A stretch of DNA of 64,000 nucleotides from Anaerolineae bacterium (GTDB lineage Bacteria; Chloroflexota; Anaerolineae; Aggregatilineales; Phototrophicaceae), in NCBI GenBank assembly GCA_016789005.1, contig JAEURA010000057.1, forward strand, positions 62,001 through 126,000. The letters run 5' to 3'. Shown here in pieces: positions 1 to 64,000 of this stretch. The notes beneath the pieces were generated by a model. That model was given only the letters and a program-made list of their open reading frames with translations. It ran no database searches and had not been told where the DNA came from. Within the stretch, counting starts at the first letter, position 1, and every line of letters begins with the position of its first letter. Position numbers and translations under genes: made by a program.

Positions 1-104
1 ACCGTCGGCAACCCGTAGGGTGACTATTGACAATGAACCATGAAGATCATGGCAGACTGTCAGCGTTTGCTCGACGTTCGTCTAGCTGTTAGGGTTACGC
101 CTCT

Positions 105-1703
105 ATGGAACATCAACATCAGAAGCCTGCTCACAGCGGTCCTTCGCCGATTCTGCTGTGGATATCGTTCATCCTCCTGTTTCTGTTCGCAGTCGCAGCA
201 TTTGCCGGGTTCAGCTACTTCGCCAGTGGTCAGCGCCTTGCCGCTCTGATTCCGTATGCTGCTGTCGCTGTGGGCGGCGCAGCGCTGGCGCTCGTCGTCG
301 GCGCGCTGCTGCTGCGGCGTCATCTGCCGCGTCTGTTCTGGTTGTGGACGATTCTGTTTGTCCTGGTTGCCCTATCCGTGGGCAGCGTGACGACGATCTG
401 GGCGTACAGAAGCGTCCTGCCGCCGCGCTACCAGGAGCAGTTTCTGACGGAAGTACCGCTCCTGCGAGCATTCCTGCCGCCGACGCCGCAAGGAGGAATC
501 GTGCCCACCGCTGCCGCGACGAGCGCGTTTTCCGCCGAAGATTTGCTGAGCGCCCCGCTCCCAATCGGAACACCAACGTCAGTGCCGCCAACCCCTACCC
601 AGGAGACGACTCTTCCGCCGACGGCAACTGCTTCGTCGGTCCCGGAAATGCCCACGCTCGCCCCGACTCTGCTGCCGTCTGCGACAACCCCGCCAACCAG
701 CATCTCTGTCGCGCCGACTGAAGTCGCGCAGCAGATCGTGGATAGTTTCGCCGCGCCTGTTGCTTCGCGAATCTACGGATTCACCCATGTCCAGCAGGGC
801 TGGAATAACTGCGGACCGGCAAACGTGACGATGGCGCTGAGCTACTATGGGTGGCAGGAAGATCAGGACTATGCCGCAGGTTTCCTGCGCCCGGATCGCG
901 AAGACAAGAACGTCTCGCCCGCCGAACTGGTGGCATTTGTCAATGAGCATACCGGGGTGCGCGCGATCACCCGTATTGGCGGTGACGTGGCGCTGCTCAA
1001 GCAGTTCATCGTCAACAACATCCCGGTGATCATCGAGCGCAGCTACACGCCGGAAGGTTATGACTGGATCGGGCACTACCAGACGGTTGTAGGCTATGAC
1101 GACAACGCCAGGGAATTCTATGTCTACGATAGCTATCTGGGAACAGGCGTCGCCGGCGCGGGACTGCCTGAAAGTTACGCCGAATTCGATAACGGATGGC
1201 AAGCCTTCAACCGGGTCTTCATCGCCATCTACGAGCAGGATCGCGAATCAGTTGTCCAGAATATCCTCGGCGAGCGCGCGGACGTGAACCGCGCTGCCGA
1301 AATCGCCCTGGAAGTGGCGCGTGAGGAAGCTCGTGTCGATCGGCAGAACCCGTTTGTCTGGTTCAACATGGGCGGTGCGCTCACCAAGCTGGGCTTGTAC
1401 GAGGAAGCCGCCCGCTACTTCGACGAAGCGCGCCGGCTCAATACGCCGTTTCGCATGCTGTGGTATCAGTTCGCGCCGTTCGAAGCTTACTTCATGGTAC
1501 AGCGCTATGAGGACGTGCTGGCGCTGGTCAACAACAACCTGGTGAACGGCGGACAGTACGTGGAAGAAACCTTTTACTGGCAGGGACGCGCACTCGCCGC
1601 GATGGGTCGAAGCCAGGAAGCGGTGACTGCGCTCCAGCGGGCGCTGGCGCAGAACCCTTATTTCGATGAGGCGCAGCAGGCGCTGAACGCTCTGAATGTC
1701 TGA
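105..1703 (+). CDS. Membrane-anchored C39-family (papain-like) peptidase domain protein with C-terminal TPRs
   Basis: This 532-residue protein starts with three hydrophobic segments (about residues 16-41, 44-70 and 76-101). A Pro/Thr-rich linker follows (about 145-205), then a C39-type cysteine peptidase-like domain. The motif NNCGPANVTMALSYYGW places the catalytic Cys at residue 236; the candidate His is in GHYQTVVGYD (H324) and the candidate Asp in VYDSYLG (D342). The tail (about 400-530) carries TPR-like helical repeats. The family includes bacteriocin-leader and other cysteine peptidases; the substrate here is unknown. The domain probably lies outside the membrane, since the linker is typical of exported proteins. 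The gene overlaps murJ by 8 bp, suggesting co-translation. The ATG is preceded by a weak AGGG. Confidence 0.8.
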   Translation: MEHQHQKPAHSGPSPILLWISFILLFLFAVAAFAGFSYFASGQRLAALIPYAAVAVGGAALALVVGALLLRRHLPRLFWLWTILFVLVALSVGSVTTIWAYRSVLPPRYQEQFLTEVPLLRAFLPPTPQGGIVPTAAATSAFSAEDLLSAPLPIGTPTSVPPTPTQETTLPPTATASSVPEMPTLAPTLLPSATTPPTSISVAPTEVAQQIVDSFAAPVASRIYGFTHVQQGWNNCGPANVTMALSYYGWQEDQDYAAGFLRPDREDKNVSPAELVAFVNEHTGVRAITRIGGDVALLKQFIVNNIPVIIERSYTPEGYDWIGHYQTVVGYDDNAREFYVYDSYLGTGVAGAGLPESYAEFDNGWQAFNRVFIAIYEQDRESVVQNILGERADVNRAAEIALEVAREEARVDRQNPFVWFNMGGALTKLGLYEEAARYFDEARRLNTPFRMLWYQFAPFEAYFMVQRYEDVLALVNNNLVNGGQYVEETFYWQGRALAAMGRSQEAVTALQRALAQNPYFDEAQQALNALNV

Positions 1704-3402
1704 GGTCACGAGGATGCAAAGCCAGGCACAAACAGATGGCGGCGATCCGGGTGCGCGTCGGTCCGCCAGTCGCAAGATCGCCTTTGATACCCTCGTCGTG
1801 ATGGTCGCCTTTGGCACGGCAAAAGCCATCAGTCTGATCCAGACGTTTGTTATTGCCCGTGTCTTTGGCGTGGGCAGTGAATGGGACGCCTACGTCACTG
1901 CCAACCGTATTCCAGAACTGATCTTCACGCTCATCGCCGGCGGTGCGCTGGCTCACGCCTTCATCCCGATTTTCGGCGGTTTCCTGGCACGTGGCGACAA
2001 AGCAGGCGCATGGCGCACCGCCAGCCACGTCATCAACACGATCTTTCTGGCGACGCTTGCGGTAAGCGTCATCGCGTTCGTCGCCGCCCCCTGGCTGGTC
2101 GCCAATGTCGTCGCCTCTGGATTCGATGAGATTGCGCGGCAGCAGAGCGTCGAGCTGATGCGCATTTTGCTCCTGAGCACGCTGATTTTTTCGGTCAGCG
2201 GAATCGTGATGGGTATTCTACAGAGCCACAATCATTTCCTGCTTCCTGCGCTTGCGCCCATCATGTTCGACGTCGGCATCCTGTTCGGCGTCGTCTTTCT
2301 GATGCCGGTCTTCGGCGTACACGGCATTGCTATCGGCGCAGTCATTGGCGCAGCACTGCATTTCGGCATTCAGGTGCCAGGGTTGATTCGCTTCAGGGCG
2401 CGGTGGCTCGCGAAACTGGGATGGGGTGATCCATCCTTATGGCAGGTCATCCGTCTGATGCTCCCGCGTATCGCTGGTCTCGGTGTGTTCAGCTTCAATT
2501 TCATCATCATGAACAACATCGCCTCACGCCTGGGCACAGGATCGGTCGCTGCCCTCGACTGGGGATGGCGTCTCATGCAAATTCCGCAGACGCTCATCGG
2601 GACGGCGATGGGGACGGTCATCTTTCCGACTCTGGCGGCGCTGAGCGCCGTGGGAGACGAGACGGGCAAACGCGACGCCATGTCGGGTGCGCTGCGCTTC
2701 ATCCTCCTGGCAACTATCCCCTCTTCCATCGGCTTGGTGGTGATCGGGCGTCCGATGATCAGCCTGCTGGAACGCGGCGCGTTCGATGCCTCGGCATCGG
2801 CGCTGGTCTTCAGCACGCTCCAGTTCTTCACTCTGGGGCTAATCACCCATTCTCTACTTGAAGTGATCGCTCGCAGCTTCTACGCCGATAAAGATACGCT
2901 CACCCCGCTCTTCGCTGCTCTGGGCGGCGCAGCCATCAACCTGGTCTGTTCATTTGCCTTCAGCGGCGTCAGTACCGCTGAAGGCGCGGGCATTACGCGA
3001 ACAGTGGCACAGCAGCTTCCGCAGCTGCACATTTTTACGCCTCCCGGCAACGTAGGCGGGCTGGCGCTGGCGAACTCGCTCGGAGTATCGTTCGAGGTGC
3101 TGGTGCTGCTGTTTGTCCTGCGCGGTCGGTGGCATGGAGTCAACGAATCGGCGATTGGCAGCACGCTGCTCAAATCGCTGACTGCCAGCCTCGTCATGGC
3201 AGTCGTGCTTGTCGCCGTCGGCGCAGCATGGGTCACCCTTGTTCCTTCGGGCGGCTTCGCTATGACGGTTGCACAGCTCGCGGTGCAGGTCGTTCTCGGC
3301 GCGCTCGTCTTCTTCGGCGTCGCCGTCCTCCTCAAAATGGAAGAGATCGGCACGCTTTTTGCCCTGATTCGTCGCAGCCGCCCTGCAGGAGGACGCGCAT
3401 GA
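1696..3402 (+). CDS. murJ: Lipid II flippase MurJ (MviN family)
   Basis: The 568-residue protein is hydrophobic throughout, with a pattern consistent with about 14 transmembrane helices. It carries MurJ/MviN landmarks such as the N-terminal RVFGVGSEWDAYVTANRIPE region and the LPRIAGLGVFSFNFIIMNNI segment. MurJ moves lipid-linked peptidoglycan precursor across the inner membrane for wall synthesis. The start at 1696 lies inside the end of the upstream gene (8-bp overlap); an internal ATG at 1714 is a possible alternative. The stop overlaps the next start as ATGA. The length is slightly above the usual 510-530 residues. Confidence 0.9.
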   Translation: MSEVTRMQSQAQTDGGDPGARRSASRKIAFDTLVVMVAFGTAKAISLIQTFVIARVFGVGSEWDAYVTANRIPELIFTLIAGGALAHAFIPIFGGFLARGDKAGAWRTASHVINTIFLATLAVSVIAFVAAPWLVANVVASGFDEIARQQSVELMRILLLSTLIFSVSGIVMGILQSHNHFLLPALAPIMFDVGILFGVVFLMPVFGVHGIAIGAVIGAALHFGIQVPGLIRFRARWLAKLGWGDPSLWQVIRLMLPRIAGLGVFSFNFIIMNNIASRLGTGSVAALDWGWRLMQIPQTLIGTAMGTVIFPTLAALSAVGDETGKRDAMSGALRFILLATIPSSIGLVVIGRPMISLLERGAFDASASALVFSTLQFFTLGLITHSLLEVIARSFYADKDTLTPLFAALGGAAINLVCSFAFSGVSTAEGAGITRTVAQQLPQLHIFTPPGNVGGLALANSLGVSFEVLVLLFVLRGRWHGVNESAIGSTLLKSLTASLVMAVVLVAVGAAWVTLVPSGGFAMTVAQLAVQVVLGALVFFGVAVLLKMEEIGTLFALIRRSRPAGGRA

Positions 3403-4052
3403 GCATCGAAATCGCCTATCTGACCCTGGGCATCGCGGCGACGAATGCCTATCTGGTCGCCGACACTGCTACCAACAACGCCATCCTGATCGATCCGGTC
3501 GATCAGGGCGATCTTCTCGTGAAGACGGCGGCGGATCGCGGCTGGACTATCAAAACCATCGTCGCCACGCACGCCCACTTCGATCACGTCCTGGCAAGCC
3601 AGGAAGTCAAGAAGCTGACCGAAGCGCCGTTCATCATCCATGAAGGAGCGGTCAGCCAGCTTGCTGCCCTACCTCAGACCGGTCTCCGCTTCGTCGGCGC
3701 GCTCTTTCCAGAACCGGCTACGCCCGACCGCCTTATCGGAGAAGCGGACGAGTGGATCGAACTCGACTCTATCCGCCTGCAAACGCTCTACACGCCGGGG
3801 CATGCTGCAGGTCACATCAGTCTCTTCATGGCGGACCAAAAGATCGTCTTCAGCGGCGACGCGCTGTTCGCTGGATCAGTCGGGCGCACAGACCTTCCCG
3901 GAAGCAGTATGGAGGTCCTGATGCACTCCATCTTCGGACGGCTTCTCCCCCTGGGCGATGACGTACAGGTCTTGTGCGGGCATGGCAGACCCACCACGAT
4001 CGGCGTTGAACGCCGCACAAACCCCTTTCTGCTTTCCTGGCAGGAACGCTGA
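3399..4052 (+). CDS. Metallo-beta-lactamase fold hydrolase (glyoxalase II-like)
   Basis: This 217-residue MBL-fold protein has the metal-binding motif THAHFDHV, the downstream GHAAGHISLF segment with the third-site His, the FSGDALFAGSVGRTDLPG segment with the bridging Asp, and a late GHGRPTT His. This is the arrangement of glyoxalase II and related thioester or persulfide hydrolases; the substrate is not identifiable. The start ATG forms an ATGA overlap with the murJ stop and has a strong AGGAGG Shine-Dalgarno at 3387-3392, so a longer upstream reading of the frame is not needed. Confidence 0.88.
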   Translation: MSIEIAYLTLGIAATNAYLVADTATNNAILIDPVDQGDLLVKTAADRGWTIKTIVATHAHFDHVLASQEVKKLTEAPFIIHEGAVSQLAALPQTGLRFVGALFPEPATPDRLIGEADEWIELDSIRLQTLYTPGHAAGHISLFMADQKIVFSGDALFAGSVGRTDLPGSSMEVLMHSIFGRLLPLGDDVQVLCGHGRPTTIGVERRTNPFLLSWQER

Positions 4053-4073
4053 GCGAACCGAAGGCATACCCTC

Positions 4074-5015
4074 GTGGCAAATCGCCGCATTCTGCTGTTG
4101 TTTCTTGACGGAATTGGGGTCGGCGAGGATGACCCTTCCATCAATCCTTTCGCCGCCGCAGCCATGCCGACCCTGCTGAGCCTCACTAACGGACGGCGCT
4201 GGGTCAAGGGGATCGGCAGAGAAAAACATCCTCGCGCCGCTTTTGTCGCCACCGATCCACGCCTGGGCGTCCCTGGCAAACCGCAAAGCGCCACCGGGCA
4301 GGCGGCGATCCTGACCGGGGTAAACGTCCCTGCGGCAGTTGGTGAACACTACGGACCCCGACCGAATGCGCCGATTCGTGCCATCGTTTCGCAGCGCACT
4401 TTCTTCAAGGAAGTCGTCGCCGCCGGAGAGAGCGCAGCGCTGTTAGAGGGATATCCGCCCGCCTGGCACGCCGCCGTGAATCGAGGCAAGCGCCTGCTCG
4501 CCAGCTACCAGCAGGCTGCTTTTGACGCCGGTCTGACTCTTTTCGACGAGGGTCATGTCCAGCGGGGTGAAGCTATGGCAGTCGATTGGACGGGCGAAAC
4601 GTGGCGAAGTCACCTCGGTTTCACCGACTCGCCGCTCTACACGCCTTATGAAGCCGGGGGACATCTCGCAGACCTCGCCCGACGCTACACATTCTCGCTT
4701 TTCCCACACTGGCTCACCGACACCATCGGGCATCGAGGAACTATGGAGGAAGGCGTAAAGCTTCTGGAGCTTTTCGACGGCGTCATGGCTGGCGTCCTTG
4801 ATCGCTGGGACGATCATGGAGGGTTGATCGTCATCACCAGCGATCATGGCAACATGGAAGATCTCAGTCATGGCAAGCATACCGAAAACGATGTACCGAC
4901 CCTGATCATCGGTAATGGTGCAAGTGAATTTGCCGACGAGATCACCACCCTGGCGGACTTTGTTCCTGCGATGCGCCGCTATCTCCACCTTTCGGAAGAA
5001 CTGCTTCTGAGCTAG
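4074..5015 (+). CDS. Alkaline-phosphatase superfamily metalloenzyme (phosphomutase-like)
   Basis: The 313-residue protein begins ILLLFLDGIGVGEDD, a metal-binding Asp motif of the alkaline phosphatase/phosphoglycerate mutase superfamily. It ends with ITSDHGNMEDLSHGKHTEND, the SDHGN motif plus His ligands found in cofactor-independent phosphoglycerate mutase and phosphopentomutase. A possible phospho-acceptor Ser/Thr lies in KPQSATGQAAILTGVN. It is shorter than true iPGM (about 510) and lacks an obvious large insertion domain, so it is a mutase/phosphatase-like metalloenzyme of unknown substrate. The start is GTG. It lies 21 bp after the MBL gene and may share its transcript. Confidence 0.8.
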   Translation: MANRRILLLFLDGIGVGEDDPSINPFAAAAMPTLLSLTNGRRWVKGIGREKHPRAAFVATDPRLGVPGKPQSATGQAAILTGVNVPAAVGEHYGPRPNAPIRAIVSQRTFFKEVVAAGESAALLEGYPPAWHAAVNRGKRLLASYQQAAFDAGLTLFDEGHVQRGEAMAVDWTGETWRSHLGFTDSPLYTPYEAGGHLADLARRYTFSLFPHWLTDTIGHRGTMEEGVKLLELFDGVMAGVLDRWDDHGGLIVITSDHGNMEDLSHGKHTENDVPTLIIGNGASEFADEITTLADFVPAMRRYLHLSEELLLS

Positions 5016-5046
5016 TCTGCACATCTGAGAACCTCGTGAAGGCTGC

Positions 5047-5075
5047 TTAACTTTCGCGTCAGGTGGATTTATACT
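5047..5075 (+). promoter_or_regulatory. Sigma70-type promoter upstream of the flavin reductase gene
   Basis: TTAACT (5047-5052) and TATACT (5070-5075) are separated by 17 nt. This predicts a start near 5082, about 47 nt before the ATG at 5129. It sits in the only sizeable gap before that gene. Confidence 0.5.
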
Positions 5076-5128
5076 CGGAAGAGTAAGCATTATTCACTGC
5101 CTGTCACAGCGTAGAGAAAGCCGGACGT

Positions 5129-5650
5129 ATGCCCGTTGATGCCGAATCCATGCGCGACACCCTGCGTTTCTGGGGAAGCGGCGTATCTGTTGTCACTACA
5201 GCCCATGACGACACCGAAGGTCATCAGATCGCCGGAATGACTGTCAGCGCCTTCAACTCCCTCTCTCTCGATCCGCCGCTCGTCCTGACCTGTTTGAGCA
5301 AGGATACGACGACAGCGCAGCTGATCGAGAAGAGTGGTATCCTCGCCGTCTCTATTCTCGCCCATGAGCAGGCGCCGCTGTCCGACCGATTCGCAGGGCG
5401 CATTCCGCTCGCCAGTAATGAGGACCGCTTCGACGGCGTACCGATCTTTACGGCAGTGACCGGATCGCCCATTCTGCGCGGCGCGCTTGCCTGGCTGGAT
5501 TGTCGCGTCCATGCCATGCACGATGGCAGCACGCACTGGATCGTCATCAGCGAAGTGCTCGCCGACGGGCACATTGAATCAGGCGCAGTGCCCCTGCTCT
5601 ACTACAATCGCACCTACCAAACTGTCGCCGCCGAGGTTGAAGCCGAGTAG
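5129..5650 (+). CDS. Flavin reductase domain protein (FMN-binding)
   Basis: The 173-residue protein matches the flavin reductase-like FMN-binding split-barrel family: FWGSGVSVVTTAHDD at the N-terminus, GMTVSAFNSLSLDPPLVLTC in the middle, and CRVHAMHDGSTHWIVISEV near the end. Members reduce free flavin with NAD(P)H, often for a partner monooxygenase, or bind FMN in other oxidoreductases. No monooxygenase gene is adjacent. It has its own predicted promoter and stands apart from both neighbours. Confidence 0.88.
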   Translation: MPVDAESMRDTLRFWGSGVSVVTTAHDDTEGHQIAGMTVSAFNSLSLDPPLVLTCLSKDTTTAQLIEKSGILAVSILAHEQAPLSDRFAGRIPLASNEDRFDGVPIFTAVTGSPILRGALAWLDCRVHAMHDGSTHWIVISEVLADGHIESGAVPLLYYNRTYQTVAAEVEAE

Positions 5651-5732
5651 CCAACCGAACCCGTACCCGGTCAGCCATCATGATCTATCTCCTCGCTGCA
5701 ACGCGGGACGTGCGCAAGGGTTGATGCTTCCC

Positions 5733-5762
5733 TTGACGGTAGATTGTTTTGTCCACTACAAT
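5733..5762 (+). promoter_or_regulatory. Sigma70-type promoter upstream of ffh
   Basis: TTGACG (5733-5738) and TACAAT (5757-5762) lie 18 nt apart. The predicted transcription start near 5769 leaves about 23 nt before the ffh ATG at 5792. This also argues against the longer reading frame starting at 5744, which would begin upstream of the transcript. Confidence 0.55.
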
Positions 5763-5791
5763 GGCACGCGCGTTTCAGTAGAGTTGAAGCC

Positions 5792-7147
5792 ATGTTTCAG
5801 CAGCTAACAGATCGTCTGCAAGGCATATTTGACGGCTTAGGGCGAGTAGGCAAGCTCACCGAAAAAGACGTCGATGCCGCGATGCGTGAAGTACGTATGG
5901 CGCTCCTTGAAGCCGACGTCGCTCTGCCGGTCGTGAAAGACTTCGTCAGGCGCGTCAAAGAGCGGGCTGTCGGCGCAGATGTCGCCAAAAGCCTGCGACC
6001 GGGACAGCAGGTCGTCAAGATCGTTCATGAAGAGATGCTGGCAACCCTGGGCGAAGGCGCAAAGCTGAACCTGTCGGGGGGGCAGAAGCCACACGTCATC
6101 ATGCTGGTCGGTTTGCAGGGGTCTGGCAAGACGACGACCGGCGCAAAGCTGGCGCTGATGCTTCGGCGCGACGGGCGGCAGCCGTTTCTGGTCGCCGCCG
6201 ACACCTACCGACCGGCAGCGGTCGATCAGCTCGTCACGCTGGCGAAACAGATTCAGGTTGACTTCCACGAAGAAGGCACCACAGCCAAGCCGCCGGAGAT
6301 CTGCGAACGCGGCATTCAGCAGGCGCGAGCCAAAAACGCGGCGGTGGTCATCCTGGATACCGCTGGGCGGCTGCAAATCGACGAAACGCTCATGACCGAG
6401 CTTGAGGAGATCAAGCGGCGCACCAAGCCGAATGAGATCCTGCTGGTCGCCGACTCGATGACCGGTCAGGAAGCGGTCAACATCGCCCAGGGTTTCAACG
6501 AACGGTTGGGCATCACCGGCTTGATCCTGACCAAGATCGACGGCGATTCGCGCGGCGGCGCAGCGCTCTCGATGCGCGCCGTGACCGGCGTGCCGATAAA
6601 ATTCCTGGGCACGTCTGAAAAGCTGGATGGTTTCGAGCCGTTCTATCCAGATCGCCTGGCACAGCGAATCCTGGGCATGGGCGATGTGCTCACGCTCATC
6701 GAGAAGGCAGAAGCCGAATACGACGAGGCGGAGGCGCTCAAGCTTCAGAAGAAGCTGATGGAGAATCAATTCACCTTGCAGGACTTCCTCGATCAGCTGC
6801 GGAAAATCCGCCGCATGGGGTCGTTTGTGCAGCTGTTGGACATGATTCCCGGCATGAGCCGCTTCCGCGATCAGATCGATCAGGACCAGGTTGAGAAACG
6901 CATCCGCCGCGTCGAGGCGATCATCAATTCGATGACGACCGCCGAACGCACCAATCCAAAGGTCCTCAATGCGAGCCGCCGCAAGCGTATCGCCAAGGGG
7001 AGCGGCGTGGAGGTACGCGACGTGAACGATGTGTTGAAGCAGTTCAACGAAATGCAGACGCTCATGGGTCAGATGCGCAAGGGGCGCCTCCCCGGTCTAC
7101 CTGGTGGTATGCCCGGGGCGCAGCCGCCGCGTCGTCCCCCGCGCTAA
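5792..7147 (+). CDS. ffh: Signal recognition particle protein Ffh (SRP54)
   Basis: The 451-residue GTPase targets nascent membrane and secreted proteins to the translocon together with SRP RNA and FtsY. It has the N domain (FQQLTDRLQGIFDGLGRVGK), P-loop GLQGSGKTTTGAKLA, the DTAGRLQIDE and TKIDGDSRGGAALS G motifs, and a methionine-containing M domain with GMSRFRDQ and RRKRIAKGSG signatures, ending in a Gly/Pro-rich tail. The start is set at MFQQLTDRLQ because the predicted promoter lies between the two possible Met codons. It leads the conserved ffh-rpsP-khpA-rimM cluster. Confidence 0.97.
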   Translation: MFQQLTDRLQGIFDGLGRVGKLTEKDVDAAMREVRMALLEADVALPVVKDFVRRVKERAVGADVAKSLRPGQQVVKIVHEEMLATLGEGAKLNLSGGQKPHVIMLVGLQGSGKTTTGAKLALMLRRDGRQPFLVAADTYRPAAVDQLVTLAKQIQVDFHEEGTTAKPPEICERGIQQARAKNAAVVILDTAGRLQIDETLMTELEEIKRRTKPNEILLVADSMTGQEAVNIAQGFNERLGITGLILTKIDGDSRGGAALSMRAVTGVPIKFLGTSEKLDGFEPFYPDRLAQRILGMGDVLTLIEKAEAEYDEAEALKLQKKLMENQFTLQDFLDQLRKIRRMGSFVQLLDMIPGMSRFRDQIDQDQVEKRIRRVEAIINSMTTAERTNPKVLNASRRKRIAKGSGVEVRDVNDVLKQFNEMQTLMGQMRKGRLPGLPGGMPGAQPPRRPPR

Positions 7148-7253
7148 GGGCATCCCTGCCCTTTCCGCAACTGAGTCATCTTATTCGTCTCAGTGGCTCT
7201 CCGCCGGCAGTGAGGCTGGTGCATGGGAGCGTACATCTAAGGAGAAAGTACAC

Positions 7254-7643
7254 ATGGTTCGTATTCGTTTGCGCCGCGTTGGGTTGAAACATCAGCCGAG
7301 CTACCGTATCGTCGTCGCCGATCAGCGCGCAGCTCGCGCCGGCGGCTACATTGAGGTGATCGGGTTTCACAATCCGCGTACGCAGCCGTCCACCGACATC
7401 GTTCAGGAAGATCGCGCCCTCTACTGGTTGAGTGTTGGCGCTCAGCCCAGCGAAGCCATCGTTACGCTGTTCAAACGAACGGGAACAGCGGCGCGTTTCG
7501 AGCGGCTGAAGGCTGGCGCAAAGCTTGAAGATCTGGTTGCCGAAGCCGAAAAAGCACGCGCCGAAGCAGCACCGGCGAGTGGGCGCACGCGCTTCGCTTC
7601 ACCCGAGCCTGGTCAAGGCAAGATGAAACCGAAGGGGCAATAG
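7254..7643 (+). CDS. rpsP: 30S ribosomal protein S16
   Basis: The protein has 129 residues and begins MVRIRLRRVGLKHQPSYRI, the canonical bS16 start, followed by ADQRAARAGGYIEVIGFHNP. The Shine-Dalgarno AAGGAG at 7239-7244 fixes the ATG at 7254. The first 85 or so residues are the bS16 fold; the remainder is an Ala/Glu/Lys-rich extension beyond the common 80-90-residue length, as seen in several phyla. It lies between ffh and khpA. Confidence 0.97.
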   Translation: MVRIRLRRVGLKHQPSYRIVVADQRAARAGGYIEVIGFHNPRTQPSTDIVQEDRALYWLSVGAQPSEAIVTLFKRTGTAARFERLKAGAKLEDLVAEAEKARAEAAPASGRTRFASPEPGQGKMKPKGQ

Positions 7644-7693
7644 CCCCACCAGCCTCAACGGCGGACGCTCCGAGGAGTATCCCACTTCACATC

Positions 7694-7731
7694 AGAAGCG
7701 GCGGATACGACATGGGGTGTCTGCCGCTTCT
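7694..7731 (+). other. Long stem-loop between rpsP and khpA
   Basis: A 15-bp continuous stem (7694-7708 with 7717-7731, two G-U wobbles) closes an 8-nt loop. No U-run follows, so it is more likely an mRNA stabiliser, processing site or partial terminator than a strong intrinsic terminator. It lies 51 nt after rpsP and 29 nt before khpA. Confidence 0.55.
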
Positions 7732-7760
7732 TATTCGCGTGCTTGCAGGGAGGCATTCGC

Positions 7761-7988
7761 ATGGAAGGTATGGTCGAGTACGTTGCCAAGAGCCTTGTCG
7801 ATGATCCTACCGCAGTCCGCGTGCGACGCCGCGAGACAGCATCCTCTTTGATTATCGAGCTGCGCGTCGGCAGTGACGACATGGGACGTATGATCGGACG
7901 CGGCGGGCGGGTCGCAAACGCCCTGCGCACGCTTCTGCGGGCTGCCGAAACCCCTCGTTCCAAGCGCGTTATCCTCAAGATTCTGTAA
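7761..7988 (+). CDS. khpA: KH-domain RNA-binding protein KhpA
   Basis: The 75-residue protein is a single KH domain with the RNA-binding loop GRMIGRGGRVANALRTLLRA (IGRGGR is the GxxG motif) and the usual VEYVAKSLVDDP start. KhpA pairs with KhpB/Jag in several bacteria and affects cell division and RNA metabolism. A TTG at 7743 would add six residues, but GGGAGG at 7748-7753 is well spaced for the ATG at 7761. Only 7 nt separate it from rimM. Confidence 0.93.
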   Translation: MEGMVEYVAKSLVDDPTAVRVRRRETASSLIIELRVGSDDMGRMIGRGGRVANALRTLLRAAETPRSKRVILKIL

Positions 7989-7995
7989 TCGCTGG

Positions 7996-8535
7996 ATGAC
8001 CGAGTCTCCGAAATATCTGGCGATCGGCGAAATCCTGCGTCCACATGGCATACGCGGCGAAGTGCGCCTGCGCATCCTCACCGACTATCCGGAACGAATT
8101 GCGCGTTTGGAGACGGTCTACCTGGGCGAGTCGGCGTCATCCGCCAAGCTGACGCCGTTCCAGGTGCAGGGGAACCGCATGAACAGCGGATATGGTCTCC
8201 TGAAGCTGCACGGCATCGAGGATCGCGATGCGGCGGACCGGCTTCGTGGGCTGTTCGTGATGGTTGACATCGACCATGCGGTGCCGCTTGAAGAAGGCGA
8301 GTTCTACCTCTATCAGCTTATCGGAGTTCGCATCCTCCTGGACGATGGCAACGAACTTGGCACACTGACCGACGTGCTGGAGACCGGCGCCAACGATGTC
8401 TACGTCATCGCCAGTCCCGAATATGGTGAGGTCTTGGTCCCGGCGATTCCCGATACAATCCTCTCCACAGATATTGACAGCGGCGTGATGACGGTGCGTT
8501 TGCCAGATGGTCTTCTGCCAGATCGATCTGGCTGA
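7996..8535 (+). CDS. rimM: Ribosome maturation factor RimM
   Basis: The 179-residue protein opens with YLAIGEILRPHGIRGEVRLR, the RimM N-terminal beta-barrel signature. It continues into the PRC-barrel-like half (EGEFYLYQLIGVRILLDD, TGANDVYVIAS, VLVPAIPDTI). RimM assists 3'-domain assembly of the 30S subunit around S19. It closes the translation cluster here: trmD and rplS, which commonly follow rimM, are absent, and dprA comes next under its own promoter. Confidence 0.95.
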   Translation: MTESPKYLAIGEILRPHGIRGEVRLRILTDYPERIARLETVYLGESASSAKLTPFQVQGNRMNSGYGLLKLHGIEDRDAADRLRGLFVMVDIDHAVPLEEGEFYLYQLIGVRILLDDGNELGTLTDVLETGANDVYVIASPEYGEVLVPAIPDTILSTDIDSGVMTVRLPDGLLPDRSG

Positions 8536-8554
8536 TGATCGTCCCCTTCTACGC

Positions 8555-8583
8555 TTGACATGACCCAATCCCCCCTTTATTCT
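8555..8583 (+). promoter_or_regulatory. Strong sigma70-type promoter for dprA
   Basis: TTGACA (8555-8560) and TATTCT (8578-8583) have an ideal 17-nt spacer. The predicted start falls at about 8589-8590, coincident with the dprA ATG at 8589. The mRNA is therefore either leaderless or translated from a later codon. Confidence 0.6.
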
Positions 8584-8588
8584 CTTTA

Positions 8589-9743
8589 ATGGGGTTCGGG
8601 GCAGCGGTTGGATTACTCTTGGACGAACGTTTATGCTGGCTCGGCTTGAGCTTGACGCCCGGCATCGGGACAAGACGACTGCGCCGCCTGATTGAGGCAT
8701 TCAAGAGCGCCCCTGCGATCTGGACGGCAGATCGCACCGCGCTTCTGGCAGCAGGTTTGGATGCCACCACCGCGGACAATCTGCTGCGAACCCGTGAGAT
8801 GAGCGACCTGCACGCGATCATGGACCGGATCGCGGCATCTGGAGCCAGGATCATTTTGCAGGGTGATGCCGATTATCCGGCTGCACTCCGCATGCTGCCC
8901 GATGCACCGCCGCTTCTTTATGCGCGCGGATCGCTGCTGCCCGGTGATGATAAAGCGGTGGCAATCGTTGGGACTCGCAAGTCCAGCGCCTATGGACGTG
9001 AAGTTGCGCGCCATTTGGCAGGGCGGCTGGCGGCGGCTGGTGTCACTATTGTCAGCGGGCTGGCGCACGGGATCGACGCCAGCGCACATCACGCCGCGCT
9101 TGAAGTCGGCGGGCGAACCATAGCGATCCTGGGATGCGGCATCGACCAGGTTTATCCGCGAGATCATGCCGCGCTCGCCAGGCAGATCACAGAACGTGGC
9201 GCGGTTCTGACGGAGTTTCCATTGGGCAGTCAGCCCGAAGGGCGCCATTTTCCGCGCCGAAATCGCATCATCAGCGGCGTTTCCCTGGGTGTCATCGTCG
9301 TGGAAGCGCCGGAGAAAAGCGGCGCGCTGATCACGGCAGCCTTCGCGCTTGAGCAGGGTCGCGATGTCTACGCGGTTCCGGGCAGCATCTTCAGCGCCGG
9401 CAGCAAGGGCTGTCACCGTCTGATTCAGGATGGGGCACGGGCTGTCGTGGACGTTGAAGACATCCTGAACGATCTGGAGATCACCAACGAGCAGTTGATG
9501 ACCCGCTCCGCCGTACAGGAGACTCTGCCGCTGACACCAGCGCAGATCGCTCTGCTGCGGCTTTTTGGTCAGGATCCTGTGCACATTGATGTGCTCGTGC
9601 GCGAAGCGGGCGTCGCAGCGGCGGCGGTCATCAGCGCGCTGACATCCCTTGAACTTCAGGGATACGTGGAGCAAGATCATGGCAGTCTGTATCGGTTGAA
9701 CTATGCCGCGCAGCAGCTTCTTCGCGATCTGGATATGCGGTAG
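8589..9743 (+). CDS. dprA: DNA processing protein DprA (Smf)
   Basis: The 384-residue protein loads RecA on incoming single-stranded DNA during transformation. It has an N-terminal helix-hairpin-helix/SAM-like part (LGLSLTPGIGTRRLRRLIE), the Rossmann-like DprA core with VGTRKSSAYGREVARHLA, IVSGLAHGIDASAHHAAL and FPRRNRIISG, and a C-terminal winged-helix region (about 310-384). The start is uncertain. The ATG at 8589 has no Shine-Dalgarno and sits at the predicted transcription start (leaderless reading); TTG at 8619 would give an N-terminus DERLCWLGLS closer to many homologues. A 6-bp gap to manC suggests co-transcription. Confidence 0.93.
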   Translation: MGFGAAVGLLLDERLCWLGLSLTPGIGTRRLRRLIEAFKSAPAIWTADRTALLAAGLDATTADNLLRTREMSDLHAIMDRIAASGARIILQGDADYPAALRMLPDAPPLLYARGSLLPGDDKAVAIVGTRKSSAYGREVARHLAGRLAAAGVTIVSGLAHGIDASAHHAALEVGGRTIAILGCGIDQVYPRDHAALARQITERGAVLTEFPLGSQPEGRHFPRRNRIISGVSLGVIVVEAPEKSGALITAAFALEQGRDVYAVPGSIFSAGSKGCHRLIQDGARAVVDVEDILNDLEITNEQLMTRSAVQETLPLTPAQIALLRLFGQDPVHIDVLVREAGVAAAAVISALTSLELQGYVEQDHGSLYRLNYAAQQLLRDLDMR

Positions 9744-9749
9744 AGGGTA

Positions 9750-10841
9750 ATGGCACCCATGGATCATTACTACGCGGTCATCCTGGCAGGTGGCGGCGGA
9801 ACCCGTTTGTGGCCAATGAGCCGATCGGACCTTCCCAAACAGCTCCTGCCACTGGTCGAAGACACATCCATGTTTCGAGTCAGCATCGAGCGTCTGGCTC
9901 CGCTCTTCCCGGTTGAGCACATCTACGTAGTCACCGGTGAACGATTTGCCGACAAGATGCGTGCCGACGCGCCGGAACTGCCTGCTGAGAATTTCATCAT
10001 CGAACCAGAAGGCAGGAACACAGGTCCGGCGGCGGCGCTGGCGATGGCCGTCATCGGTCAGCGCGATCCCGACGCGACGGTGGCGCTGCTCACTGCCGAT
10101 CACCACATCACCTACAAGGAGCGTTTTCGTGCTGTCTTGAACAGCGCCTTCAACGTCGCTCAAGAGGGTTACATCGTCACGCTAGGCATCTCTCCGTCGA
10201 TGCCTTCTACGGGGTTTGGCTACATCCGACGCGGCGAGCTGCTCAGCGAAACGGACGGGTTCCAGGTCTTTCATTCGCTCAATTTCACTGAGAAGCCAGA
10301 CCCCCAAACGGCGAGGCAGTTTCTGCGCTCCGGGGAATACAGCTGGAACTCCGGCATGTTCATCTGGCGCGCCGATCTCGCCATGAGGGAGTTCAAACGC
10401 CAGCAGCCGGTTATCCATGATCTGATGGCGGCGTACCAACAAAGTGTCGATACGCCAAAAGCGACCGCAAAACTGGCAGAGCTTTGGTCACAGATGCCTA
10501 GAGTTCAGCTGGATACGGGTGTCATGGAAGGCGCAGAGCGCATTGCCGTGATCCCGGTGGACATTGGCTGGAGTGATGTCGGAAGTTGGGATGCCCTGTT
10601 TGACGTGCTGGACCTGGACGTGGATGGCAATGGCTTCCGGGGGTCTTCGCCTAACCGTATCGTGGTCGATACAAAGAACTCGCTGGTCTACAGCGACAAG
10701 CTGACGGTCACCATTGGCGTCGAAAACCTGGTGGTCGTCGATACCCCCGACGTGTTGATGATCTGTCGCAAAGACCGCGCCCAGGACGTTCGCAAAGTCG
10801 TCGATCTCCTGCGTGAAACGGAACAAGACAAGTATCTATAG
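9750..10841 (+). CDS. manC: Mannose-1-phosphate guanylyltransferase
   Basis: The 363-residue nucleotidyltransferase makes GDP-mannose from mannose-1-phosphate and GTP for glycan or glycolipid synthesis. Diagnostic motifs are VILAGGGGTRLWPMSR (nucleotide-binding loop), LPKQLLPLV, EPEGRNTGPAAALA, LTADHHIT and FTEKPDPQTARQFL with YSWNSGMFIWRA. The length matches the short monofunctional form, without the C-terminal isomerase domain of AlgA/ManC fusions. Its stop is 13 bp before topA. Confidence 0.93.
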   Translation: MAPMDHYYAVILAGGGGTRLWPMSRSDLPKQLLPLVEDTSMFRVSIERLAPLFPVEHIYVVTGERFADKMRADAPELPAENFIIEPEGRNTGPAAALAMAVIGQRDPDATVALLTADHHITYKERFRAVLNSAFNVAQEGYIVTLGISPSMPSTGFGYIRRGELLSETDGFQVFHSLNFTEKPDPQTARQFLRSGEYSWNSGMFIWRADLAMREFKRQQPVIHDLMAAYQQSVDTPKATAKLAELWSQMPRVQLDTGVMEGAERIAVIPVDIGWSDVGSWDALFDVLDLDVDGNGFRGSSPNRIVVDTKNSLVYSDKLTVTIGVENLVVVDTPDVLMICRKDRAQDVRKVVDLLRETEQDKYL

Positions 10842-10854
10842 TCGAAGGAAGGGC

Positions 10855-13404
10855 ATGGCAACCTTACAAGCCTACTGCGTGAAGTGTAGAACCAAGCGAG
10901 ATATTGCCAGTCCACAGCCTGTGTTCCTGGCGAACGGTCGCCCGGCAACGCGCGGGGTGTGTTCAGTGTGTGGAACCACCCTCCTGCGCATGGGCGAGTC
11001 AGATGCCCATGCCGGGCTGCCAAAGCCTGATCCGGCATCATCTGCCAAACCTGCCAAAGGCGCTGCGAAGCCCAGCGCGACCAGGAAGGCAGCGCGAAAG
11101 CCCGCCGCCAAAGCCAAATCGGCGAAGCCGGCTTCAAAACCGAAAACCTCGTCTTCTTCCGGCGCTGCAAAGAAGACCAAGGCGAAGAGCGCGGCGCAAA
11201 AGGCTTCTGCCAGCGCGCCTGCCGACAAGGCGTCGTCCAGCCGCCCAGTCGGCAAACTGGTGATCGTTGAGTCGCCGGCAAAGGCGCGCAGCGTCGGTCA
11301 GTACCTCGGCGCGGGCTACACGGTCAAAGCTTCCAAGGGGCACGTGCGCGACCTGCTCGTTTCACAGCTCTCCGTCGATGTCGAGAACGATTTTGAGCCG
11401 AAATATCGCGTCCCAAACGACAAGCGAGACACGGTCAAAGAATTGAAATCGGCGGTAGACCGAGCCAGTGAGATCTATCTGGCGACCGACCCTGATCGCG
11501 AGGGCGAAGCCATCGCCTGGCATCTAATGGCTGCGACGGAGATGGTCAATGGCAAGAAACGCCCGATCCATCGCGTCGTCTTCCACGAGATCACCAAGCC
11601 GGCGGTCAAAGAGGCATTCACTCGCCCACGCGATCTCGATCTGAATCTGGTCAACGCGCAGCAGGCGCGGCGCATCCTGGATCGTCTGGTGGGCTACAAC
11701 ATCACCGAGCTGCTCTGGGAGAAGGTGCGCAACCGTCTCTCGGCAGGGCGTGTGCAAAGCATTGCCACCCGGCTGATCGTCGACCGCGAACGCGAGATTC
11801 GCGCGTTCATCCCTGTTGAATACTGGACGCTCGACGCTCGCTTGCGCAAACAGCAGCGGAGCGGCAAAGACTCGCAGACTCCCTTCCTCGCGCGGTTGAT
11901 CAAGATTGGTGGCAAGGAGGTTGCCTTTGGGAAACAAGGTGATGTTCAGCCGCACCTGTCGCTGCTGGAACACAGCCGCTATATCGTAGGCGATGTGAAG
12001 GAAGGCGAACGCCAGCGCAAACCGTCTGCGCCGTTCACAACCAGCACCCTTCAGCAGGAGGCGTCGCGCCGCTTCGGCTACAACGCCCGCCGTACCATGG
12101 CGCTGGCGCAGCAGCTCTACGAAGGAATCGATGTCGGAGCCGAGGGTTCGGTCGGGTTGATCACGTATATGCGCACCGACAGCACCAACGTTTCATCACA
12201 GGCGCAGCATGAAGCGCACGACTACATCGTCCAGCGTTTCGGCGCCGACTTCGCGCCGGCAAAGCCGCCGCAGTATCGCACGCGAACCAAAGGCGCACAG
12301 GAAGCCCACGAAGCCATCCGCCCCACCGCTATCCTGCATGAGCCTGAAGGCATCAAACGCTGGCTGACGAGTGACCAGTTCAAGCTGTACACGCTGATCT
12401 GGCAGCGTTTTGTCGCCAGCCAGATGGAAAGCGCACTCTACAAGACCCGCCGCGTGGATATTGAAGCGCATCCACAGCAGGCGAAAGCGCCGCGCTACCT
12501 GCTGCGCGCTTCGGGAAGCACAATCCAGTTTCGCGGTTTTCTGGCGCTCTACGAGGACGCCCGTGATGAAGATGCGGCGGTCGATGAAGATGAAGGGCGC
12601 GTCCTGCCCCCGATGACTGCTGGCGAAGCTTTGGACCTGCTGGCGCTGCTGCCTGAGCAGCATTTCACTGAAGCGCCGCACCGCTATACCGAAGCGAGTC
12701 TGGTCCGTACCCTCGAAGAATTCGGCATCGGTCGCCCAAGCACTTATGCGCCGATTGTCGCGGTCATCCAGGATCGCGAATACGTCGTCAAAGAAAAAGA
12801 CAAACGCCTGCGCCCAACGGAGACCGGCGAAGTCGTGAACGATTTGCTGGTGGAGCACTTCCCGGAGATCATGAACTACCAGTTCACAGCCCGCATGGAA
12901 GATGAACTGGATGAAATCTCTGAGGGAGCGCGCGAGTGGCGACCCATGCTGCGCGATTTCTATCAGCAGTTCGAGCCGCAGATCGCCCACGCCAAGTCCA
13001 CCATCATCCGGGTCCCGCAGGAAGAATTCATCGGACGCGACTGCCCGGTTTGTGGCAAACCGCTGGTCATGCGTTACGGGCGTTTCGGCAAGTTCATTGG
13101 CTGCTCGGACTACCCCAACTGCCGTCACACCGAACCCTTTCTGGAATCGCTGGGCATCAGCTGTCCTCAGTGCGGGGTTGAGCATGGCGGGGTGATCGTC
13201 GAGCGGCGTTCCCGACGTGGCAAAACCTTCTTCGGGTGCTCGCGCTACCCAGACTGTGACTTCACGAGTTGGCAGCGCCCGGTTGCCCATCCTTGCCCCA
13301 ACTGCGGCGGGCTGCTCACAGAACAGACGCGCTCCCGCCTGAAATGCCTGAACTGCGGCAATGCCTACCGCGCCGATCAGCTTCAGGAGGCTGAAACCGC
13401 ATGA
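10855..13404 (+). CDS. topA: DNA topoisomerase I with extra N-terminal zinc ribbon
   Basis: The 849-residue type IA topoisomerase relaxes negative supercoils. An N-terminal CxxC...CxxC module (Cys 8, 11, 36, 39; DUF5679-like by eye) and a roughly 80-residue Lys/Ala/Ser-rich, histone-H1-like linker (about 55-130) precede the TOPRIM domain (VIVESPAKARSVGQYLG, E139; DPDREGEA near 212-219). The catalytic Tyr is Y438 in LITYMRTDST. The C-terminus has at least three Cys4 zinc-ribbon modules (CPVCGKPLVMRYGRFGKFIG, CPQCG...GCSRYPDCDF, CPNCG...CLNCG). The start at 10855 follows a GGAAGG Shine-Dalgarno; an upstream in-frame Met at 10813 would overlap manC. Confidence 0.96.
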   Translation: MATLQAYCVKCRTKRDIASPQPVFLANGRPATRGVCSVCGTTLLRMGESDAHAGLPKPDPASSAKPAKGAAKPSATRKAARKPAAKAKSAKPASKPKTSSSSGAAKKTKAKSAAQKASASAPADKASSSRPVGKLVIVESPAKARSVGQYLGAGYTVKASKGHVRDLLVSQLSVDVENDFEPKYRVPNDKRDTVKELKSAVDRASEIYLATDPDREGEAIAWHLMAATEMVNGKKRPIHRVVFHEITKPAVKEAFTRPRDLDLNLVNAQQARRILDRLVGYNITELLWEKVRNRLSAGRVQSIATRLIVDREREIRAFIPVEYWTLDARLRKQQRSGKDSQTPFLARLIKIGGKEVAFGKQGDVQPHLSLLEHSRYIVGDVKEGERQRKPSAPFTTSTLQQEASRRFGYNARRTMALAQQLYEGIDVGAEGSVGLITYMRTDSTNVSSQAQHEAHDYIVQRFGADFAPAKPPQYRTRTKGAQEAHEAIRPTAILHEPEGIKRWLTSDQFKLYTLIWQRFVASQMESALYKTRRVDIEAHPQQAKAPRYLLRASGSTIQFRGFLALYEDARDEDAAVDEDEGRVLPPMTAGEALDLLALLPEQHFTEAPHRYTEASLVRTLEEFGIGRPSTYAPIVAVIQDREYVVKEKDKRLRPTETGEVVNDLLVEHFPEIMNYQFTARMEDELDEISEGAREWRPMLRDFYQQFEPQIAHAKSTIIRVPQEEFIGRDCPVCGKPLVMRYGRFGKFIGCSDYPNCRHTEPFLESLGISCPQCGVEHGGVIVERRSRRGKTFFGCSRYPDCDFTSWQRPVAHPCPNCGGLLTEQTRSRLKCLNCGNAYRADQLQEAETA

Positions 13405-13410
13405 TCTTCT

Positions 13411-13440
13411 GCCGGGGTAGGAAACCTCTCCTGCCCCGGC
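13411..13440 (+). terminator. Stem-loop after topA (possible terminator)
   Basis: GCCGGGGTAGGA (13411-13422) pairs with TCCTGCCCCGGC (13429-13440), a 12-bp stem with one wobble and a 6-nt loop, starting 7 nt after the topA stop. The downstream sequence is not U-rich, so termination efficiency is uncertain. Confidence 0.5.
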
Positions 13441-13473
13441 GAACTTCTCCCCTCGGTCTTGCCGTGATCCGGT

Positions 13474-13502
13474 TTGCATACTCTCTCTTTCGCGGATAGT
13501 AT
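13474..13502 (+). promoter_or_regulatory. Sigma70-type promoter upstream of the 438-residue membrane protein
   Basis: TTGCAT (13474-13479) and TAGTAT (13497-13502) are 17 nt apart, in the 205-nt gap after topA. The predicted start near 13509 gives a 5' leader of about 100 nt. Confidence 0.45.
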
Positions 13503-13609
13503 TATTCCTATCCCGTCTTCCAATGATGCAGATTCTGCGGCATGGCACGGGCGACTGCCGCAGACTTCGACGCAGTCGAGGTGACCATCAGGCGAAAGGT
13601 TGAGAGTTC

Positions 13610-14926
13610 ATGATAAAGTCGATACAGAACAGCGTTATAGGCATCTTTGGCGTGCTCATCAAGCCAAACCTGCCCCGACTGGCAGTCATCGTTGCCCTGG
13701 TCATCGGCGTCCTGGCGGGCTTGTTCTGGGGGTACAACGTTCATGAGACCATCTACTACGATGGTCAGCCCAGCGCGCTCCAGCAGACGTGGCAGAATGA
13801 ATGGGTCAAGCTTCTGGCTGACCGCTATGCGGCAACGACCGACCGTGACATCAGCGGCAATATCGTCGATCTTCTCCAGCGGGTCGATGATCCCCTGGGC
13901 ATTGTCGACAGCCTGCTGGCAAACTCCGCAGAAACGGAAAATGCCGGCAAGCTCCAGGCGATCCGGCCCTTCGCCGAAGCGGCTCAGGCATCCGCAGCAG
14001 CAGCACCGCAGCCCAACGATACATGGATGATTCTTCGCCCGTTCATCATGGCTCCGCTCGTCTTTGCCATTGCCGCGCTGATCTTCGTGGTTGTGTACAA
14101 CCTGCTGATCAAGCCGATTGTCGTTGACCCTCTGATCAAGCGGCTGCGCGGCGAAAAAACCAGCAAGGAAGTGCTGGAAGTACGCAAGGCACAGCAGGAA
14201 GAGCGCCGCATCCTGGAGACCCGCAAGACCGACTTCACGGCAGTCTCGGCGCTGGGCGCACCCCTGATGCAGCGTATGACGACCTATCCGGCAATGGGTG
14301 GCGGCGACTTCGATGAATCGTTCGAGATCGAAGAGAACGAGATGTTTCTCGGACAATGCGGCGCGGTCATCAGTGACGGCATCGAAATGCAGCCGGGTCA
14401 GGCGATGGCAATCGAAGTTTGGCTGTTCGACAAAGATGATTTTGTCCGCACATTCACCAAGGTCTTCGTCTCGGACTATGTTTTCAACAATCCCTCGCTG
14501 CGCGCGCGCCTTCAGGAAAAGGGCGACGTTGTCCTTGCGCAACCTGGCGCGGTGATCGTCCTGGAAACCAACACGCTGCGCGTGCAGGCACGTGTCGTTG
14601 AGATGAGCTACGGCGTCACCGCCGCGCCGCCCAACAGCGCGTTCCAGAAGTTCGTCCTTGAACTCGCGTCCTGGCGAAAGCCGCAGGGTGGCATGCCGAC
14701 AGCGCCGCTGCCCGCCCAGACTATCCCGTCTGCTGCCCCTGCTCAACCGCAAACTTTTGCGCCTGCACCGGTGTTCAATCCGGCGCCGCCTCAAACGCAT
14801 GCGCTGATCCCGCAGCAGCCGACCACCATGCCGCCGATGGCTCCTCCTGCAGCGCCGCCACCGCGCACGTTGCCGCCAGACGACGATCCTTTTGGCGGAA
14901 CGGGCGATTTCGCGCCAATCGGATGA
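13610..14926 (+). CDS. Membrane protein of unknown function with Pro-rich C-terminus
   Basis: The 438-residue protein has two clear transmembrane segments: about residues 24-45 (LAVIVALVIGVLAGLFWGY) and about 146-168 (MAPLVFAIAALIFVVVYNLL). The region between them is probably extracytoplasmic. A charged segment (KSLRGEKT/EVRKAQQEERR type) follows, then a compact domain (about 235-360) with DESFEIEENEMFLGQCGAVI and a beta-rich pattern, then a Pro/Ala-rich tail to the end. I do not recognise the family. It stands alone between its own promoter and a bidirectional terminator. Confidence 0.7.
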   Translation: MIKSIQNSVIGIFGVLIKPNLPRLAVIVALVIGVLAGLFWGYNVHETIYYDGQPSALQQTWQNEWVKLLADRYAATTDRDISGNIVDLLQRVDDPLGIVDSLLANSAETENAGKLQAIRPFAEAAQASAAAAPQPNDTWMILRPFIMAPLVFAIAALIFVVVYNLLIKPIVVDPLIKRLRGEKTSKEVLEVRKAQQEERRILETRKTDFTAVSALGAPLMQRMTTYPAMGGGDFDESFEIEENEMFLGQCGAVISDGIEMQPGQAMAIEVWLFDKDDFVRTFTKVFVSDYVFNNPSLRARLQEKGDVVLAQPGAVIVLETNTLRVQARVVEMSYGVTAAPPNSAFQKFVLELASWRKPQGGMPTAPLPAQTIPSAAPAQPQTFAPAPVFNPAPPQTHALIPQQPTTMPPMAPPAAPPPRTLPPDDDPFGGTGDFAPIG

Positions 14927-14950
14927 CCGCCGTCTCCGGATGAGACAACA

Positions 14951-14980
14951 AAACACCCTGTCGTCTGTGACAGGGTGTTT
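14951..14980. terminator. Bidirectional intrinsic terminator between convergent genes
   Basis: AAACACCCTGTC (14951-14962) pairs perfectly with GACAGGGTGTTT (14969-14980), a 12-bp stem with a 6-nt loop. A T-run follows on the plus strand and the stem is A/T-terminated on the minus strand. It separates the membrane-protein gene (stop 14926) from convergent greA (stop 15006). Confidence 0.8.
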
Positions 14981-15005
14981 TCGTCTCGGCTTTTTCCAGA
15001 ATGGA

Positions 15006-15473
15006 TTATTTGACCTTTTTCACCCGAAAAGTGATCTCGCCACCGGGCGCCTTCACCCGAACTTTGTCGCCCTTTTTCCTGCCGATCAGCGCCGCGCCGA
15101 TTGGGCTTTCGTTGGAAATCTTGCCTTCCGCCGGGTTTGCCTCGGCAGCGCCGACAATCGTGTAGACTTCGTCCTCGTCGACACCCTCTTCGACGATGGT
15201 CACCTGTGAGCCAAGGTTGATCATGTCCGACATGCCATCGTTGCTGATGATGACGGCAGCGCGCAGCAGGTTCTCCAGATATTGAATGCGCCCTTCGATA
15301 AACGCCTGCTGTTCCTTCGCATCGTGGTAATCGGCGTTCTCTTTGAGATCGCCCTGCGCCACCGCTTCTTTCAGCTTTCTTGCCAGTTCTGGACGTCGTT
15401 CGTTGATCAACGTGTCGAGTTCACGCCGCAGATCTCCCGCGCCTTCGGCTGTCAGGTAAACTGCATCCGCCAT
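15006..15473 (-). CDS. greA: Transcription elongation factor GreA
   Basis: The 155-residue protein rescues backtracked RNA polymerase by stimulating transcript cleavage. The N-terminal coiled coil carries the catalytic acidic tip (KENADYHDAKEQQAFIEGRI), and the C-terminal FKBP-like domain has NESPIGAALIGRKKGD. Length and motif order are standard. It has a compact spacing to the MBL hydrolase gene upstream (27 bp), so the two may share a transcript from the promoter at 16376-16404. Confidence 0.96.
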   Translation of the reverse strand: MADAVYLTAEGAGDLRRELDTLINERRPELARKLKEAVAQGDLKENADYHDAKEQQAFIEGRIQYLENLLRAAVIISNDGMSDMINLGSQVTIVEEGVDEDEVYTIVGAAEANPAEGKISNESPIGAALIGRKKGDKVRVKAPGGEITFRVKKVK

Positions 15474-15500
15474 GATTTCTATCCCTTCAGTTCACAGACT

Positions 15501-16352
15501 CTAGGGTTCAGCGATGTGATGGCTGGCGAGGGCGAGTACATTCTTGCGATGGAGCGCTTCAGCCGAACCATTCAGCAGAATGCGGCTCTTGCCGCACGCT
15601 TCAATATCGATAGCTGCCAGGGCTGCCTCCCGCGAACGCGAGGTCATTGCATCCGAAACCGCGTCATGCATGCGCTGAAGATAGCGGAGATCGCCGCGCA
15701 GTTTTTCCTCGATTTCTCCGCGCAGGATGACGTCGCCATGCCCCTGGACGACGTGTTCATAGTTCTCGCCGAGAAGCCGTTCCAGCGAATGGAATAGCTC
15801 ATCGTAGCTGCCATCAACAAAATACGGGAGTGACATGACGGTGTCGGCGCCGAGGAGGGTACGATCTTCCCGGACCAGGCAGACGATTGAATCTGGGCTG
15901 TGCCCGGTTGCAGGGGTCAGTTCCAGCGTCTTGTTGCCGACTTGAAGGATCATGCCTTCGTCACCAAAGACGATGTCGGGAAGCACGATTTCAACCTCGC
16001 GCAATTCGTCTGTCGAAGCCTTGGCGCGCGCCAATCCGATACGCCCTCGCTTGTCGAGGAGATCGCGGCAGCGCGCATGGGCGATGACCTGCGCCTCTGG
16101 AAAAAAGCACGTCCCCGTCGAATGGTCGGCGTGGAAGTGGCTGTTGATGACAAAACGAACGACAGAACCCAGGCGTGTCTCTACGTAGCGCTTGATCTGC
16201 CGTGTCTCCTCAGGGTAGAGGAGTGTGTCAAACAGAACAGCGCCATCGGAGGTCATAACAACCGTCGCCGTAACCTGAGCATACTGATCGCTGACAAAAA
16301 CAATAATGTCGTCAGCTATCCGTTCACGCTGCATTGGGGTAATTCCATCCAC
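15501..16352 (-). CDS. Metallo-beta-lactamase fold hydrolase
   Basis: The 283-residue MBL-fold protein carries NSHFHADHSTGTCFFP (HxHxDH ligands), the ATGHSPDSIV segment with the next His, LLGADTVMSLPYF with the bridging Asp, and VVQGHGDVI with the late His. It is not close to the glyoxalase II-like protein at 3399. The C-terminal 60 residues are helical. Substrate unknown. The start shown is GTG at 16352 with AGG a few bases upstream; ATG at 16334 is the alternative. Confidence 0.8.
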   Translation of the reverse strand: MDGITPMQRERIADDIIVFVSDQYAQVTATVVMTSDGAVLFDTLLYPEETRQIKRYVETRLGSVVRFVINSHFHADHSTGTCFFPEAQVIAHARCRDLLDKRGRIGLARAKASTDELREVEIVLPDIVFGDEGMILQVGNKTLELTPATGHSPDSIVCLVREDRTLLGADTVMSLPYFVDGSYDELFHSLERLLGENYEHVVQGHGDVILRGEIEEKLRGDLRYLQRMHDAVSDAMTSRSREAALAAIDIEACGKSRILLNGSAEALHRKNVLALASHHIAEP

Positions 16353-16375
16353 GCGCCTGCCAATGGGTTCATGGC

Positions 16376-16404
16376 AGTATAGTCACGGGAAAAACGAAAA
16401 TCAA
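16376..16404 (-). promoter_or_regulatory. Sigma70-type promoter for the MBL hydrolase (and greA)
   Basis: On the minus strand TTGATT (16404-16399) and TATACT (16381-16376) have a 17-nt spacer. The predicted start near 16369 leaves 17 nt before the GTG at 16352. Confidence 0.55.
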
Positions 16405-16420
16405 GGCACGAGCGCCCACA

Positions 16421-17635
16421 TCAGTTTAGTACTACATTCAGCCAGGTTGTCCGGTTCGGATAGACGTACATGAGCTGGCGAAAGCGCACCCGCCCGCCTT
16501 CCCCGACCGTCACCGTATACCAGTCCGCCGGCAGATCACCGAGGGTGAAGTTCTCGTTGAAAACAGTATCACCGCTGACTTCTGTGCCAGCGTAGCTGAA
16601 CGCATAGCGCGTGATGCGCTCACTTTCGACTGTCAACGTCACATCATAAAGGATGTTGCCACTGAAATCAGTCACCCGGCCTGCCAGCGTGCCATAGCCG
16701 CCATAGGGGCGGATCCACAGTTCCGGGTTGCGAACGCCGTAGAAGTTATACGGGTCGCCTGCACGCACCTCGAAATGCAGATGAGGTCCCAGCGCTACGC
16801 CAGTTCCGCCAACAATCCCAATGTCGTCTCCGGCAGCGACCGTCTGTCCAGCCGCAACTTCCACGCGCGCCATGTGCCCGTACAGCGTGTAAACTGCCTG
16901 ACCGCTCGCATCGGTCACCGAGTGCTGAAGCACCACCAGATTGCCGTAGTAATTGAAGATCGGTCCAAAGAGCGTTTCGGCATCGCTCCCCGCGTAGAAC
17001 ACGACAGCATCAGCCACCGCCTTGATTGGCGTCCCCTGTGGATTGACGAACTCCACACCGTGATGAATCTGCAACCGTCCGCCGCGCGTATTGCCATAGG
17101 GATAATTGCGATCCACCCAATTGGTCCCACTGCTGGAGATCGGGCGTCCAAAGACGTAGTGGTCGGCGATGAGACTGGCAGGGTCAGGCGGCGGCGGGGT
17201 CCAGGTCGGCAGCGGAGTGCTGTTCGGGTCCTCAAAGGCGCCGGTCGGGGTCGCTGATGCGATAGGCGCCATCGTTGGCGGCAGCGTCGAGGTCGGAACC
17301 GGCGAAGGGGTCAGCGTCGAAGTGGGCAGTGGTGTGTTGGTTGGCGTCGGTGTGCTCGTCGGCAAAGGCGTGTCGGTCGGCGTCAGGCTGGGCGTGAAGG
17401 TCATGGTCGGCGAAGGCGTATCGGTTGGACGTAAGGTCACGGTCGGCGTCGGCTGGAGATTCGCGGTCGGAATCGGCGTGTTCTGCATGACGGAAACGAG
17501 CGTCCGCCCAGGTGATCCACTGCTCTCCTGTGAGGGTGGACCGTCGGCTGGCGTCGCTGAGGGAACAGCCTCACACGCGCTGAAGGCAACGAGCGATAGA
17601 AATACCAGGACGCGGATGGCAGACGAAATTCTCAC
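16421..17635 (-). CDS. M23-family peptidase-like lipoprotein with Pro/Thr linker
   Basis: The 404-residue protein has a lipoprotein signal (LVAFSAC, lipid-attached Cys near residue 20) and a Pro/Thr-rich stretch (about 35-145) of TPTPT-type repeats. An M23 (LytM-like) domain follows, then a C-terminal beta-rich domain (about 300-404). M23 landmarks are LQIHHGVEFVNPQGTPI, VLQHSV...YTLYGHM and GPHLHFEVR. The first metal site, normally HxxxD, reads HHGVE here, with Glu in place of Asp, so activity is not certain. It would act on peptidoglycan outside the membrane. Its start overlaps the ftcD stop by 4 bp. Confidence 0.85.
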   Translation of the reverse strand: MRISSAIRVLVFLSLVAFSACEAVPSATPADGPPSQESSGSPGRTLVSVMQNTPIPTANLQPTPTVTLRPTDTPSPTMTFTPSLTPTDTPLPTSTPTPTNTPLPTSTLTPSPVPTSTLPPTMAPIASATPTGAFEDPNSTPLPTWTPPPPDPASLIADHYVFGRPISSSGTNWVDRNYPYGNTRGGRLQIHHGVEFVNPQGTPIKAVADAVVFYAGSDAETLFGPIFNYYGNLVVLQHSVTDASGQAVYTLYGHMARVEVAAGQTVAAGDDIGIVGGTGVALGPHLHFEVRAGDPYNFYGVRNPELWIRPYGGYGTLAGRVTDFSGNILYDVTLTVESERITRYAFSYAGTEVSGDTVFNENFTLGDLPADWYTVTVGEGGRVRFRQLMYVYPNRTTWLNVVLN

Positions 17636-18555
17636 TCGAAGGTGACCTCGCGATAATCGGCAGTAGCGTCTCCCAGGCGGCGCTCCAGCGTCGCCGAAAC
17701 TGCCGTCGACGGCAGCTGAAGGAATTCGGCAGCAGCATGAAGCAGCGCCGCCTGGGGGATGAGACCGATAAGTTCTGTTTCGACAACAGCAGCGTGATGT
17801 GCGCTCGCCAGCGTTTGCAGCGTGCGCATGATGGTATACAAAGAGGTTAGCCGAAAGTCAATGACGTTGATCGAAACCTGCGCGCGCCCGCGTACTGCGA
17901 CTCCGATGGCGCGGACGTAGGGCAGCCCGCCGCTGGAAGCGCGCAGCCCTCTGGCGACTGCCCTGGCGACGGCAACATCAGCGGTATCCAGAAAGGCATT
18001 GAAGGCGATTAAGGGGTTGCGCGCCCCGATCACTGACGCCCCTGCCCCGCTCAGGATCGCCGGTCCGTAATCCGGAGCACGATCCGGATCGATGACAATG
18101 CTCTTCTTGAGCTCCTCGTAGCCTCCTCGTCGGATATTGGGCAGGCTCACCCGCTCTGGGCGCAGCGCAGAGGCTTCGTAAAGGTACACAGGGACCTTAA
18201 AGCGTTCCGCATATCGCCGAGCAAAAGCGCGCGCACGTTCGGCGCATGTCGCCAGAGAGATCCCGCGCAAAGGGACAAACGGCACGACATCGACAGCGCC
18301 AATGCGAGGATGAACTCCCTGATGCTTGTCAAGATCAATATGCTCGAAGGCAAGCGCGGCGACGCGCATCATCGCATCCTCGACCGCGTCGGGAGTTCCG
18401 GCGAAGGTGAAGACTGTGCGATGATGATCCGGGTCACTGGTCCTGTCGAGCAGGGTGACGCCAGGCGCAGGTACTGCCTCGGCAAGGCAATCGATCAGTG
18501 CGCCATCACGTCCTTCGCTGACATTCGGCACGCACTCAATGAGCGGCGCGCTCAA
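17632..18555 (-). CDS. ftcD: Glutamate formimidoyltransferase (FTCD N-terminal type)
   Basis: The 307-residue protein begins IECVPNVSEGRD, the formiminotransferase signature, followed by SDPDHHRTVFTFAG and HQGVHPRIGAVDVVPFVPL with the conserved catalytic/binding His residues. It transfers the formimino group of formiminoglutamate (histidine breakdown) to tetrahydrofolate. The bifunctional enzyme's cyclodeaminase half is absent, and no other hut gene is nearby. It overlaps the neighbours on both sides by 4 bp, sitting between two envelope-protein genes, which is a position unrelated to histidine catabolism. Confidence 0.9.
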   Translation of the reverse strand: MSAPLIECVPNVSEGRDGALIDCLAEAVPAPGVTLLDRTSDPDHHRTVFTFAGTPDAVEDAMMRVAALAFEHIDLDKHQGVHPRIGAVDVVPFVPLRGISLATCAERARAFARRYAERFKVPVYLYEASALRPERVSLPNIRRGGYEELKKSIVIDPDRAPDYGPAILSGAGASVIGARNPLIAFNAFLDTADVAVARAVARGLRASSGGLPYVRAIGVAVRGRAQVSINVIDFRLTSLYTIMRTLQTLASAHHAAVVETELIGLIPQAALLHAAAEFLQLPSTAVSATLERRLGDATADYREVTFE

Positions 18556-20252
18556 CCTGGATCATCCTCGAAGGTTGGTGGGTTCTGCATAGCATTATTC
18601 CACATGTTGAGGTTCACCAGCTTGTCCTCACGGATCACCCGTCCGTTGTACTGCCCATACAACATGGGATTCGCTGCCCGGTCAACCGCGTAGCGCCACT
18701 GCCTGTCGCCCGCTTGTCGCAAGACAGACCGGCAGTTGTCGCAGGTCACGACTGAACGAGGACGAGGGATGCCCAACAGCCGTTCTGTCCGTGTATCAAC
18801 GTGGAGATGACCGGTTCGACAAACCGGGCATGTTTCGGTCACAAAACCATCAGCGTAACGTTCCGCCGAAGCGAGACCGCGCCAGTAGACGAACACATAT
18901 CCGACGACCAGCACGATGAACCCACCCGCTACAAGTGCCTCTGGACTTAGCGGGGAATCGTCGGCGGCATCAGAGGATCCATCGGGGCGGTCGGGCACAG
19001 GAGTGGGCAGCGAGAGAGTCGGCAGAGGCGCGTCGGCAGACGCAAGCAGCGCCGGATCAGATGAAGGAGCACCGGTGGGCGTCGGCGAACTTGTCGCACT
19101 GGTCACCGCCGTTCCAGTCGGCGTGTCAGCGGGCACACGTGTCTCGGAAGGCGGGAGATCGGGCGTCGTCGATGGCTCCGGCGAGGCAAGCAGGGCGACA
19201 GCGGTTACTTCGGAGGTTGGCAAAGCCTGATCGGCTCGGCGCGTTGGAGTGAGCGCCATCGTCGGCAGGTCGGTCGCTGTTTCGGTTGGCGCAGGCGTCT
19301 TGCTGGGCGTCGGCACGCTCGTGGCAGTGTCCGTTGAGGTTACAGTCAACGTATAGGTCATCGTCGGAGATGGCAGCGGCGTTTCGGTCGCTGTCGGCGG
19401 AGGCGTCTCCGTCGGAAGCGCGGTCGGCGTGCTGCTTGGCGCGCTCGTGGCAGTGTCCGTTGAGGTTACAGTCAACGTATAGGTCATCGTCGGAGAAGGC
19501 AGCGGCGTTTCGGTCGCCGTCGGCGGAGGCGTCTCCGTCGGAAGCGCAGTCGGCGTACTGCTTGGCGCGCTCGTGGCAGTATCCGTTGAGGTTACAGTCA
19601 ACGGATAGGTCATCGTCGGAGAAGGCAGCGGCGTTTCGGTCGCTGTCGGCGGAAGCGTCTCCGTCGGAAGCGCGGTCGACGTGCTGCTCGGCAGGCTCGT
19701 GGCAGTTTCCATCGGTGTGGCAGTCGGTGGTGGCAGCAGCGTGTTGGTTGCTGTACTCGTTAGCGTGCTTGTTTCAGTGAATGTAGGCGACGGCGTAGTT
19801 GTAGACGATGGCGTCATTGTCGCTGTTGATGTATACGTCGCTGTGTAGGTCGGCGACGGCGTGAGCGCGCCAATCACGAGTACGGGCAGCATCTCCAGAT
19901 CATACACCCAGTTGACCAGCGGACGGAGAATCCAACCGAAGCCGTCCCCGGCGCGTACCAGTATCCAGCCTCTTTCGGCATCCCTACCCACAGGCTCAAC
20001 CATCTCACCGTTGAGCACCGCCCCAACCAGAGGATAGCGCAGACCCGGACCGGCGCGGAGATAGGCGCCGATTGCGCCCGCACGGACCCAATTCCCGGAG
20101 GGTGTCGAAGTCGGAAGAAGCACCCGCGTCATGGTTGGTGATGGTGATGCCGACGGATCGATTGGCTGGTCCAGGGGTTGATCCTGCGCGGCAGACAGGA
20201 CAGCGCCACCGCAGATCAGTAGTAGGATGATGCTGCGAAAAAGAGGTTTCAC
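18552..20252 (-). CDS. Secreted/membrane SH3-domain protein with long Pro/Thr repeat linker
   Basis: The 566-residue protein has a signal peptide (about 1-22) and a bacterial SH3-like domain (about 55-115, NWVRAGAIGAYLRAGPGLRY then GFGWILRPLVNWV). A roughly 270-residue Pro/Thr/Ser linker follows, including three near-identical 42-residue units. One transmembrane helix lies at about 440-462. A cytoplasmic Cys4 segment (CPVCRTGHLHVDTRTER and CDNCRSVLRQ) comes after it, with a short conserved tail. The SH3 part probably binds wall or another surface ligand; the zinc-ribbon-like tail is unusual for a surface protein. It overlaps ftcD by 4 bp. Confidence 0.8.
   Translation of the reverse strand: MKPLFRSIILLLICGGAVLSAAQDQPLDQPIDPSASPSPTMTRVLLPTSTPSGNWVRAGAIGAYLRAGPGLRYPLVGAVLNGEMVEPVGRDAERGWILVRAGDGFGWILRPLVNWVYDLEMLPVLVIGALTPSPTYTATYTSTATMTPSSTTTPSPTFTETSTLTSTATNTLLPPPTATPMETATSLPSSTSTALPTETLPPTATETPLPSPTMTYPLTVTSTDTATSAPSSTPTALPTETPPPTATETPLPSPTMTYTLTVTSTDTATSAPSSTPTALPTETPPPTATETPLPSPTMTYTLTVTSTDTATSVPTPSKTPAPTETATDLPTMALTPTRRADQALPTSEVTAVALLASPEPSTTPDLPPSETRVPADTPTGTAVTSATSSPTPTGAPSSDPALLASADAPLPTLSLPTPVPDRPDGSSDAADDSPLSPEALVAGGFIVLVVGYVFVYWRGLASAERYADGFVTETCPVCRTGHLHVDTRTERLLGIPRPRSVVTCDNCRSVLRQAGDRQWRYAVDRAANPMLYGQYNGRVIREDKLVNLNMWNNAMQNPPTFEDDPG
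19321..19698 (-). repeat. 126-bp tandem repeat (three units) in the SH3-protein gene
   Basis: The phrase GTGGCAGT recurs at 19321, 19447, 19573 and 19699, exactly 126 bp apart. The units are nearly identical for the first three, and the fourth is diverged. Each unit encodes 42 residues of the Pro/Thr linker. The in-frame period allows length change without frameshift. Confidence 0.9.
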
Positions 20253-20340
20253 GCGACCACTCGTGACAGAGCGCGGAACAGAATCCGCCCGATCCTATCA
20301 TCCGCCTCGGAATAACACCAGTTGAAGTGATGAGCATTTC

Positions 20341-21096
20341 TCATCCTTCGGTCATCACGTCGCCAATAGTGAAAGCCACGTTGGGTTGTATCGCCTGTTC
20401 GTTGGCGTAGAGCTGGACCGACCAGTTGCCCGGAGAAAACGCAGTTTCTGTTGGCTCAATGTAGAACCACAGACAGTAATCGTCGTCGTTTACGCCGATC
20501 GTGAAGCTCTCGCTAAACGTCACGCTCCCCTCATAGAACCACTCAACACGCATCACCGTCCCTTGAGCGATGTTCTGGGCGCGCGCCGTGACATAAATGC
20601 GCTGCACGTCGGCGGTGAAGCTGTTTGCGGCAAGGTCCGCACAGCCATCAGAGTCGCGCACCGTCAGAGCGGTTGCCACACTAAGGAACTCCATCGACCC
20701 GACAGGCACATTGTCGCCCGGAATGGCAGTGACGTTGCCAGCACCTACCGAACCAGGCGGCGCGGGCGTCGCGACCTGCCCCGGCGTGACAATCCCGGAA
20801 TCGCTGATGATCTGCTGTGTCGGAGGAACAGCAGCGCGCAACGTCAGCAGCAGCGCAGCGTTACGGGATTCGACCTGGCGGAGATGGGCTTCCGCTGTTG
20901 CTACGGTCTCCAGCGATTGTGTCTGCTGGATCAGGATATTCGACGCGATCTGCGTTGCCTCGGCGACGTACCCCTCACGTTCTGCGCGCAGCGTCGCTGC
21001 GGGATCGTCTGGCGACAGCGTGCTGCACGCGCCGAGCAGTGTCAGCGCCGCCAGAAAGCCGACTCTTCGCAGTAACAAGCATTGCTTAGCATGCAT
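20341..21096 (-). CDS. Lipoprotein of unknown function
   Basis: The 251-residue protein starts MHAKQCLLLRR and has a lipobox LTLLGACSTL (Cys near residue 24). A helical stretch (about 30-80, TLRAEREGYVAEATQIASNI) comes next, then a Pro/Gly-rich spacer, then a beta-rich C-terminal domain (about 130-250) with two Cys residues that could form a disulfide (Cys in SDGCADLAAN and DDYCLWFYIEPTETAF). The start is set at 21096 by an AAGGAAAG Shine-Dalgarno; the longer frame from 21150 lacks a signal peptide. I do not recognise the C-terminal family. Confidence 0.72.
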   Translation of the reverse strand: MHAKQCLLLRRVGFLAALTLLGACSTLSPDDPAATLRAEREGYVAEATQIASNILIQQTQSLETVATAEAHLRQVESRNAALLLTLRAAVPPTQQIISDSGIVTPGQVATPAPPGSVGAGNVTAIPGDNVPVGSMEFLSVATALTVRDSDGCADLAANSFTADVQRIYVTARAQNIAQGTVMRVEWFYEGSVTFSESFTIGVNDDDYCLWFYIEPTETAFSPGNWSVQLYANEQAIQPNVAFTIGDVMTEG

Positions 21097-21195
21097 GTTC
21101 TTTCCTTGAGACCCTCCTGCATAGTGGCACGTTAGCAGATTTCGCGCCAATCATCCAGGGGTTTCCGCCATGCCTGAAGTTACGGCGACCTGCAC

Positions 21196-21224
21196 TTGCG
21201 TCGTACTCCAAACGCTGATACACT
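21196..21224 (+). promoter_or_regulatory. Promoter of the tRNA-Arg gene
   Basis: TTGCGT (21196-21201) and TACACT (21219-21224) are 17 nt apart. The predicted start at 21231 is 7 nt before the mature tRNA 5' end. Confidence 0.55.
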
Positions 21225-21237
21225 GATCGGCGATGAT

Positions 21238-21309
21238 GCCCCCATAGCTCAGCGGATAGAGCGTTGCCCTCCGGAGGCAAAGGCACAGGTTCGATTCCTG
21301 TTGGGGGTA
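21238..21309 (+). tRNA. tRNA-Arg (anticodon CCG)
   Basis: A complete cloverleaf is readable in 72 nt. The acceptor is GCCCCCA with TGGGGGT; the D arm is GCTC-AGCGGATA-GAGC; the anticodon arm is TTGCC-CTCCGGA-GGCAA with CCG at the anticodon positions; the variable loop is 4 nt; the T arm is ACAGG-TTCGATT-CCTGT; and A is the discriminator. CCA is not encoded. It would read the CGG codon. Confidence 0.95.
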
Positions 21310-21410
21310 CAAAGCCAAGTCTTTCCCCTTCTATATATCTTGCTTGCCACGGTTTCGCTTCACAAGCCCTTTTTCTTCGCTGGTCGTTTTCGCCTGTCAT
21401 GTAAGCCAGT

Positions 21411-22571
21411 GTGCCTGACTTGACTCGCTTTCGTACCGTCGCGCATAGCTTTCTCGCCTCCTTGCCCTGGGGAACAAGGGCGCTCATCTTGCTGCTGCTG
21501 CTGCAAGGGCTTGTCCCTGCGCCGCCGCGCGCGCCGCTTGATGTGCCCCAGCACGTAAATACCACGCGACCGAAGCTGTGCATGCATACCCGACTTATCG
21601 ACGAAGTTGAAGAATGGAAGATTCAGCGTTCGCTTCAACTCATCCGGGAGATGGGAGCTTCCACCATCGTCGAATTCTTCCCCTGGGCTTATATCGAGAC
21701 CAGCGACAACTTTTACGACTGGCACAATGTGGATCGGATCGTCCGTCATGCTCAGAATCAAGGTATCCAGATCATCGCGCGGATGGGCTTGGTCCCGGCA
21801 TGGGTGCGGCAGCGCGATACCGAGAATGTGGGCTTGACCACCCTGAATACGCTTCCCCGCTCCGCCTACACCGAATTCGCCGAGTTCGTTTCCGCCTTCG
21901 CTGGGCGTTACCAGGGCGTGATCGATCAGATTGTCATCTGGAACGAGCCAAATCTGGCGTTCGAGTGGGGTTTTTCAGAAGTTAGTCCAGCAGGATATGG
22001 TGACCTGCTGCGCGCCGTCTATCGGAGCGCCCACGCTGCCAACCCTGATGTTGAAATCCTTGCAGCCGGTCTCGCTCCGACGCTCGAGCCTGAAGGGTCA
22101 CCGCATGGACTCAACGACGTCAGTTACCTTGAGGCGCTGTACGATGCCGGAGCCGGCGACTTCTTCGACGCACTGGCGGTGCACACCTACGGCTTCACAA
22201 TCCCGGCAGAAGCTGCCCCTTCGCCAGGTGTTCTCAACTTTCGCCGTGCTGAGCTGCTGCGCGAGGTGATGGTGCGTAATGGCGACGGAGACAAACCAAT
22301 TTATGTAACCGAAACCGGCTGGAACGATCACCCTCGATGGATTCATGCTGTCACGCCGGCGCAGCGCGTTGCCTACACACTTGATGCCCTGCGCTTCACT
22401 GAGAAAAACTGGCGCTGGGCAGAACGTATCTGCCTCTGGGTCTTTCGTTACCCACAGCCCACGCTCAGCTACCCTGATCACTTCACATTCGCCGATACCG
22501 TCTTTCAACTCCACCCCATCTATTACGAGGTCCAAGCCTATGCGCGATCGGGCATTGTGGAAGCACGCTGA
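21411..22571 (+). CDS. Glycoside hydrolase-like protein (clan GH-A fold)
   Basis: The 386-residue protein has an N-terminal hydrophobic segment (about 20-36) and a TIM-barrel-like sequence. The clan GH-A acid/base Glu is in QIVIWNEPNLAFEW and the candidate nucleophile Glu in IYVTETGWNDHP. The pattern resembles GH5/GH39-type enzymes, but family and substrate cannot be fixed by eye. The start is GTG without a clear Shine-Dalgarno. Its 3' end overlaps the following solute-binding protein gene by 32 bp, suggesting translational coupling and perhaps a shared role in carbohydrate use. Confidence 0.82.
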   Translation: MPDLTRFRTVAHSFLASLPWGTRALILLLLLQGLVPAPPRAPLDVPQHVNTTRPKLCMHTRLIDEVEEWKIQRSLQLIREMGASTIVEFFPWAYIETSDNFYDWHNVDRIVRHAQNQGIQIIARMGLVPAWVRQRDTENVGLTTLNTLPRSAYTEFAEFVSAFAGRYQGVIDQIVIWNEPNLAFEWGFSEVSPAGYGDLLRAVYRSAHAANPDVEILAAGLAPTLEPEGSPHGLNDVSYLEALYDAGAGDFFDALAVHTYGFTIPAEAAPSPGVLNFRRAELLREVMVRNGDGDKPIYVTETGWNDHPRWIHAVTPAQRVAYTLDALRFTEKNWRWAERICLWVFRYPQPTLSYPDHFTFADTVFQLHPIYYEVQAYARSGIVEAR

Positions 22572-23340
22572 GCCAGGACGTGTCGGGCGCGTATTTATCC
22601 TCTCCGGAGCGCTGCTCGCCGCCATCCTCATCCTTCATGGTGCGTTTGACGCGCCCCGTCCGTCTTTCATTGAGGCGCTGCCGACCGGTGTACTCCGCGT
22701 GGGTATCGATGCCAGCAATCCCCCTTTTGCGTTCGCTGTCAGTGAAGGATATGCCGGATTAGAGATCGATCTCAGCCGGATGCTTGCCGACGGACTCGGA
22801 GCGCCTCTTCAACTCGTCGGCTTGGGATATGACGGTCTGTATGACGCCCTTTCAGCTGACCGAGTCGATGTCATCATCGCAGCGACACCTATCGATCTCA
22901 AGCGATCGCGTACGGTCAGCGCCAGCCCGCCCTACTTCAACGCCGGGTTGATGCTGATCGCCGATCACCCACTGCGTTCTATGGAGGATCTGCCAGGACA
23001 GACTTTGGCGTTCGAGTATGGCTCGGTCGCTCACGCCGTCACCCTGGAATGGCTGCGGCGAGTCGCATCGTATGGATTGCTGCCGCAGGAGACGCCGGAC
23101 GCTGCGTTGGATACACTGCGGACGGGAACAGCAGAGGCGGCGCTGGTGGACGCCGTAAGCGCCCGACTCTATCTGAGGGGGCACGAAGGATGGCATCCAT
23201 ACGCTGTCTACGTGACCGACGTCCTCTATGCTGTGATCAGCCGCATCGACCGCCCGGACCTTTCCTGGTACGTGGCGGAAGGTATGTCATCGCTGCTGCG
23301 CGACGGGGAGATCGAAACGCTCATCGCCAAATGGCTGTAA
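22540..23340 (+). CDS. Solute-binding protein family 3-like protein (amino-acid-type)
   Basis: The 266-residue protein has an N-terminal hydrophobic segment (about 17-36, membrane anchor or signal). A periplasmic-binding-protein type II fold follows: LRVGIDASNPPFAFAVSEGY, GLEIDLSRMLADGLG, LSADRVDVIIAATPIDLKRS and AALVDAVSARLYL are typical of SBP_bac_3. No ABC permease or ATPase gene is adjacent, so it may be a receptor-like binding protein or serve a distant transporter. The start at 22540 lies inside the hydrolase gene. Confidence 0.82.
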   Translation: MRDRALWKHAEPGRVGRVFILSGALLAAILILHGAFDAPRPSFIEALPTGVLRVGIDASNPPFAFAVSEGYAGLEIDLSRMLADGLGAPLQLVGLGYDGLYDALSADRVDVIIAATPIDLKRSRTVSASPPYFNAGLMLIADHPLRSMEDLPGQTLAFEYGSVAHAVTLEWLRRVASYGLLPQETPDAALDTLRTGTAEAALVDAVSARLYLRGHEGWHPYAVYVTDVLYAVISRIDRPDLSWYVAEGMSSLLRDGEIETLIAKWL

Positions 23341-23345
23341 AACAA

Positions 23346-23369
23346 CCGCGCCGTCTTGCGACGGCGCGG
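23346..23369 (-). terminator. Intrinsic terminator for the 70-residue protein gene
   Basis: CCGCGCCGTC (23346-23355) pairs perfectly with GACGGCGCGG (23360-23369) over a 4-nt loop. On the minus strand the stem is followed by TTGTTTT, so it works best for the minus-strand gene that ends at 23382; the plus-strand side lacks a T-run. Confidence 0.75.
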
Positions 23370-23381
23370 CGTAACCCAGGT

Positions 23382-23594
23382 TTATTTCTTCTCGACGGGA
23401 TACTTCGCCTTATCCCAGTCGGCTTTGCTGACGAACTTGGTCAGCATCCGCCCGTCCGCCGTCTTGCCGCGGAAACCATAACGAGTCTGCCCCGTCTTGG
23501 TCGTGAAGGTCGTCTTGAGGACGTTCTTCTCGTCGATGGAGACCTTCTTGCGGGTCTTCACGTCGTAGAACTCAACTTCCGCTTTCTTAGCCAT
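23382..23594 (-). CDS. Small conserved basic protein of unknown function
   Basis: The protein has 70 residues, rich in Lys and Thr (MAKKAEVEFYDVKTRKKV, then TKTGQTRYGFRGKTADGRML and VSKADWDKAKY). The start at 23594 follows GGGAG at good spacing; the longer frame from 23615 includes the Shine-Dalgarno itself. It has its own extended -10 promoter and terminator, so it is a monocistronic unit. Its size, charge and KTGQTRYGFRG motif suggest a small conserved nucleic-acid-associated protein, but I do not recognise a named family. Confidence 0.75.
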   Translation of the reverse strand: MAKKAEVEFYDVKTRKKVSIDEKNVLKTTFTTKTGQTRYGFRGKTADGRMLTKFVSKADWDKAKYPVEKK

Positions 23595-23654
23595 TGTGCT
23601 GCTCCCTTGTTTCAATGAACTCGCCGCTAAAGAATCTACGGTGCACTTACGCGA

Positions 23655-23660
23655 AGTATA
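23655..23660 (-). promoter_or_regulatory. Extended -10 promoter for the 70-residue protein gene
   Basis: On the minus strand TGGTATACT forms an extended -10 (TGnTATACT) without a good -35. The predicted start near 23648 gives a 5' leader of about 54 nt. Confidence 0.4.
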
Positions 23661-23719
23661 CCACGCAAATTTAACACTACGCCAGCGAATCGCGCAAGCA
23701 TTTCGTCACTGAGTTGAGA

Positions 23720-25363
23720 CTAAAGTCCGGGGAGCGTTGCCAACACCCGCTTGATCTTCAAAGCAAGATGAAGAATGAGCCTATTATCGGCATCTTCCAG
23801 GTTCAGTCCGGTCAGTTCGCTGATCCTTTCCAGGCGGTAGACGAGCGTATTGCGATGCACATCAAGATCGTTGGCAGCTTTAGCCAGGTTGCCGTTAGCG
23901 TCGAAGAATCTCATGAGCGTCCGGATGAGATCGCCCTGCTTGCGCTCGTCGTGGTCTGCAAGAGGGCCCAAGGTTTCTTCGTAGAACCGGCGCATCTGCT
24001 CGATATTACGATCCTTCAAGGCAAGCAGCAGTTGATACAGTTTAAGGTCCCCGTAGAAAGTCGACTGATCCCGGTCGCCAAGCTCGTTCGCAATGCTGAC
24101 CGCATCTTTCGCCTCGCGGTAGGCTTCGCGCAGTGCGCTCAAGCCAACCACCGGTCGGCTGAGACCAGCAGCGACCAGTCCGCTGGGCGTACGCGAGACC
24201 AGCTGTTCACGCACTTCATCGACGACCCGCCGGATGCGCGGCGTCTGAGAAGCATTATCCATAGGATAGAGCGCGACAATCACGTCGACGACCTGACCGA
24301 CCGCTCCGGCGCTTTGTCGGCGGGTCATGTCATCGCGTACCAGCGGGATCAGGGCGTCAAGCGGCAGACTCGCCCCAGAATCGCTGGTCGCCCGATACAC
24401 CGCGACAAGATACAGGGTGTCTGGCTCAAAGCCTGCCTGTTGTGCGCGCGCCGCCAGCATATCATCATCGGCGGGCGTACCGCTCAGCCACATCTGCACC
24501 CAGTCGCCACGCGCCTGCTCCACCGCGTAGGCAATCGCACGGCTCTTGGCAAGCTCGACGGCGCAAACATCTGCGCCATAGCTCAGGACCATGCGGTCGA
24601 AATCATCCAGCACATCGCGGCTGTCAACCAGCGAGAGATACCCGGCGATTCGTTTTTCCACTTTCAGGACCGTCGTATGCCCCAGCGGGCTGCGCACGAT
24701 GGCTCCTTCGGCATTCGGCGCATCCCGGTTAAGCCAGTTTTGAAACGCGCCATACGGAAGGCTGTGAAGCAGACTCCGCCCTGCGCCGGTTTGGGCACGG
24801 CGCGCCACGTTGGGATACACCTGAGCCATGATCGCCCCGGCATCATCGTGGATCACGACCGGTTTCGCCGTGACCCGAGCCACCAGCTGAAGCAGGCTGT
24901 TCAGATCGCGGTTTTCCGCCGCCAGGCGGGTGAGCTGGCGCTGAATTTCCATGGCGCGCTGCGTGACCTGTGCCCGGTAATTGACGATGAGCGTGTTCAC
25001 CGCCCGCTCGACGCGCGGCAGGCTGCTGTCATCCGGCAGCGCCAGCAGCGCGACCCCAGCCTCAGTCGCCGCGTTGGCGGCGCTCTGCGAAACATCGTGC
25101 TTCGAGGCGATGGCGCACACGCCGGCTTCCGCCAGCTTGATGATAACGTCAGCGAGAGTCAGGCGGCTGTCATAGGACCGAAGGATGTCCAGCGACACCA
25201 GCGCCAGTTCACCCCCATACACATCAGGAAACGCCGGAGGCTGCGCCTGTACCGTGACCGCCCAGGTGATCGCCGCATCCGGGTTGCCAGCGACAAGCTG
25301 GGTTCCCAGTGGAAGCGCGAACTGGAGGAGAGACTGAAGTGATGCGCTGTTGTTTTCGGTCAT
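23720..25363 (-). CDS. PucR/CdaR-family transcriptional regulator
   Basis: The 547-residue protein has an N-terminal PucR-type sensory domain (about 10-125), a middle region (about 155-420) with GAF/GGDEF-like features, and a C-terminal PucR helix-turn-helix (about 480-547): LIRTLMRFFDANGNLAKAAN, LDVHRNTLVYRLERISELTG and LHLALKIKR. Relatives control purine or other catabolic genes in response to a metabolite. ATG at 25363 is chosen over GTG at 25369 because AGGTAG is better spaced. No catabolic operon is adjacent, so the targets are unknown. Confidence 0.88.
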   Translation of the reverse strand: MTENNSASLQSLLQFALPLGTQLVAGNPDAAITWAVTVQAQPPAFPDVYGGELALVSLDILRSYDSRLTLADVIIKLAEAGVCAIASKHDVSQSAANAATEAGVALLALPDDSSLPRVERAVNTLIVNYRAQVTQRAMEIQRQLTRLAAENRDLNSLLQLVARVTAKPVVIHDDAGAIMAQVYPNVARRAQTGAGRSLLHSLPYGAFQNWLNRDAPNAEGAIVRSPLGHTTVLKVEKRIAGYLSLVDSRDVLDDFDRMVLSYGADVCAVELAKSRAIAYAVEQARGDWVQMWLSGTPADDDMLAARAQQAGFEPDTLYLVAVYRATSDSGASLPLDALIPLVRDDMTRRQSAGAVGQVVDVIVALYPMDNASQTPRIRRVVDEVREQLVSRTPSGLVAAGLSRPVVGLSALREAYREAKDAVSIANELGDRDQSTFYGDLKLYQLLLALKDRNIEQMRRFYEETLGPLADHDERKQGDLIRTLMRFFDANGNLAKAANDLDVHRNTLVYRLERISELTGLNLEDADNRLILHLALKIKRVLATLPGL

Positions 25364-25390
25364 CTTCACTACCTACCCTGAACGGCATTG

Positions 25391-25396
25391 ATTATA
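25391..25396 (-). promoter_or_regulatory. Perfect -10 box upstream of the PucR-type regulator
   Basis: TATAAT on the minus strand is 28 nt upstream of the start codon, without a clear -35. An inverted repeat ACAATT-6-AATTGT lies further upstream at 25445-25462 and could be an operator. Both are suggestive only. Confidence 0.35.
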
Positions 25397-25472
25397 TTGA
25401 CCAATTACAGAGAAGGTTTCCGACGCATTTCACAACGGATGATGACAATTTTGGTGAATTGTACACAAAAAT

Positions 25473-25507
25473 GACGGCGGGACTGCAACGTTCGCAGCCC
25501 CGCCGTC
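25473..25507 (-). terminator. Intrinsic terminator after ileS
   Basis: GACGGCGGG (minus strand) pairs with CCCGCCGTC, with an inner CTGC/GCAG extension, and is followed on the minus strand by ATTTTTGT (25472-25465). It begins 26 nt past the ileS stop. Confidence 0.85.
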
Positions 25508-25532
25508 GGATCGCATGGGTAATTTGCCACAA

Positions 25533-28500
25533 CTACGCCTGGTAGCGCCTTACGGCGATGTGCAGGGTCTCCCCGTCGATGGAAGTATCTTTCTTCGGGT
25601 CGCCATCAGGTGAAGCCGCGTACGACGCCTGCACGAAACCCTCTTCAGGACGTCCTGGCTCAACCGTGACCGCCAGGGTCTCCGCCTGGACATACTCGCC
25701 AAAACGCCGAATCGCCTCGTTCAGGCGGTCGCTCGCGTCGTAGCGCAGCACGATCTGATCACTGATGTCGAAATCGGCATCCTTGCGGAGAGACTGGACC
25801 CGGCGAACCACTTCGCGCGCCAGCCCTTCCAGGATCAACGATTCGGTCAGCGTGGTATCCAGCGCGACGAGATACCCATCATCCTCCACCACAGCGTAGC
25901 CGGCGGCAGCATCGCGCTTGACTTCGATCTCCTGAGGCGTCCCTTCAAAGGTCTGTCCATCCAGCGTGACTACGACGTTCTCGTCGCGTAGAAGCGTCTC
26001 CGCCCAGCGCCGCACGTCCGCCGGATCGCCTTCGCGCAGCGCCTTCTGCACGCGCGGGAAGTCCTTACCAAATTTCTTGCCGAGGAGGCTCGGCAGCGGA
26101 TTCAAGCGAAAATTGACGACATCGGCGGCGCGGTCGAGGACCTCGACGCTCTTGACGTTCAGCTCGCCGGCGATCACGCCAGCCATCCTCCGGATGACAT
26201 CCGCTTCCGCCGCATCACGCGGATTGAAGCGCGCTCGCGCAAGGGGCTGCCGCACACCGATCTTGACGCCCTCGCGCGCCGAACGCCCCAGCGTGACAAG
26301 ACGCTGGACAAGGCGCATCTCGTTGATCAGACGGGAGTCGATCAGCGCTGGATCGTACTCGGGCCACAGGGCAAGATGAACGCTGTCCGCCGCGCCCGGT
26401 ACAGCTTCCGCCACGAGATTGCGATAGATCGCATCGCCGACGAACGGCATCGTCGGCGCGATCAGCCTGGCGATGGTGGTCAGACACTCGTACAGCGTCG
26501 CATAAGCGCCCTGCTTGTCAGCATCGTTCTCGCTTTTCCAGAAGCGGCGACGGCTCAGGCGTACGTACCAGTTGCTCAACATGTCGATGAAAGATGCCAC
26601 AGGGCGAGTCGCCCCGGGCACATCATAGCTATCAAAAGCTTCAGTCACTTCCTTCACCAATTCATGCAGCTCGGCGATGACGAAGCGATCCATCGACTCG
26701 CGCCCCGAAACCGGCGGCGCAGGCGTCTGCGGTGTCCAGCCATCGATGTTGGCATAAGTGACGAAAAAGCTGTAGGTGTTCCACAGCGTCAGCCACACTT
26801 TGCTCACCGTCTCGCCGACCAGGTCGCTGGAGAAGCGGCGCGGTTCGCCTGGAGGTCCCGACGTGTACAGATACCAGCGCATGGCATCCGCACCATGGGT
26901 GTTCATGATGTCCCAGGGATCGACGACATTGCCCCGGCTTTTCGACATCTTCTGCCCATCCCCATCGAGGATCAAGCCCAGGCAGATGACGTTCTTGAAC
27001 GACGGCGTGTCGAAGAGCATGGTGCTGATTGCGTGCAGGGTATAGAACCACCCGCGAGTCTGATCGACCGCTTCACAGATATAGTCGGCAGGGAACTGCG
27101 ACTCGAACATCTCGGCATTGCGCGCCGGGTATCCCCACTGCGCCACCGGCATGGCACCGCTGTCGAACCATACATCGATCACTTCCGGCACACGCCGCAT
27201 CGTGCCGCCCGTCCCTGCGGGATTCGGAAAAGTGATCTCATCGACATAGGGGCGATGCAGGTCAAGCTGAGACAAATCGCGCCCAGCCAGCCGGCTCAGC
27301 TCTTCGCGACTGCCCACACAGATCATGTCGCCGGTCTGATCGTCGATCCAGATGGGCAGTGTCGTCCCCCAATAGCGTTCACGACCCAGCGCCCAATCCT
27401 TCAGCTCGTTCAGCCAGTTGCCGAAGCGACCGTCACGAACGTGATCGGGATACCAGGCAATTTCCTGGTTATTGGCGATCATGCGATCACGGTAAGCGGT
27501 CGAGCGAACGAACCAGGAATCGCGCGCGAAGTAGATCAGCGGCGTGCCATCGCGCCAGCAGAACGGATAGGTGTGTTCGTACTTCTCAGATTTGTACAAC
27601 AGTCCGCGCTTGCGCAGATCCCGCGTGATTTCGGGATCGGCATCCTTGACCCACATCCCGCGAAACTCGGTCACGGCATCGACAAACGTGCCATCGGCAG
27701 CGACGGTTTGCAGCACCGGCAGTCCCTGCGACTGGGCGACCGCCATGTCATCCGCGCCGAACGCCGGGGCGATATGGACGATACCGGTCCCGTCTTCAGT
27801 ACTCACGAAATCGCCTGGAACCAGGTAAGCGTATTTCTGTCCGACCGGCAGGTAGGTATACAGCGGGTTATACTGCATCCCCAGCAGATCTTTGCCCTTG
27901 TACTGTCGGACCACGCGGTAGCCATCTGCCTGCTTGAGCACTTTGTCCTTCAGCGCCGCCGCAAGGATCAGGTGTTCGGTCCCCTCGCCATCTGGCAGCG
28001 GACCCTCGACCTCGACATAATCGACGTTTGCCCCTACCGCCAGTGCGACGTTAGCGGGCAGCGTCCACGGGGTGGTCGTCCAGACCAGGAAATACGTCCC
28101 CGGCTTATCGCGAACCGGAAAGCGCACATAGACGCTGGGGTCTTTGACTTCCTTGTAGCCGAGCGCCACTTCATGACTGCTCAGCGGCGTGCCGCAGCGC
28201 GCGCAGTAGGGGACGACCTTCAAGCCCTTGTAGAGCAGTCCCTTGTCGAAGAATTCCTTCAGCACCCACCAGACGCTCTCCACATAGTCGTTGGTGAACG
28301 TCACATAGGCGTTGTCCAGGTCGGTCCAGTACGCCATGCGCTCGGTGAAACGCTCCCAGGTAGAGATGTTGCGCAGGACGCTGGCACGGCACTTTTCGTT
28401 GAAGGCGGCGATGCCATATTCCTCGATCTGCCGCTTATGGGTGAAACCGAGTTCTTTCTCCAGGGCGATCTCGACCGGCAGCCCATGCGTGTCCCACCCG

Positions 28501-28748
28501 CCTTTGCGAAGCGCGTAGTAGCCCCGCATGGTCTTGTAACGAGGGAAAATATCCTTGAATGCCCGCGCCAGGACGTGATGAACACCGGGCGTGCCGTTCA
28601 CCGTCGGCGGACCTTCGTAGGTCACATACCGGGGCGCGCCTTGCCGCTCTTCCATCGACCGCTGGAAGATGCGTTTCGCTCTCCAAAAGTCGAGCTGTTC
28701 CCGCTCCACTTTCGGGATATCTACCTTCGGACTCACGCTCTTAAACAT
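25533..28748 (-). CDS. ileS: Isoleucyl-tRNA synthetase
   Basis: The 1071-residue class Ia synthetase charges tRNA-Ile. The HIGH-equivalent is GVHH (residues 55-58) in YEGPPTVNGTPGVHHVLARA, and the KMSKS loop is in GQKMSKSRGN (about 600). The WWVLKEFFDKGLLYKG and LVWTTTPWTLPANVALAVG segments belong to the CP1 editing region, and the anticodon-binding domain follows residue 680. Length and the GVHH form fit the longer, eukaryote-like (IleS2-type) subfamily, which in studied cases is less sensitive to mupirocin. A GGAGG Shine-Dalgarno lies just upstream of ATG 28748. Confidence 0.96.
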   Translation of the reverse strand: MFKSVSPKVDIPKVEREQLDFWRAKRIFQRSMEERQGAPRYVTYEGPPTVNGTPGVHHVLARAFKDIFPRYKTMRGYYALRKGGWDTHGLPVEIALEKELGFTHKRQIEEYGIAAFNEKCRASVLRNISTWERFTERMAYWTDLDNAYVTFTNDYVESVWWVLKEFFDKGLLYKGLKVVPYCARCGTPLSSHEVALGYKEVKDPSVYVRFPVRDKPGTYFLVWTTTPWTLPANVALAVGANVDYVEVEGPLPDGEGTEHLILAAALKDKVLKQADGYRVVRQYKGKDLLGMQYNPLYTYLPVGQKYAYLVPGDFVSTEDGTGIVHIAPAFGADDMAVAQSQGLPVLQTVAADGTFVDAVTEFRGMWVKDADPEITRDLRKRGLLYKSEKYEHTYPFCWRDGTPLIYFARDSWFVRSTAYRDRMIANNQEIAWYPDHVRDGRFGNWLNELKDWALGRERYWGTTLPIWIDDQTGDMICVGSREELSRLAGRDLSQLDLHRPYVDEITFPNPAGTGGTMRRVPEVIDVWFDSGAMPVAQWGYPARNAEMFESQFPADYICEAVDQTRGWFYTLHAISTMLFDTPSFKNVICLGLILDGDGQKMSKSRGNVVDPWDIMNTHGADAMRWYLYTSGPPGEPRRFSSDLVGETVSKVWLTLWNTYSFFVTYANIDGWTPQTPAPPVSGRESMDRFVIAELHELVKEVTEAFDSYDVPGATRPVASFIDMLSNWYVRLSRRRFWKSENDADKQGAYATLYECLTTIARLIAPTMPFVGDAIYRNLVAEAVPGAADSVHLALWPEYDPALIDSRLINEMRLVQRLVTLGRSAREGVKIGVRQPLARARFNPRDAAEADVIRRMAGVIAGELNVKSVEVLDRAADVVNFRLNPLPSLLGKKFGKDFPRVQKALREGDPADVRRWAETLLRDENVVVTLDGQTFEGTPQEIEVKRDAAAGYAVVEDDGYLVALDTTLTESLILEGLAREVVRRVQSLRKDADFDISDQIVLRYDASDRLNEAIRRFGEYVQAETLAVTVEPGRPEEGFVQASYAASPDGDPKKDTSIDGETLHIAVRRYQA

Positions 28749-28796
28749 AACTCCCTCCAGGCTGCATCTCGTGTGATGAACTGCGTGGGTGGTGAT

Positions 28797-28856
28797 TTAC
28801 TGACGTATGCGCTGCGAGGGGTTAATGAGACGTGGTGTGAGAGACCGCCTCAGCAC
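28797..28856 (-). CDS. Candidate 19-codon leader ORF upstream of ileS
   Basis: A consensus Shine-Dalgarno, AAGGAGGTG (28870-28862), sits more than 100 nt before ileS, too far to serve it. It is ideally placed for GTG at 28856 (7 nt) or GTG at 28859 (4 nt). The frame from there runs 19 codons to TAA and ends 48 nt before the ileS ATG. It contains two Ile codons (ATT at codon 11, ATA at codon 17) and five Arg codons. Whether it is translated is unknown; it could be a regulatory leader peptide or chance. Confidence 0.3.
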   Translation of the reverse strand: MLRRSLTPRLINPSQRIRQ

Positions 28857-28962
28857 CACCGCACCTCCTTCATTTGCCACCTGGGAAACTCATGGTATCC
28901 AGATTGTATTATCTACGATTGGATGCGTTTTCGGTAGTGGCGGGCTGGAAAAACCTGAGAGG

Positions 28963-29499
28963 TTAGCGGTTTCCGACCTGCTGCTCGCCTTCGCCGATCC
29001 AGAAAACCTCGCGCTCCAATTCCAGGCGGGTCGATCCATCAGCGTTGACGCGTGCAATCCGCGCCCACCACTGCATGGTGAAGATGGAGAATTCCTGTTC
29101 TCCAGCGCAGCGTGCCACCTGGCTCGCCTCTAACTGCAAGTCGGGCGTCGTGCGAATTTCACCGCACTGCAAAGGGGCGACTGAGCACACACCGAATTGT
29201 TCGAATTGAGCGACATACTCGCAGGGATCGGACAGCGACGTGTAGGTCCAGAGATCGACCCCGTAAGCCTCGCTCTCGTGCCCGATTTCAGTCAACCCTG
29301 CCGGAACCGGCGGTTTTGGCGGCGCGATCATGGCAAAGAGGACGCCCAACACGTTGACGCCAAAATAAAGCGCCAGGGAGACTGCTGCGACCACGAGAAA
29401 GATCAATAAAAGAGACGGGCGGCGCTGAGTCTCGCCGCCGCCCGTCTCCGATGTCACTGCTTGCTCAGACGGCGTGTCACTGCTGCCACTGTTGTTCAT
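28963..29499 (-). CDS. Single-pass membrane protein of unknown function
   Basis: The 178-residue protein has a short Ser/Thr/Gly-rich cytoplasmic N-terminus, one transmembrane helix (about 29-58, LLLIFLVVAAVSLALYFGVNVLG), and an outside domain with Cys in DPCEYV, GVCSV, LQCGE and ARCAGE that could form two disulfides. It shares its layout with the upstream gene (TM plus small Cys-containing domain) and may be a diverged paralogue. It overlaps that gene by 23 bp. Start ATG 29499 was preferred over a TTG at 29508. Confidence 0.65.
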   Translation of the reverse strand: MNNSGSSDTPSEQAVTSETGGGETQRRPSLLLIFLVVAAVSLALYFGVNVLGVLFAMIAPPKPPVPAGLTEIGHESEAYGVDLWTYTSLSDPCEYVAQFEQFGVCSVAPLQCGEIRTTPDLQLEASQVARCAGEQEFSIFTMQWWARIARVNADGSTRLELEREVFWIGEGEQQVGNR

Positions 29500-29989
29500 A
29501 TTTGACAATCGTCAGCCCTTCGGCGTTGAAGAAGGGGTCCGGGTTATACCGCCCTGGATAGATGATGACCTGCGTGAACTGTGTTGCGTTGAAGCCAGAA
29601 CGGTCGAACATACACTTGAACTGATACAGCACAGCGTTCGGATTATTTTCCACCCCCTCATTCACGCCTTCGGGAGGGATGCGCACGCAGAACTGCTCGG
29701 CATCGCCATAATACTCGTTGAGGCGAAGCTGATAGAACTCGGCGACCAGTTCGGGCGAATCGGGAGTCCGATAAAACAGATTTCGCCCGCCGGGCTGGAC
29801 GTCGTTTTCGCCCCAGAACTCCGCTCCAGGATATACAGCAACATCGAACGGAACCTGGCGGGACGCCTGGTCAATGAAGAACCATATGAGCCAGGCGCCG
29901 ACGATCAGGATGCCGACAATGCCGACGATCAAGGCGATCCGCACGATGGAGACTCCCCCGCTTCGTGTCCTCGTTCTCGTCGCTGTCAT
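29477..29989 (-). CDS. Single-pass membrane protein of unknown function
   Basis: The 170-residue protein has a basic N-terminus (MTATRTRTRSGG), one transmembrane helix (about 17-39, IVRIALIVGIVGILIVGAW), and an exported domain (about 48-170) beginning VAVYPGAEFWGENDV, with two Cys residues (EQFCVRIPP, QFKCMFDR). VYPGAE followed by a RTPDSPELVAEFYQLRL segment recurs in small secreted domains of filamentous Chloroflexota as I recall, but I cannot name a family. The end overlaps the next gene, so the pair is probably co-translated. Confidence 0.68.
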   Translation of the reverse strand: MTATRTRTRSGGVSIVRIALIVGIVGILIVGAWLIWFFIDQASRQVPFDVAVYPGAEFWGENDVQPGGRNLFYRTPDSPELVAEFYQLRLNEYYGDAEQFCVRIPPEGVNEGVENNPNAVLYQFKCMFDRSGFNATQFTQVIIYPGRYNPDPFFNAEGLTIVKYEQQWQQ

Positions 29990-30020
29990 GTCTTCAACTC
30001 TCCTTCACATCAGGTTCATC

Positions 30021-30815
30021 TCAGATCGACGACTCTAGCGCACGCACATCCTGGTTTACGGATGCGCCATAGGGCGTATGCGCGAAACGCTCTGCACTCG
30101 CCTGCCAGTAAGGCAGTCCGACATGTATCAGTTCGGCGGATGGAGGATCACCGTCGCCCATCACATACAGCATGTAACGAATCATCAGTTCACGATGCGG
30201 CGGCATCTCTGCGCCTGGCTGCTCCGCCGCCCCAAGTGTGCTGCGCGCTGCGGCGAAATCGCCCAGTCGGAAGTATGCCTCCCCGAGGTCCCCCAGTACG
30301 GCCGGAGGCGCGCCGGCATCTACCGCTCGACGAATGACCGCAATCGCCTCTGGGTACGCGCCCTGCGATAGAAGTGTACGCCCAAAACCATACAGAGGAA
30401 AATGATGATCCGGCGCTTTGTCTAGAGCTTCGGACAAAACCTGAGCGCTGGATTCGAGATCACCGAGCTGACGATAGGTATTGCCCAACAGCGTCAGCAT
30501 ACGTGCGTCCGACCTGCCACGCTCGCGAGCGTCTTCCAGGAGCGTGCGCGCATTCTGAAAATCACCAGAAAGATAGGACCTCTGAGCGCGGGTGAACAGC
30601 GAGGTCATCCCCCGATTGCCATAGAGGATGGCAATCTGGATGACCACCACCAACGCGCCCGCGCCAACCAGCGCCTGCGTACGAATCTGTGCCGGTCCAG
30701 TGAACACGACGACCACAGCACAAAGAAAGAGCGCCAGTCCCAACCAGACCGCGGCACGCGCGGGGCGATCCCATGCCTGATAGTCACGGCGCAGATTACG
30801 AATCAGCCAAATCAT
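30021..30815 (-). CDS. TPR-repeat membrane protein (third of three tandem)
   Basis: The 264-residue protein starts with two transmembrane helices (about 20-40 and 44-65: AAVWLGLALFLCAVVVVF, LVGAGALVVVIQIAIL). Tandem TPRs (about 75-210) follow, with motifs such as ARMLTLLGNTYRQLGDLESS and YGFGRTLLSQGAYPEAIAVI. TPR domains hold multiprotein complexes. Its start overlaps the stop of the upstream TPR gene by 4 bp; it is the last gene of a tightly packed minus-strand run from 34406. Confidence 0.75.
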   Translation of the reverse strand: MIWLIRNLRRDYQAWDRPARAAVWLGLALFLCAVVVVFTGPAQIRTQALVGAGALVVVIQIAILYGNRGMTSLFTRAQRSYLSGDFQNARTLLEDARERGRSDARMLTLLGNTYRQLGDLESSAQVLSEALDKAPDHHFPLYGFGRTLLSQGAYPEAIAVIRRAVDAGAPPAVLGDLGEAYFRLGDFAAARSTLGAAEQPGAEMPPHRELMIRYMLYVMGDGDPPSAELIHVGLPYWQASAERFAHTPYGASVNQDVRALESSI

Positions 30816-31708
30816 CGCCGTCTGCTATCCCTTACATCCTGGTCAGCCAGGGTCCCGGCGTCGGCATCTGCCAGCGCCTGCTCGATGGCGGCGATCTCAT
30901 AGCGCAGCGAATTGCCGTAGGCGGTCCCGTTCATCGCCTTGAGCGCCGCCTTCCAGACATTCAATCCTTCGCGTGCGCTCATCATGCGCGACGCCGCTTG
31001 AACTGCCTTCTTGGTATCCGCCCGCGCCTGATAGGCGTGGGTCAAATGATAGAAGACGCGCACCGCATACGGCGTGGGCATGGGGTGATCTGCCGCACGC
31101 TCAAAAGACTCAATGGCGGCAGCATCATTGCCGCTCAACCGCTGAGTGAACCCCAACTCTGCCCAGGTGATCGGCTGGTCCGGGTCAAGCCGGGCGGCTT
31201 GCAGAAGCGTCTGCGCCGCCTCATCATAAGCCGCTTGCAGGCGGTAGCCGTTCGCCAGGGTGATGAGCGCAGTGGGGTTGTTCGGGTAGAGCTGCACAGC
31301 CCGATCTGCCGACGCCTGCGCCCGCGCCAGCTGCCCCGTGTAAGCGTAAGCGGTGGTCAGCAGCATCAGCACCTCTGATGTCTCTTTACCTTCGCGGATA
31401 GAACGTTCCAGCAGCGGGATGGCTTCGCGAAAACGAAAGGCTTCGATGAGCCGATAGGCGTCACCATAGCCCGAACCCAACTGGCGCGTCTGGCGCGCCA
31501 GCAGGATGCCGACAAAGCCAAACCAGACCAGGAAGACGCCGCCGGCAAAACAAAGCCCCACGAAAGCCAGCAGCGCCAGCGGCGACTCGGCACTATCTTC
31601 CCGCGTGAAGACCTCGATGGTGATTGCGCCGATGAACAGCGCCACGCCTGCGAAGCCCATCAGGAAGGTGACGTACGTCAGTGCCAGCCAACGCCGGTTC
31701 TGCATCAT
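30812..31708 (-). CDS. TPR-repeat membrane protein (second of three tandem)
   Basis: The 298-residue protein has two N-terminal transmembrane helices (about 9-32, LTYVTFLMGFAGVALFIGAI, and about 44-68, ALLAFVGLCFAGGVFLVWFGF). TPRs lie at about 80-230 (SEVLMLLTTAYAYTGQLARA, ALITLANGYRLQAAYDEAAQ, ITWAELGFTQRLSGNDAA). It has the same order of parts as the flanking genes, consistent with duplication. Four-base overlaps on both sides indicate translational coupling. Confidence 0.75.
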   Translation of the reverse strand: MMQNRRWLALTYVTFLMGFAGVALFIGAITIEVFTREDSAESPLALLAFVGLCFAGGVFLVWFGFVGILLARQTRQLGSGYGDAYRLIEAFRFREAIPLLERSIREGKETSEVLMLLTTAYAYTGQLARAQASADRAVQLYPNNPTALITLANGYRLQAAYDEAAQTLLQAARLDPDQPITWAELGFTQRLSGNDAAAIESFERAADHPMPTPYAVRVFYHLTHAYQARADTKKAVQAASRMMSAREGLNVWKAALKAMNGTAYGNSLRYEIAAIEQALADADAGTLADQDVRDSRRR

Positions 31709-32709
31709 GTGCTGTGCGCCAAACTCAGGACATCCTGCGAACCTGCGATGAGTGCGCGAGCAGTCTCTACATCGTCACCGATAGCTGCCCGCAGCGTCTC
31801 TGCCTGGTCGCTTTTTAGGATGGTATCCCACTCTTCTAGCCCGGACTTGCTCCTGCGAAGTTCGAGGATCGCTCCCTGCGCCTTGGCGGCATCGCCCAGC
31901 CGTGCGTAGGCGCGCGCCACGTAGAGATGGATCAGCAGTCGATGCCGAACGTCGCTCACCTTGAATGCAAGCGCCTTCTCAAGATGATCGACAGCAGACC
32001 GCGCGCTTCCCAGGCGATCCTCAATCATGCCCAGATTGTACAGCGCAACCCATTCTTCAGGGGCAAGTTCCGCCGCGCGCTGCGCAGCCTTCAGCGCCTC
32101 TTCGTAGTCGCGCGCCTGCAGGCAGACTTCCGCAAGCCCGTTATGCGCCACCGCCGACTGTGGATCGAGTTCTATCATGCGCCGGTAGTCTCGCCTGGCA
32201 CGGTCCAGCTTTCCCCACACGCGCAGTACTTCCGCACGGAAGCGCAGATGTTCCGGCTTGTCAGGTTCGTCTTTGATGACGCCATCCATGATCTTCACGG
32301 CTTCCGCGTACTCGTTTTTACGCAAGTGCCGAACCGCTTCACGATACTGCATCGGCATGCGCGACCGGAATAGCAGCATTCCAGCCACGATCCAGCCCAA
32401 CGCCGCGCCAACCAGGGGCAGCAGGAACTGTGGCGCGAAGAACACCCCCAGTATCAGCGCGCCAAGTGCTGGAAGCAGTATCGCCAGCCACCGACCACGA
32501 TCCGAAGGTTCCATCCTGCCTAGGATGATGATCAGACTCCCCAGGACCGCCCCCAGCGCCAGCACGGTTTGTACCGAGATGACCCAATCCGCCTCGACGG
32601 AATTCAAAATCAGGCTGATCAGCCCGGTGCCGCCGATGAGAAGGAAAAGCGTGCGCAGCCGCGCAGCGCCCATGAACAGGCTGAATTGACGAAACATCCG
32701 TCCAATCAT
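31705..32709 (-). CDS. TPR-repeat membrane protein (first of three tandem)
   Basis: The 334-residue protein has about four hydrophobic segments in the first 110 residues (LRTLFLLIGGTGLISLIL, VISVQTVLALGAVLGSLI, WLAILLPALGALILGVFFA, LLPLVGAALGWIVAGMLLF). TPRs follow (about 115-290; DKPEHLRFRAEVLRVWGKLD, AVAHNGLAEVCLQARDYEEA, EWVALYNLGMIEDRLGSARS). The more complex membrane part distinguishes it from its two neighbours. It overlaps the AlaX-type gene and the next TPR gene by 4 bp each. Confidence 0.75.
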   Translation of the reverse strand: MIGRMFRQFSLFMGAARLRTLFLLIGGTGLISLILNSVEADWVISVQTVLALGAVLGSLIIILGRMEPSDRGRWLAILLPALGALILGVFFAPQFLLPLVGAALGWIVAGMLLFRSRMPMQYREAVRHLRKNEYAEAVKIMDGVIKDEPDKPEHLRFRAEVLRVWGKLDRARRDYRRMIELDPQSAVAHNGLAEVCLQARDYEEALKAAQRAAELAPEEWVALYNLGMIEDRLGSARSAVDHLEKALAFKVSDVRHRLLIHLYVARAYARLGDAAKAQGAILELRRSKSGLEEWDTILKSDQAETLRAAIGDDVETARALIAGSQDVLSLAHST

Positions 32710-33428
32710 GGCTGATCGTCGTCTTCGATGCGCACATAGATGCGCTTGTTGATGCCGCCTTTGCTCTTGTAGTCCGCGATTCGCATCCGCCCAACAGCAC
32801 GGGTGTTGTTCACGTGGGTGCCGCCATCTGCCTGAAGGTCGAGACCGACGATCTCGACCGTGCGCACCTCACGAATGCCTTCGGGCAGCAGATTGATCTT
32901 GGTGCGAATGAGGTCGGGAATCTGAAACGCCTCGTCGCGCGGCAGAATCCTGACGAGGACGTCCCGCGCCGCCCGCACCTCGACGTTGATCTTGTCTTCG
33001 ATCTCCTGAACAAACTCCTTCTGCAGGCGTTCGAACTCGAAGTCCATCCGCCCTTCCAGCGGCTCCATATTTCCGCCGGTCACGCTTGCGCCGTAGTCGC
33101 GCCAGACGACGCCGCAAAGGATGTGCATCGCCGTATGGGTGCGCATAAGTTGGAAACGGCGATCCCAGTCCAGCCGACCCATCACCGCGTCCCCCACCTC
33201 CGGCATCAGATCGCCGTCAAGGACGTGAAGATTACCCCGCTCCACCCTGACAACAGCATAGCGCCGCCCCCCAACTTCCAACTCACCCGCATCGCAGGGC
33301 TGACCGCCGCCGCCTGGATAAAACGCTGTACGATTGAGTGTCACCGTTCGCGCCGCCACATCGACCGAGGTGACAACTGCCTCGAACTCCCGGAGGTAAC
33401 TATCGGTTTGATAGAGCAGTTCCGTCAT
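32706..33428 (-). CDS. Alanyl-tRNA editing protein (AlaX type)
   Basis: The 240-residue protein resembles the stand-alone editing domain of alanyl-tRNA synthetase, which hydrolyses mischarged Ser- or Gly-tRNA-Ala. Metal-binding His residues are in RTHTAMH (H98, H102) and GGTHV (H205), with FYPGGGGQP near the N-terminus. The Cys found four residues before the last His in AlaRS is Asp (D201) here, a form also common in AlaX proteins. It sits between GNAT and TPR genes with 4-bp overlaps, so it belongs to the same operon. Confidence 0.9.
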   Translation of the reverse strand: MTELLYQTDSYLREFEAVVTSVDVAARTVTLNRTAFYPGGGGQPCDAGELEVGGRRYAVVRVERGNLHVLDGDLMPEVGDAVMGRLDWDRRFQLMRTHTAMHILCGVVWRDYGASVTGGNMEPLEGRMDFEFERLQKEFVQEIEDKINVEVRAARDVLVRILPRDEAFQIPDLIRTKINLLPEGIREVRTVEIVGLDLQADGGTHVNNTRAVGRMRIADYKSKGGINKRIYVRIEDDDQP

Positions 33429-33919
33429 GATCGCGCCTCCTCAATTTCCTTTCGCATCCGGACCAGAACCGGCTTGCCACCCAGCGCCGACCAGAATGCC
33501 ATAGCGCCTGCGTTCAGCGCGGCGACATGCCACTCGTAGAAGTCCACCCCACTCTCGAAAAACCATTGATGCAGGGTTTCTACCAGCGCGCGCCCGACCC
33601 CATCCCGCCGGAACTCCGACTTCACGTAGATGTCGGCGACAAAACCGGATGTCTCCTGGACAAACATGTCGTTCATCATATCGACGATCATCGCCAGCAC
33701 ATAACCTGCTGCCTGTCCGTCGATCTCTGCCACCAGGATGCGCGTCGACGCGTCGTCCAGCCGCTCCTCAAGACTTGCCGCATAGCGGCGTGCCCCGGCG
33801 CGTGCAGCTGGTGGAAGTCTCCGGTCAAGTTCCTGATGATGGTCCACCAGCGCCATCCACATCTGCGCGATAGCATCCATATCCGTCCGTAGCGCCCGGC
33901 GCACCGTAACCTCTGCCAT
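33425..33919 (-). CDS. GNAT-family N-acetyltransferase
   Basis: The 164-residue protein shows the GNAT fold: ILVAEIDGQAAGYVLAMI (beta4), then IYVKSEFRRDGVGRALVETL, the acetyl-CoA pyrophosphate loop (RRDGVGRA), and WHVAALNAGAMAFWSALGGK. The acceptor is unknown. ATG 33919 is used rather than the GTG one codon upstream. It is followed by the AlaX-type gene with a 4-bp overlap. Confidence 0.85.
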   Translation of the reverse strand: MAEVTVRRALRTDMDAIAQMWMALVDHHQELDRRLPPAARAGARRYAASLEERLDDASTRILVAEIDGQAAGYVLAMIVDMMNDMFVQETSGFVADIYVKSEFRRDGVGRALVETLHQWFFESGVDFYEWHVAALNAGAMAFWSALGGKPVLVRMRKEIEEARS

Positions 33920-33938
33920 CACCCCAGCGATCTCCCCT

Positions 33939-34406
33939 TCAATCCTTCAACCAGAAGCCGTCCATCCATTCCACCGCCCCCATCGAGCGCCAGAAAGCTT
34001 GCCCGGTCACATGATGGCGCAGGCTGAAGGCAGCCAGCCTTGTCACCCCCCGCCGATTGAATTCTACCTTCAGCGCGCCGACCAACTGCCTCGCCACCCC
34101 CGCCCGATAATTGTGCATGTCGATGACCAAATCGCCGACGAGACCTATGCGCGCCCCAACGCTGGGGAGCAGACCGACGGGCGGTTCCCAGCCTACGATG
34201 TAACCCGCAAACCCTCGATCATCGATGGCGACAAACGCCGCTGTGCGCCCGTCACGGAGCAGAGATGTCAATCCGCTGTGCCAATCCTCGACGGCGGACG
34301 CCGACATTACGCGCGGGTCGGACTGAGCAATCAGACTTGACTGTTCTTGCCAGAATGAGGAAAGCGTTGCGAGGTCCTCGTGGGTCAGAGGGCGAATGGT
34401 CACCAT
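33939..34406 (-). CDS. GNAT-family N-acetyltransferase
   Basis: The 155-residue protein begins MVTIRPLTHEDLATL, a typical GNAT start, with AAFVAIDDRGFAGYIVGW (beta4), GDLVIDMHNYRAGVARQLVG (acetyl-CoA loop region, lacking the fullest RxxGxG) and HHVTGQAFWRSMGAVEW. Acceptor unknown. It leads the minus-strand run; a promoter at 34415-34443 places the transcript start within about 2 nt of this ATG, and there is no Shine-Dalgarno, so it may be leaderless. Confidence 0.8.
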   Translation of the reverse strand: MVTIRPLTHEDLATLSSFWQEQSSLIAQSDPRVMSASAVEDWHSGLTSLLRDGRTAAFVAIDDRGFAGYIVGWEPPVGLLPSVGARIGLVGDLVIDMHNYRAGVARQLVGALKVEFNRRGVTRLAAFSLRHHVTGQAFWRSMGAVEWMDGFWLKD

Positions 34407-34414
34407 GCTGGCAA

Positions 34415-34443
34415 AGCATAGCATTGTCCCATTTTCAGATCAA
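34415..34443 (-). promoter_or_regulatory. Sigma70-type promoter of the GNAT-AlaX-TPR operon
   Basis: On the minus strand TTGATC (34443-34438) and TATGCT (34420-34415) have a 17-nt spacer. The predicted start at about 34408 is 2 nt from the GNAT start codon at 34406. Confidence 0.5.
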
Positions 34444-34467
34444 GCGACCTTATGCGACAATGACACC

Positions 34468-36768
34468 ATGGCGACCTCAACTGTGCGTTACGAAGACCTA
34501 CCCCTTTGGATGCAGCGCGCCATGCGCAAGACAGATTGGGGCGTACTGATCGTGCTGGGCTTCTGCATCATTGGGGCGCTGCCCCAACTGCTGTCGAGCA
34601 GCGTTCCCATCGGGACAAACCACGAGCGCTACGTGTTTCGCGCTGCCGAGGTAGCACAGTCGATTCGTGAAGGAAGGCTGTATCCGCGCTGGACTGATGA
34701 AGCACTCGGCGGCTACGGTGCGCCCATCCCTCACTATCTACCCCCACTCACCGGCTTTCTTCCAGCGCTGATCGATCTGACGCTGCTGAATGACCCCGCT
34801 GCCGCCGTCTCGGCAAGCTTCGTCATCGCTAACTGCATCGCGGGGGTATCGCTCTATGCGCTGATTACGCGCAAGGCAGGTTCCGTCGCCGCGACTTGCG
34901 CTGCAATCTTATATGTCTTCAACCCGATGATCGCCGTGACCGTCCCCCTGCGCCTTGGCGACCTCACCCTGGCGCTCGGTGCTGCACTGCTGCCGTGTCT
35001 GCTGTGGGCACTTGACTGTCTGTGCCAGCGTCGATCGGCGGTGGACTTCAGTGCAGTGGTGCTCTCCAGCGCAGCACTCATCCTGCTCGACGCCCGGTTC
35101 GCTGCTGCCGGTTTCTGTGCCGGACTGCTGCTCATCTTCCTCAATATCTCCCGGCATCAGAAGATTCCGGCGCTGCTGGTCACCTCGGCAGCAGCGCTGG
35201 GGATGGGTATTGCCAGTTTCTACTGGCTGCCAGCGCTGGTGGAGTCATCCGCCGTACGCTGGTACCCACCGGACATCGCGCCGACCTATCTCGTACACTG
35301 GCAGTCCCTCTTCTCAACACCCCTAGCTGCCGACCCCAACGTTTTGAACAACCTGCCGGAGTTCACGCTGGGCTTCACACCGCTGCTGGTGCTTCCTATC
35401 GCTCTTCTTGCCCTGCGCCGAAGGGAAGCCGAGCGAAGATTGTACGGATTAGCCTTGCTCGCCGCCCTGGCGCTTGCCAGCGCATCGTTGATCAGCGGCG
35501 GTTCATACTGGTTCCTTATCCCGTCTACGCTGTGCTTTGCAATCGCCGGAGCCTCGGTCGCGGCGCTCAGCACTGACCTCCCCAAACTGCTCAAACACAT
35601 CCTCCCGGTTGCGTTATGCAGCGTCGCCATCGCAGGAGCACTCCAGCCGCTTCTCGCAGCTGCTGCGCCGCTCAACGCGCCAACCGGGCTGCGAGATTTT
35701 TCATCACAGGCTGCGCTGAGCTTTGAGCAGCGGGGCTATGGAACAGCAATCCTCTCGATCGGAGCCGCGCTCCCGGCGACTATATCGTCCGACTACATCG
35801 TCAGCAGCGAGTCTCTGAGCAATCAACTGAACAGTGCCGGCAGCAAGACGACCATTCTGTCCGGCAGAGCGCAGATCGGACTCATCAGCAGCAGCGCCCA
35901 TGATCTACGACTTCAGGTCGAGTCGTTCACACCGCTGAGTCTGGAGATGCTCACCGCCGCCTTTCCAGGATGGACCGCGCGGTTTTCCGGTACAGAGATC
36001 GCCCTACGAAGCCCATCAGAGAGTCATCTGCTCGCCCTTGACCTGCCGCGCGGCGCGCGCGGCGAATTGTGGCTTACTCTGGACAGCACCCTGCCAAGGC
36101 TAATCGCCTGGCTTGCTACATGGACCGCTGTGATCACAAGTGTCTTCATCACGCTGCGCTGGAAGGGGGTAGACTCGGCAGTCATCCGCGGACCGAATTT
36201 GCTCACTGCCTTTGAAGCGCGGTTTTTCACCATCCTGCTTTTTGCTGTGGCGTGCGTCTTGCTGCTGGTCAGGGTCTTCCCCGAAGCCGCCAAAGGCATC
36301 AGCGCACGTGCTGCCGATTCGTCGATAGGGCGAGAACAGGCGACGAGCATCCGTTCCGATTCAGGTCTGGAACTGACGGCATATGACCTGGAGACCACCG
36401 CAGTCCAAAGCGGATCCAGCCTCGACCTGACCCTCTACTGGCGAACGCTTCGCCCGCTCGATGTGAACTACCGCACCCAGATCGCTTTTCAGGATCGTTC
36501 CAGTGGACGCATCGATACGCTGACATCTACCCGCCATCCGGGAGACCTGCCAACCACGCGCTGGCAGCCGAGGCGCACCGTCATCGATCGGTGGCGAATC
36601 TCCATCCCGAATTCGCTGTCGCCAGGGAACTACGATCTCGTTCTGGCAGTTTTTTCCTGCGATTTCGGCTGCGAAACACGGCAGTCGCTCACCTTCTTCA
36701 CGCTCGATGGAACGCTGGTGGGGCAGCTATATGCCCTGCCCTCAGAAATCACCATTATTTCGGGGTGA
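34468..36768 (+). CDS. Large polytopic membrane protein, glycosyltransferase-like
   Basis: The 766-residue protein has about 11-13 transmembrane helices in the first 400 residues, one more pair near 560-630, and a soluble C-terminal beta domain (about 655-766; GLELTAYDLETTAVQSG, SLDLTLYWRTLRPLD). The early loop HERYVFRAAEVAQSIREGRL and YPRWTDEALGGYGAPIPHYL resembles PMT/GT39-like or YfhO-like membrane glycosyltransferases of Chloroflexota. The acceptor is unknown. The start ATG has no Shine-Dalgarno, and a weak promoter (TTTTCA-18-GACAAT) would start transcription on the ATG itself. Confidence 0.72.
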   Translation: MATSTVRYEDLPLWMQRAMRKTDWGVLIVLGFCIIGALPQLLSSSVPIGTNHERYVFRAAEVAQSIREGRLYPRWTDEALGGYGAPIPHYLPPLTGFLPALIDLTLLNDPAAAVSASFVIANCIAGVSLYALITRKAGSVAATCAAILYVFNPMIAVTVPLRLGDLTLALGAALLPCLLWALDCLCQRRSAVDFSAVVLSSAALILLDARFAAAGFCAGLLLIFLNISRHQKIPALLVTSAAALGMGIASFYWLPALVESSAVRWYPPDIAPTYLVHWQSLFSTPLAADPNVLNNLPEFTLGFTPLLVLPIALLALRRREAERRLYGLALLAALALASASLISGGSYWFLIPSTLCFAIAGASVAALSTDLPKLLKHILPVALCSVAIAGALQPLLAAAAPLNAPTGLRDFSSQAALSFEQRGYGTAILSIGAALPATISSDYIVSSESLSNQLNSAGSKTTILSGRAQIGLISSSAHDLRLQVESFTPLSLEMLTAAFPGWTARFSGTEIALRSPSESHLLALDLPRGARGELWLTLDSTLPRLIAWLATWTAVITSVFITLRWKGVDSAVIRGPNLLTAFEARFFTILLFAVACVLLLVRVFPEAAKGISARAADSSIGREQATSIRSDSGLELTAYDLETTAVQSGSSLDLTLYWRTLRPLDVNYRTQIAFQDRSSGRIDTLTSTRHPGDLPTTRWQPRRTVIDRWRISIPNSLSPGNYDLVLAVFSCDFGCETRQSLTFFTLDGTLVGQLYALPSEITIISG

Positions 36769-36776
36769 CAAGAATG

Positions 36777-36806
36777 TTGTTATTTTCGCCTGTAGAGGGG
36801 TAAAAT
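36777..36806 (+). promoter_or_regulatory. Sigma70-type promoter upstream of the 101-residue TPR protein
   Basis: TTGTTA (36777-36782) and TAAAAT (36801-36806) have an 18-nt spacer in the 82-nt gap. The predicted start near 36813 is 38 nt before the ATG. Confidence 0.5.
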
Positions 36807-36850
36807 CCTCGCTGCTTGCTTGACAATGTCATCATGAAGGGTCTTCACAA

Positions 36851-37156
36851 ATGGACAAGAGCAACCTCGCTGAGCAAATTGGTCAGGCGTGGATCACGTA
36901 CCGAAAGGGTCAGCTTGACGCTGCCGCCAAAGCCTTTGAAGATCTGGTGAATCGCAACAGCGACAGCATTGATGCGCTGTATGGCTTGGGGCTGGTCCGT
37001 CGTTCCCAGGGCAATCGTGGCACCGCGACGGAGCTTTTTGAGAAGGCAAGCAGTCTCGTTGCCAGCGCACGCCAGCAGGATGCGGGCAGCGACCGTCTGC
37101 AGATTCTTCAACGCATGATCCTCCAGCGGCTTCAGGAGCTTGGCGCAGCGCGCTGA
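36851..37156 (+). CDS. Small TPR protein
   Basis: The 101-residue cytoplasmic protein contains two TPR-like units: EQIGQAWITYRKGQLDAAAKAFEDL-type (about 7-32) and DALYGLGLVRRSQGNRGTAT-type (about 39-66). The C-terminus is helical and Gln/Arg-rich. It has its own promoter and an AAGGG Shine-Dalgarno. The function is unknown. It may be co-transcribed with the UroD-like gene 31 bp downstream. Confidence 0.75.
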   Translation: MDKSNLAEQIGQAWITYRKGQLDAAAKAFEDLVNRNSDSIDALYGLGLVRRSQGNRGTATELFEKASSLVASARQQDAGSDRLQILQRMILQRLQELGAAR

Positions 37157-37187
37157 CCCATTGGCTCGAGGTCGAACGAGAGGCATG

Positions 37188-38171
37188 ATGCGCAAGAGAG
37201 AACGCCTAGAAAAGACCATCGCCGGAGAACCGACAGACCGTGTTCCGGCAGCCTTATGGCGACATTTTCCCGGTGATGACCAGCGTGCCGCCGATCTCGC
37301 CCAGTCCACCTTGGACTATCAGCGCGCCTACGATTGGGATTTCATCAAGATTACGCCTGCCAGCAGTTTCGCCGTCAGCGATTACGGCGTCCAGGATGCC
37401 TGGGAAGGTTCGCTGGAAGGGACCCGTGTATATAAAAAACGGGTGATCGAGCGGTCGCTCGATTGGACGAATCTCCGCCCCCTTGATCCGGGGCGAGGCG
37501 CTCTGAGCCGCCAGATCGAGACCGTGCGATTGGTCTGCGAGGCGGTCGGCGAGGATACACCGGTCATCCAGACTGTATTCAGCCCACTGACTCAGGCAAA
37601 ACATGTAGCCGGGCACGAGCGGCTGATCCACGATTTGCGTACCGAGCCGGATCGGCTCCACAGTGGGTTAAGCGTGCTGACCGAGACAACCCTGCGATTC
37701 ATTGAAGCGCTCAAACGCCTGCCTATCTCTGGAATCTTTTATGCCATACAGTACGCCAACTACGCAGCTCTGGCGGAATCAGAATATGTCGCCTTCGGGC
37801 TGCCCTATGACCAGAAGATTCTGGGGACACTGCCCGCCCGATGGTGGCTGAACGTGCTGCACCTGCATGGCGAATCGCCCATGTTCAAATTCGCTCCGCA
37901 GCTTCCAGCTCAGGTCGTCAACTGGCACGATCAGACGACACCACCCTCTCTGGCGATGGGCAAAACGATGTTCGACGGCGCAGTATGCGGCGGAATCGCC
38001 CAATGGGAGCACTTGCACCAGGGCACGCCAACAAGCGTCAAACAGGCGGTGCGCGACGCCATCGCCGAGACTAACAGCAGACGGCTCGTCATTTCGACCG
38101 GGTGCGTGGCGATGATCACCTCTCCCCTCTCCAATATTCGCGCCGTGCGCGAGGCGGTCGAAGGCGCATGA
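37188..38171 (+). CDS. Uroporphyrinogen decarboxylase-family protein
   Basis: The 327-residue protein begins MRKRERLEKTIAGEPTDRVP, the UroD-superfamily start, and continues PAALWRHFPGDDQRAADLAQ, WDFIKITPASSFAVSDYGVQ and IQTVFSPLTQAKHVAGHERL. It lacks the usual HemE active-site signature near the N-terminus (PVWMMRQAGR-type), so it is more likely a relative of the methyltransferase/corrinoid branch (MtaA-like) than haem pathway HemE. A tandem ATG makes 37185 or 37188 the start. The stop overlaps rsmD as ATGA. Confidence 0.8.
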   Translation: MRKRERLEKTIAGEPTDRVPAALWRHFPGDDQRAADLAQSTLDYQRAYDWDFIKITPASSFAVSDYGVQDAWEGSLEGTRVYKKRVIERSLDWTNLRPLDPGRGALSRQIETVRLVCEAVGEDTPVIQTVFSPLTQAKHVAGHERLIHDLRTEPDRLHSGLSVLTETTLRFIEALKRLPISGIFYAIQYANYAALAESEYVAFGLPYDQKILGTLPARWWLNVLHLHGESPMFKFAPQLPAQVVNWHDQTTPPSLAMGKTMFDGAVCGGIAQWEHLHQGTPTSVKQAVRDAIAETNSRRLVISTGCVAMITSPLSNIRAVREAVEGA

Positions 38172-38740
38172 GCATCCGCGTCATCAGCGGAACCGCAAAG
38201 GGCGCGAAGCTGAAGCTGGTCCCCGGCGAAGGGACACGCCCTATCATGGATCGCGTCAAAGAGTCGCTGTTCAACATCCTGGGGCGCGACATCTTTGACT
38301 GCACCTTTCTCGATCTCTTTGCCGGCACAGGCAGCGTCGCTATCGAGGCGCTCAGCCGGGGCGCTGCCTATGCGCTGCTGATCGACAACGACGTCAGGGC
38401 ACAGCGCACGATTCAGGACAATCTGAAGATCACCCATCTGTCAGACCGCGCGGCGGTGCGAAAGGTGGACGCCTTTCTGCTGCTGCGCAGTACGCCGGAG
38501 CGCGCCTTTGACATGGTCTACATCGCCCCTCCGCAGTACCTGGGACTATGGAAGAAAGCAATCGACCTCCTCGACGCTGCGCCGGGGTGGGTTGCTCACG
38601 ATGGCATTGTGGTCGTTCAGATTGACCCTATCGAACGCGAAGACATCACGCTCAGAACCTTTCAGCTGTTCGACGAGCGGCGCTATGGAAGCACGCTTCT
38701 CCAGTTCTTTCGACGTCTTGCGCTGCCCGCACCGGAATAA
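38168..38740 (+). CDS. rsmD: RsmD-family 16S rRNA methyltransferase
   Basis: The 190-residue protein has IRVISGTAKGAKLKLVPGEG, RPIMDRVKESLFNIL and LDLFAGTGSVAIEALSRGA (SAM-binding motif I). These are RsmD signatures for the guanine-N2 methylation of 16S rRNA G966. The expected NPPY/DPPY catalytic motif reads IAPPQYLGLWKKA, an altered form that I believe recurs in this phylum. It is tightly coupled to the preceding gene by an ATGA overlap. Confidence 0.88.
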   Translation: MSIRVISGTAKGAKLKLVPGEGTRPIMDRVKESLFNILGRDIFDCTFLDLFAGTGSVAIEALSRGAAYALLIDNDVRAQRTIQDNLKITHLSDRAAVRKVDAFLLLRSTPERAFDMVYIAPPQYLGLWKKAIDLLDAAPGWVAHDGIVVVQIDPIEREDITLRTFQLFDERRYGSTLLQFFRRLALPAPE

Positions 38741-38746
38741 GTGAAT

Positions 38747-39199
38747 ATGCCAGATTCGAACGCCAACACCGAACTGCTCAGGACGCTCGAACGGTCGGTC
38801 AGCGAGTTGATCGATGTTTTCGCCGTGAACGCGCCGCCTGTTCCCGTCGAACGGATGCTGCAAGATCCTCGTCCTGGCATGTGGCGAGAGATCGACATCT
38901 CCCAAATCTCGACCGGGTTCCTGAAGATCACATCGCCCTATTCGCCGCGCATGTCGCTGGCGCGCTTCCTGGCACGCATGATCGCTCAGTGCGAGTGGGG
39001 TCAGGTGCGCGGGGTCCCAAACATGAATGACGATGTGACCCTCTACCAGCAGTTCGCGCGCATGATTGTGATGCCGGCGCGAATGATCGAAGAGCTGCGA
39101 CCGGATGCGCGAACCCCACAAATCATGAGCGTTTATTTCGAAGTGCCAGAGGAAGATGTGCGCCGACGTCTTGAGGACCTGATCCGCTATTCGGCGTGA
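38747..39199 (+). CDS. IrrE/ImmA-like protein without the HEXXH motif
   Basis: The 150-residue protein has the layout of small ImmA/IrrE metallopeptidase relatives. The early segment SELIDVFAVNAPPVPVERML is followed by MSLARFLARMIAQCEWG, then LYQQFARMIVMPARMIEEL, which matches the family pattern of AN-xFA-xxLLMP. The metal-binding HELGH-like helix reads ARMIAQCEW instead, so the zinc site is gone. It is probably a regulatory or structural remnant. A GTG at 38741 directly after rsmD is an alternative start. It overlaps the convergent nucleotidyltransferase gene by 13 bp. Confidence 0.6.
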   Translation: MPDSNANTELLRTLERSVSELIDVFAVNAPPVPVERMLQDPRPGMWREIDISQISTGFLKITSPYSPRMSLARFLARMIAQCEWGQVRGVPNMNDDVTLYQQFARMIVMPARMIEELRPDARTPQIMSVYFEVPEEDVRRRLEDLIRYSA

Positions 39200-40683
39200 C
39201 CATTATTAAGCGCTGCGCGCGCTCTGCGCACGGCATCGTCGAAGGTATGCACCTGTCCATCCACCTGCCCTTCCCGGATGACTTCCAGAAGGTCCCGGAC
39301 GACAGGTCCAGGTGACAACCCCAGCGCAGCCATCAGACCATCCCCGCTGATCACTGCCGGCGGGTCTACCAGGGATCTGCGTTTCTCCAACAACCCTTCC
39401 AGCAGAAGCTGTGCGTTCTCGACCATCCTCAGCCAGACTTGCTGATCGTACGTGTGCCCTACTGTCCCCAGGTAATCTGCAAGGATCAGCAGAATCAGAT
39501 CGATGCCATCTTCGCCCGTCGATCTCCAAAAGCGATACACCTGTAACGGAGAGAGGCGCTCCTGCCGCAGCGCATCGTCCGCTTGATGCCTGATCAATGA
39601 TGCAACGAGTTTCCGCTCCGAGTTGCTGAATCGGAGCGAGGTCAACCGGTCGAAGGCGACCTGCGCGCTGATCTCGGCATACCCCGAATAGGCAATCTCC
39701 CCATCATCGCTCGAATGTGGTTCGACCAGGGTTTTTCCGACCTCATGAAGCAGTGCCGCCAGGAGGATAATCGCCCGGCGCGAGCGATCATCGGTGAGAT
39801 TGCCCGCGATACGCTGCTGAAGGTTGGCGCGGAAGCGATCCAGCCCAATGGCGACCATGCCCAGGTTGAACTGCGCCGCAGTCTCATCGGTGCGCGAGTT
39901 GCTGATGGTGCTGCAAATGTCGTTGAGCGCATCAACTACCGCCAGCGCGTGATTCCATGCATCGTACAGGTGAGGCATCCCCTGGGGCAGCCCTGGCAGC
40001 CGCTCCGTTTCTGGCAGCACGACGCCCAATAGTCCAACAGCTTGAGCAACCCGCAGACCTGTCACCGGTCTCGACAGAGAAAGCAGCTTGATCAGTTCAT
40101 CGCGGACGCGCTCCGCCGACATCTGTGCCAGCAAGGGAGCTGCCGCCTTCATCGCCCGCATCGTAGTGCTATCAATGCGCAGCCCAAACTGGACGCTCTG
40201 GCGAACACCCCGCAGCGCCCGAATGGGATCGTTGGTCAGCGACGCCGAGGCACACTGCCGCAGCGTCTTCCCCAGCAGATCCGCCACACCGCCGAGCGGA
40301 TCGATCAGGGTTTGGAGGTCACCGTGAAGATCGACCGCGATGGCGTTCAGGGTAAAATCACGATCAGCCAGATCACCATGAAGATCAGGCGCGCGCAAGC
40401 CGGACACGTCGATCACCAGGCGACCTTCCTGCGTCTCGAGGATCGCACGTCCAACGTCGCGCGAATCATCCAGCGGGTAGTAGTCGCCGCTGAAAAGATT
40501 AGCGATCCGGCGCGCCAGTGCCATGCCGTTTTCCGCCGTCACCAGGTCCAGGTCCTTGATGGGACGGCGCAGGATGGCGTCTCGCACCGCGCCACCAACG
40601 ATGTAAATCGGATGAGGCACGTTGCCCAGGGCGTCGCTGAAATCGAGGATAAAGTCACTCCATGCCAGGACCACGTTCGTCAT
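39187..40683 (-). CDS. CCA-adding/poly(A) polymerase-type tRNA nucleotidyltransferase
   Basis: The 498-residue class II enzyme has the catalytic YIVGGAVRDAILRRPIKDLDLV head, DFTLNAIAVDLHGD and NDPIRALRGVRQSVQFGLRI (class II motifs). An HD-type domain (about 290-360) includes ILLAALLHEVGKTLVEPHS. It most likely adds or repairs the tRNA 3'-CCA end; consistent with this need, the tRNA-Arg gene in this window lacks an encoded CCA. Poly(A) polymerase activity cannot be excluded by sequence alone. Confidence 0.9.
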   Translation of the reverse strand: MTNVVLAWSDFILDFSDALGNVPHPIYIVGGAVRDAILRRPIKDLDLVTAENGMALARRIANLFSGDYYPLDDSRDVGRAILETQEGRLVIDVSGLRAPDLHGDLADRDFTLNAIAVDLHGDLQTLIDPLGGVADLLGKTLRQCASASLTNDPIRALRGVRQSVQFGLRIDSTTMRAMKAAAPLLAQMSAERVRDELIKLLSLSRPVTGLRVAQAVGLLGVVLPETERLPGLPQGMPHLYDAWNHALAVVDALNDICSTISNSRTDETAAQFNLGMVAIGLDRFRANLQQRIAGNLTDDRSRRAIILLAALLHEVGKTLVEPHSSDDGEIAYSGYAEISAQVAFDRLTSLRFSNSERKLVASLIRHQADDALRQERLSPLQVYRFWRSTGEDGIDLILLILADYLGTVGHTYDQQVWLRMVENAQLLLEGLLEKRRSLVDPPAVISGDGLMAALGLSPGPVVRDLLEVIREGQVDGQVHTFDDAVRRARAALNNGHAE

Positions 40684-40689
40684 GTCGAT

Positions 40690-41241
40690 TTACGCTCCGT
40701 CGGTCTTCGCGACGCCGACAAACGGCATGTTGCGGAACTTCTCATCCAGATCAAGTCCGTAACCGAAGACGTACTTGTTTTCAATCACAAAGCCCGTGTA
40801 ATCGACTGTGATGTCCACCGTTCGCCGCGAGGGCTTGTCTAGCAGCGCGCAAAGCCGTACGCTGGCGGGACGCCGCGCCTGGAGAACATCCATCACGAAG
40901 CGCAGCGTATGCCCGCTGTCGATGATGTCTTCCACGATGAGCAGATGCTTGCCGGTGACTTCAGCGCGCAGATCCATGTCGATGCGAACGTTGCCCGTTG
41001 ACGCCCGCGCACCCCGCCCGTAACTCGACATGGAAAGAAAATCGATCTCGTGTGGGACGCTGATCTGACGCATGAGGTCGGTCAGGAACACGACACCGCC
41101 TTTCAGGATACAAATAAGGACGAGATCGGGCTTGTCCGCGTAATCGCGCGAGATCTCCGCCCCCAGCTCCGCAACGCGCCGAATGATCGTCGCTTCATCG
41201 ATCAACACTTCTGCCAAATGATGTTCGTAGGCTGGCATCAT
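40690..41241 (-). CDS. hpt: Hypoxanthine phosphoribosyltransferase
   Basis: The 183-residue purine salvage enzyme forms IMP/GMP from hypoxanthine/guanine and PRPP. It has the PRPP-binding motif LLIVEDIIDSGHTLRFV, the flexible-loop SMSSYGRGARASTG, and the CALLDKPSRR and FVIENKYVFGYGLD segments. AGGGG six nt upstream supports ATG 41241 of the tandem ATGs. It lies 6 bp upstream of the nucleotidyltransferase gene on the same strand. Confidence 0.95.
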   Translation of the reverse strand: MMPAYEHHLAEVLIDEATIIRRVAELGAEISRDYADKPDLVLICILKGGVVFLTDLMRQISVPHEIDFLSMSSYGRGARASTGNVRIDMDLRAEVTGKHLLIVEDIIDSGHTLRFVMDVLQARRPASVRLCALLDKPSRRTVDITVDYTGFVIENKYVFGYGLDLDEKFRNMPFVGVAKTDGA

Positions 41242-41264
41242 AGCTTTCCCCTGGGTACGTCTGC

Positions 41265-41270
41265 ATTATA
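41265..41270 (-). promoter_or_regulatory. -10 box for hpt
   Basis: A consensus TATAAT on the minus strand lies 24 nt upstream of the hpt start. No convincing -35 lies at standard spacing. Confidence 0.4.
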
Positions 41271-41327
41271 GCGCGTTCCTATCCTTCCACCCGAAATGCG
41301 CCATGAGTGGTTGCGGCGTTCGCCGGT

Positions 41328-41356
41328 TTGCGCTAGTTTCATAGGGAAGGTATATT
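41328..41356 (+). promoter_or_regulatory. Sigma70-type promoter for the small SH3-like secreted protein
   Basis: TTGCGC (41328-41333) and TATATT (41351-41356) have a 17-nt spacer. The predicted start at 41363 is 24 nt before the ATG. Confidence 0.55.
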
Positions 41357-41386
41357 TTGGATGTATGCCTTTCAGGAAGGGGCAAA

Positions 41387-41758
41387 ATGATGCGTAGACT
41401 ACTGATGCTCTTCACTCTGATGGCGCTCGTCGCAATGACACTCGCGGCAGCTCCGGCAGGCGCTCAGGACTGCGCCGGATCGCCACCGCCTCGGCTTGTG
41501 ATTGGAGATCAGGGGCGCATTGCGCAGCGTTTCAGCACGCTGCGAGAGTCGCCCGCCGGCAATCCCGTCGAGGTCATGTACGCGCCGCTGCGCTTCGTCG
41601 TCCTGCAGGGACCGCTTTGTGCCGGATATGGTCCGCTGACCTGGTACGAGATTCAGTACGAGACCGGGCAGCGAGGATGGACATCTGAAGGTCAGGTCTT
41701 CAGCATTTGGGGTTGGAATCAGTACTGGCTGGAGCTGGATGTTCAGACCGGCTCGTGA
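41387..41758 (+). CDS. Small secreted SH3-like protein
   Basis: The 123-residue protein has a cleavable signal peptide (MMRRLLMLFTLMALVAMTLA, cut probably after AGA near residue 27). The rest is one SH3b-like domain (FSTLRESPAGNPVEVMYAPL, then WYEIQYETGQRGWTSEGQVF) with two Cys residues (DCAGS, LCAGY) likely forming a disulfide. It probably binds a wall or surface ligand. GGAAGGGG precedes the start. Confidence 0.78.
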   Translation: MMRRLLMLFTLMALVAMTLAAAPAGAQDCAGSPPPRLVIGDQGRIAQRFSTLRESPAGNPVEVMYAPLRFVVLQGPLCAGYGPLTWYEIQYETGQRGWTSEGQVFSIWGWNQYWLELDVQTGS

Positions 41759-41768
41759 GGAAGAAGAC

Positions 41769-41797
41769 CGCGCCGGACAAAACGAGTGTCCGGCGCG
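41769..41797. terminator. Hairpin between convergent SH3-protein gene and carB
   Basis: CGCGCCGGACA (41769-41779) pairs perfectly with TGTCCGGCGCG (41787-41797) over a 7-nt loop. Neither side has a strict U-run (TCTTCTTCC on the minus strand), but its position 7 nt past the carB stop suggests it ends the arginine operon. Confidence 0.65.
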
Positions 41798-41803
41798 ACT
41801 CGT

Positions 41804-44800
41804 TCAAAGGCGATGGTGTACCTGCAGGCTGCGAACGCGGAGCGGCTTGGTACGCAGCGCCTTGATCCCCTGCACCGCCGCCATTGCCGCGCTGAGCGTC
41901 GTGATGATGGGTACATTGTAGAGCGCTGCTGCACCGCGAATCTGGGCGCCATCGTGATGCGCCTGAGCGCCGCGCGGGGTATTGATGACCAGATCGATCT
42001 CCCCGGCGCGAATTGCGTCCACAGCATTTGGTGAACCCTCGCTCACCTTCTGGATAGTCGTCGCGGGAATATCCAATGTGCGCAGGAAGGCTGCCGTGCC
42101 CTGAGTCGCGATCAACGCGAAACCGAGCTGATGCAGGTCGCGGGCGATCTTGACGGCTGCGCCCTTGTCATTATTGTTGACGCTGATGAAGACCGTCCCC
42201 CGCTGTGGAAGCGCCGTATTTGCCGCAATTTCTGCCTTGGCAAAAGCGTGCCCAAAACTGGAAGCATGCCCCATCACTTCTCCCGTAGAACGCATCTCTG
42301 GACCGAGACCGGCATCGACACCAGGGAATTTCTGAAACGGCAACACCGCTTCCTTGACGAAGAAACCGTCGACGCGCGGCTCTTCCAGAAAGCCAATCTC
42401 GACCAGGCTCTTGCCTGCGGCGATTGCTGCGGCGTGTCGCGCCAGGGGAATTCCTGTCGCCTTGCTCACGAACGGGACGGTGCGGCTGGCGCGTGGGTTG
42501 ACTTCCAGAACATAGACGACTTCGTCCTTGATGGCAAACTGGATGTTGAACAGCCCTCGAACCCCCAGCGCCTTACCGATTCGTTCGGTGTACTCGCGAA
42601 TGATCTCTACGTGATAGTAGCTGACCTTGTATGGCGGCAGCACACACGCTGAATCGCCGCTGTGGATGCCGGCTTCTTCGATATGCTGCATGATCCCGCC
42701 GATAACGACCCGTTCGCCATCGCAGAGCGCATCAACGTCGATCTCGAAGGCATCATCCAGGAACTGATCGATCAGGACGGGATGCCCCAGTGATTCAGAA
42801 TGCTTTTCCAGCCAGTCAGCGAGCATTGCACGGTCAAAGACGATTGCCATGTCACGTCCGCCGAGGACGTAGCTGGGGCGAACCAGCACGGGATAGCCGA
42901 TGGATTCGGCAGCCGCCAGCGCCTCGTCCGCCGTCACGGCAATGGCGCCAGAAGGCTGGGGAATGTCGAGCTGCTGCATCAGCATGTGGAAGCGCTGGCG
43001 GTCCTCTGCCAGATCAATCGTTTCCACCGAAGTACCCCAGATCGTTGCACCACCCTCTGCCAGAGCGCGCGCAATGTTGAGCGGGGTCTGACCGCCGAAC
43101 TGCACCAACACGCCGTCCGGCTTCTCGCGGTCGATGATATTCAGCACATCCTCGGTGGTGATCGGCTCAAAGTAGAGACGGTCGGCGGTGTCGTAGTCGG
43201 TGCTGACGGTCTCCGGGTTGCAGTTGATCATGATCGTCTCGAAACCAAGATCGCGCAGCGCGAAGCAGGCGTGAACGCAGCAGTAGTCGAATTCGATCCC
43301 CTGCCCGATGCGATTTGGACCGCCGCCGAGGATCACGACCTTCCGGCGTTCATCGGGCGCACTTTCGTCTTCCGCTTCATAGGTCGAATAGAGATAGGGC
43401 GTGAACGCCTCGAATTCCGCCGCGCAGGTATCGACGCGATAGAAGCTGGGTTCAACGCTCAACGATTGGCGGTAAGCGCGGACCGCATCTTCTCGCTCGC
43501 CGAGCAGGCGCGCCAGGTGCGCGTCGCCAAAGCCGGCGCGTTTCAGGGACCACAGCGACTCGGCGGTAAGGTCGCTCAGATGCAGCCCCTCAGGGACAAG
43601 CGCCCGCCGCGCCGTGATGATGTCGCCCAGCTGGCGAACAAACCAGGCATCAAACCCGGTCGTTTCGACGATGTGGTCCAGAGGCGTGCCGTCGCTCAGT
43701 GCCGAAGCGACCTGGAACAGGCGCTGTGCGGTCGGCAGTTTGAGCGATTCTGGAGTCACCAGCATCGCCTTCGCGCCGAAACCGATCATCCCGATGTCCA
43801 GCGAGCGGATCGCCTTTTGCAGCGCCTCTGGAAACGTTCGCCCAATCGCCATCACTTCGCCGATGGCTTTCATCTGCGGACCGAGCGTGCGATCAGCGCC
43901 GGGGAACTTATCAAAATCCCAGCGAGGGATCTTCACGACCACGTAGTCTAACGAAGGTTCGAACGACGCGGGCGTCACACGGGTGATGTCGTTAGGAATT
44001 TCGTCAAGTCGATACCCAACCGCCAGCAGCGCGGCGATCTTGGCAATAGGAAAGCCGGTCGCCTTGCTCGCCAGCGCCGACGAACGCGAGACACGCGGGT
44101 TCATCTCGATGACGTAGACCTGCCCATCCGCCGGGTTGACGGCGAACTGGACGTTCGCGCCTCCCGTCGCCAGACCGATGCGGTCGAGCACCTTTCGCGC
44201 GGCGTTGCGCAGCCGTTGCAGTTCCTTGTCGGTGAGGGTTTGCGCCGGCGCGACAGTGATGCTGTCTCCCGTATGTACCCCCATCGGATCCAGATTTTCG
44301 ATGGTGCAGACGACGACGAAATTACCACTGGCGTCACGCATGACTTCGAGTTCGTATTCCTTCCAGCCCAGGACGCTGCGCTCGATCAGGACCTCGTGGA
44401 CCGGGCTGAGCTTGAGACCTCGTTCGGCAATTGCAGCGAGTTCTTCAGGGCTGTACGCGATGCCGCCGCCCGATCCACCAAGAGTGAACGAGGGACGAAC
44501 CAGCACCGGGTAGCCGATCCGGTCGGCGGCGTGCAGCGCTCCCTCGATGGTCCCGACGACCTCGCTTTCCGGGCATTGCAAGCCGATTTCCATCATGGCA
44601 TCTTTGAACAATTGCCGATCCTCGGCAAGCTGGATGCTGTCCAGCTTCGCGCCGATCAGCTCGACATTGTGCCTGGCGAGGACACCGCTCTCCGCCAGGG
44701 TCATCGCCAGATTGAGGGCGGTCTGCCCGCCAACGGTCGGAAGCAGGACATCCGGCTTTTCCGCCTCGATGACTCGCTCGACGATTTCCGGCGAGAGCGG

Positions 44801-45001
44801 CTCAACGTAAGTGGCGTCGGCGAATTCCGGGTCGGTCATGATCGTCGCAGGGTTGCTGTTGATCAGCACGACGCGGTAGCCCTGCGCCCGCAGAACTTTG
44901 CACGCCTGGACGCCGCTGTAGTCAAATTCACAGCCCTGCCCGATAATGATGGGACCGGAGCCGATGATCAGGATGGACTTGATGTCTGTGCGTTTTGGCA
45001 T
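41804..45001 (-). CDS. carB: Carbamoyl-phosphate synthase large subunit
   Basis: The 1065-residue ATP-grasp enzyme joins ammonia (from CarA), bicarbonate and two ATP into carbamoyl phosphate for arginine and pyrimidines. Two homologous halves start [20 protein letters not shown] and [20 protein letters not shown], each with an ATP-grasp domain ([33 protein letters not shown]). The allosteric MGS-like domain is at the C-terminus (about 930-1065). It is the last gene of the arginine operon, 3 bp after carA. Confidence 0.97.
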
Positions 45002-45004
45002 CGT

Positions 45005-46159
45005 CTAGATCGCTGCTTTGCTGCCGTCCTGGACGCGCCGGACGAACTCGTCGAACAGGTAAAGAGAATCATGCGGACCAGGCGACGCTTCCGGGTGGTA
45101 CTGCACGCTGAACGCGCCCAGATCGACGTGGCGAAGCCCTTCGATGGTGTTGTCATTCAGGTTGATGTGAGTCACTTCTGCGCCGCGCAAATCGCTGTCC
45201 GGCGTGACGGCAAAGCCGTGATTGTGTGCGCTGATCTCGACGACGCCGGTGAGAAGATTCTTGACCGGTTGGTTGCCCCCCCGATGTCCAAAGCGCATCT
45301 TCGCCGTCCTGCCGCCGAGTGCCAGCGCCAGGATTTGATGTCCCAGGCAAATCCCGAAGATCGGTGTCTTGCCCAACAAACCTCGCACGTTGTCGATCAT
45401 ATGGGTCACAGCAGCCGGATCGCCCGGACCATTGCTCAGGAAGACCCCCGCCGGGTGCATCCCCAGGACTTCCTGAGAGGTCGTCCGCGCTGGAATGACG
45501 GTCACACGCAGTCCTCGGTCAGTCATCATGCGCAGGATATTGTGTTTGATCCCAGTATCATAAGCGACGATCAGCGGAGCCTGCTCATCCCGCACGCCCA
45601 CCCCGTAAAAGTCCGGATTACTGCGCTCCGACCAATGATATGCCTCTGCGCAGGTCACGTCATCAACGAGATTCCAGCCATTCATGTCCGGCGAGCTGCG
45701 CGCTAACTCGACCAGCGCAGACTCATCTATCGCCGCTTCACCATGCGCAATCGCCGCGCGCATCGCGCCTTGTTCGCGAATATGGCGCACCAGCGCCCGC
45801 GTGGCAACTTCGCTGACGCCGATCACCCCCTGATCGCGCAGATATCCGTCCAGATCGCGCTGCGCTCGCCAGCTGCTCACCACCGGTGAAAGGGCGTGCA
45901 CTACGAACCCGGCGACCCACACGCGGTCCGATTCCACATCTTCCGGGTTGATGCCGGTATTACCGACATGCGGGACGGTCATCGTCACAATCTGGCGGTG
46001 ATAGGACGGGTCAGTCAGGATCTCCTGATAGCCCGTCATCGACGTGTTGAAGACCAGCTCGCCGGTCTGTACACCTTCTGCGCCAAACCCCTCGCCGGCG
46101 AACGTCCGACCATCTTCCAGCGCAATCAATCCCGGCTTCCTGCCCGTATGCAGCGTCAC
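45005..46159 (-). CDS. carA: Carbamoyl-phosphate synthase small (glutaminase) subunit
   Basis: The protein has 384 residues, with an N-terminal CPSase domain (IALEDGRTFAGEGFG, NTSMTGYQEILTDPSY) and a class I glutamine amidotransferase domain with the nucleophile Cys in IFGICLGHQILALALGG (C271) and the His in SAHNHGFAV. GTG 46159 is chosen because TAGGAG is ideally placed 7 nt upstream. ATG 46189 would overlap argJ by 20 bp and lacks a Shine-Dalgarno. It feeds ammonia to CarB, the next gene. Confidence 0.95.
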   Translation of the reverse strand: MTLHTGRKPGLIALEDGRTFAGEGFGAEGVQTGELVFNTSMTGYQEILTDPSYHRQIVTMTVPHVGNTGINPEDVESDRVWVAGFVVHALSPVVSSWRAQRDLDGYLRDQGVIGVSEVATRALVRHIREQGAMRAAIAHGEAAIDESALVELARSSPDMNGWNLVDDVTCAEAYHWSERSNPDFYGVGVRDEQAPLIVAYDTGIKHNILRMMTDRGLRVTVIPARTTSQEVLGMHPAGVFLSNGPGDPAAVTHMIDNVRGLLGKTPIFGICLGHQILALALGGRTAKMRFGHRGGNQPVKNLLTGVVEISAHNHGFAVTPDSDLRGAEVTHINLNDNTIEGLRHVDLGAFSVQYHPEASPGPHDSLYLFDEFVRRVQDGSKAAI

Positions 46160-46169
46160 GTATCGACTC

Positions 46170-47393
46170 CTAGCTGCGGTAGTGTCCATTGATCGAGACG
46201 TAATCGTGGCTGAGGTCGCACGTCCACACGGTCGCTGCGCCGCCGCCCATACCCACGTTCAGCCGCACAATCACCGAGTCGGCTTTGACGATTTCCGTCG
46301 CCACGGCTTCATCATAGTGGGTTGGCATCGCATGGGCATAGAGCAGCAAACCTTCATCATCAGCGCCCCGCGCGAAGCGAAGCGTCGCAGCCTCTGCATC
46401 AAGCGCTACGCCGGCGCGCCCCGCCGCCGCCATGATCCGCCCCCAGTTCGCATCGCCACCATAGAATGCCGTCTTGACCAGCGGCGACGTCGCGATGGTG
46501 TTAGCGATCTGCTTCGCCGCCAAGTCGTCCTGCGCGCCGCTGACTTCGATGGCGATGAATTTGGTCGCGCCTTCTCCGTCGCGCACCACTGCCTGCGCCA
46601 GCTTCACGCTGACCGCGGTCAGCGCTTGCAGAAACGCCGCTTCGTCGGCATCACCCGCGATCACGACGCTGCTCGCGCCGTTTGCCAGCAGCAGAACCGT
46701 GTCATTCGTGCTGGTATCGCCGTCCACAACGATACGGTTGAAGCTCACCTCCACCGCCTGATGCAGGAGCCGATCCACCTGCTCGGCGCTCAGGGCGGCG
46801 TCGGTGACGATGACACTGAGCATCGTCGCCATGTTCGGCGCGATCATCCCCGCCCCCTTGGCAATGCCGGTGATGCGGTAGGCGCTGCCGTCCTCGCGCA
46901 CGACGGTCTCCGAGGCAATTTTGGGTCGGGTGTCGGTCGTCATGATTCCGTTCGCCGCCCGATTCCAGGCGGCGTCGCCAGAATCCAGCTCGCCAGAGGC
47001 AAGCGTCACCCCCTGCGCGATCTTGTCCATCGCCAGCTGCGTGCCGATCACGCCAGTGGACATCACCAGCACCGAGTCTGGCGGCACGCCAAGCGTTTCC
47101 GCCGTGAGCCGCGCCATCTCGCGGGCGTTCGCCAGCCCTTGTTCGCCGGTACAGGCGTTGGCGCAGCGCGTGTTGACGGCGACAGCGCGGATTCCCGATT
47201 GTCCCCGTGCCAGCACTTCGGCGTCATACAGCACGGGAGCTGCCTTAACCAGATTGGTTGTGAACACCCCGGCAGTGGTGCAGGGACGGTCGCTGGCGAT
47301 CAGCGTGAAATCGAGCGCACCGTTTGCTTTCAAGCCACAGGCGACGCCGGCTGTCTGAAAGCCGGCGACAGTCATGGTTGTCGAATCAGTCAT
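46170..47393 (-). CDS. argJ: Arginine biosynthesis bifunctional protein ArgJ
   Basis: The 407-residue protein transfers acetyl from N-acetylornithine to glutamate, recycling the acetyl group and often also using acetyl-CoA. It self-cleaves before the Thr in IAKGAGMIAPNMATML (T190), the autoproteolysis and nucleophile site; the common KGSGMI reads KGAGMI. AVNTRCANACTG and STGVIGTQL are further landmarks. An AAGG Shine-Dalgarno lies 7 nt before ATG 47393. It lies between argD (48 bp upstream) and carA (10 bp downstream). Confidence 0.97.
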   Translation of the reverse strand: MTDSTTMTVAGFQTAGVACGLKANGALDFTLIASDRPCTTAGVFTTNLVKAAPVLYDAEVLARGQSGIRAVAVNTRCANACTGEQGLANAREMARLTAETLGVPPDSVLVMSTGVIGTQLAMDKIAQGVTLASGELDSGDAAWNRAANGIMTTDTRPKIASETVVREDGSAYRITGIAKGAGMIAPNMATMLSVIVTDAALSAEQVDRLLHQAVEVSFNRIVVDGDTSTNDTVLLLANGASSVVIAGDADEAAFLQALTAVSVKLAQAVVRDGEGATKFIAIEVSGAQDDLAAKQIANTIATSPLVKTAFYGGDANWGRIMAAAGRAGVALDAEAATLRFARGADDEGLLLYAHAMPTHYDEAVATEIVKADSVIVRLNVGMGGGAATVWTCDLSHDYVSINGHYRS

Positions 47394-47441
47394 CAGTCAT
47401 CCTTGAGCAGTAGACGTTTCGCGATAGAGGTGAGGTGCTGA

Positions 47442-48638
47442 TCACAGCGCTGCCAGGATGCCGGTCAGACGTTCGACCAGCGAATCGACGTGGCTGTTCT
47501 GAACCACCAGCGGCGGCACGAAGCGAATGACGTTGGTCCCGGCGTTGACCATCAACAGCCCATGCTTGTACCCGGCTTCGATGATCGGCGCAGCTTCCAC
47601 ATGCAGTTCCATGCCAACCATCAGCCCGCGCCCGCGAATCTCCTTGATGTACGGACTGTTGATCTCTTCCAACCGCTCTTTGAGGTACTCCCCCACCGAC
47701 TGAACGTGCGTCAGAAACGCCGGCTCGGCGATGCGTTCCAGCACGTAGCGCGCCACGCTGGTGATAAACGGTCCGCCCGCGAAGGTCGAACCGTGATCGC
47801 CGGCATGGAGGTGACTGGCAATCTTCTCGGTCGCCAGAATCGCGCCGATCGGCAGCCCGCCCGCCAGCGGTTTCGCCAGCGTCATGATATCCGGCGCAAC
47901 GCCGGCATGTTCGTGCGCCCACAGCCTGCCGGTGCGTCCCACGCCGCACTGCACCTCATCGTAGACCAGCACCGCGCCGTGCTGATCGCAATGCTCGCGC
48001 AGCGCGCCGAGAAACTCGGGAGTCGCCGCGTTGATGCCACCCTCGCCCTGTACAGGCTCAATGAAGACCGCCGCCGTCTTGTCGGTGATCGCCTCGCGGG
48101 CGCTGGCGATATCGTTGAAAGCAGCAATCTTGACCCCGGAGAGCAGCGGCATGAACGGTTTCTGATATTTCTCCTTCGGGGTCATGGAGAGCGACCCCAT
48201 CGTGCGTCCGTGAAAGGCATCGCTGAAACAGACGAGTTCGTGTTTGCCAGGCTCGCCGGAGTCGTAAGCGGCGCGGCGGGCGAACTTGATCGCACCCTCG
48301 TTCGCTTCCGTCCCGCTGTTGGTGAAAAAGACCCGGTCGGCAAACGAGCGTTCCGTGAGCACCGTCGCCAGCGCCGCCTGCTGCTCGGTGTAGTACAGGT
48401 TGCTGGTGTGCAGAAGCCCTTCAGCGGCACGCTGAATAGCTGTCGTCAACCCCGGATCGCCATAGCCAAGCGCGTTGACGGCGATTCCCGCCACCCAGTC
48501 GATGTAGGCGTTCCCCTCAGCGTCGTAGAGCGTCACACCTTCGCCACGCGCCAGCACAAATGGCGGGCGCTTGTACGTCTGAACGACATGCGCGGCGTCC
48601 TGTTCCATGACCCAATTGGTGTTGATAGCTGCAATCAC
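47442..48638 (-). CDS. argD: Acetylornithine aminotransferase
   Basis: The 398-residue class III PLP aminotransferase converts N-acetylglutamate semialdehyde to N-acetylornithine. FFTNSGTEANEGAIKFAR, FHGRTMGSLSMTPKEKYQ, EPVQGEGGI, YDEVQCGVGRTG and the PLP Lys in MTLAKPLAGG (K256) are diagnostic. It starts with GTG directly after the stop of the HNH gene (TAA-GTG), with GGAG 5 nt upstream. A related ornithine/LysW-type role is less likely given the neighbours. Confidence 0.95.
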   Translation of the reverse strand: MIAAINTNWVMEQDAAHVVQTYKRPPFVLARGEGVTLYDAEGNAYIDWVAGIAVNALGYGDPGLTTAIQRAAEGLLHTSNLYYTEQQAALATVLTERSFADRVFFTNSGTEANEGAIKFARRAAYDSGEPGKHELVCFSDAFHGRTMGSLSMTPKEKYQKPFMPLLSGVKIAAFNDIASAREAITDKTAAVFIEPVQGEGGINAATPEFLGALREHCDQHGAVLVYDEVQCGVGRTGRLWAHEHAGVAPDIMTLAKPLAGGLPIGAILATEKIASHLHAGDHGSTFAGGPFITSVARYVLERIAEPAFLTHVQSVGEYLKERLEEINSPYIKEIRGRGLMVGMELHVEAAPIIEAGYKHGLLMVNAGTNVIRFVPPLVVQNSHVDSLVERLTGILAAL

Positions 48639-49283
48639 TTAGGCTCCCCCTTCTTTTGCATCCTGTATCTTCAGAAACTCCGACCAATGAAGACGTTCTT
48701 CAACCCATTCGCGGCGGTCACTTCCTGGAATGATCCAGCCATTTCCGGCTTCGTAGCGGATCGTCGCCAGGCACCACCCCAGGATCCTCACCCCGGTTTC
48801 ACGGCTGATGCGTCCGGAAAACAGGGCGTGCAGCACCAGTTTGCGCGAATACTCCGACTGCCTTACCAGCGCGTTATATATGAGATGATGTAGCTCATGA
48901 CAGTTGGCGCACAACTGGATCGTCACCTTGTTTTCGCCGTGTGTCGCAACATCCCACAGGTGATGACGCTGTGACGTTGGATAGCCGCATGCCGAACACG
49001 CCTTCAAACGCTCCTGAAACTTCGGACGACGACGCTGACGCAGCAGCTTGTAACGCTGCAAACGGTAGAAGTCGAGCCAATAACCAACGACTTCAGCACG
49101 CGCGGCATCGTCGGGCAGCGCGGAAAACGCTGTCTCGAAGGCGTCGAGCAGATCGCGCGCCACTTTCTCCCGAAAGAGCGACTGCACCAGGGCATAGAGC
49201 GCCTCTACCTGGCTGCCGAGCGCCTGGTGAGGATCGCCATCCTGAATGGGTTCCGGTTGTTGGTCGCTCATCGCCTCGTCCAT
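48639..49283 (-). CDS. HNH-like zinc-finger protein inside the arginine operon
   Basis: The 214-residue protein has a helical N-terminal half and a middle HNH-endonuclease-like module: CSACGYPTSQRHHLWD (C96, C99, H107, H108), an Asn-containing ENKVTIQLC, then CANCHELHHLIYNAL (C125, C128, H129, H132, H133). Four Cys could bind a structural zinc around the HH...N...H catalytic core. A helical C-terminal part follows. Function is unknown: a nuclease, or a nucleic-acid-binding derivative. It lies 6 bp after argB and abuts argD, so it is translated with arginine enzymes, an unexpected partner. Confidence 0.75.
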   Translation of the reverse strand: MDEAMSDQQPEPIQDGDPHQALGSQVEALYALVQSLFREKVARDLLDAFETAFSALPDDAARAEVVGYWLDFYRLQRYKLLRQRRRPKFQERLKACSACGYPTSQRHHLWDVATHGENKVTIQLCANCHELHHLIYNALVRQSEYSRKLVLHALFSGRISRETGVRILGWCLATIRYEAGNGWIIPGSDRREWVEERLHWSEFLKIQDAKEGGA

Positions 49284-49289
49284 CCGCCG

Positions 49290-50042
49290 TCACGGATGAT
49301 CTATCGCCGTGATCACAGTGCCGCCGCCATCGCGCAGCCCTTCCAGATGGGTGATCACCGCCGCCTGCACGCCGCGTCGCAATGCCTCGGTCGCGGTACG
49401 CACCTTCGGAATCATGCCGCCGAAGATCGTCTCGTTAGCGATCATCACCTCTGACTGCTCATCCGTCAGCGACGGCAGAACCTGCCCATTCAGCAGGACT
49501 CCGGGGACATTGGATAGGAAGACCAGCCGCTCCGCTTCGAGCGCCCCCGCCAGCGCGCCGGCGACGTGATCTGCATTAACGTTGAAGTTGTTCTCAACGC
49601 CGATGCAGATCGGAGCAACCACTGGAGTCAATCCGGCGCGAAGGAGCGCTTGCAGCGGTTCTGGACGTACGGCAGAAACTTCACCGGTGAACCCCATGTC
49701 CACCGGGGCATGTCTCATCTTTTCCGCGCGCACCAGGGCAAAATCGACCCCGGACAGTCCAATCGCGTCAACCCCAGTGTTCACCAGGGTGCGCACCAAC
49801 CGCTTGTTGACGGTTCCGCACAGCACCATCTCTACCAGCGCCAGCGATTCGGCATCGGTCACGCGAACGCCGTCAACGTAGCGCGGTGTGATGCCCATGC
49901 GCTCCTGAAGCTGGCTGATCTCCTTCCCGCCGCCGTGAACGATGACGACCGGTTCCGCCAGCTTCGCCACCACGCCGGCGAATTCATTCAGATATTCCTG
50001 GCTGTCCAACTCATGCCCGCTGATTTTGATGACGAGAGTCAC
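49290..50042 (-). CDS. argB: Acetylglutamate kinase
   Basis: The 250-residue amino-acid kinase phosphorylates N-acetylglutamate. It has VIKISGHELDS, VIVHGGGKEISQLQERMG, YVDGVRVTD, NFNVNADHVAGALAGAL and FLSNVPGVL. GTG 50042 overlaps the argC stop as GTGA, with AAGGG upstream; a longer frame from 50087 would read through argC. The N-terminal helix associated with arginine-inhibited hexameric NAGK is not evident, so the feedback status is unclear. That may make transcript-level control (argC leader) more important. Confidence 0.94.
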   Translation of the reverse strand: MTLVIKISGHELDSQEYLNEFAGVVAKLAEPVVIVHGGGKEISQLQERMGITPRYVDGVRVTDAESLALVEMVLCGTVNKRLVRTLVNTGVDAIGLSGVDFALVRAEKMRHAPVDMGFTGEVSAVRPEPLQALLRAGLTPVVAPICIGVENNFNVNADHVAGALAGALEAERLVFLSNVPGVLLNGQVLPSLTDEQSEVMIANETIFGGMIPKVRTATEALRRGVQAAVITHLEGLRDGGGTVITAIDHP

Positions 50043-51073
50043 AGCAGCCCTTCCGTCTCTGCAAAGCCGAACATGAGATTGAAGCACTGCACCGCCTGCC
50101 CAGATGCGCCTTTTCGCAGATTGTCGGTGACGCTGGTGATGTGCACCAGTGTCTCTGCCACCGCCGTGACGCTGATGGCGCAGCCGTTGGTCTTGACGAC
50201 ATGTTTCAACGTCGCCTGTTCCCCTTTCGGCAGCATCCTGACCAGCGGTTCACCGGCATAGGTCTCTTCGTAGAGCATCTGAATGTCCTCACTGCCGTGG
50301 TCCTCGGCAAGATGAACATAGATGCTCGCCATCAACCCCCGATCCAGCGGCAGCAGATGAGGCGTGAAGATCAGCATGCCGGCGTCGGCGTTGATCTTCT
50401 TCATCTCCTGCTCGATCTCGCCCACATGGCGATGCGAGCGCCCCACGCTATAGGGTGACAGGTTGCCATAAACTTCTACGAAATGCAGGTGGGGCTTGGG
50501 ATCGCGCCCTGCCCCGCTCACGCCGGACTTGGCATCGACAATGATCGGCGCTCCATGCTGAATCCAGTCGGCTTTGAGCAGCGGGTAGATGCCGAGCAGC
50601 GTCGTCGTCGGGTAGCATCCCGGCGCAGCGATGACCTGTGCCCCGCGGAGGCGTTCGCGGCTGAATTCAGGAAGCCCGTACGGCGTGGTTTGCAGCAGCG
50701 CCGGATGCGGATGATCATGCCCATACCACTGCTTGTAGCTCTCCGGCGTATCCAGACGCAGATCTGCCGACAGGTCGATGACGCGGATGCCGGCATCGAG
50801 CGCCTTTGCTGCCGTTCTTGCCGATACGCCGTGAGGCAGCGCCAGGAAAACTACATCGACGGTGTCGGGGTTCAGCGGCGCGTCATCGGGGCGAATGTAG
50901 TGCAAATCGGTAAACGGCACAGGCTGACCGGCATAGGTGGAAGATGTGGCAAACACGACGCGGGCGCGCGGGTGTTTTGCCAGCAGTTCAACCGCATCCT
51001 GTCCAGCATAGCCGCTCGCGCCGTAGACGCCGACGCGCACCTGATGAGAGTCTTGATCGGACATCGATGGCAC
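50039..51073 (-). CDS. argC: N-acetyl-gamma-glutamyl-phosphate reductase
   Basis: The 344-residue NADPH-dependent reductase makes N-acetylglutamate semialdehyde. An N-terminal dinucleotide fold (VRVGVYGASGYAGQDAVELL) precedes the catalytic Cys in IAAPGCYPTTTLLGIYPL (C153), with SGAGRDPK and HRHVGEIEQEM following. GTG 51073 is favoured by AAGGAG 5 nt upstream; ATG 51064 is too far from it. It is the first gene of argC-argB-HNH-argD-argJ-carA-carB and lies directly behind a leader-peptide attenuator (51097-51253). Confidence 0.96.
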   Translation of the reverse strand: MPSMSDQDSHQVRVGVYGASGYAGQDAVELLAKHPRARVVFATSSTYAGQPVPFTDLHYIRPDDAPLNPDTVDVVFLALPHGVSARTAAKALDAGIRVIDLSADLRLDTPESYKQWYGHDHPHPALLQTTPYGLPEFSRERLRGAQVIAAPGCYPTTTLLGIYPLLKADWIQHGAPIIVDAKSGVSGAGRDPKPHLHFVEVYGNLSPYSVGRSHRHVGEIEQEMKKINADAGMLIFTPHLLPLDRGLMASIYVHLAEDHGSEDIQMLYEETYAGEPLVRMLPKGEQATLKHVVKTNGCAISVTAVAETLVHITSVTDNLRKGASGQAVQCFNLMFGFAETEGLL

Positions 51074-51096
51074 CCATTCTCCTTATCGATTTATGC

Positions 51097-51133
51097 AAAC
51101 AAAAACCCCCGCCTCGTCTGGTGAGGTCAGGGG
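51097..51133 (-). terminator. Attenuator terminator upstream of argC
   Basis: In minus-strand order, CCCC (51133-51130) and CCTC (51126-51123) pair with GAGG (51115-51112) and GGGG (51110-51107) around a 7-nt loop. TTTTTGTTT (51105-51097) follows at once. This is an intrinsic terminator inside the arg leader, ending 24 nt before the argC start, so it would stop transcription before the operon unless an alternative fold forms. Confidence 0.85.
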
Positions 51134-51197
51134 TCGGGGTTCGCTCAGGTTCAGGCAGTCGCAACCGCGCTACGCCAAAGCTCCCGGCTTGACCTCA
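51122..51197 (-). promoter_or_regulatory. Mutually exclusive antiterminator and pause-type pairings in the arg leader
   Basis: In leader codons 18-22, TGAGGTCA (51197-51190) is the perfect reverse complement of TGACCTCA (51129-51122), which is the 5' half of the terminator; their pairing would destroy the terminator. The same segment can instead fold on itself as TGACC (51204-51200), loop ACTGA, GGTCA (51194-51190), a hairpin that would leave the terminator free. These are the 1:2, 2:3 and 3:4 pairings of classic attenuation. Confidence 0.7.
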
Positions 51198-51253
51198 GTG
51201 GTCAGCGGGCGACGGCTGCGACGACGCGACGAACAAACGGTTGACGGCTGCAT
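51170..51253 (-). CDS. Candidate arginine leader peptide (27 codons, RRRSRR run)
   Basis: A 27-residue reading frame runs from ATG 51253 to TAG 51172-51170. Codons 10-15 (51226-51209) are CGT CGT CGC AGC CGT CGC, encoding Arg-Arg-Arg-Ser-Arg-Arg. The frame begins about 30 nt after the predicted transcript start and ends 40 nt before the attenuator stem. No strong Shine-Dalgarno is visible (AGGA lies 16 nt upstream), which weakens the case, but the Arg run just ahead of the alternative hairpins fits ribosome stalling under arginine limitation. Proposed as an arginine-sensing leader of the arg-car operon; translation is unproven. Confidence 0.65.
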   Translation of the reverse strand: MQPSTVCSSRRRSRRPLTTEVKPGALA

Positions 51254-51289
51254 GGGCTGAATGATCAAGTCCTGAGTACTGATAGGTTG

Positions 51290-51318
51290 ATGATACCCGC
51301 GCCCTGTCCGACTGTCAA
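51290..51318 (-). promoter_or_regulatory. Consensus promoter of the arginine operon
   Basis: On the minus strand TTGACA (51318-51313) and TATCAT (51295-51290) have an ideal 17-nt spacer. The predicted start at 51283 is 30 nt before the leader ATG and about 210 nt before argC. I see no convincing ARG box (ArgR palindrome) here. The rest of the roughly 300-nt gap up to the divergent ABC gene at 51558 shows nothing else I can support. Confidence 0.7.
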
Positions 51319-51557
51319 CAATCGTTCGATCATTCTGGGCTTCACTGCCGTCGCAAATCGCACAAAATCATAACAAGCCGGATCGCCATCGACTCTGTAC
51401 CATTTGCTTTCGTCTGTGTCGCCTTTGGGCGTAAGATGGGGAGCAGGATGGTCAACGCTTCCTTACCAGGTCTCAGCAGCCGTCCCCCCTCAGGAAGGTC
51501 GGCTCGATTCTATGCAGGATCGTTCAAAGCCATGATTCAGTTCAGCGGTTCAGCTTC

Positions 51558-52298
51558 ATGACCGACGCAATGATCGAAGTGACACGTTTGACCAAGCGTT
51601 TCGGAGACCGCATCGCGGTCGATCACATCTCGTTTTCAGCCAAACCGGGCGAAGTCGTCGGTCTGCTGGGTCCCAACGGCGCGGGCAAAACGACCACCAT
51701 GCGCGTACTAACCGGCTTTCTGCCACCCAGCGAAGGGGGTGCGAAGATCGCCGGTCACGATGTCGTAACCGACTCGCTCAATGCTCGGCGCAATGTCGGT
51801 TACCTTCCGGAACGTGTGCCCGTTTACCCGGATATGACCGTCCGTGAGTATGTACTCTTCTGGGCGCGGCTGCGTGGGCGACGAGACGCCCGTGCGCGCG
51901 CCGATGCGGTCATCGCCCAGGTGAACCTGAGCGAGCGACGCGACACTCTCATACGCAATCTCTCCAAAGGGATGCGGCAGCGGTTGGGATTCGCCCAGGC
52001 GCTGGCACATGATCCTCCGGTGCTCATTCTCGACGAGCCGACCATCGGCATTGACCCTCGTCAGGTCATCGAGGTGCGTGATACGGTGCGGGAGCTGGGC
52101 AGAACGAAGACCGTCCTGTTCAGCACCCATATCCTCTCCGAAGCTGACCATGTATGTGACCGGGTGGTCATCCTCCATCAGGGGCGAATCGTTGCGCAGG
52201 GTAAGCCCTCCGACCTCAAGCGCAAGCTCCGCCCAGACGCGACACTGGAAGAGGTTTTCCTGAGCATCATCGGCACAGAGCGAGGAGCGGGCAAATGA
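51558..52298 (+). CDS. ABC transporter ATP-binding protein (GldA-like)
   Basis: The 246-residue ATPase has Walker A GPNGAGKTTTM (about 38-48), the LSKGMRQRLG signature (about 135-144), Walker B VLILDEPTIGIDP, and the H-loop STHIL. It resembles the ATPase of ABC-2 exporters such as GldA. It drives the permease encoded next, whose start overlaps its stop by 4 bp. The following GldG-like and DUF4340-like genes complete a four-gene unit. Confidence 0.95.
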   Translation: MTDAMIEVTRLTKRFGDRIAVDHISFSAKPGEVVGLLGPNGAGKTTTMRVLTGFLPPSEGGAKIAGHDVVTDSLNARRNVGYLPERVPVYPDMTVREYVLFWARLRGRRDARARADAVIAQVNLSERRDTLIRNLSKGMRQRLGFAQALAHDPPVLILDEPTIGIDPRQVIEVRDTVRELGRTKTVLFSTHILSEADHVCDRVVILHQGRIVAQGKPSDLKRKLRPDATLEEVFLSIIGTERGAGK

Positions 52299-53020
52299 CC
52301 TCCTGGATTGTCTTTCGTCGGGAAATCGCGCAGTTTCTGACAACGCCTTTCGCCTACGTTATCGGAGCAGCGGTGCTTCTGCTAACCGGCATCCTCTTCA
52401 ATCGTGACCTGAATATCAGCTTCAGCACCAAACCTGCAGATCCGGCGCTCGTCCCCAGCATCCTTTCTTTCGCGATGGTCTTTTTCGCCCCACTCCTGAC
52501 CATGCGCATGTTCGCCGAAGAGCGGCGCGAAGGGACGATGGAACTCCTTCTGACCGCGCCGGTGCGCGAACTCAGCATTGTCCTCGGCAAGTTCCTCGGC
52601 GCGTGGGCATATTTCACCCTGCTGCTCCTGTTTACCGGCATCTACCAGATCATCCTGGTGAACATCACCGCGCCAGACCTGGGGCATGCGCTGAGCGCCT
52701 ATATTGGCATCTGGTTGTATGGCGGCGCGACACTGACCGTCGGTATGGTCTTTTCGGCGCTGACAGAGAACCAGATCGTGGCGGCGTTTCTCGGCATGGT
52801 CGCGCTGATGCTCCTCTGGCTTGCCGATCAGGCGGGTCAGCTGTTCAGCAACATTGATGTCGCCATCATCTTCCGGACGATGTCCTTACAGGGACACTTC
52901 TCGACCTCCTTCGCGTCGGGCTTGATGCGCGCCGAGGATGTCGCCTTTTTCGCCGGGATCATCGCTGTCATGCTGTTCATCACCGCGCAAATCCTGGAAT
53001 CGCAAAGGTGGCACGGATGA
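52295..53020 (+). CDS. ABC-2 type transporter permease (GldF-like)
   Basis: The 241-residue protein has about six transmembrane helices. Landmarks are IVFRREIAQFLTTPFAYVIG at the N-terminus, LLTMRMFAEERREGTMELLL (conserved ABC-2 motif) and LGKFLGAWAYFTLLLLFTG. It partners the ATPase just upstream. The substrate of this Gld-type export family is not established. It is coupled to the GldG-like gene by an ATGA overlap. Confidence 0.92.
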   Translation: MTSWIVFRREIAQFLTTPFAYVIGAAVLLLTGILFNRDLNISFSTKPADPALVPSILSFAMVFFAPLLTMRMFAEERREGTMELLLTAPVRELSIVLGKFLGAWAYFTLLLLFTGIYQIILVNITAPDLGHALSAYIGIWLYGGATLTVGMVFSALTENQIVAAFLGMVALMLLWLADQAGQLFSNIDVAIIFRTMSLQGHFSTSFASGLMRAEDVAFFAGIIAVMLFITAQILESQRWHG

Positions 53021-54681
53021 AACGCACCGCCAGCGCTTCAATTGTCATTCGCCGCCGTACCCTGGGGATGCTGGGCAATATCCTGGGCGTGGCGGGCGTC
53101 GTGGTTGGCGTCATCGGATTGATCTGGACCGGCGCGCCGGGAAACACTGTGATCGCCACTTTCGCTTTCGGCATCGGTGGCATCCTGCTGTGGGCGGTCG
53201 CTACGCCGCAGGAGTTCACCGGGTTCTTCAGCGGGCGGCAGGTGCGCTTCGGGACGATGGCGATTGTTTCGACTATCCTCCTGATCGGCATCGTGGCACT
53301 GGTCTACCTGCAGCTGCTCCGCGCTGCATGGACGTTCGATGCGACGCAAGCCACGCGCTACACGCTCAGTCCAGAGACCGAGCGCGTGTTAAGCCGCCTG
53401 AGCAGTCCGATGCGCATCATTGGCTTTTACAGTTCGCGCGCCCTGACCACGCGCGAAATCGACGATCAGTTCTTCCGCCTTTACGAGACGGCGACCAACG
53501 GCTTGATCTCCCGCGAGTACATCGACCCGGACGAACAGCCCGCCATCGCCCGCCGCTACGGCGTCCAGTACGATGGACAGGTCTTTCTCGCCAACGTGCG
53601 TGACGATGGCACAGTCGATCTGGCGACACTGGCGCGCGTCCCACGCGGAGATGCTCAGGAGCGCGACATCACCGAAGCCATTGCCCGACAGATGATCGCT
53701 GGTCGGCTCACCATTTACTTCGACATTGGGCTGGGCGAGCGAGGACCGCTCGACACAACGCAGGAGGGTATATCGGCGGTGTTCGCCGGCGTACAGGAGA
53801 GCGGCATCAACGCCCGCACGCTTGACCTGGCGCAGATCGCGGCGCAGGGCGGCGACATCCCACCCGATGCTTCGGCGGTGCTCTTCGTCCGTCCGCTACG
53901 CGACCTGACGGAGAGCGAGATTCAGACAGTCGCCCGTTATCTTGACGCCGGCGGTGCGCTGCTGCTGCTGACTGACGTTCTCTTCAGCGAGCAGCCTTTC
54001 CTGAGCGAATCGGGAGCATTCAATCAATTCTTGCTGGAAAACTACGGCATCGGCGCGCTGGACGCGGTCGTGGTCGATCCGGGGTTGAGTGCACAGACGC
54101 CGCTGGATGTAATCAGCGCCTATGTATTCGCCGAATCGGACATCGCTGCCCGACTTGATCCCGCCGTTAGCCCTACGCTCTTCTCGGTTGCCCGCGCGGT
54201 CGATGTAAAACTCTCAGAGACACCGTCAAACATCGCGACAGGTCGGGTGATCTTCACGACCGACCAGGCATATGGTGAGACGAACCTGACGCTTCTCGGC
54301 GAGACCAATACCTTTCAATATGATGAGGGAGTCGATCTTCCGGGTCCGCTGACGACGGTCGCCTGGTCCACTAACGTTCAGACCGGCGCAAAGCTCGTCC
54401 TCATCGGTGACGGCGATTTTGTCGCCAATGGGCGCATCGTCACAACCGACGGTGCGGTGACTGTGCCGGGCAATGGTATCCTGTTCACCGATTCAGTGGT
54501 CTGGCTGACTGAACTCAGCGAGGAAATCGACTTTCAGCCGCAGCTGTACGGTCAGGCGCTCCCGCTGATCTTTGTCAGCCAGCAGCAAATGGACCTCATC
54601 GCCTTCATCACCATCATCTTCATGCCGACTGCGGTGCTGCTCATCGGGATCGGCGTCTGGATGAGGCGAAGCCGCAGATGA
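53017..54681 (+). CDS. GldG-family auxiliary ABC transporter protein
   Basis: The 554-residue protein has three N-terminal transmembrane helices (within about 12-110), a large exported region (about 115-520) with the Gld-type pattern (YTLSPETERVLSRLSSPMRI, VLFVRPLRDLTESEIQTV, YLDAGGALLLLTDV), and a C-terminal helix (about 525-547). GldG-like proteins accompany GldA/GldF-type ATPase and permease and are needed for gliding in Bacteroidota, but the family is wider than motile species. ATGA overlaps join it to both neighbours. Confidence 0.88.
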   Translation: MKRTASASIVIRRRTLGMLGNILGVAGVVVGVIGLIWTGAPGNTVIATFAFGIGGILLWAVATPQEFTGFFSGRQVRFGTMAIVSTILLIGIVALVYLQLLRAAWTFDATQATRYTLSPETERVLSRLSSPMRIIGFYSSRALTTREIDDQFFRLYETATNGLISREYIDPDEQPAIARRYGVQYDGQVFLANVRDDGTVDLATLARVPRGDAQERDITEAIARQMIAGRLTIYFDIGLGERGPLDTTQEGISAVFAGVQESGINARTLDLAQIAAQGGDIPPDASAVLFVRPLRDLTESEIQTVARYLDAGGALLLLTDVLFSEQPFLSESGAFNQFLLENYGIGALDAVVVDPGLSAQTPLDVISAYVFAESDIAARLDPAVSPTLFSVARAVDVKLSETPSNIATGRVIFTTDQAYGETNLTLLGETNTFQYDEGVDLPGPLTTVAWSTNVQTGAKLVLIGDGDFVANGRIVTTDGAVTVPGNGILFTDSVVWLTELSEEIDFQPQLYGQALPLIFVSQQQMDLIAFITIIFMPTAVLLIGIGVWMRRSRR

Positions 54682-55223
54682 CTCAGCGCCGCACCGGTCT
54701 CCTGATCCTACTGGTGATCTTCGTCGCGCTGATCCTGCTGACGCTGGCGCAATCTCCAATGGTGACTTCTCATCAACCGCTCACGCCGGTCGCGCCCTTC
54801 TATCGTGTCTTCCCCGACCTGGCGGTGTTGGATATTATGGCGATGCGCATGCGCAGCCCGGAGACAGACGACACGCTCACCCTGCTTAGAAATGAGCAAG
54901 GTGAGTGGCAGGTCGCCGATCGCACTGGAACGCTCGAAGCGGGCGCTGGCACAGCATTGGCGAGGACTTTTGCGCTGCTGCCCTATACCAGCGAAATGCA
55001 GGCGGAGACGAACCTCGAGACCTACGGCTTCACGCCTGAAGGGGTTCTGTCTATTGAGATCATTCTCGTGGATGGCGGGTCGCATGCGGTGGCGGTGGGT
55101 TTTCGTACACCCACCGAACAGGGATACTACGCTTTTGTCGATGATCGACCGGGTTTGTATATTCTGGATCGGTCCGCTGTAGACTATCTGATCAGTCAGC
55201 TGCGCGATCCGCCAGTTGCTTGA
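54678..55223 (+). CDS. DUF4340-like membrane-anchored protein
   Basis: The 181-residue protein has a single N-terminal transmembrane segment (about 6-24, TGLLILLVIFVALILLTL) and an exported beta-rich domain (LTLLRNEQGEWQVADRTGTL, NLETYGFTPEGVLSIEIILV, YAFVDDRPGLYILDRSAVDY) of the DUF4340 kind often found beside GldG. It is coupled to the GldG-like gene by ATGA. The sigA promoter's -35 box overlaps its final codons. Confidence 0.82.
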   Translation: MTQRRTGLLILLVIFVALILLTLAQSPMVTSHQPLTPVAPFYRVFPDLAVLDIMAMRMRSPETDDTLTLLRNEQGEWQVADRTGTLEAGAGTALARTFALLPYTSEMQAETNLETYGFTPEGVLSIEIILVDGGSHAVAVGFRTPTEQGYYAFVDDRPGLYILDRSAVDYLISQLRDPPVA

Positions 55224-55248
55224 CAAGACATTCAAAAGTGTTTATTCT
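55220..55248 (+). promoter_or_regulatory. Consensus promoter of sigA
   Basis: TTGACA (55220-55225) and TATTCT (55243-55248) have an ideal 17-nt spacer. The predicted start at 55255 leaves a long leader of about 157 nt before the ATG at 55412. Confidence 0.7.
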
Positions 55249-55260
55249 GTCTGATTGCAT

Positions 55261-55300
55261 TGGAACAACAGGTTACCTACAACCTGTTAGCCTCGTTCCA
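55261..55300 (+). promoter_or_regulatory. Structured hairpin in the sigA leader
   Basis: Inner stem AACAGGTT (55267-55274) and AACCTGTT (55281-55288) over a 6-nt loop is extended by TGGAAC (55261-55266) pairing with GTTCCA (55295-55300), with a 6-nt bulge on the 3' side only. The combined 14-bp element starts about 6 nt into the transcript. No U-run follows, so it is not a terminator; it may protect the 5' end or bind a regulator. Confidence 0.55.
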
Positions 55301-55411
55301 GTTCCCCCCCCGTTCAACGTCGTTCGTAAGCAAGGCGTGAAGCTGTCGGGTGGTTTATTGGTTGGATGCTGTCGTCCGAAAGGTTATGGCGTAAGCGCTG
55401 GTGATTAACGT

Positions 55412-56668
55412 ATGCTGAAGGTAATGGTGAATCGAGACGAACTCCGCAATCAACTCATCCAGCGCGCGCGCAAGCAGGGCACGTTGTCATACGACGACTT
55501 GTTGAATGTTGTCCCTGATGCCGAGCGTGACCTCAGCCTGCTTGATGACCTGATGGACGACCTGTTGGAAGCAGGTATCGAAATCACTTCGGGTGGAGAA
55601 CAGGCTCGTCCTATGTACGACATTGGTGAGATGGAACGCGTCATGGAGGAAGCCAACTTCGACATTGACATGTTCGAAGAGGAAGGCATCGAGGCGACCT
55701 GGGGCTTCGATGACACGCTGATTCAGGACGCGGGCTACCAGCAGGCGCTTGATAGCGACGACGTCGTCGGTTTGTATCTGAAAGAAGCCGGGCGTGTGCC
55801 GTTGTTGACGGCTGAGGAAGAGGTTTCGCTTGCCAAGCGCATGGAGCGTGCGGTCGAAGCACGGCGCATCCTGGACACGCGCGGCGATACCCTGCCGCTG
55901 GATGACGTGTACACCCTGCGTGATTACATTTCCGATGGTGAACTGGCTCAGGAACACCTGGTGCGGGCGAACGCCCGTCTGGTCATCAGCGTCGCCAAGA
56001 AGTATATCGGACGAGGCGTCCCCTTCCTCGATCTCATCCAGGAAGGGAACATCGGTCTCATCCGCGCAACCAACAAGTTTGAGTATCGCCGGGGGCACAA
56101 GTTCAGCACCTATGCCACCTGGTGGATTCGCCAGGCGGTCAGCCGTGCCGTCGCCGATCAGGGGCGTACTATCCGCGTTCCGGTTCACATGGGCGATCAG
56201 CTCAACCGGATGCGGCGAATCCAGATGCGCTTGACGCAGGAGCTGGGACGCGACCCTTCGATTGAAGAGATCGCCGACCGCATGGAGACGACCGCCGACA
56301 AGGTCGAGAACCTGCTGGAGATCGCGCGGCGTCCGGTCAGCCTGGAGACGCCAATCGACGAAGACGGCGACAGCACTTTCGGGGATTTCGTCGAAGACAT
56401 CAGCAGCCCTGCCCCGGCTGAAGAAGTGGCGACCAACCTTCTGCACGAGCAGCTGAACTCGGCACTCGACCGTCTGCCGCAGCGTGAAGCGCAGATTTTG
56501 CGCCTGCGCTACGGGCTGGAAGACGGTAAGGTCTATACGCTGGAAGAGGTCGGTCAGGCGATTGGTGTCACTCGTGAGCGCGTTCGTCAGCTCGAAGCCC
56601 AGGCGCTCAACCGTCTGCGTCAGTCATCGGCACATGTGACCCTGCGCGATTATCTCTACGAGGAGTAG
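55412..56668 (+). CDS. sigA: Primary RNA polymerase sigma factor (SigA/RpoD)
   Basis: The 418-residue sigma70 factor has an acidic N-terminal region 1.1-like part (about 1-110), region 1.2 ([20 protein letters not shown]), region 2 ([20 protein letters not shown], then [20 protein letters not shown]), region 3 ([17 protein letters not shown]) and region 4 ([20 protein letters not shown]). This is the full housekeeping layout and the consensus-like promoters in this window suit it. No strong Shine-Dalgarno precedes ATG 55412; an in-frame ATG lies at 55424. Confidence 0.97.
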
Positions 56669-56674
56669 CGCGTC

Positions 56675-57460
56675 TTGCGTCCGAAGGGGACTTCTGGCGG
56701 GTGGCTGTGGTCCTTGGCGCTCGTAGCGCTGGGGGCTGTTCTGCTGGCAAATAACTTTCTGCTGATCAGCGGCTTCAACGTCTCGGCGTTGCTGCCGCTG
56801 ATTCTTGTTGTCGTCGGCGGCATCGCGCTCGTCAGAGGCGATCTGTTGGGCGATGGCGGCGGGAAAAACTTCGGAATCACGCGCGGCAGCGTCGAAAATG
56901 CGGCGCTGGAGATCAGCGCCGGTCCGGTCGATGTCGTCGCCTATGGTTTGCAGCGTGAAGCGCGCCTGATCGCCGGACAGTATGCGCCTGATTCAAGACC
57001 GGATTTGCAGGTTGATGGCGTGAACGCCCGCCTCAGGATGGACCGAGCGGCGACACCTTTCTTCTCGCTGACCCCCTGGCAGGTCGCGCTTGCCCGCGAT
57101 CTCCCTTGGAAGATATACATTTCCACGCATCTGGGACAGGTCAGTGTCGACATGTCTGATCTGATTGTCGATGGCGGCGTCGTTGCGACGGGTTTCGGCG
57201 ACATTCAGGTCACAGCACCTCACGAAGCGCTTGCGCCCATCTATGTCCGCTCAACACTCGGCAATATCCGCGTCTCCGTCCCGCCGGGCTACAACACCAA
57301 GATTGTCGTCCGCACCACCCGGTTGTTCAGCCTGCGGGTTGATGAAGCACGCTACAGCAGTCCTGAAACTGACGTCTATGTGGCGCGCGACCCCGCCCCA
57401 GACCGACCGGAAGCGGTAATCTATGTCAACGGCACGTTTGGGGACGCCTATCTTCTCTAG
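56675..57460 (+). CDS. LiaF-like membrane protein with adhesin-type beta domain
   Basis: The 261-residue protein has two N-terminal transmembrane helices (about 9-27 and 34-52; WLWSLALVALGAVLLANNFL, ALLPLILVVVGGIALVRGD), as in LiaI/LiaF-type membrane proteins. A repetitive beta-rich domain (about 68-261; AALEISAGPVDVVAYGL, ISTHLGQVSVDMSDLIVDG, YVRSTLGNIRVSVPPGYN) follows. LiaF-like proteins sense or dampen envelope-stress signalling. It starts with TTG, supported by GAGGAG 7 nt upstream, 6 bp after sigA. Confidence 0.78.
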   Translation: MRPKGTSGGWLWSLALVALGAVLLANNFLLISGFNVSALLPLILVVVGGIALVRGDLLGDGGGKNFGITRGSVENAALEISAGPVDVVAYGLQREARLIAGQYAPDSRPDLQVDGVNARLRMDRAATPFFSLTPWQVALARDLPWKIYISTHLGQVSVDMSDLIVDGGVVATGFGDIQVTAPHEALAPIYVRSTLGNIRVSVPPGYNTKIVVRTTRLFSLRVDEARYSSPETDVYVARDPAPDRPEAVIYVNGTFGDAYLL

Positions 57461-57494
57461 ACATCTCTCCATGCGCCAGCGCGGGTGAACAATC

Positions 57495-58046
57495 ATGGCG
57501 AATTCGGTAAATATGATCATCCGCGATGCGGTGTTGGACGATGTGCGCGGGTGTGCGGCACTCGATCATCGTTACGAGACCGATCATGTCTGGCAGATGC
57601 AGGTACGCCAGGAGGACGGTTGGCAGATCGTGTTCCGTTCAGAACGACTGCCCCGCACCCTGGAGGGGAAGCCGAGCCCGGATGTGAGCCGTCTGCAATC
57701 GGCACTGACACCGGACCACTGTTTCCTGGTCGCCTCTGATCGGAGTTCGGGCGACATGCTTGGCTATCTCACAATGCAGCGTGATGGGCTGATGCGAGTC
57801 GGGCATATTCAGGATTTCGCTGTCGATGCCGAGGCGCGCCGGTGCGGTATCGGCAAGCGACTCCTCACGGTTGCCATCAACTGGGCGAAGGAACATCAGA
57901 TCATCCGCATTCAGGCTGCCATCCAGACCACCAATTATCCGGCGTCCGCCTTTTTGCAGGAGCAGGGCTTCGTGTTCTGTGGCTTCAACGAGTTTTACTT
58001 TCCGAATCGGGATATTGCGCTATTCTTCAGTCAAGCAGTTCGATAA
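57495..58046 (+). CDS. GNAT-family N-acetyltransferase
   Basis: The 183-residue protein has the GNAT core: CFLVASDRSSGDMLGYLTMQ (beta4), FAVDAEARRCGIGKRLLTVA (acetyl-CoA loop RRCGIGKR), and IIRIQAAIQTTNYPASAFLQ with EQGFVFCGFNEFYF. Acceptor unknown. It lies 34 bp after the LiaF-like gene and 12 bp before the 7TM regulator gene, probably on one transcript. Confidence 0.85.
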   Translation: MANSVNMIIRDAVLDDVRGCAALDHRYETDHVWQMQVRQEDGWQIVFRSERLPRTLEGKPSPDVSRLQSALTPDHCFLVASDRSSGDMLGYLTMQRDGLMRVGHIQDFAVDAEARRCGIGKRLLTVAINWAKEHQIIRIQAAIQTTNYPASAFLQEQGFVFCGFNEFYFPNRDIALFFSQAVR

Positions 58047-58058
58047 AGCAGTCACGCA

Positions 58059-60020
58059 GTGGACGCTGTTCTCCTGGAAGTACTTGCCACCGCTAATGAG
58101 ATTCTGACGGCAGCTATCGTCATCATTGCCGCATCCCTGCTGCTCTACAACCTCACCCGCAACCTTCACGACCGCGTCGCCCGCACATCGGGCATTGTCC
58201 TCGGCTGCCTGACTGCTGTCTATCTCTGCGACACCTTTGTCGCGCTGGGACCTGCCCCTTCGATCTATGCCCTGACTCTGCGGCTGCAATGGTATGGCAT
58301 CGCCTTCATGCCTGTGGCAATGTATCACCTGTCTGACGCGCTCCTGGCGACAACCGGGCTGCCCTCGCGCGGACGACGACGGCGTGTCATTCGGCTGCTC
58401 TATCTGATAGCACTCGGTTTCTTCATTCTCGCGGCGTTCACCGATTCCCTCGTAATACCAGTGCGTCTCGTCTCATCCCTCGTGGTGGGAAGCGAGAATC
58501 TGGTCTCGGTCGAACGCGGACCTGTCTTTTTTCTTTATGTTGCCTACTTCCTGATCGTAACGACTGCCGCTTTCCTCAATGTCCAGCGGGCGCGCGTGCG
58601 TTGTATCGCCCGCAGCACGCGCCGCCGCATGGGTTACCTGCAAATTGCTATGCTTACGCCTGCTGCCGGAATCTTCCCATTCGCCTTGCTGCTCGGTGTG
58701 GGCACGGACCAGTCGATCATCGGTTTGACGCTCGTCAATCTGGCGAACGTCATCGTCATTCTGATGTTGATCTTTCTCTCCTACCCGCTGTCGTTCTTCG
58801 GCTCACGCATTCCTGACCGTCTCGTCAAGATCGAACTACTGCGATTCCTCCTGCGTGGTCCCGGCACGGGACTGCTAGCACTGGGCACAATCATCCTGAC
58901 AACGTCCGGGTCCCGCATCTTCAGCCTGCCTGGTGACGAATTCATGCCCTTCGCCGTTGTCGCGGTAGTACTCCTGTGGCAGTGGAGCGTAGCGCTGGGT
59001 CTGCCTGCGCTTGAACGATGGTTGGTTTACCCCGCGGATGACGCCGATCAGATCGAGAAGCTTCAGGACCTCTCCGACCGACTGCTGACGCGCACCGATC
59101 TGCTTCAACAGCTGGAGGCGCTGCTGGCATCGCTGTGCGATTATGTGCGGGTGAGCAGCGCTTTCGTCGCCAGCGTTCCCGACGGCATGAACGCCGAGAT
59201 GGTCAGCGCGATGGGTCCCATGATCCCGGACGTGCAGAGACTCGCCGAGCAGCTTCCACCTTTTGCACTGCATTCGGGCGACGATGCGGAACATGACAGC
59301 GTCTCTGTGCCGATTCGCGGCTGGAACGGTTTCTGGTTGGTCCCGTTGTACAGTTCGCGAAACGGCGATCGTCCGCTGATGGGTGTCCTGGGTATCCAGG
59401 CGAGAGCGCAGACGGTCGATCTCTCATCCGACGACAATCGTATGCTGACCGCTCTCGTTCACCGGGCAAGTCAGGCGCTCGACGACCTGTCTCTGCAAGG
59501 CGAGCTGTTCGCCGTCCTGGAAGGGTTGCTTCCCCAGGTCGCGCTTACGCGGTCGCGCGCCAATTCCCTGGAATACCGTCAGGGACGACCCGACGCGCTG
59601 GTCGAAAATGGCAGCGCCGGCAGTGTGGACGAGGAGCAGTTCAAGGAGCAGGTGCGCGCCGCGCTGCGTCACTACTGGGGTGGTCCCGGATTGACCAGCA
59701 GTCGACTGCTGGAGACTGAATCGGTAAAACGCCTCCTGTCGGAAAATGATAATAACCCGGTCAAAACGCTGCGCGCTCTGCTGAACGAGGGCATCGAGAA
59801 GATGCGCCCGGAAGGCGAACGAAAGTACGTCACCCCCGAGTGGACTCTCTATAACATCCTGGAGATGCGTTTTATTCAGCAGATCAAGGTGCGTGACGTC
59901 GCTCAGCGCTTAGTGCTCGGCGAGTCCGACCTGTATCGTAAACAGCGCGTCGCCATCGACCAGCTTGCGGACACGCTCTGGAAATCAGAACAGGATCTCA
60001 CAAAGAGGACTTCCCCCTGA
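58059..60020 (+). CDS. Seven-TM sensor-like protein with GAF-like and C-terminal DNA-binding-like domains
   Basis: The 653-residue protein has about seven to nine transmembrane helices in residues 5-310 (ILTAAIVIIAASLLLYNL, YGIAFMPVAMYHLSDALL, VIRLLYLIALGFFILAAF, YVAYFLIVTTAAFLNV). The arrangement resembles the histidine-kinase 7TM sensor module. A GAF-like domain (about 335-480; LLASLCDYVRVSSAFVASVP, DNRMLTALVHRASQALDD) comes next, with no kinase domain after it. The C-terminus (about 525-653; VRAALRHYWGGPGLTSSRLL, IKVRDVAQRLVLGESDLYRK) looks like a sigma-region-4-type helix-turn-helix. I infer a membrane-bound one-component regulator. Start is GTG. Confidence 0.68.
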   Translation: MDAVLLEVLATANEILTAAIVIIAASLLLYNLTRNLHDRVARTSGIVLGCLTAVYLCDTFVALGPAPSIYALTLRLQWYGIAFMPVAMYHLSDALLATTGLPSRGRRRRVIRLLYLIALGFFILAAFTDSLVIPVRLVSSLVVGSENLVSVERGPVFFLYVAYFLIVTTAAFLNVQRARVRCIARSTRRRMGYLQIAMLTPAAGIFPFALLLGVGTDQSIIGLTLVNLANVIVILMLIFLSYPLSFFGSRIPDRLVKIELLRFLLRGPGTGLLALGTIILTTSGSRIFSLPGDEFMPFAVVAVVLLWQWSVALGLPALERWLVYPADDADQIEKLQDLSDRLLTRTDLLQQLEALLASLCDYVRVSSAFVASVPDGMNAEMVSAMGPMIPDVQRLAEQLPPFALHSGDDAEHDSVSVPIRGWNGFWLVPLYSSRNGDRPLMGVLGIQARAQTVDLSSDDNRMLTALVHRASQALDDLSLQGELFAVLEGLLPQVALTRSRANSLEYRQGRPDALVENGSAGSVDEEQFKEQVRAALRHYWGGPGLTSSRLLETESVKRLLSENDNNPVKTLRALLNEGIEKMRPEGERKYVTPEWTLYNILEMRFIQQIKVRDVAQRLVLGESDLYRKQRVAIDQLADTLWKSEQDLTKRTSP

Positions 60021-60073
60021 CACGTCCCGAATCTGTCCTTTCTTCGCGACAAAACAAGCGTTCTGACCGTCGA

Positions 60074-60103
60074 TTGCTGGGGTCTGGTCACTAATGCTAT
60101 ACT
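60074..60103 (+). promoter_or_regulatory. Promoter of the S1-domain protein gene
   Basis: TTGCTG (60074-60079) and TATACT (60098-60103) have an 18-nt spacer. The predicted start at 60110 rules out the in-frame GTG at 60107 and leaves the ATGs at 60134, 60140, 60152 and 60167 as candidates. Confidence 0.5.
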
Positions 60104-60166
60104 TAGGTGGCAGTCTCACGAGAGCTGAACGTAATGGTAATGAGTGTCGGAATGAGGGACGGGGGA

Positions 60167-61144
60167 ATGACCGCGAATTTGCAGCGTCGGGATGATACGC
60201 CGCCCGATCTTGAGGAAGGGTACTGGGAGGCGCTGCTGCGTGAAGGGGAATTCGCAGAGGGGATCGTTCTTGGAAATGGTGATCATCGTGAAATCTCGGA
60301 AGACCGCACCCATCGAATTGACCTTGCGAATAATGGCGGCGCGCAGCACTTGTCGGACTGGGACGCAATAACCCAGATCAAGGAACATGACGAAGTCCTG
60401 GAACTCGCCGTCACGGGATATAACAGAGGCGGATTGCTGGTTGAATGGCACACACTGCGCGGGTTCGTCCCGGCAAGTCAGCTCATCGACTTCCCTGCGG
60501 TGAACAACGAAGCGGCTCGCAAACGCCTCCTGGAAGCCTGTGTCGGCAGGACGCTCAGCCTGCGGGTCATTGAACTCAACGAATTGCAGAACCGACTGAT
60601 CCTTTCGGAACGCGCCGCCAGCGCCAGCCCGGGCGAACGCGCCGACATCCTGTCGCGACTTCAGTCAGGCGATATTGTCGAAGGCGTGGTCACCAACCTG
60701 TGCGATTTCGGAGCATTTGTCGATCTCGGCGGTCTGGAAGGACTCATCCATATCAGCGAGCTGAGCTGGGGACGAGTAGGTCACCCGTCGGAGATTCTGA
60801 GTCGAGGTCAGCAGGTACGCGCCGCTGTGCTGGATGTGAACGCGGATGCCGGTAGAGTGGCGCTGAGCTATAAGCGACTGCACCCCGACCCCTGGGAAAC
60901 GGTAGCGCTGCGTTACACTGTCGGTGAGACCGTTGAGGGTATCATCACCAACGTCGTCGATTTTGGCGCTTTTGCCCGCATCGAAGAGGGATTGGAAGGT
61001 CTCATCCACGTCTCTGAGCTTGCCGAGGGACACTTTTTGCACCCGCGCAATGTGGTGACTGAAGGTCAGCAGATCCATGCCCGCATCCTGAGCATTGACG
61101 GGCACGCGCGCAGGTTGGGATTGAGCCTTCGTTCTCTGCTGTAA
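60167..61144 (+). CDS. S1 RNA-binding domain protein (three S1 repeats)
   Basis: The 325-residue protein has three S1/OB modules: a degenerate first one ([20 protein letters not shown]), a second ([20 protein letters not shown] with [12 protein letters not shown]) and a third ([20 protein letters not shown] with [12 protein letters not shown]). It is shorter than ribosomal protein bS1 (four to six repeats) and resembles the RpsA-like proteins of several phyla that aid mRNA binding on the ribosome. The start is uncertain among four in-frame ATGs; AGGG 8 nt before 60167 favours that one. Confidence 0.85.
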
Positions 61145-61192
61145 TGGCTGTAGAGCTGTATTCACGAATTGAGCGATTTTCCAGGAGCGCCT

Positions 61193-63805
61193 GTGACGCA
61201 GAGTCGTAGACCGTCCGACAACGCAGCGGCGAAGGGGAAGTCTGCGCCGGAGAAGGTTGCCGTGCAGAAGCCCGCGCCCAAGACGCCACAGCCGGTCATC
61301 GAACGCTACACCGTCAAGACGGAATTCTGGGATACGATCCTTGGTGCCTTGCCGCCCTGGGCAGATGAGATCGCCGCGATCACGCTGATCATTTTCGCGA
61401 TCGTCTCCTTCCTGTCGCTCCTCAATGTCTCGGTGGATGCGTCTCTGGCGGCGGCGTGGTCGAACGCGCTTACCAGCCTGTTCGGCATCGGCGGGATCAT
61501 CGTCTGCGCCGGGCTATTTGCACTTGGCATCATCATTCTGCTGCCCAAACTGGGGATCGTCATCCGTTTTCCGGCACGCCGCATCCTCGCCCTGGAGATC
61601 GTCTTCCTGGCGATGCTGGCGCTGCTGCATCTCGCTGCTGGTGATCCGGAATTGCGCAACCTGGCGCGCGCGGGGCGCGGCGGTGGGCAGGTCGGATGGG
61701 CGCTCAGTTCACTTATCGTCAGTCTGTTCGGCTCTTCGGTGGCGGTTGCCCTCTATGGAATCCTCCTGGTGATCGGCGCTGCAATAGCCATTGGCATCAG
61801 CCGGCGGCATGTCGTCAGTCTGCTGGATCAGCTTGCCAAAGAACTCATGGGGGTGGCGCGGAAGTGGCAGCCGGAAGAACGCCCACGCGCTGAACGCCTT
61901 TCGCTCGACGAGGCGCTCACACCCGAAGCGCGCGCAGTGATCATCGAAGAGAGCGGCGCGCCCGCGCTGAAGCGGGTCAGCGAGCTGGCACAGCAGCGAA
62001 CGCGCGCCTTCTCTTTGATGCTGATCCGCCCCGACGCCGACAGCCTTCCGCCATCGCTGCGCTATGGGACAGGGCTATCGTCGCCAGAGGATGAAAAGCT
62101 GGAGACGAGCGAGCCTATCGACTACTCACAGCATCCTCTGTTCAGACGTCCTGTCAGCACTGAGCGCCATGCTCCGCTGGACTCAATGCAGATCATTCAA
62201 AGAAAAGGCGAACCTCCGTCGATAGAGCGCCCAGACGGGCGGGTGAAGCGCTTTTTCACCACCGACAGTTTCAAGGAAGCACGTCAGGTCGGCAAGCGCG
62301 ATGCCGTACTTCCTCCGCTCAACCTTCTGGTGGATATGCCCATCAGCATCCCCGACGCCAAGGAGATCAACGGCAATGTCGTACTGATCGAGAACACGCT
62401 GCTTGAATTCGACATCGATGTCGATGTCGTCGATGTGCGCGTCGGACCGACCGTCACGCAGTATCTCATCCAGCCATTTCGAGAAAAAACGGGTGAAGAT
62501 GGCGAGATCGCCTTCAGCCGCACCCGCATCAGCAAGATCAGTTCGCTTGTCAATGACCTGGCGCTCTCGCTCTCAGCCAAGCGACTGCGCCTGGAAACGC
62601 CGGTGCCGGGGACGAACTACATCGGTATCGAAGTGCCGAATCGTAATCCGAGCGTGGTCTCGCTGCGTTCGGTCTACGAGAGCAAAGCCTACTACGAACA
62701 GATGCAGAAGAAGAAGTCTCCGCTGTTCATCCCTCTGGGGCGGGACGTTGCCGGCGACCCGGTCGGGATTGACCTTGCTTCCATGCCCCACCTCTTGATC
62801 GCCGGGACGACCGGGTCCGGGAAATCTGTCTGCATGGCGGCGATGGCAACGGCGCTGGTGCTGGACAATCACCCCAATGTGATCAAGTTGGTCATGCTCG
62901 ACCCGAAGATGGTCGAACTCAGCCGCTTCAACGGTCTGCCGCATCTGCTCGGTCCTGTCGAAACCGACCTCGAACGTATCATCGGGGTGTTGCGCTGGTG
63001 CACCCGTGAGATGGATCGCCGCTACAAACTGCTTGAAGAGAATGCGGCGCGCAACATCGATACCTACAATTCTCGTCTGGGAAGGCGGCGGCGCGACGAG
63101 TATTTGCCCTATATCGTCATCATGATCGACGAGGTGGGCGATCTGATGATGAATCACCCCGACGAAACCGAGAAGACGCTCACCCGCCTCGCCCAGATGG
63201 CGCGCGCCGTCGGCATGCATCTGGTCGTCGCGACACAGCGCCCCAGCGTAGATGTCATCACGGGCTTGATCAAGGCGAACTTCCCGTCGCGCATTGCCTT
63301 CTCTGTCGCCTCCGGGACCGATTCACGAGTCATCCTGGACACAGTTGGCGCGGAATCCTTGCTGGGACACGGCGACATGCTCTATCAGGCGGCGGATATG
63401 CTGCAACCTCGTCGCGCCCAGGGGTGCTACGTATCAGACGACGAAGTGCGCCTGGTGACCCATCACTGGCGGCAGTGGATTCTGGAGCAAAATAACGGAC
63501 AAGCGCCGCGCATCGTCGGTCCCTGGGAACGCGGACTGACCCGACGCGAATTCCTGGCTGAGACCGACCCGATGCTGGAACAGGCGATTGAAGTGGTGAT
63601 CGCCGAGCGCGAAGCCTCAGCGTCACTCATCCAGCGCCGGCTTGGGTTAGGTTATCCTCGCGCCGCACGGATCATGGACCTTCTGGAAGAACTGGGCATC
63701 ATCGGTCAACCTCTCCCAGGCGGACGCGGGCGCGAGGTCTTGATCAAACCGGGCAAAGATCCCTTCAAAGACATCATCGATAAGCGCGTCGGCAGCGAGG
63801 ATTAG
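61193..63805 (+). CDS. ftsK: DNA translocase FtsK/SpoIIIE
   Basis: The 870-residue protein pumps chromosomal DNA during division or sporulation-like segregation. It has about four transmembrane helices (about 55-200; AAITLIIFAIVSFLSLLNV, FGIGGIIVCAGLFALGIIIL), a linker, and the motor domain with Walker A IAGTTGSGKSVCMAAM (about 535-550) and Walker B YIVIMIDEVGDLMM. A C-terminal gamma winged helix (about 800-870; ASLIQRRLGLGYPRAARIMD) reads orientation sites. GTG 61193 has AGGAG 5 nt upstream and is preferred over TTG 61169. It converges on the SRAP gene with a 4-bp overlap. Confidence 0.95.
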   Translation: MTQSRRPSDNAAAKGKSAPEKVAVQKPAPKTPQPVIERYTVKTEFWDTILGALPPWADEIAAITLIIFAIVSFLSLLNVSVDASLAAAWSNALTSLFGIGGIIVCAGLFALGIIILLPKLGIVIRFPARRILALEIVFLAMLALLHLAAGDPELRNLARAGRGGGQVGWALSSLIVSLFGSSVAVALYGILLVIGAAIAIGISRRHVVSLLDQLAKELMGVARKWQPEERPRAERLSLDEALTPEARAVIIEESGAPALKRVSELAQQRTRAFSLMLIRPDADSLPPSLRYGTGLSSPEDEKLETSEPIDYSQHPLFRRPVSTERHAPLDSMQIIQRKGEPPSIERPDGRVKRFFTTDSFKEARQVGKRDAVLPPLNLLVDMPISIPDAKEINGNVVLIENTLLEFDIDVDVVDVRVGPTVTQYLIQPFREKTGEDGEIAFSRTRISKISSLVNDLALSLSAKRLRLETPVPGTNYIGIEVPNRNPSVVSLRSVYESKAYYEQMQKKKSPLFIPLGRDVAGDPVGIDLASMPHLLIAGTTGSGKSVCMAAMATALVLDNHPNVIKLVMLDPKMVELSRFNGLPHLLGPVETDLERIIGVLRWCTREMDRRYKLLEENAARNIDTYNSRLGRRRRDEYLPYIVIMIDEVGDLMMNHPDETEKTLTRLAQMARAVGMHLVVATQRPSVDVITGLIKANFPSRIAFSVASGTDSRVILDTVGAESLLGHGDMLYQAADMLQPRRAQGCYVSDDEVRLVTHHWRQWILEQNNGQAPRIVGPWERGLTRREFLAETDPMLEQAIEVVIAEREASASLIQRRLGLGYPRAARIMDLLEELGIIGQPLPGGRGREVLIKPGKDPFKDIIDKRVGSED

Positions 63806-64000
63806 GCGACCGGTTCGATCAGGTCGGGTGAGTCGTTGACAGGACGGTTGACTGCTTTGGAGACTTCGTGCGCCGCCAGCGCGCCGCCATCAAACGGACG
63901 CATCAGGTGACGAACAGCGTCGATGCTCACCTCTTCCGTCGCCAACCAGGCGGCGTAATCTTCCGGTTGGAGGATCACCGGCATGCGGTGATGTATTGAC
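63802..64000 (-). CDS. SRAP (YedK/HMCES-like) protein, 3' part only
   Basis: Only the C-terminal 65 or so residues are inside the window; the gene continues past position 64000. The frame reads IHHRMPVILQPEDYAAWL, which matches the conserved end of SOS-response-associated peptidase family proteins (YedK), including the His and the RMPVIL motif. These proteins cross-link to abasic sites in single-stranded DNA through an N-terminal Cys that is not visible here. The TAA stop overlaps ftsK by 4 bp in convergent orientation. Confidence 0.8.
   Translation of the reverse strand, partial: SIHHRMPVILQPEDYAAWLATEEVSIDAVRHLMRPFDGGALAAHEVSKAVNRPVNDSPDLIEPVA

Follow-up and report, generated by a model that had tools for sequence, protein, structure and literature searches.

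The window, 64,000 nucleotides in all, carries an arginine operon on its minus strand in the order argC-argB-orf214-argD-argJ-carA-carB, and this gene order is kept in relatives. An earlier note on this DNA had described a seven-gene arg-car operon, and we indeed find seven co-directional genes, all of which except the third are recognized by curated models:

50039..51073, minus strand: argC, first structural gene (TIGR01850, 366.8 bits against a cut-off of 233.6)
49290..50087, minus strand: argB (TIGR00761)
48639..49283, minus strand: orf214, encoding a 214-aa protein with CxxC ... CANCHELHH and no curated family match
47442..48638, minus strand: argD (TIGR00707)
46170..47393, minus strand: argJ (NF003802)
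45005..46189, minus strand: carA (TIGR01368)
41804..45001, minus strand: carB (NF003671)

Of 20 loci from relatives, 14 also have orf214 between argB and argD. Translation of argC starts at a GTG (51073) with AAGGAG in front, and the region upstream of this start contains the following leader features:

51290..51318, minus strand: promoter TTGACA-17-TATCAT (TTGACA 51318-51313, 17 nt, TATCAT 51295-51290)
51170..51253, minus strand: leader ORF MQPSTVCSSRRRSRRPLTTEVKPGALA*, 27 codons, kept in relatives (stop codon 51172-51170)
51209..51226, minus strand: control codons CGT CGT CGC AGC CGT CGC (R R R S R R), codons 10-15 of the ORF
51200..51209, minus strand: segment 1 CCCGCTGACC, 5' arm of the 1:2 hairpin, directly 3' of the Arg run
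51183..51197, minus strand: segment 2 TGAGGTCAAGCCGGG, partner of segment 1 or, as antiterminator, of segment 3
51122..51133, minus strand: segment 3 CCCCTGACCTCA, partner of segment 2 or of segment 4
51106..51115, minus strand: segment 4 GAGGCGGGGG, 3' arm of the terminator
51101..51105, minus strand: U run (U5) of the intrinsic terminator, also found in relatives

Both the promoter and the 27-codon ORF with its Arg-Arg-Arg-Ser-Arg-Arg run had been pointed out in the earlier note and are present. The promoter matches 11 of 12 consensus positions and is the sole promoter-like site within 1.3 kb; it places the predicted transcription start at ~51283 on the minus strand and leaves a leader of ~30 nt before the ORF, for which an in-frame TTG at 51268-51266 offers an alternative start. 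The TGACC/GGTCA hairpin described earlier forms the core of a longer, imperfect hairpin of 10 bp (CCCGCTGACC/GGTCAAGCCGGG), and the 8-bp pairing of TGAGGTCA (51197-51190) with TGACCTCA (51129-51122) is exact and is extended by GGG (51185-51183) with CCC. The GC-rich, bulged hairpin, separated from the leader ORF by a 36-nt spacer, and its U run also stand before argC, at a distance of 27 nt from the end of the U run, not the 24 nt first reported.

In the window leader (51318-51073, minus strand), helices 1:2, 2:3 and 3:4 are mutually exclusive. Segments 3 and 4, which form the predicted intrinsic terminator, fold at -18.4 kcal/mol (RNAfold), and the complete leader is more stably folded than shuffled versions of itself (z -2.1). 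A simple terminator scan missed the 3:4 terminator, apparently owing to its strict stem and loop rules. When the region was put through 2000 dinucleotide shuffles, an equally dense Arg run appeared in 30 (1.5%); by itself the run is thus only mildly improbable, so the case rests on comparison, and conservation is decisive.

Conservation and covariation of the leader in relatives

We located argC in 97 of the 98 genomes of the window's family and examined the upstream region in 86 (taxa are labeled by number, families with f and genera with g). The leader device was found in 78 of these 86 regions, adjoining argC in 74 and displaced in four. The 74 adjoining regions share a common order, with an Arg-rich ORF, a segment GAGGTC, GAGTTC or GAGATC and a terminator of the form CCCTGA[CT]CTC...U, and the ORF mostly ends 80-150 nt upstream of argC. 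In the four displaced cases (G003, G005, G009 and G015; L181-L184), the whole leader stands before other genes that now precede argC, 1.1-1.6 kb away. Some members of the family lack the element, namely genus g12 and the genomes G001, G055 and G013.

Across the 74 regions, Arg makes up 64% of six codons in the ORF frame, whereas the two other frames reach 6% and 5%; at the leader's Arg codons, CGT, CGC and AGG stand in for one another. This suggests that selection acts on the encoded amino acid, beyond the nucleotides alone. CGT accounts for 43% of the Arg codons in the leaders versus 12% in the genes of the window's operon. In 67 of the 74 regions the leader ORF is preceded by a promoter of the form TTGAC-17-TAnAnT, with a spacing of 17 in nearly all. 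Genomes of g22 often (L053, L058, L059, L072 and others) carry in addition an inverted repeat, TGCACAA-N11-TTGTGCA(TAA), 5' of the -35 box, a candidate operator for some regulator of the leader promoter.

The weak Shine-Dalgarno of the leader ORF, raised in the earlier note as a weak point, is real and extends to the relatives (mean -2.5 kcal/mol against the anti-Shine-Dalgarno). The start codon lies 20-40 nt past the predicted transcription start in most of them, at a fairly constant distance. Because of this constancy, the ORF is probably initiated without a strong Shine-Dalgarno, which looks like a general trait of the element and not like a defect peculiar to this leader.

We tested the 1:2 helix for covariation in 43 sequences outside the main body of genus g22. 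In the form CCCGC.GACC/GGTC..GC.GGG, 85.6% of its cells are paired and 30 are double-change cells; on each of five measures, all 500 shuffles fell short of the real alignment, although such shuffle-based statistics are inflated by the relatedness of the sequences. Sliding the partner by one column lowers pairing to about 50%. The short 5-bp form of this helix covaries weakly, whereas the longer register obtained from folding has strong support. The 2:3 helix (GAGGTCA...GGG : CCC TGACCTC) is paired in 94.2% of cells and takes a different, covarying version in g22, with a U-U mismatch in most members of that genus. When partners were swapped between genomes of the pooled set, native 1:2, 2:3 and 3:4 were each better than all 1000 permutations; within g22, 1:2 showed no excess over swapped partners (550/1000). 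The antiterminator 2:3 continues beyond its core, taking in the U-rich end of the ORF and A-rich sequence ahead of segment 3, and the extended helix likewise passes the partner-swap test. Mean energies over the 43 sequences are about -12 kcal/mol for 1:2, -16 for the 2:3 core, -27 for extended 2:3 and -21 for 3:4.

The earlier note had proposed an alignment of the relatives' argC upstream regions as a check, with the loss of both Arg codons and alternative stems as the outcome that would speak against its reading. Both are kept, with synonymous changes in the codons and compensatory changes in the base pairs. The same result bears on the possibility that the hairpin is a constitutive terminator or a filter of transcriptional noise, with no regulation and an Arg-rich ORF that is there incidentally. 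The frequency of equally dense runs in shuffled sequence would suit such a device, but the Arg codons and three alternative helices are maintained with compensatory changes across the class and also outside it, and argG has a leader of its own, which makes this explanation extremely unlikely.

Proposed attenuation and its alternatives

Arginine biosynthesis is usually ascribed to a protein repressor, ArgR/AhrC, and in some Firmicutes to T-boxes. We found no ArgR (PF01316) in the window's own genome, which is 90% complete, and none over the cut-off in the 98 genomes of the family; the same search was positive in 9 of 14 control genomes. An ArgR operator was considered at the locus and dropped since ArgR is absent from the genome and, above cut-off, from the family. 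The T-box covariance model matched neither the window nor the arg leaders tested, while as a control it recovered trpE of the same genome at 105.5 bits (L216; G000:C177, 3043-3311, minus strand). A tRNA-binding leader at trpE and, for arginine, predicted ribosome-based leaders thus coexist in this genome. hisD was not found in it. Rfam has no riboswitch, T-box or other family matching at the argC leader, so arg operons here are at present probably annotated without this regulation.

Attenuators of the trp, his, leu, ilv and thr operons combine a codon run for their own pathway with 1:2, 2:3 and 3:4 helices and a terminator before the first gene. The argC leader shows the sequence hallmarks of the trp/his type: clustered Arg codons (five in six codons), mutually exclusive helices, a predicted intrinsic terminator, and a matching placement of codons and stop. 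A ribosome halted on the Arg run, which ends at 51209 where segment 1 starts, would mask segment 1 and leave segment 2 free; one that finishes the ORF would reach a stop codon ~10 nt beyond segment 2 and so mask segment 2. The masking argument draws on the known size of the ribosome footprint.

We propose that RNA polymerase starts near 51283 and that a ribosome translates the 27-codon leader. If arginyl-tRNA were short, the ribosome would stall on the Arg run with its footprint over segment 1; segment 2, left free, would pair with segment 3, the 3:4 helix could not form, and argC-argB-orf214-argD-argJ-carA-carB would be transcribed. With ample arginine, the ribosome at the stop codon would cover segment 2, 3:4 would form, and transcription would end near 51100, giving a leader RNA of ~185 nt. 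In the event of no translation, 1:2 and 3:4 would form and transcription would likewise end. From the sequence and its comparison we infer that the leader is translated, that the ribosome stalls, in which direction expression responds, and that all seven genes are controlled.

The Arg run could instead act as a peptide and not through tRNA demand, as in nascent-chain arrest peptides (fungal AAP, TnaC, SpeFL) that here would sense arginine or a metabolite. Arg-rich nascent chains can slow ribosomes, and leaders of near genera have a common peptide tail, RRPxTxEVxxGFLR. This tail is, however, explained by RNA pairing, as it holds segments 1 and 2, and elsewhere it varies freely while the pairing is kept. 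The Arg run lies directly 5' of segment 1, a position from which a ribosome starved at these codons would cover that segment, and an Ala run stands before alaS in a matching layout (see below). We therefore consider an arrest peptide improbable.

It is also conceivable that the hairpins act on the argC ribosome binding site, through translational or Rho control as at speF or rbf, and Arg-codon leader ORFs of that kind are known (PMC6386406, PMC13009471). At argC, however, the 3:4 hairpin is followed by a U run that is kept in relatives, and it lies ~17 nt 5' of the AAGGAG, which is outside the hairpin; we regard this kind of control as very unlikely.

The comparison thus supports the Arg-sensing attenuator put forward in the earlier note, through the Arg codons, the stems, the second leader before argG and the lack of ArgR. 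We conclude that the leader very probably attenuates transcription by the ribosome-mediated route of the trp/his type, with specificity for Arg, and that these bacteria probably detect a shortage of arginine through stalled ribosomes, where a repressor protein would be usual.

Other probable target genes and lineages

A second Arg leader, found with a second model, precedes argG in the window's own genome, outside the window (G000:C209:2972-3086). It comprises MFILSPCLRIRRRRTQYEFGAFGVRSG*, the segments GTTCGGGG : CCCCGAAC and a terminator, followed by argG. For about 18 of the 30 nearest argG genes of the family, an ORF with an Arg run ends 40-190 nt ahead of the gene, and most argG leaders have the terminator just before argG. 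One genome of family f42 carries an Arg leader before argD. With leaders before argC, argG and, in that one genome, argD, the element would serve a small regulon.

Searches with the Arg model also returned alaS in genus g95 of family f42 (L205, G218:C1:1304216-1304332; L218-L220), since GCC repeats resemble CGC repeats in a shifted frame. The properly placed ORF, MLNVPFKHVNFAAAAQTASLVGIVA*, has the same layout and encodes a run of four Ala codons, the amino acid of the alaS gene itself, and the terminator is CCAGACT...AGTCTGG. The codon run thus tracks the downstream gene's amino acid, which serves as an unintended control of the codon logic, and the g95 leader is probably an alanine attenuator of alanyl-tRNA synthetase. 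Outside Anaerolineae, LysE-type exporter-like genes have GGTCTGG/CCAGACC terminators upstream (L234 in G615, L238 in G685, L239 in G775), together with Gln-rich short ORFs in one frame (AQQQQINQLLWRSG, NQQANQPWRRSG, NSQRQQPASRSG); these may be glutamine leader attenuators.

At E 0.01, the family covariance model has matches in 92 of 154 genomes from the order, a few near-threshold ones being due to chance. A search of the class, and the second model run over the phylum, yielded further leaders. Inspected matches before argC include families f3, f4, f7, f42 and f46 and, outside the class, f83 and f109. Arg runs in other families include PRRERRSRPT, FVRRIRRRQTNG, LRLRRPRTNEV and LRRRTRRPARKG, and the letters of the segments vary by family while complementarity is kept (CCAGACC/GGTCTGG, GAGGTTCG/CGAACCTC, AGGTTCGG:CCGAACCT, CCGGTCTGG/CCAGACCGG). 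Weak covariance-model matches (for example L160, L161, L186-L191, L195 and L208-L213) were set aside as chance, having no downstream arg gene or no sensible ORF. Among the argC upstream regions of the named set, those of Gammaproteobacteria, of Verrucomicrobia and of Chloroflexi outside Anaerolineae (Dehalococcoidia and others) had no consistent Arg leader.

A broader picture, to which we give roughly even chances, is that much of Chloroflexota lacks ArgR and runs its arginine regulon (argC-car, argG and in places argD) on several Arg-codon attenuators that arose separately or are diverging. These would belong to a wider, undescribed use of leader-peptide attenuation that includes alaS with its Ala run and LysE-type exporters with their Gln-rich ORF.

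Relation to known regulatory leaders

With the trp, his, leu, ilv and thr attenuators, the argC leader shares a leader ORF with pathway codons, alternative helices and an intrinsic terminator; it differs in its amino acid, arginine, its targets, argC-carB and argG, its host phylum, Chloroflexota, and its weak leader Shine-Dalgarno. ArgR/AhrC likewise couples arg biosynthetic genes to arginine supply, but through a protein repressor. Leader-peptide systems had been shown solely in Proteobacteria and Actinobacteria before Firmicutes were added (PMC2965389).

Arginine sensing through Arg codons in short ORFs has precedents. In Salmonella, two consecutive Arg codons of speF orf34 sense arginine through ribosome pausing (PMC6386406). 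Unlike the argC leader, orf34 serves polyamine synthesis, works through Rho, RNase G and exposure of a ribosome-binding site instead of an intrinsic terminator, and is unrelated in sequence and host; the leaders described here precede argC, argG or argD, not ornithine decarboxylase, and the HIRRT core of the orf34 family is absent from them. Rare Arg codons in a short uORF, rbfL, sense arginine restriction in S. aureus (PMC13009471), but there translational occlusion lowers rbf expression, the target is not biosynthetic and no terminator is involved. T-box leaders with arginine specificity have also been mentioned (PMC1262725); they too exert control at the RNA level by tRNA charging, with a choice between terminator and antiterminator, but bind the tRNA directly, without translation.

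The earlier note had placed an Arg-specific attenuator outside the well-described ones. Searches of full-text literature, which covered few subscription journals, returned neither an attenuator for arginine biosynthetic operons nor, for Chloroflexota, any leader-peptide attenuator. While the classical trp/his mechanism is known, its use for this amino acid, this gene set and in this phylum is new to the extent of our checks, priority not being proven.

Altogether, a lineage with no detectable ArgR appears to use codon-based attenuation, for a new amino acid and in a phylum for which our searches gave no earlier account of it. With two targets in one genome, the leaders form a large natural set of covarying attenuators in which one may follow how attenuators arise, move and change letters yet retain their logic, and which is also suited to the question of how leaders operate without a strong Shine-Dalgarno.
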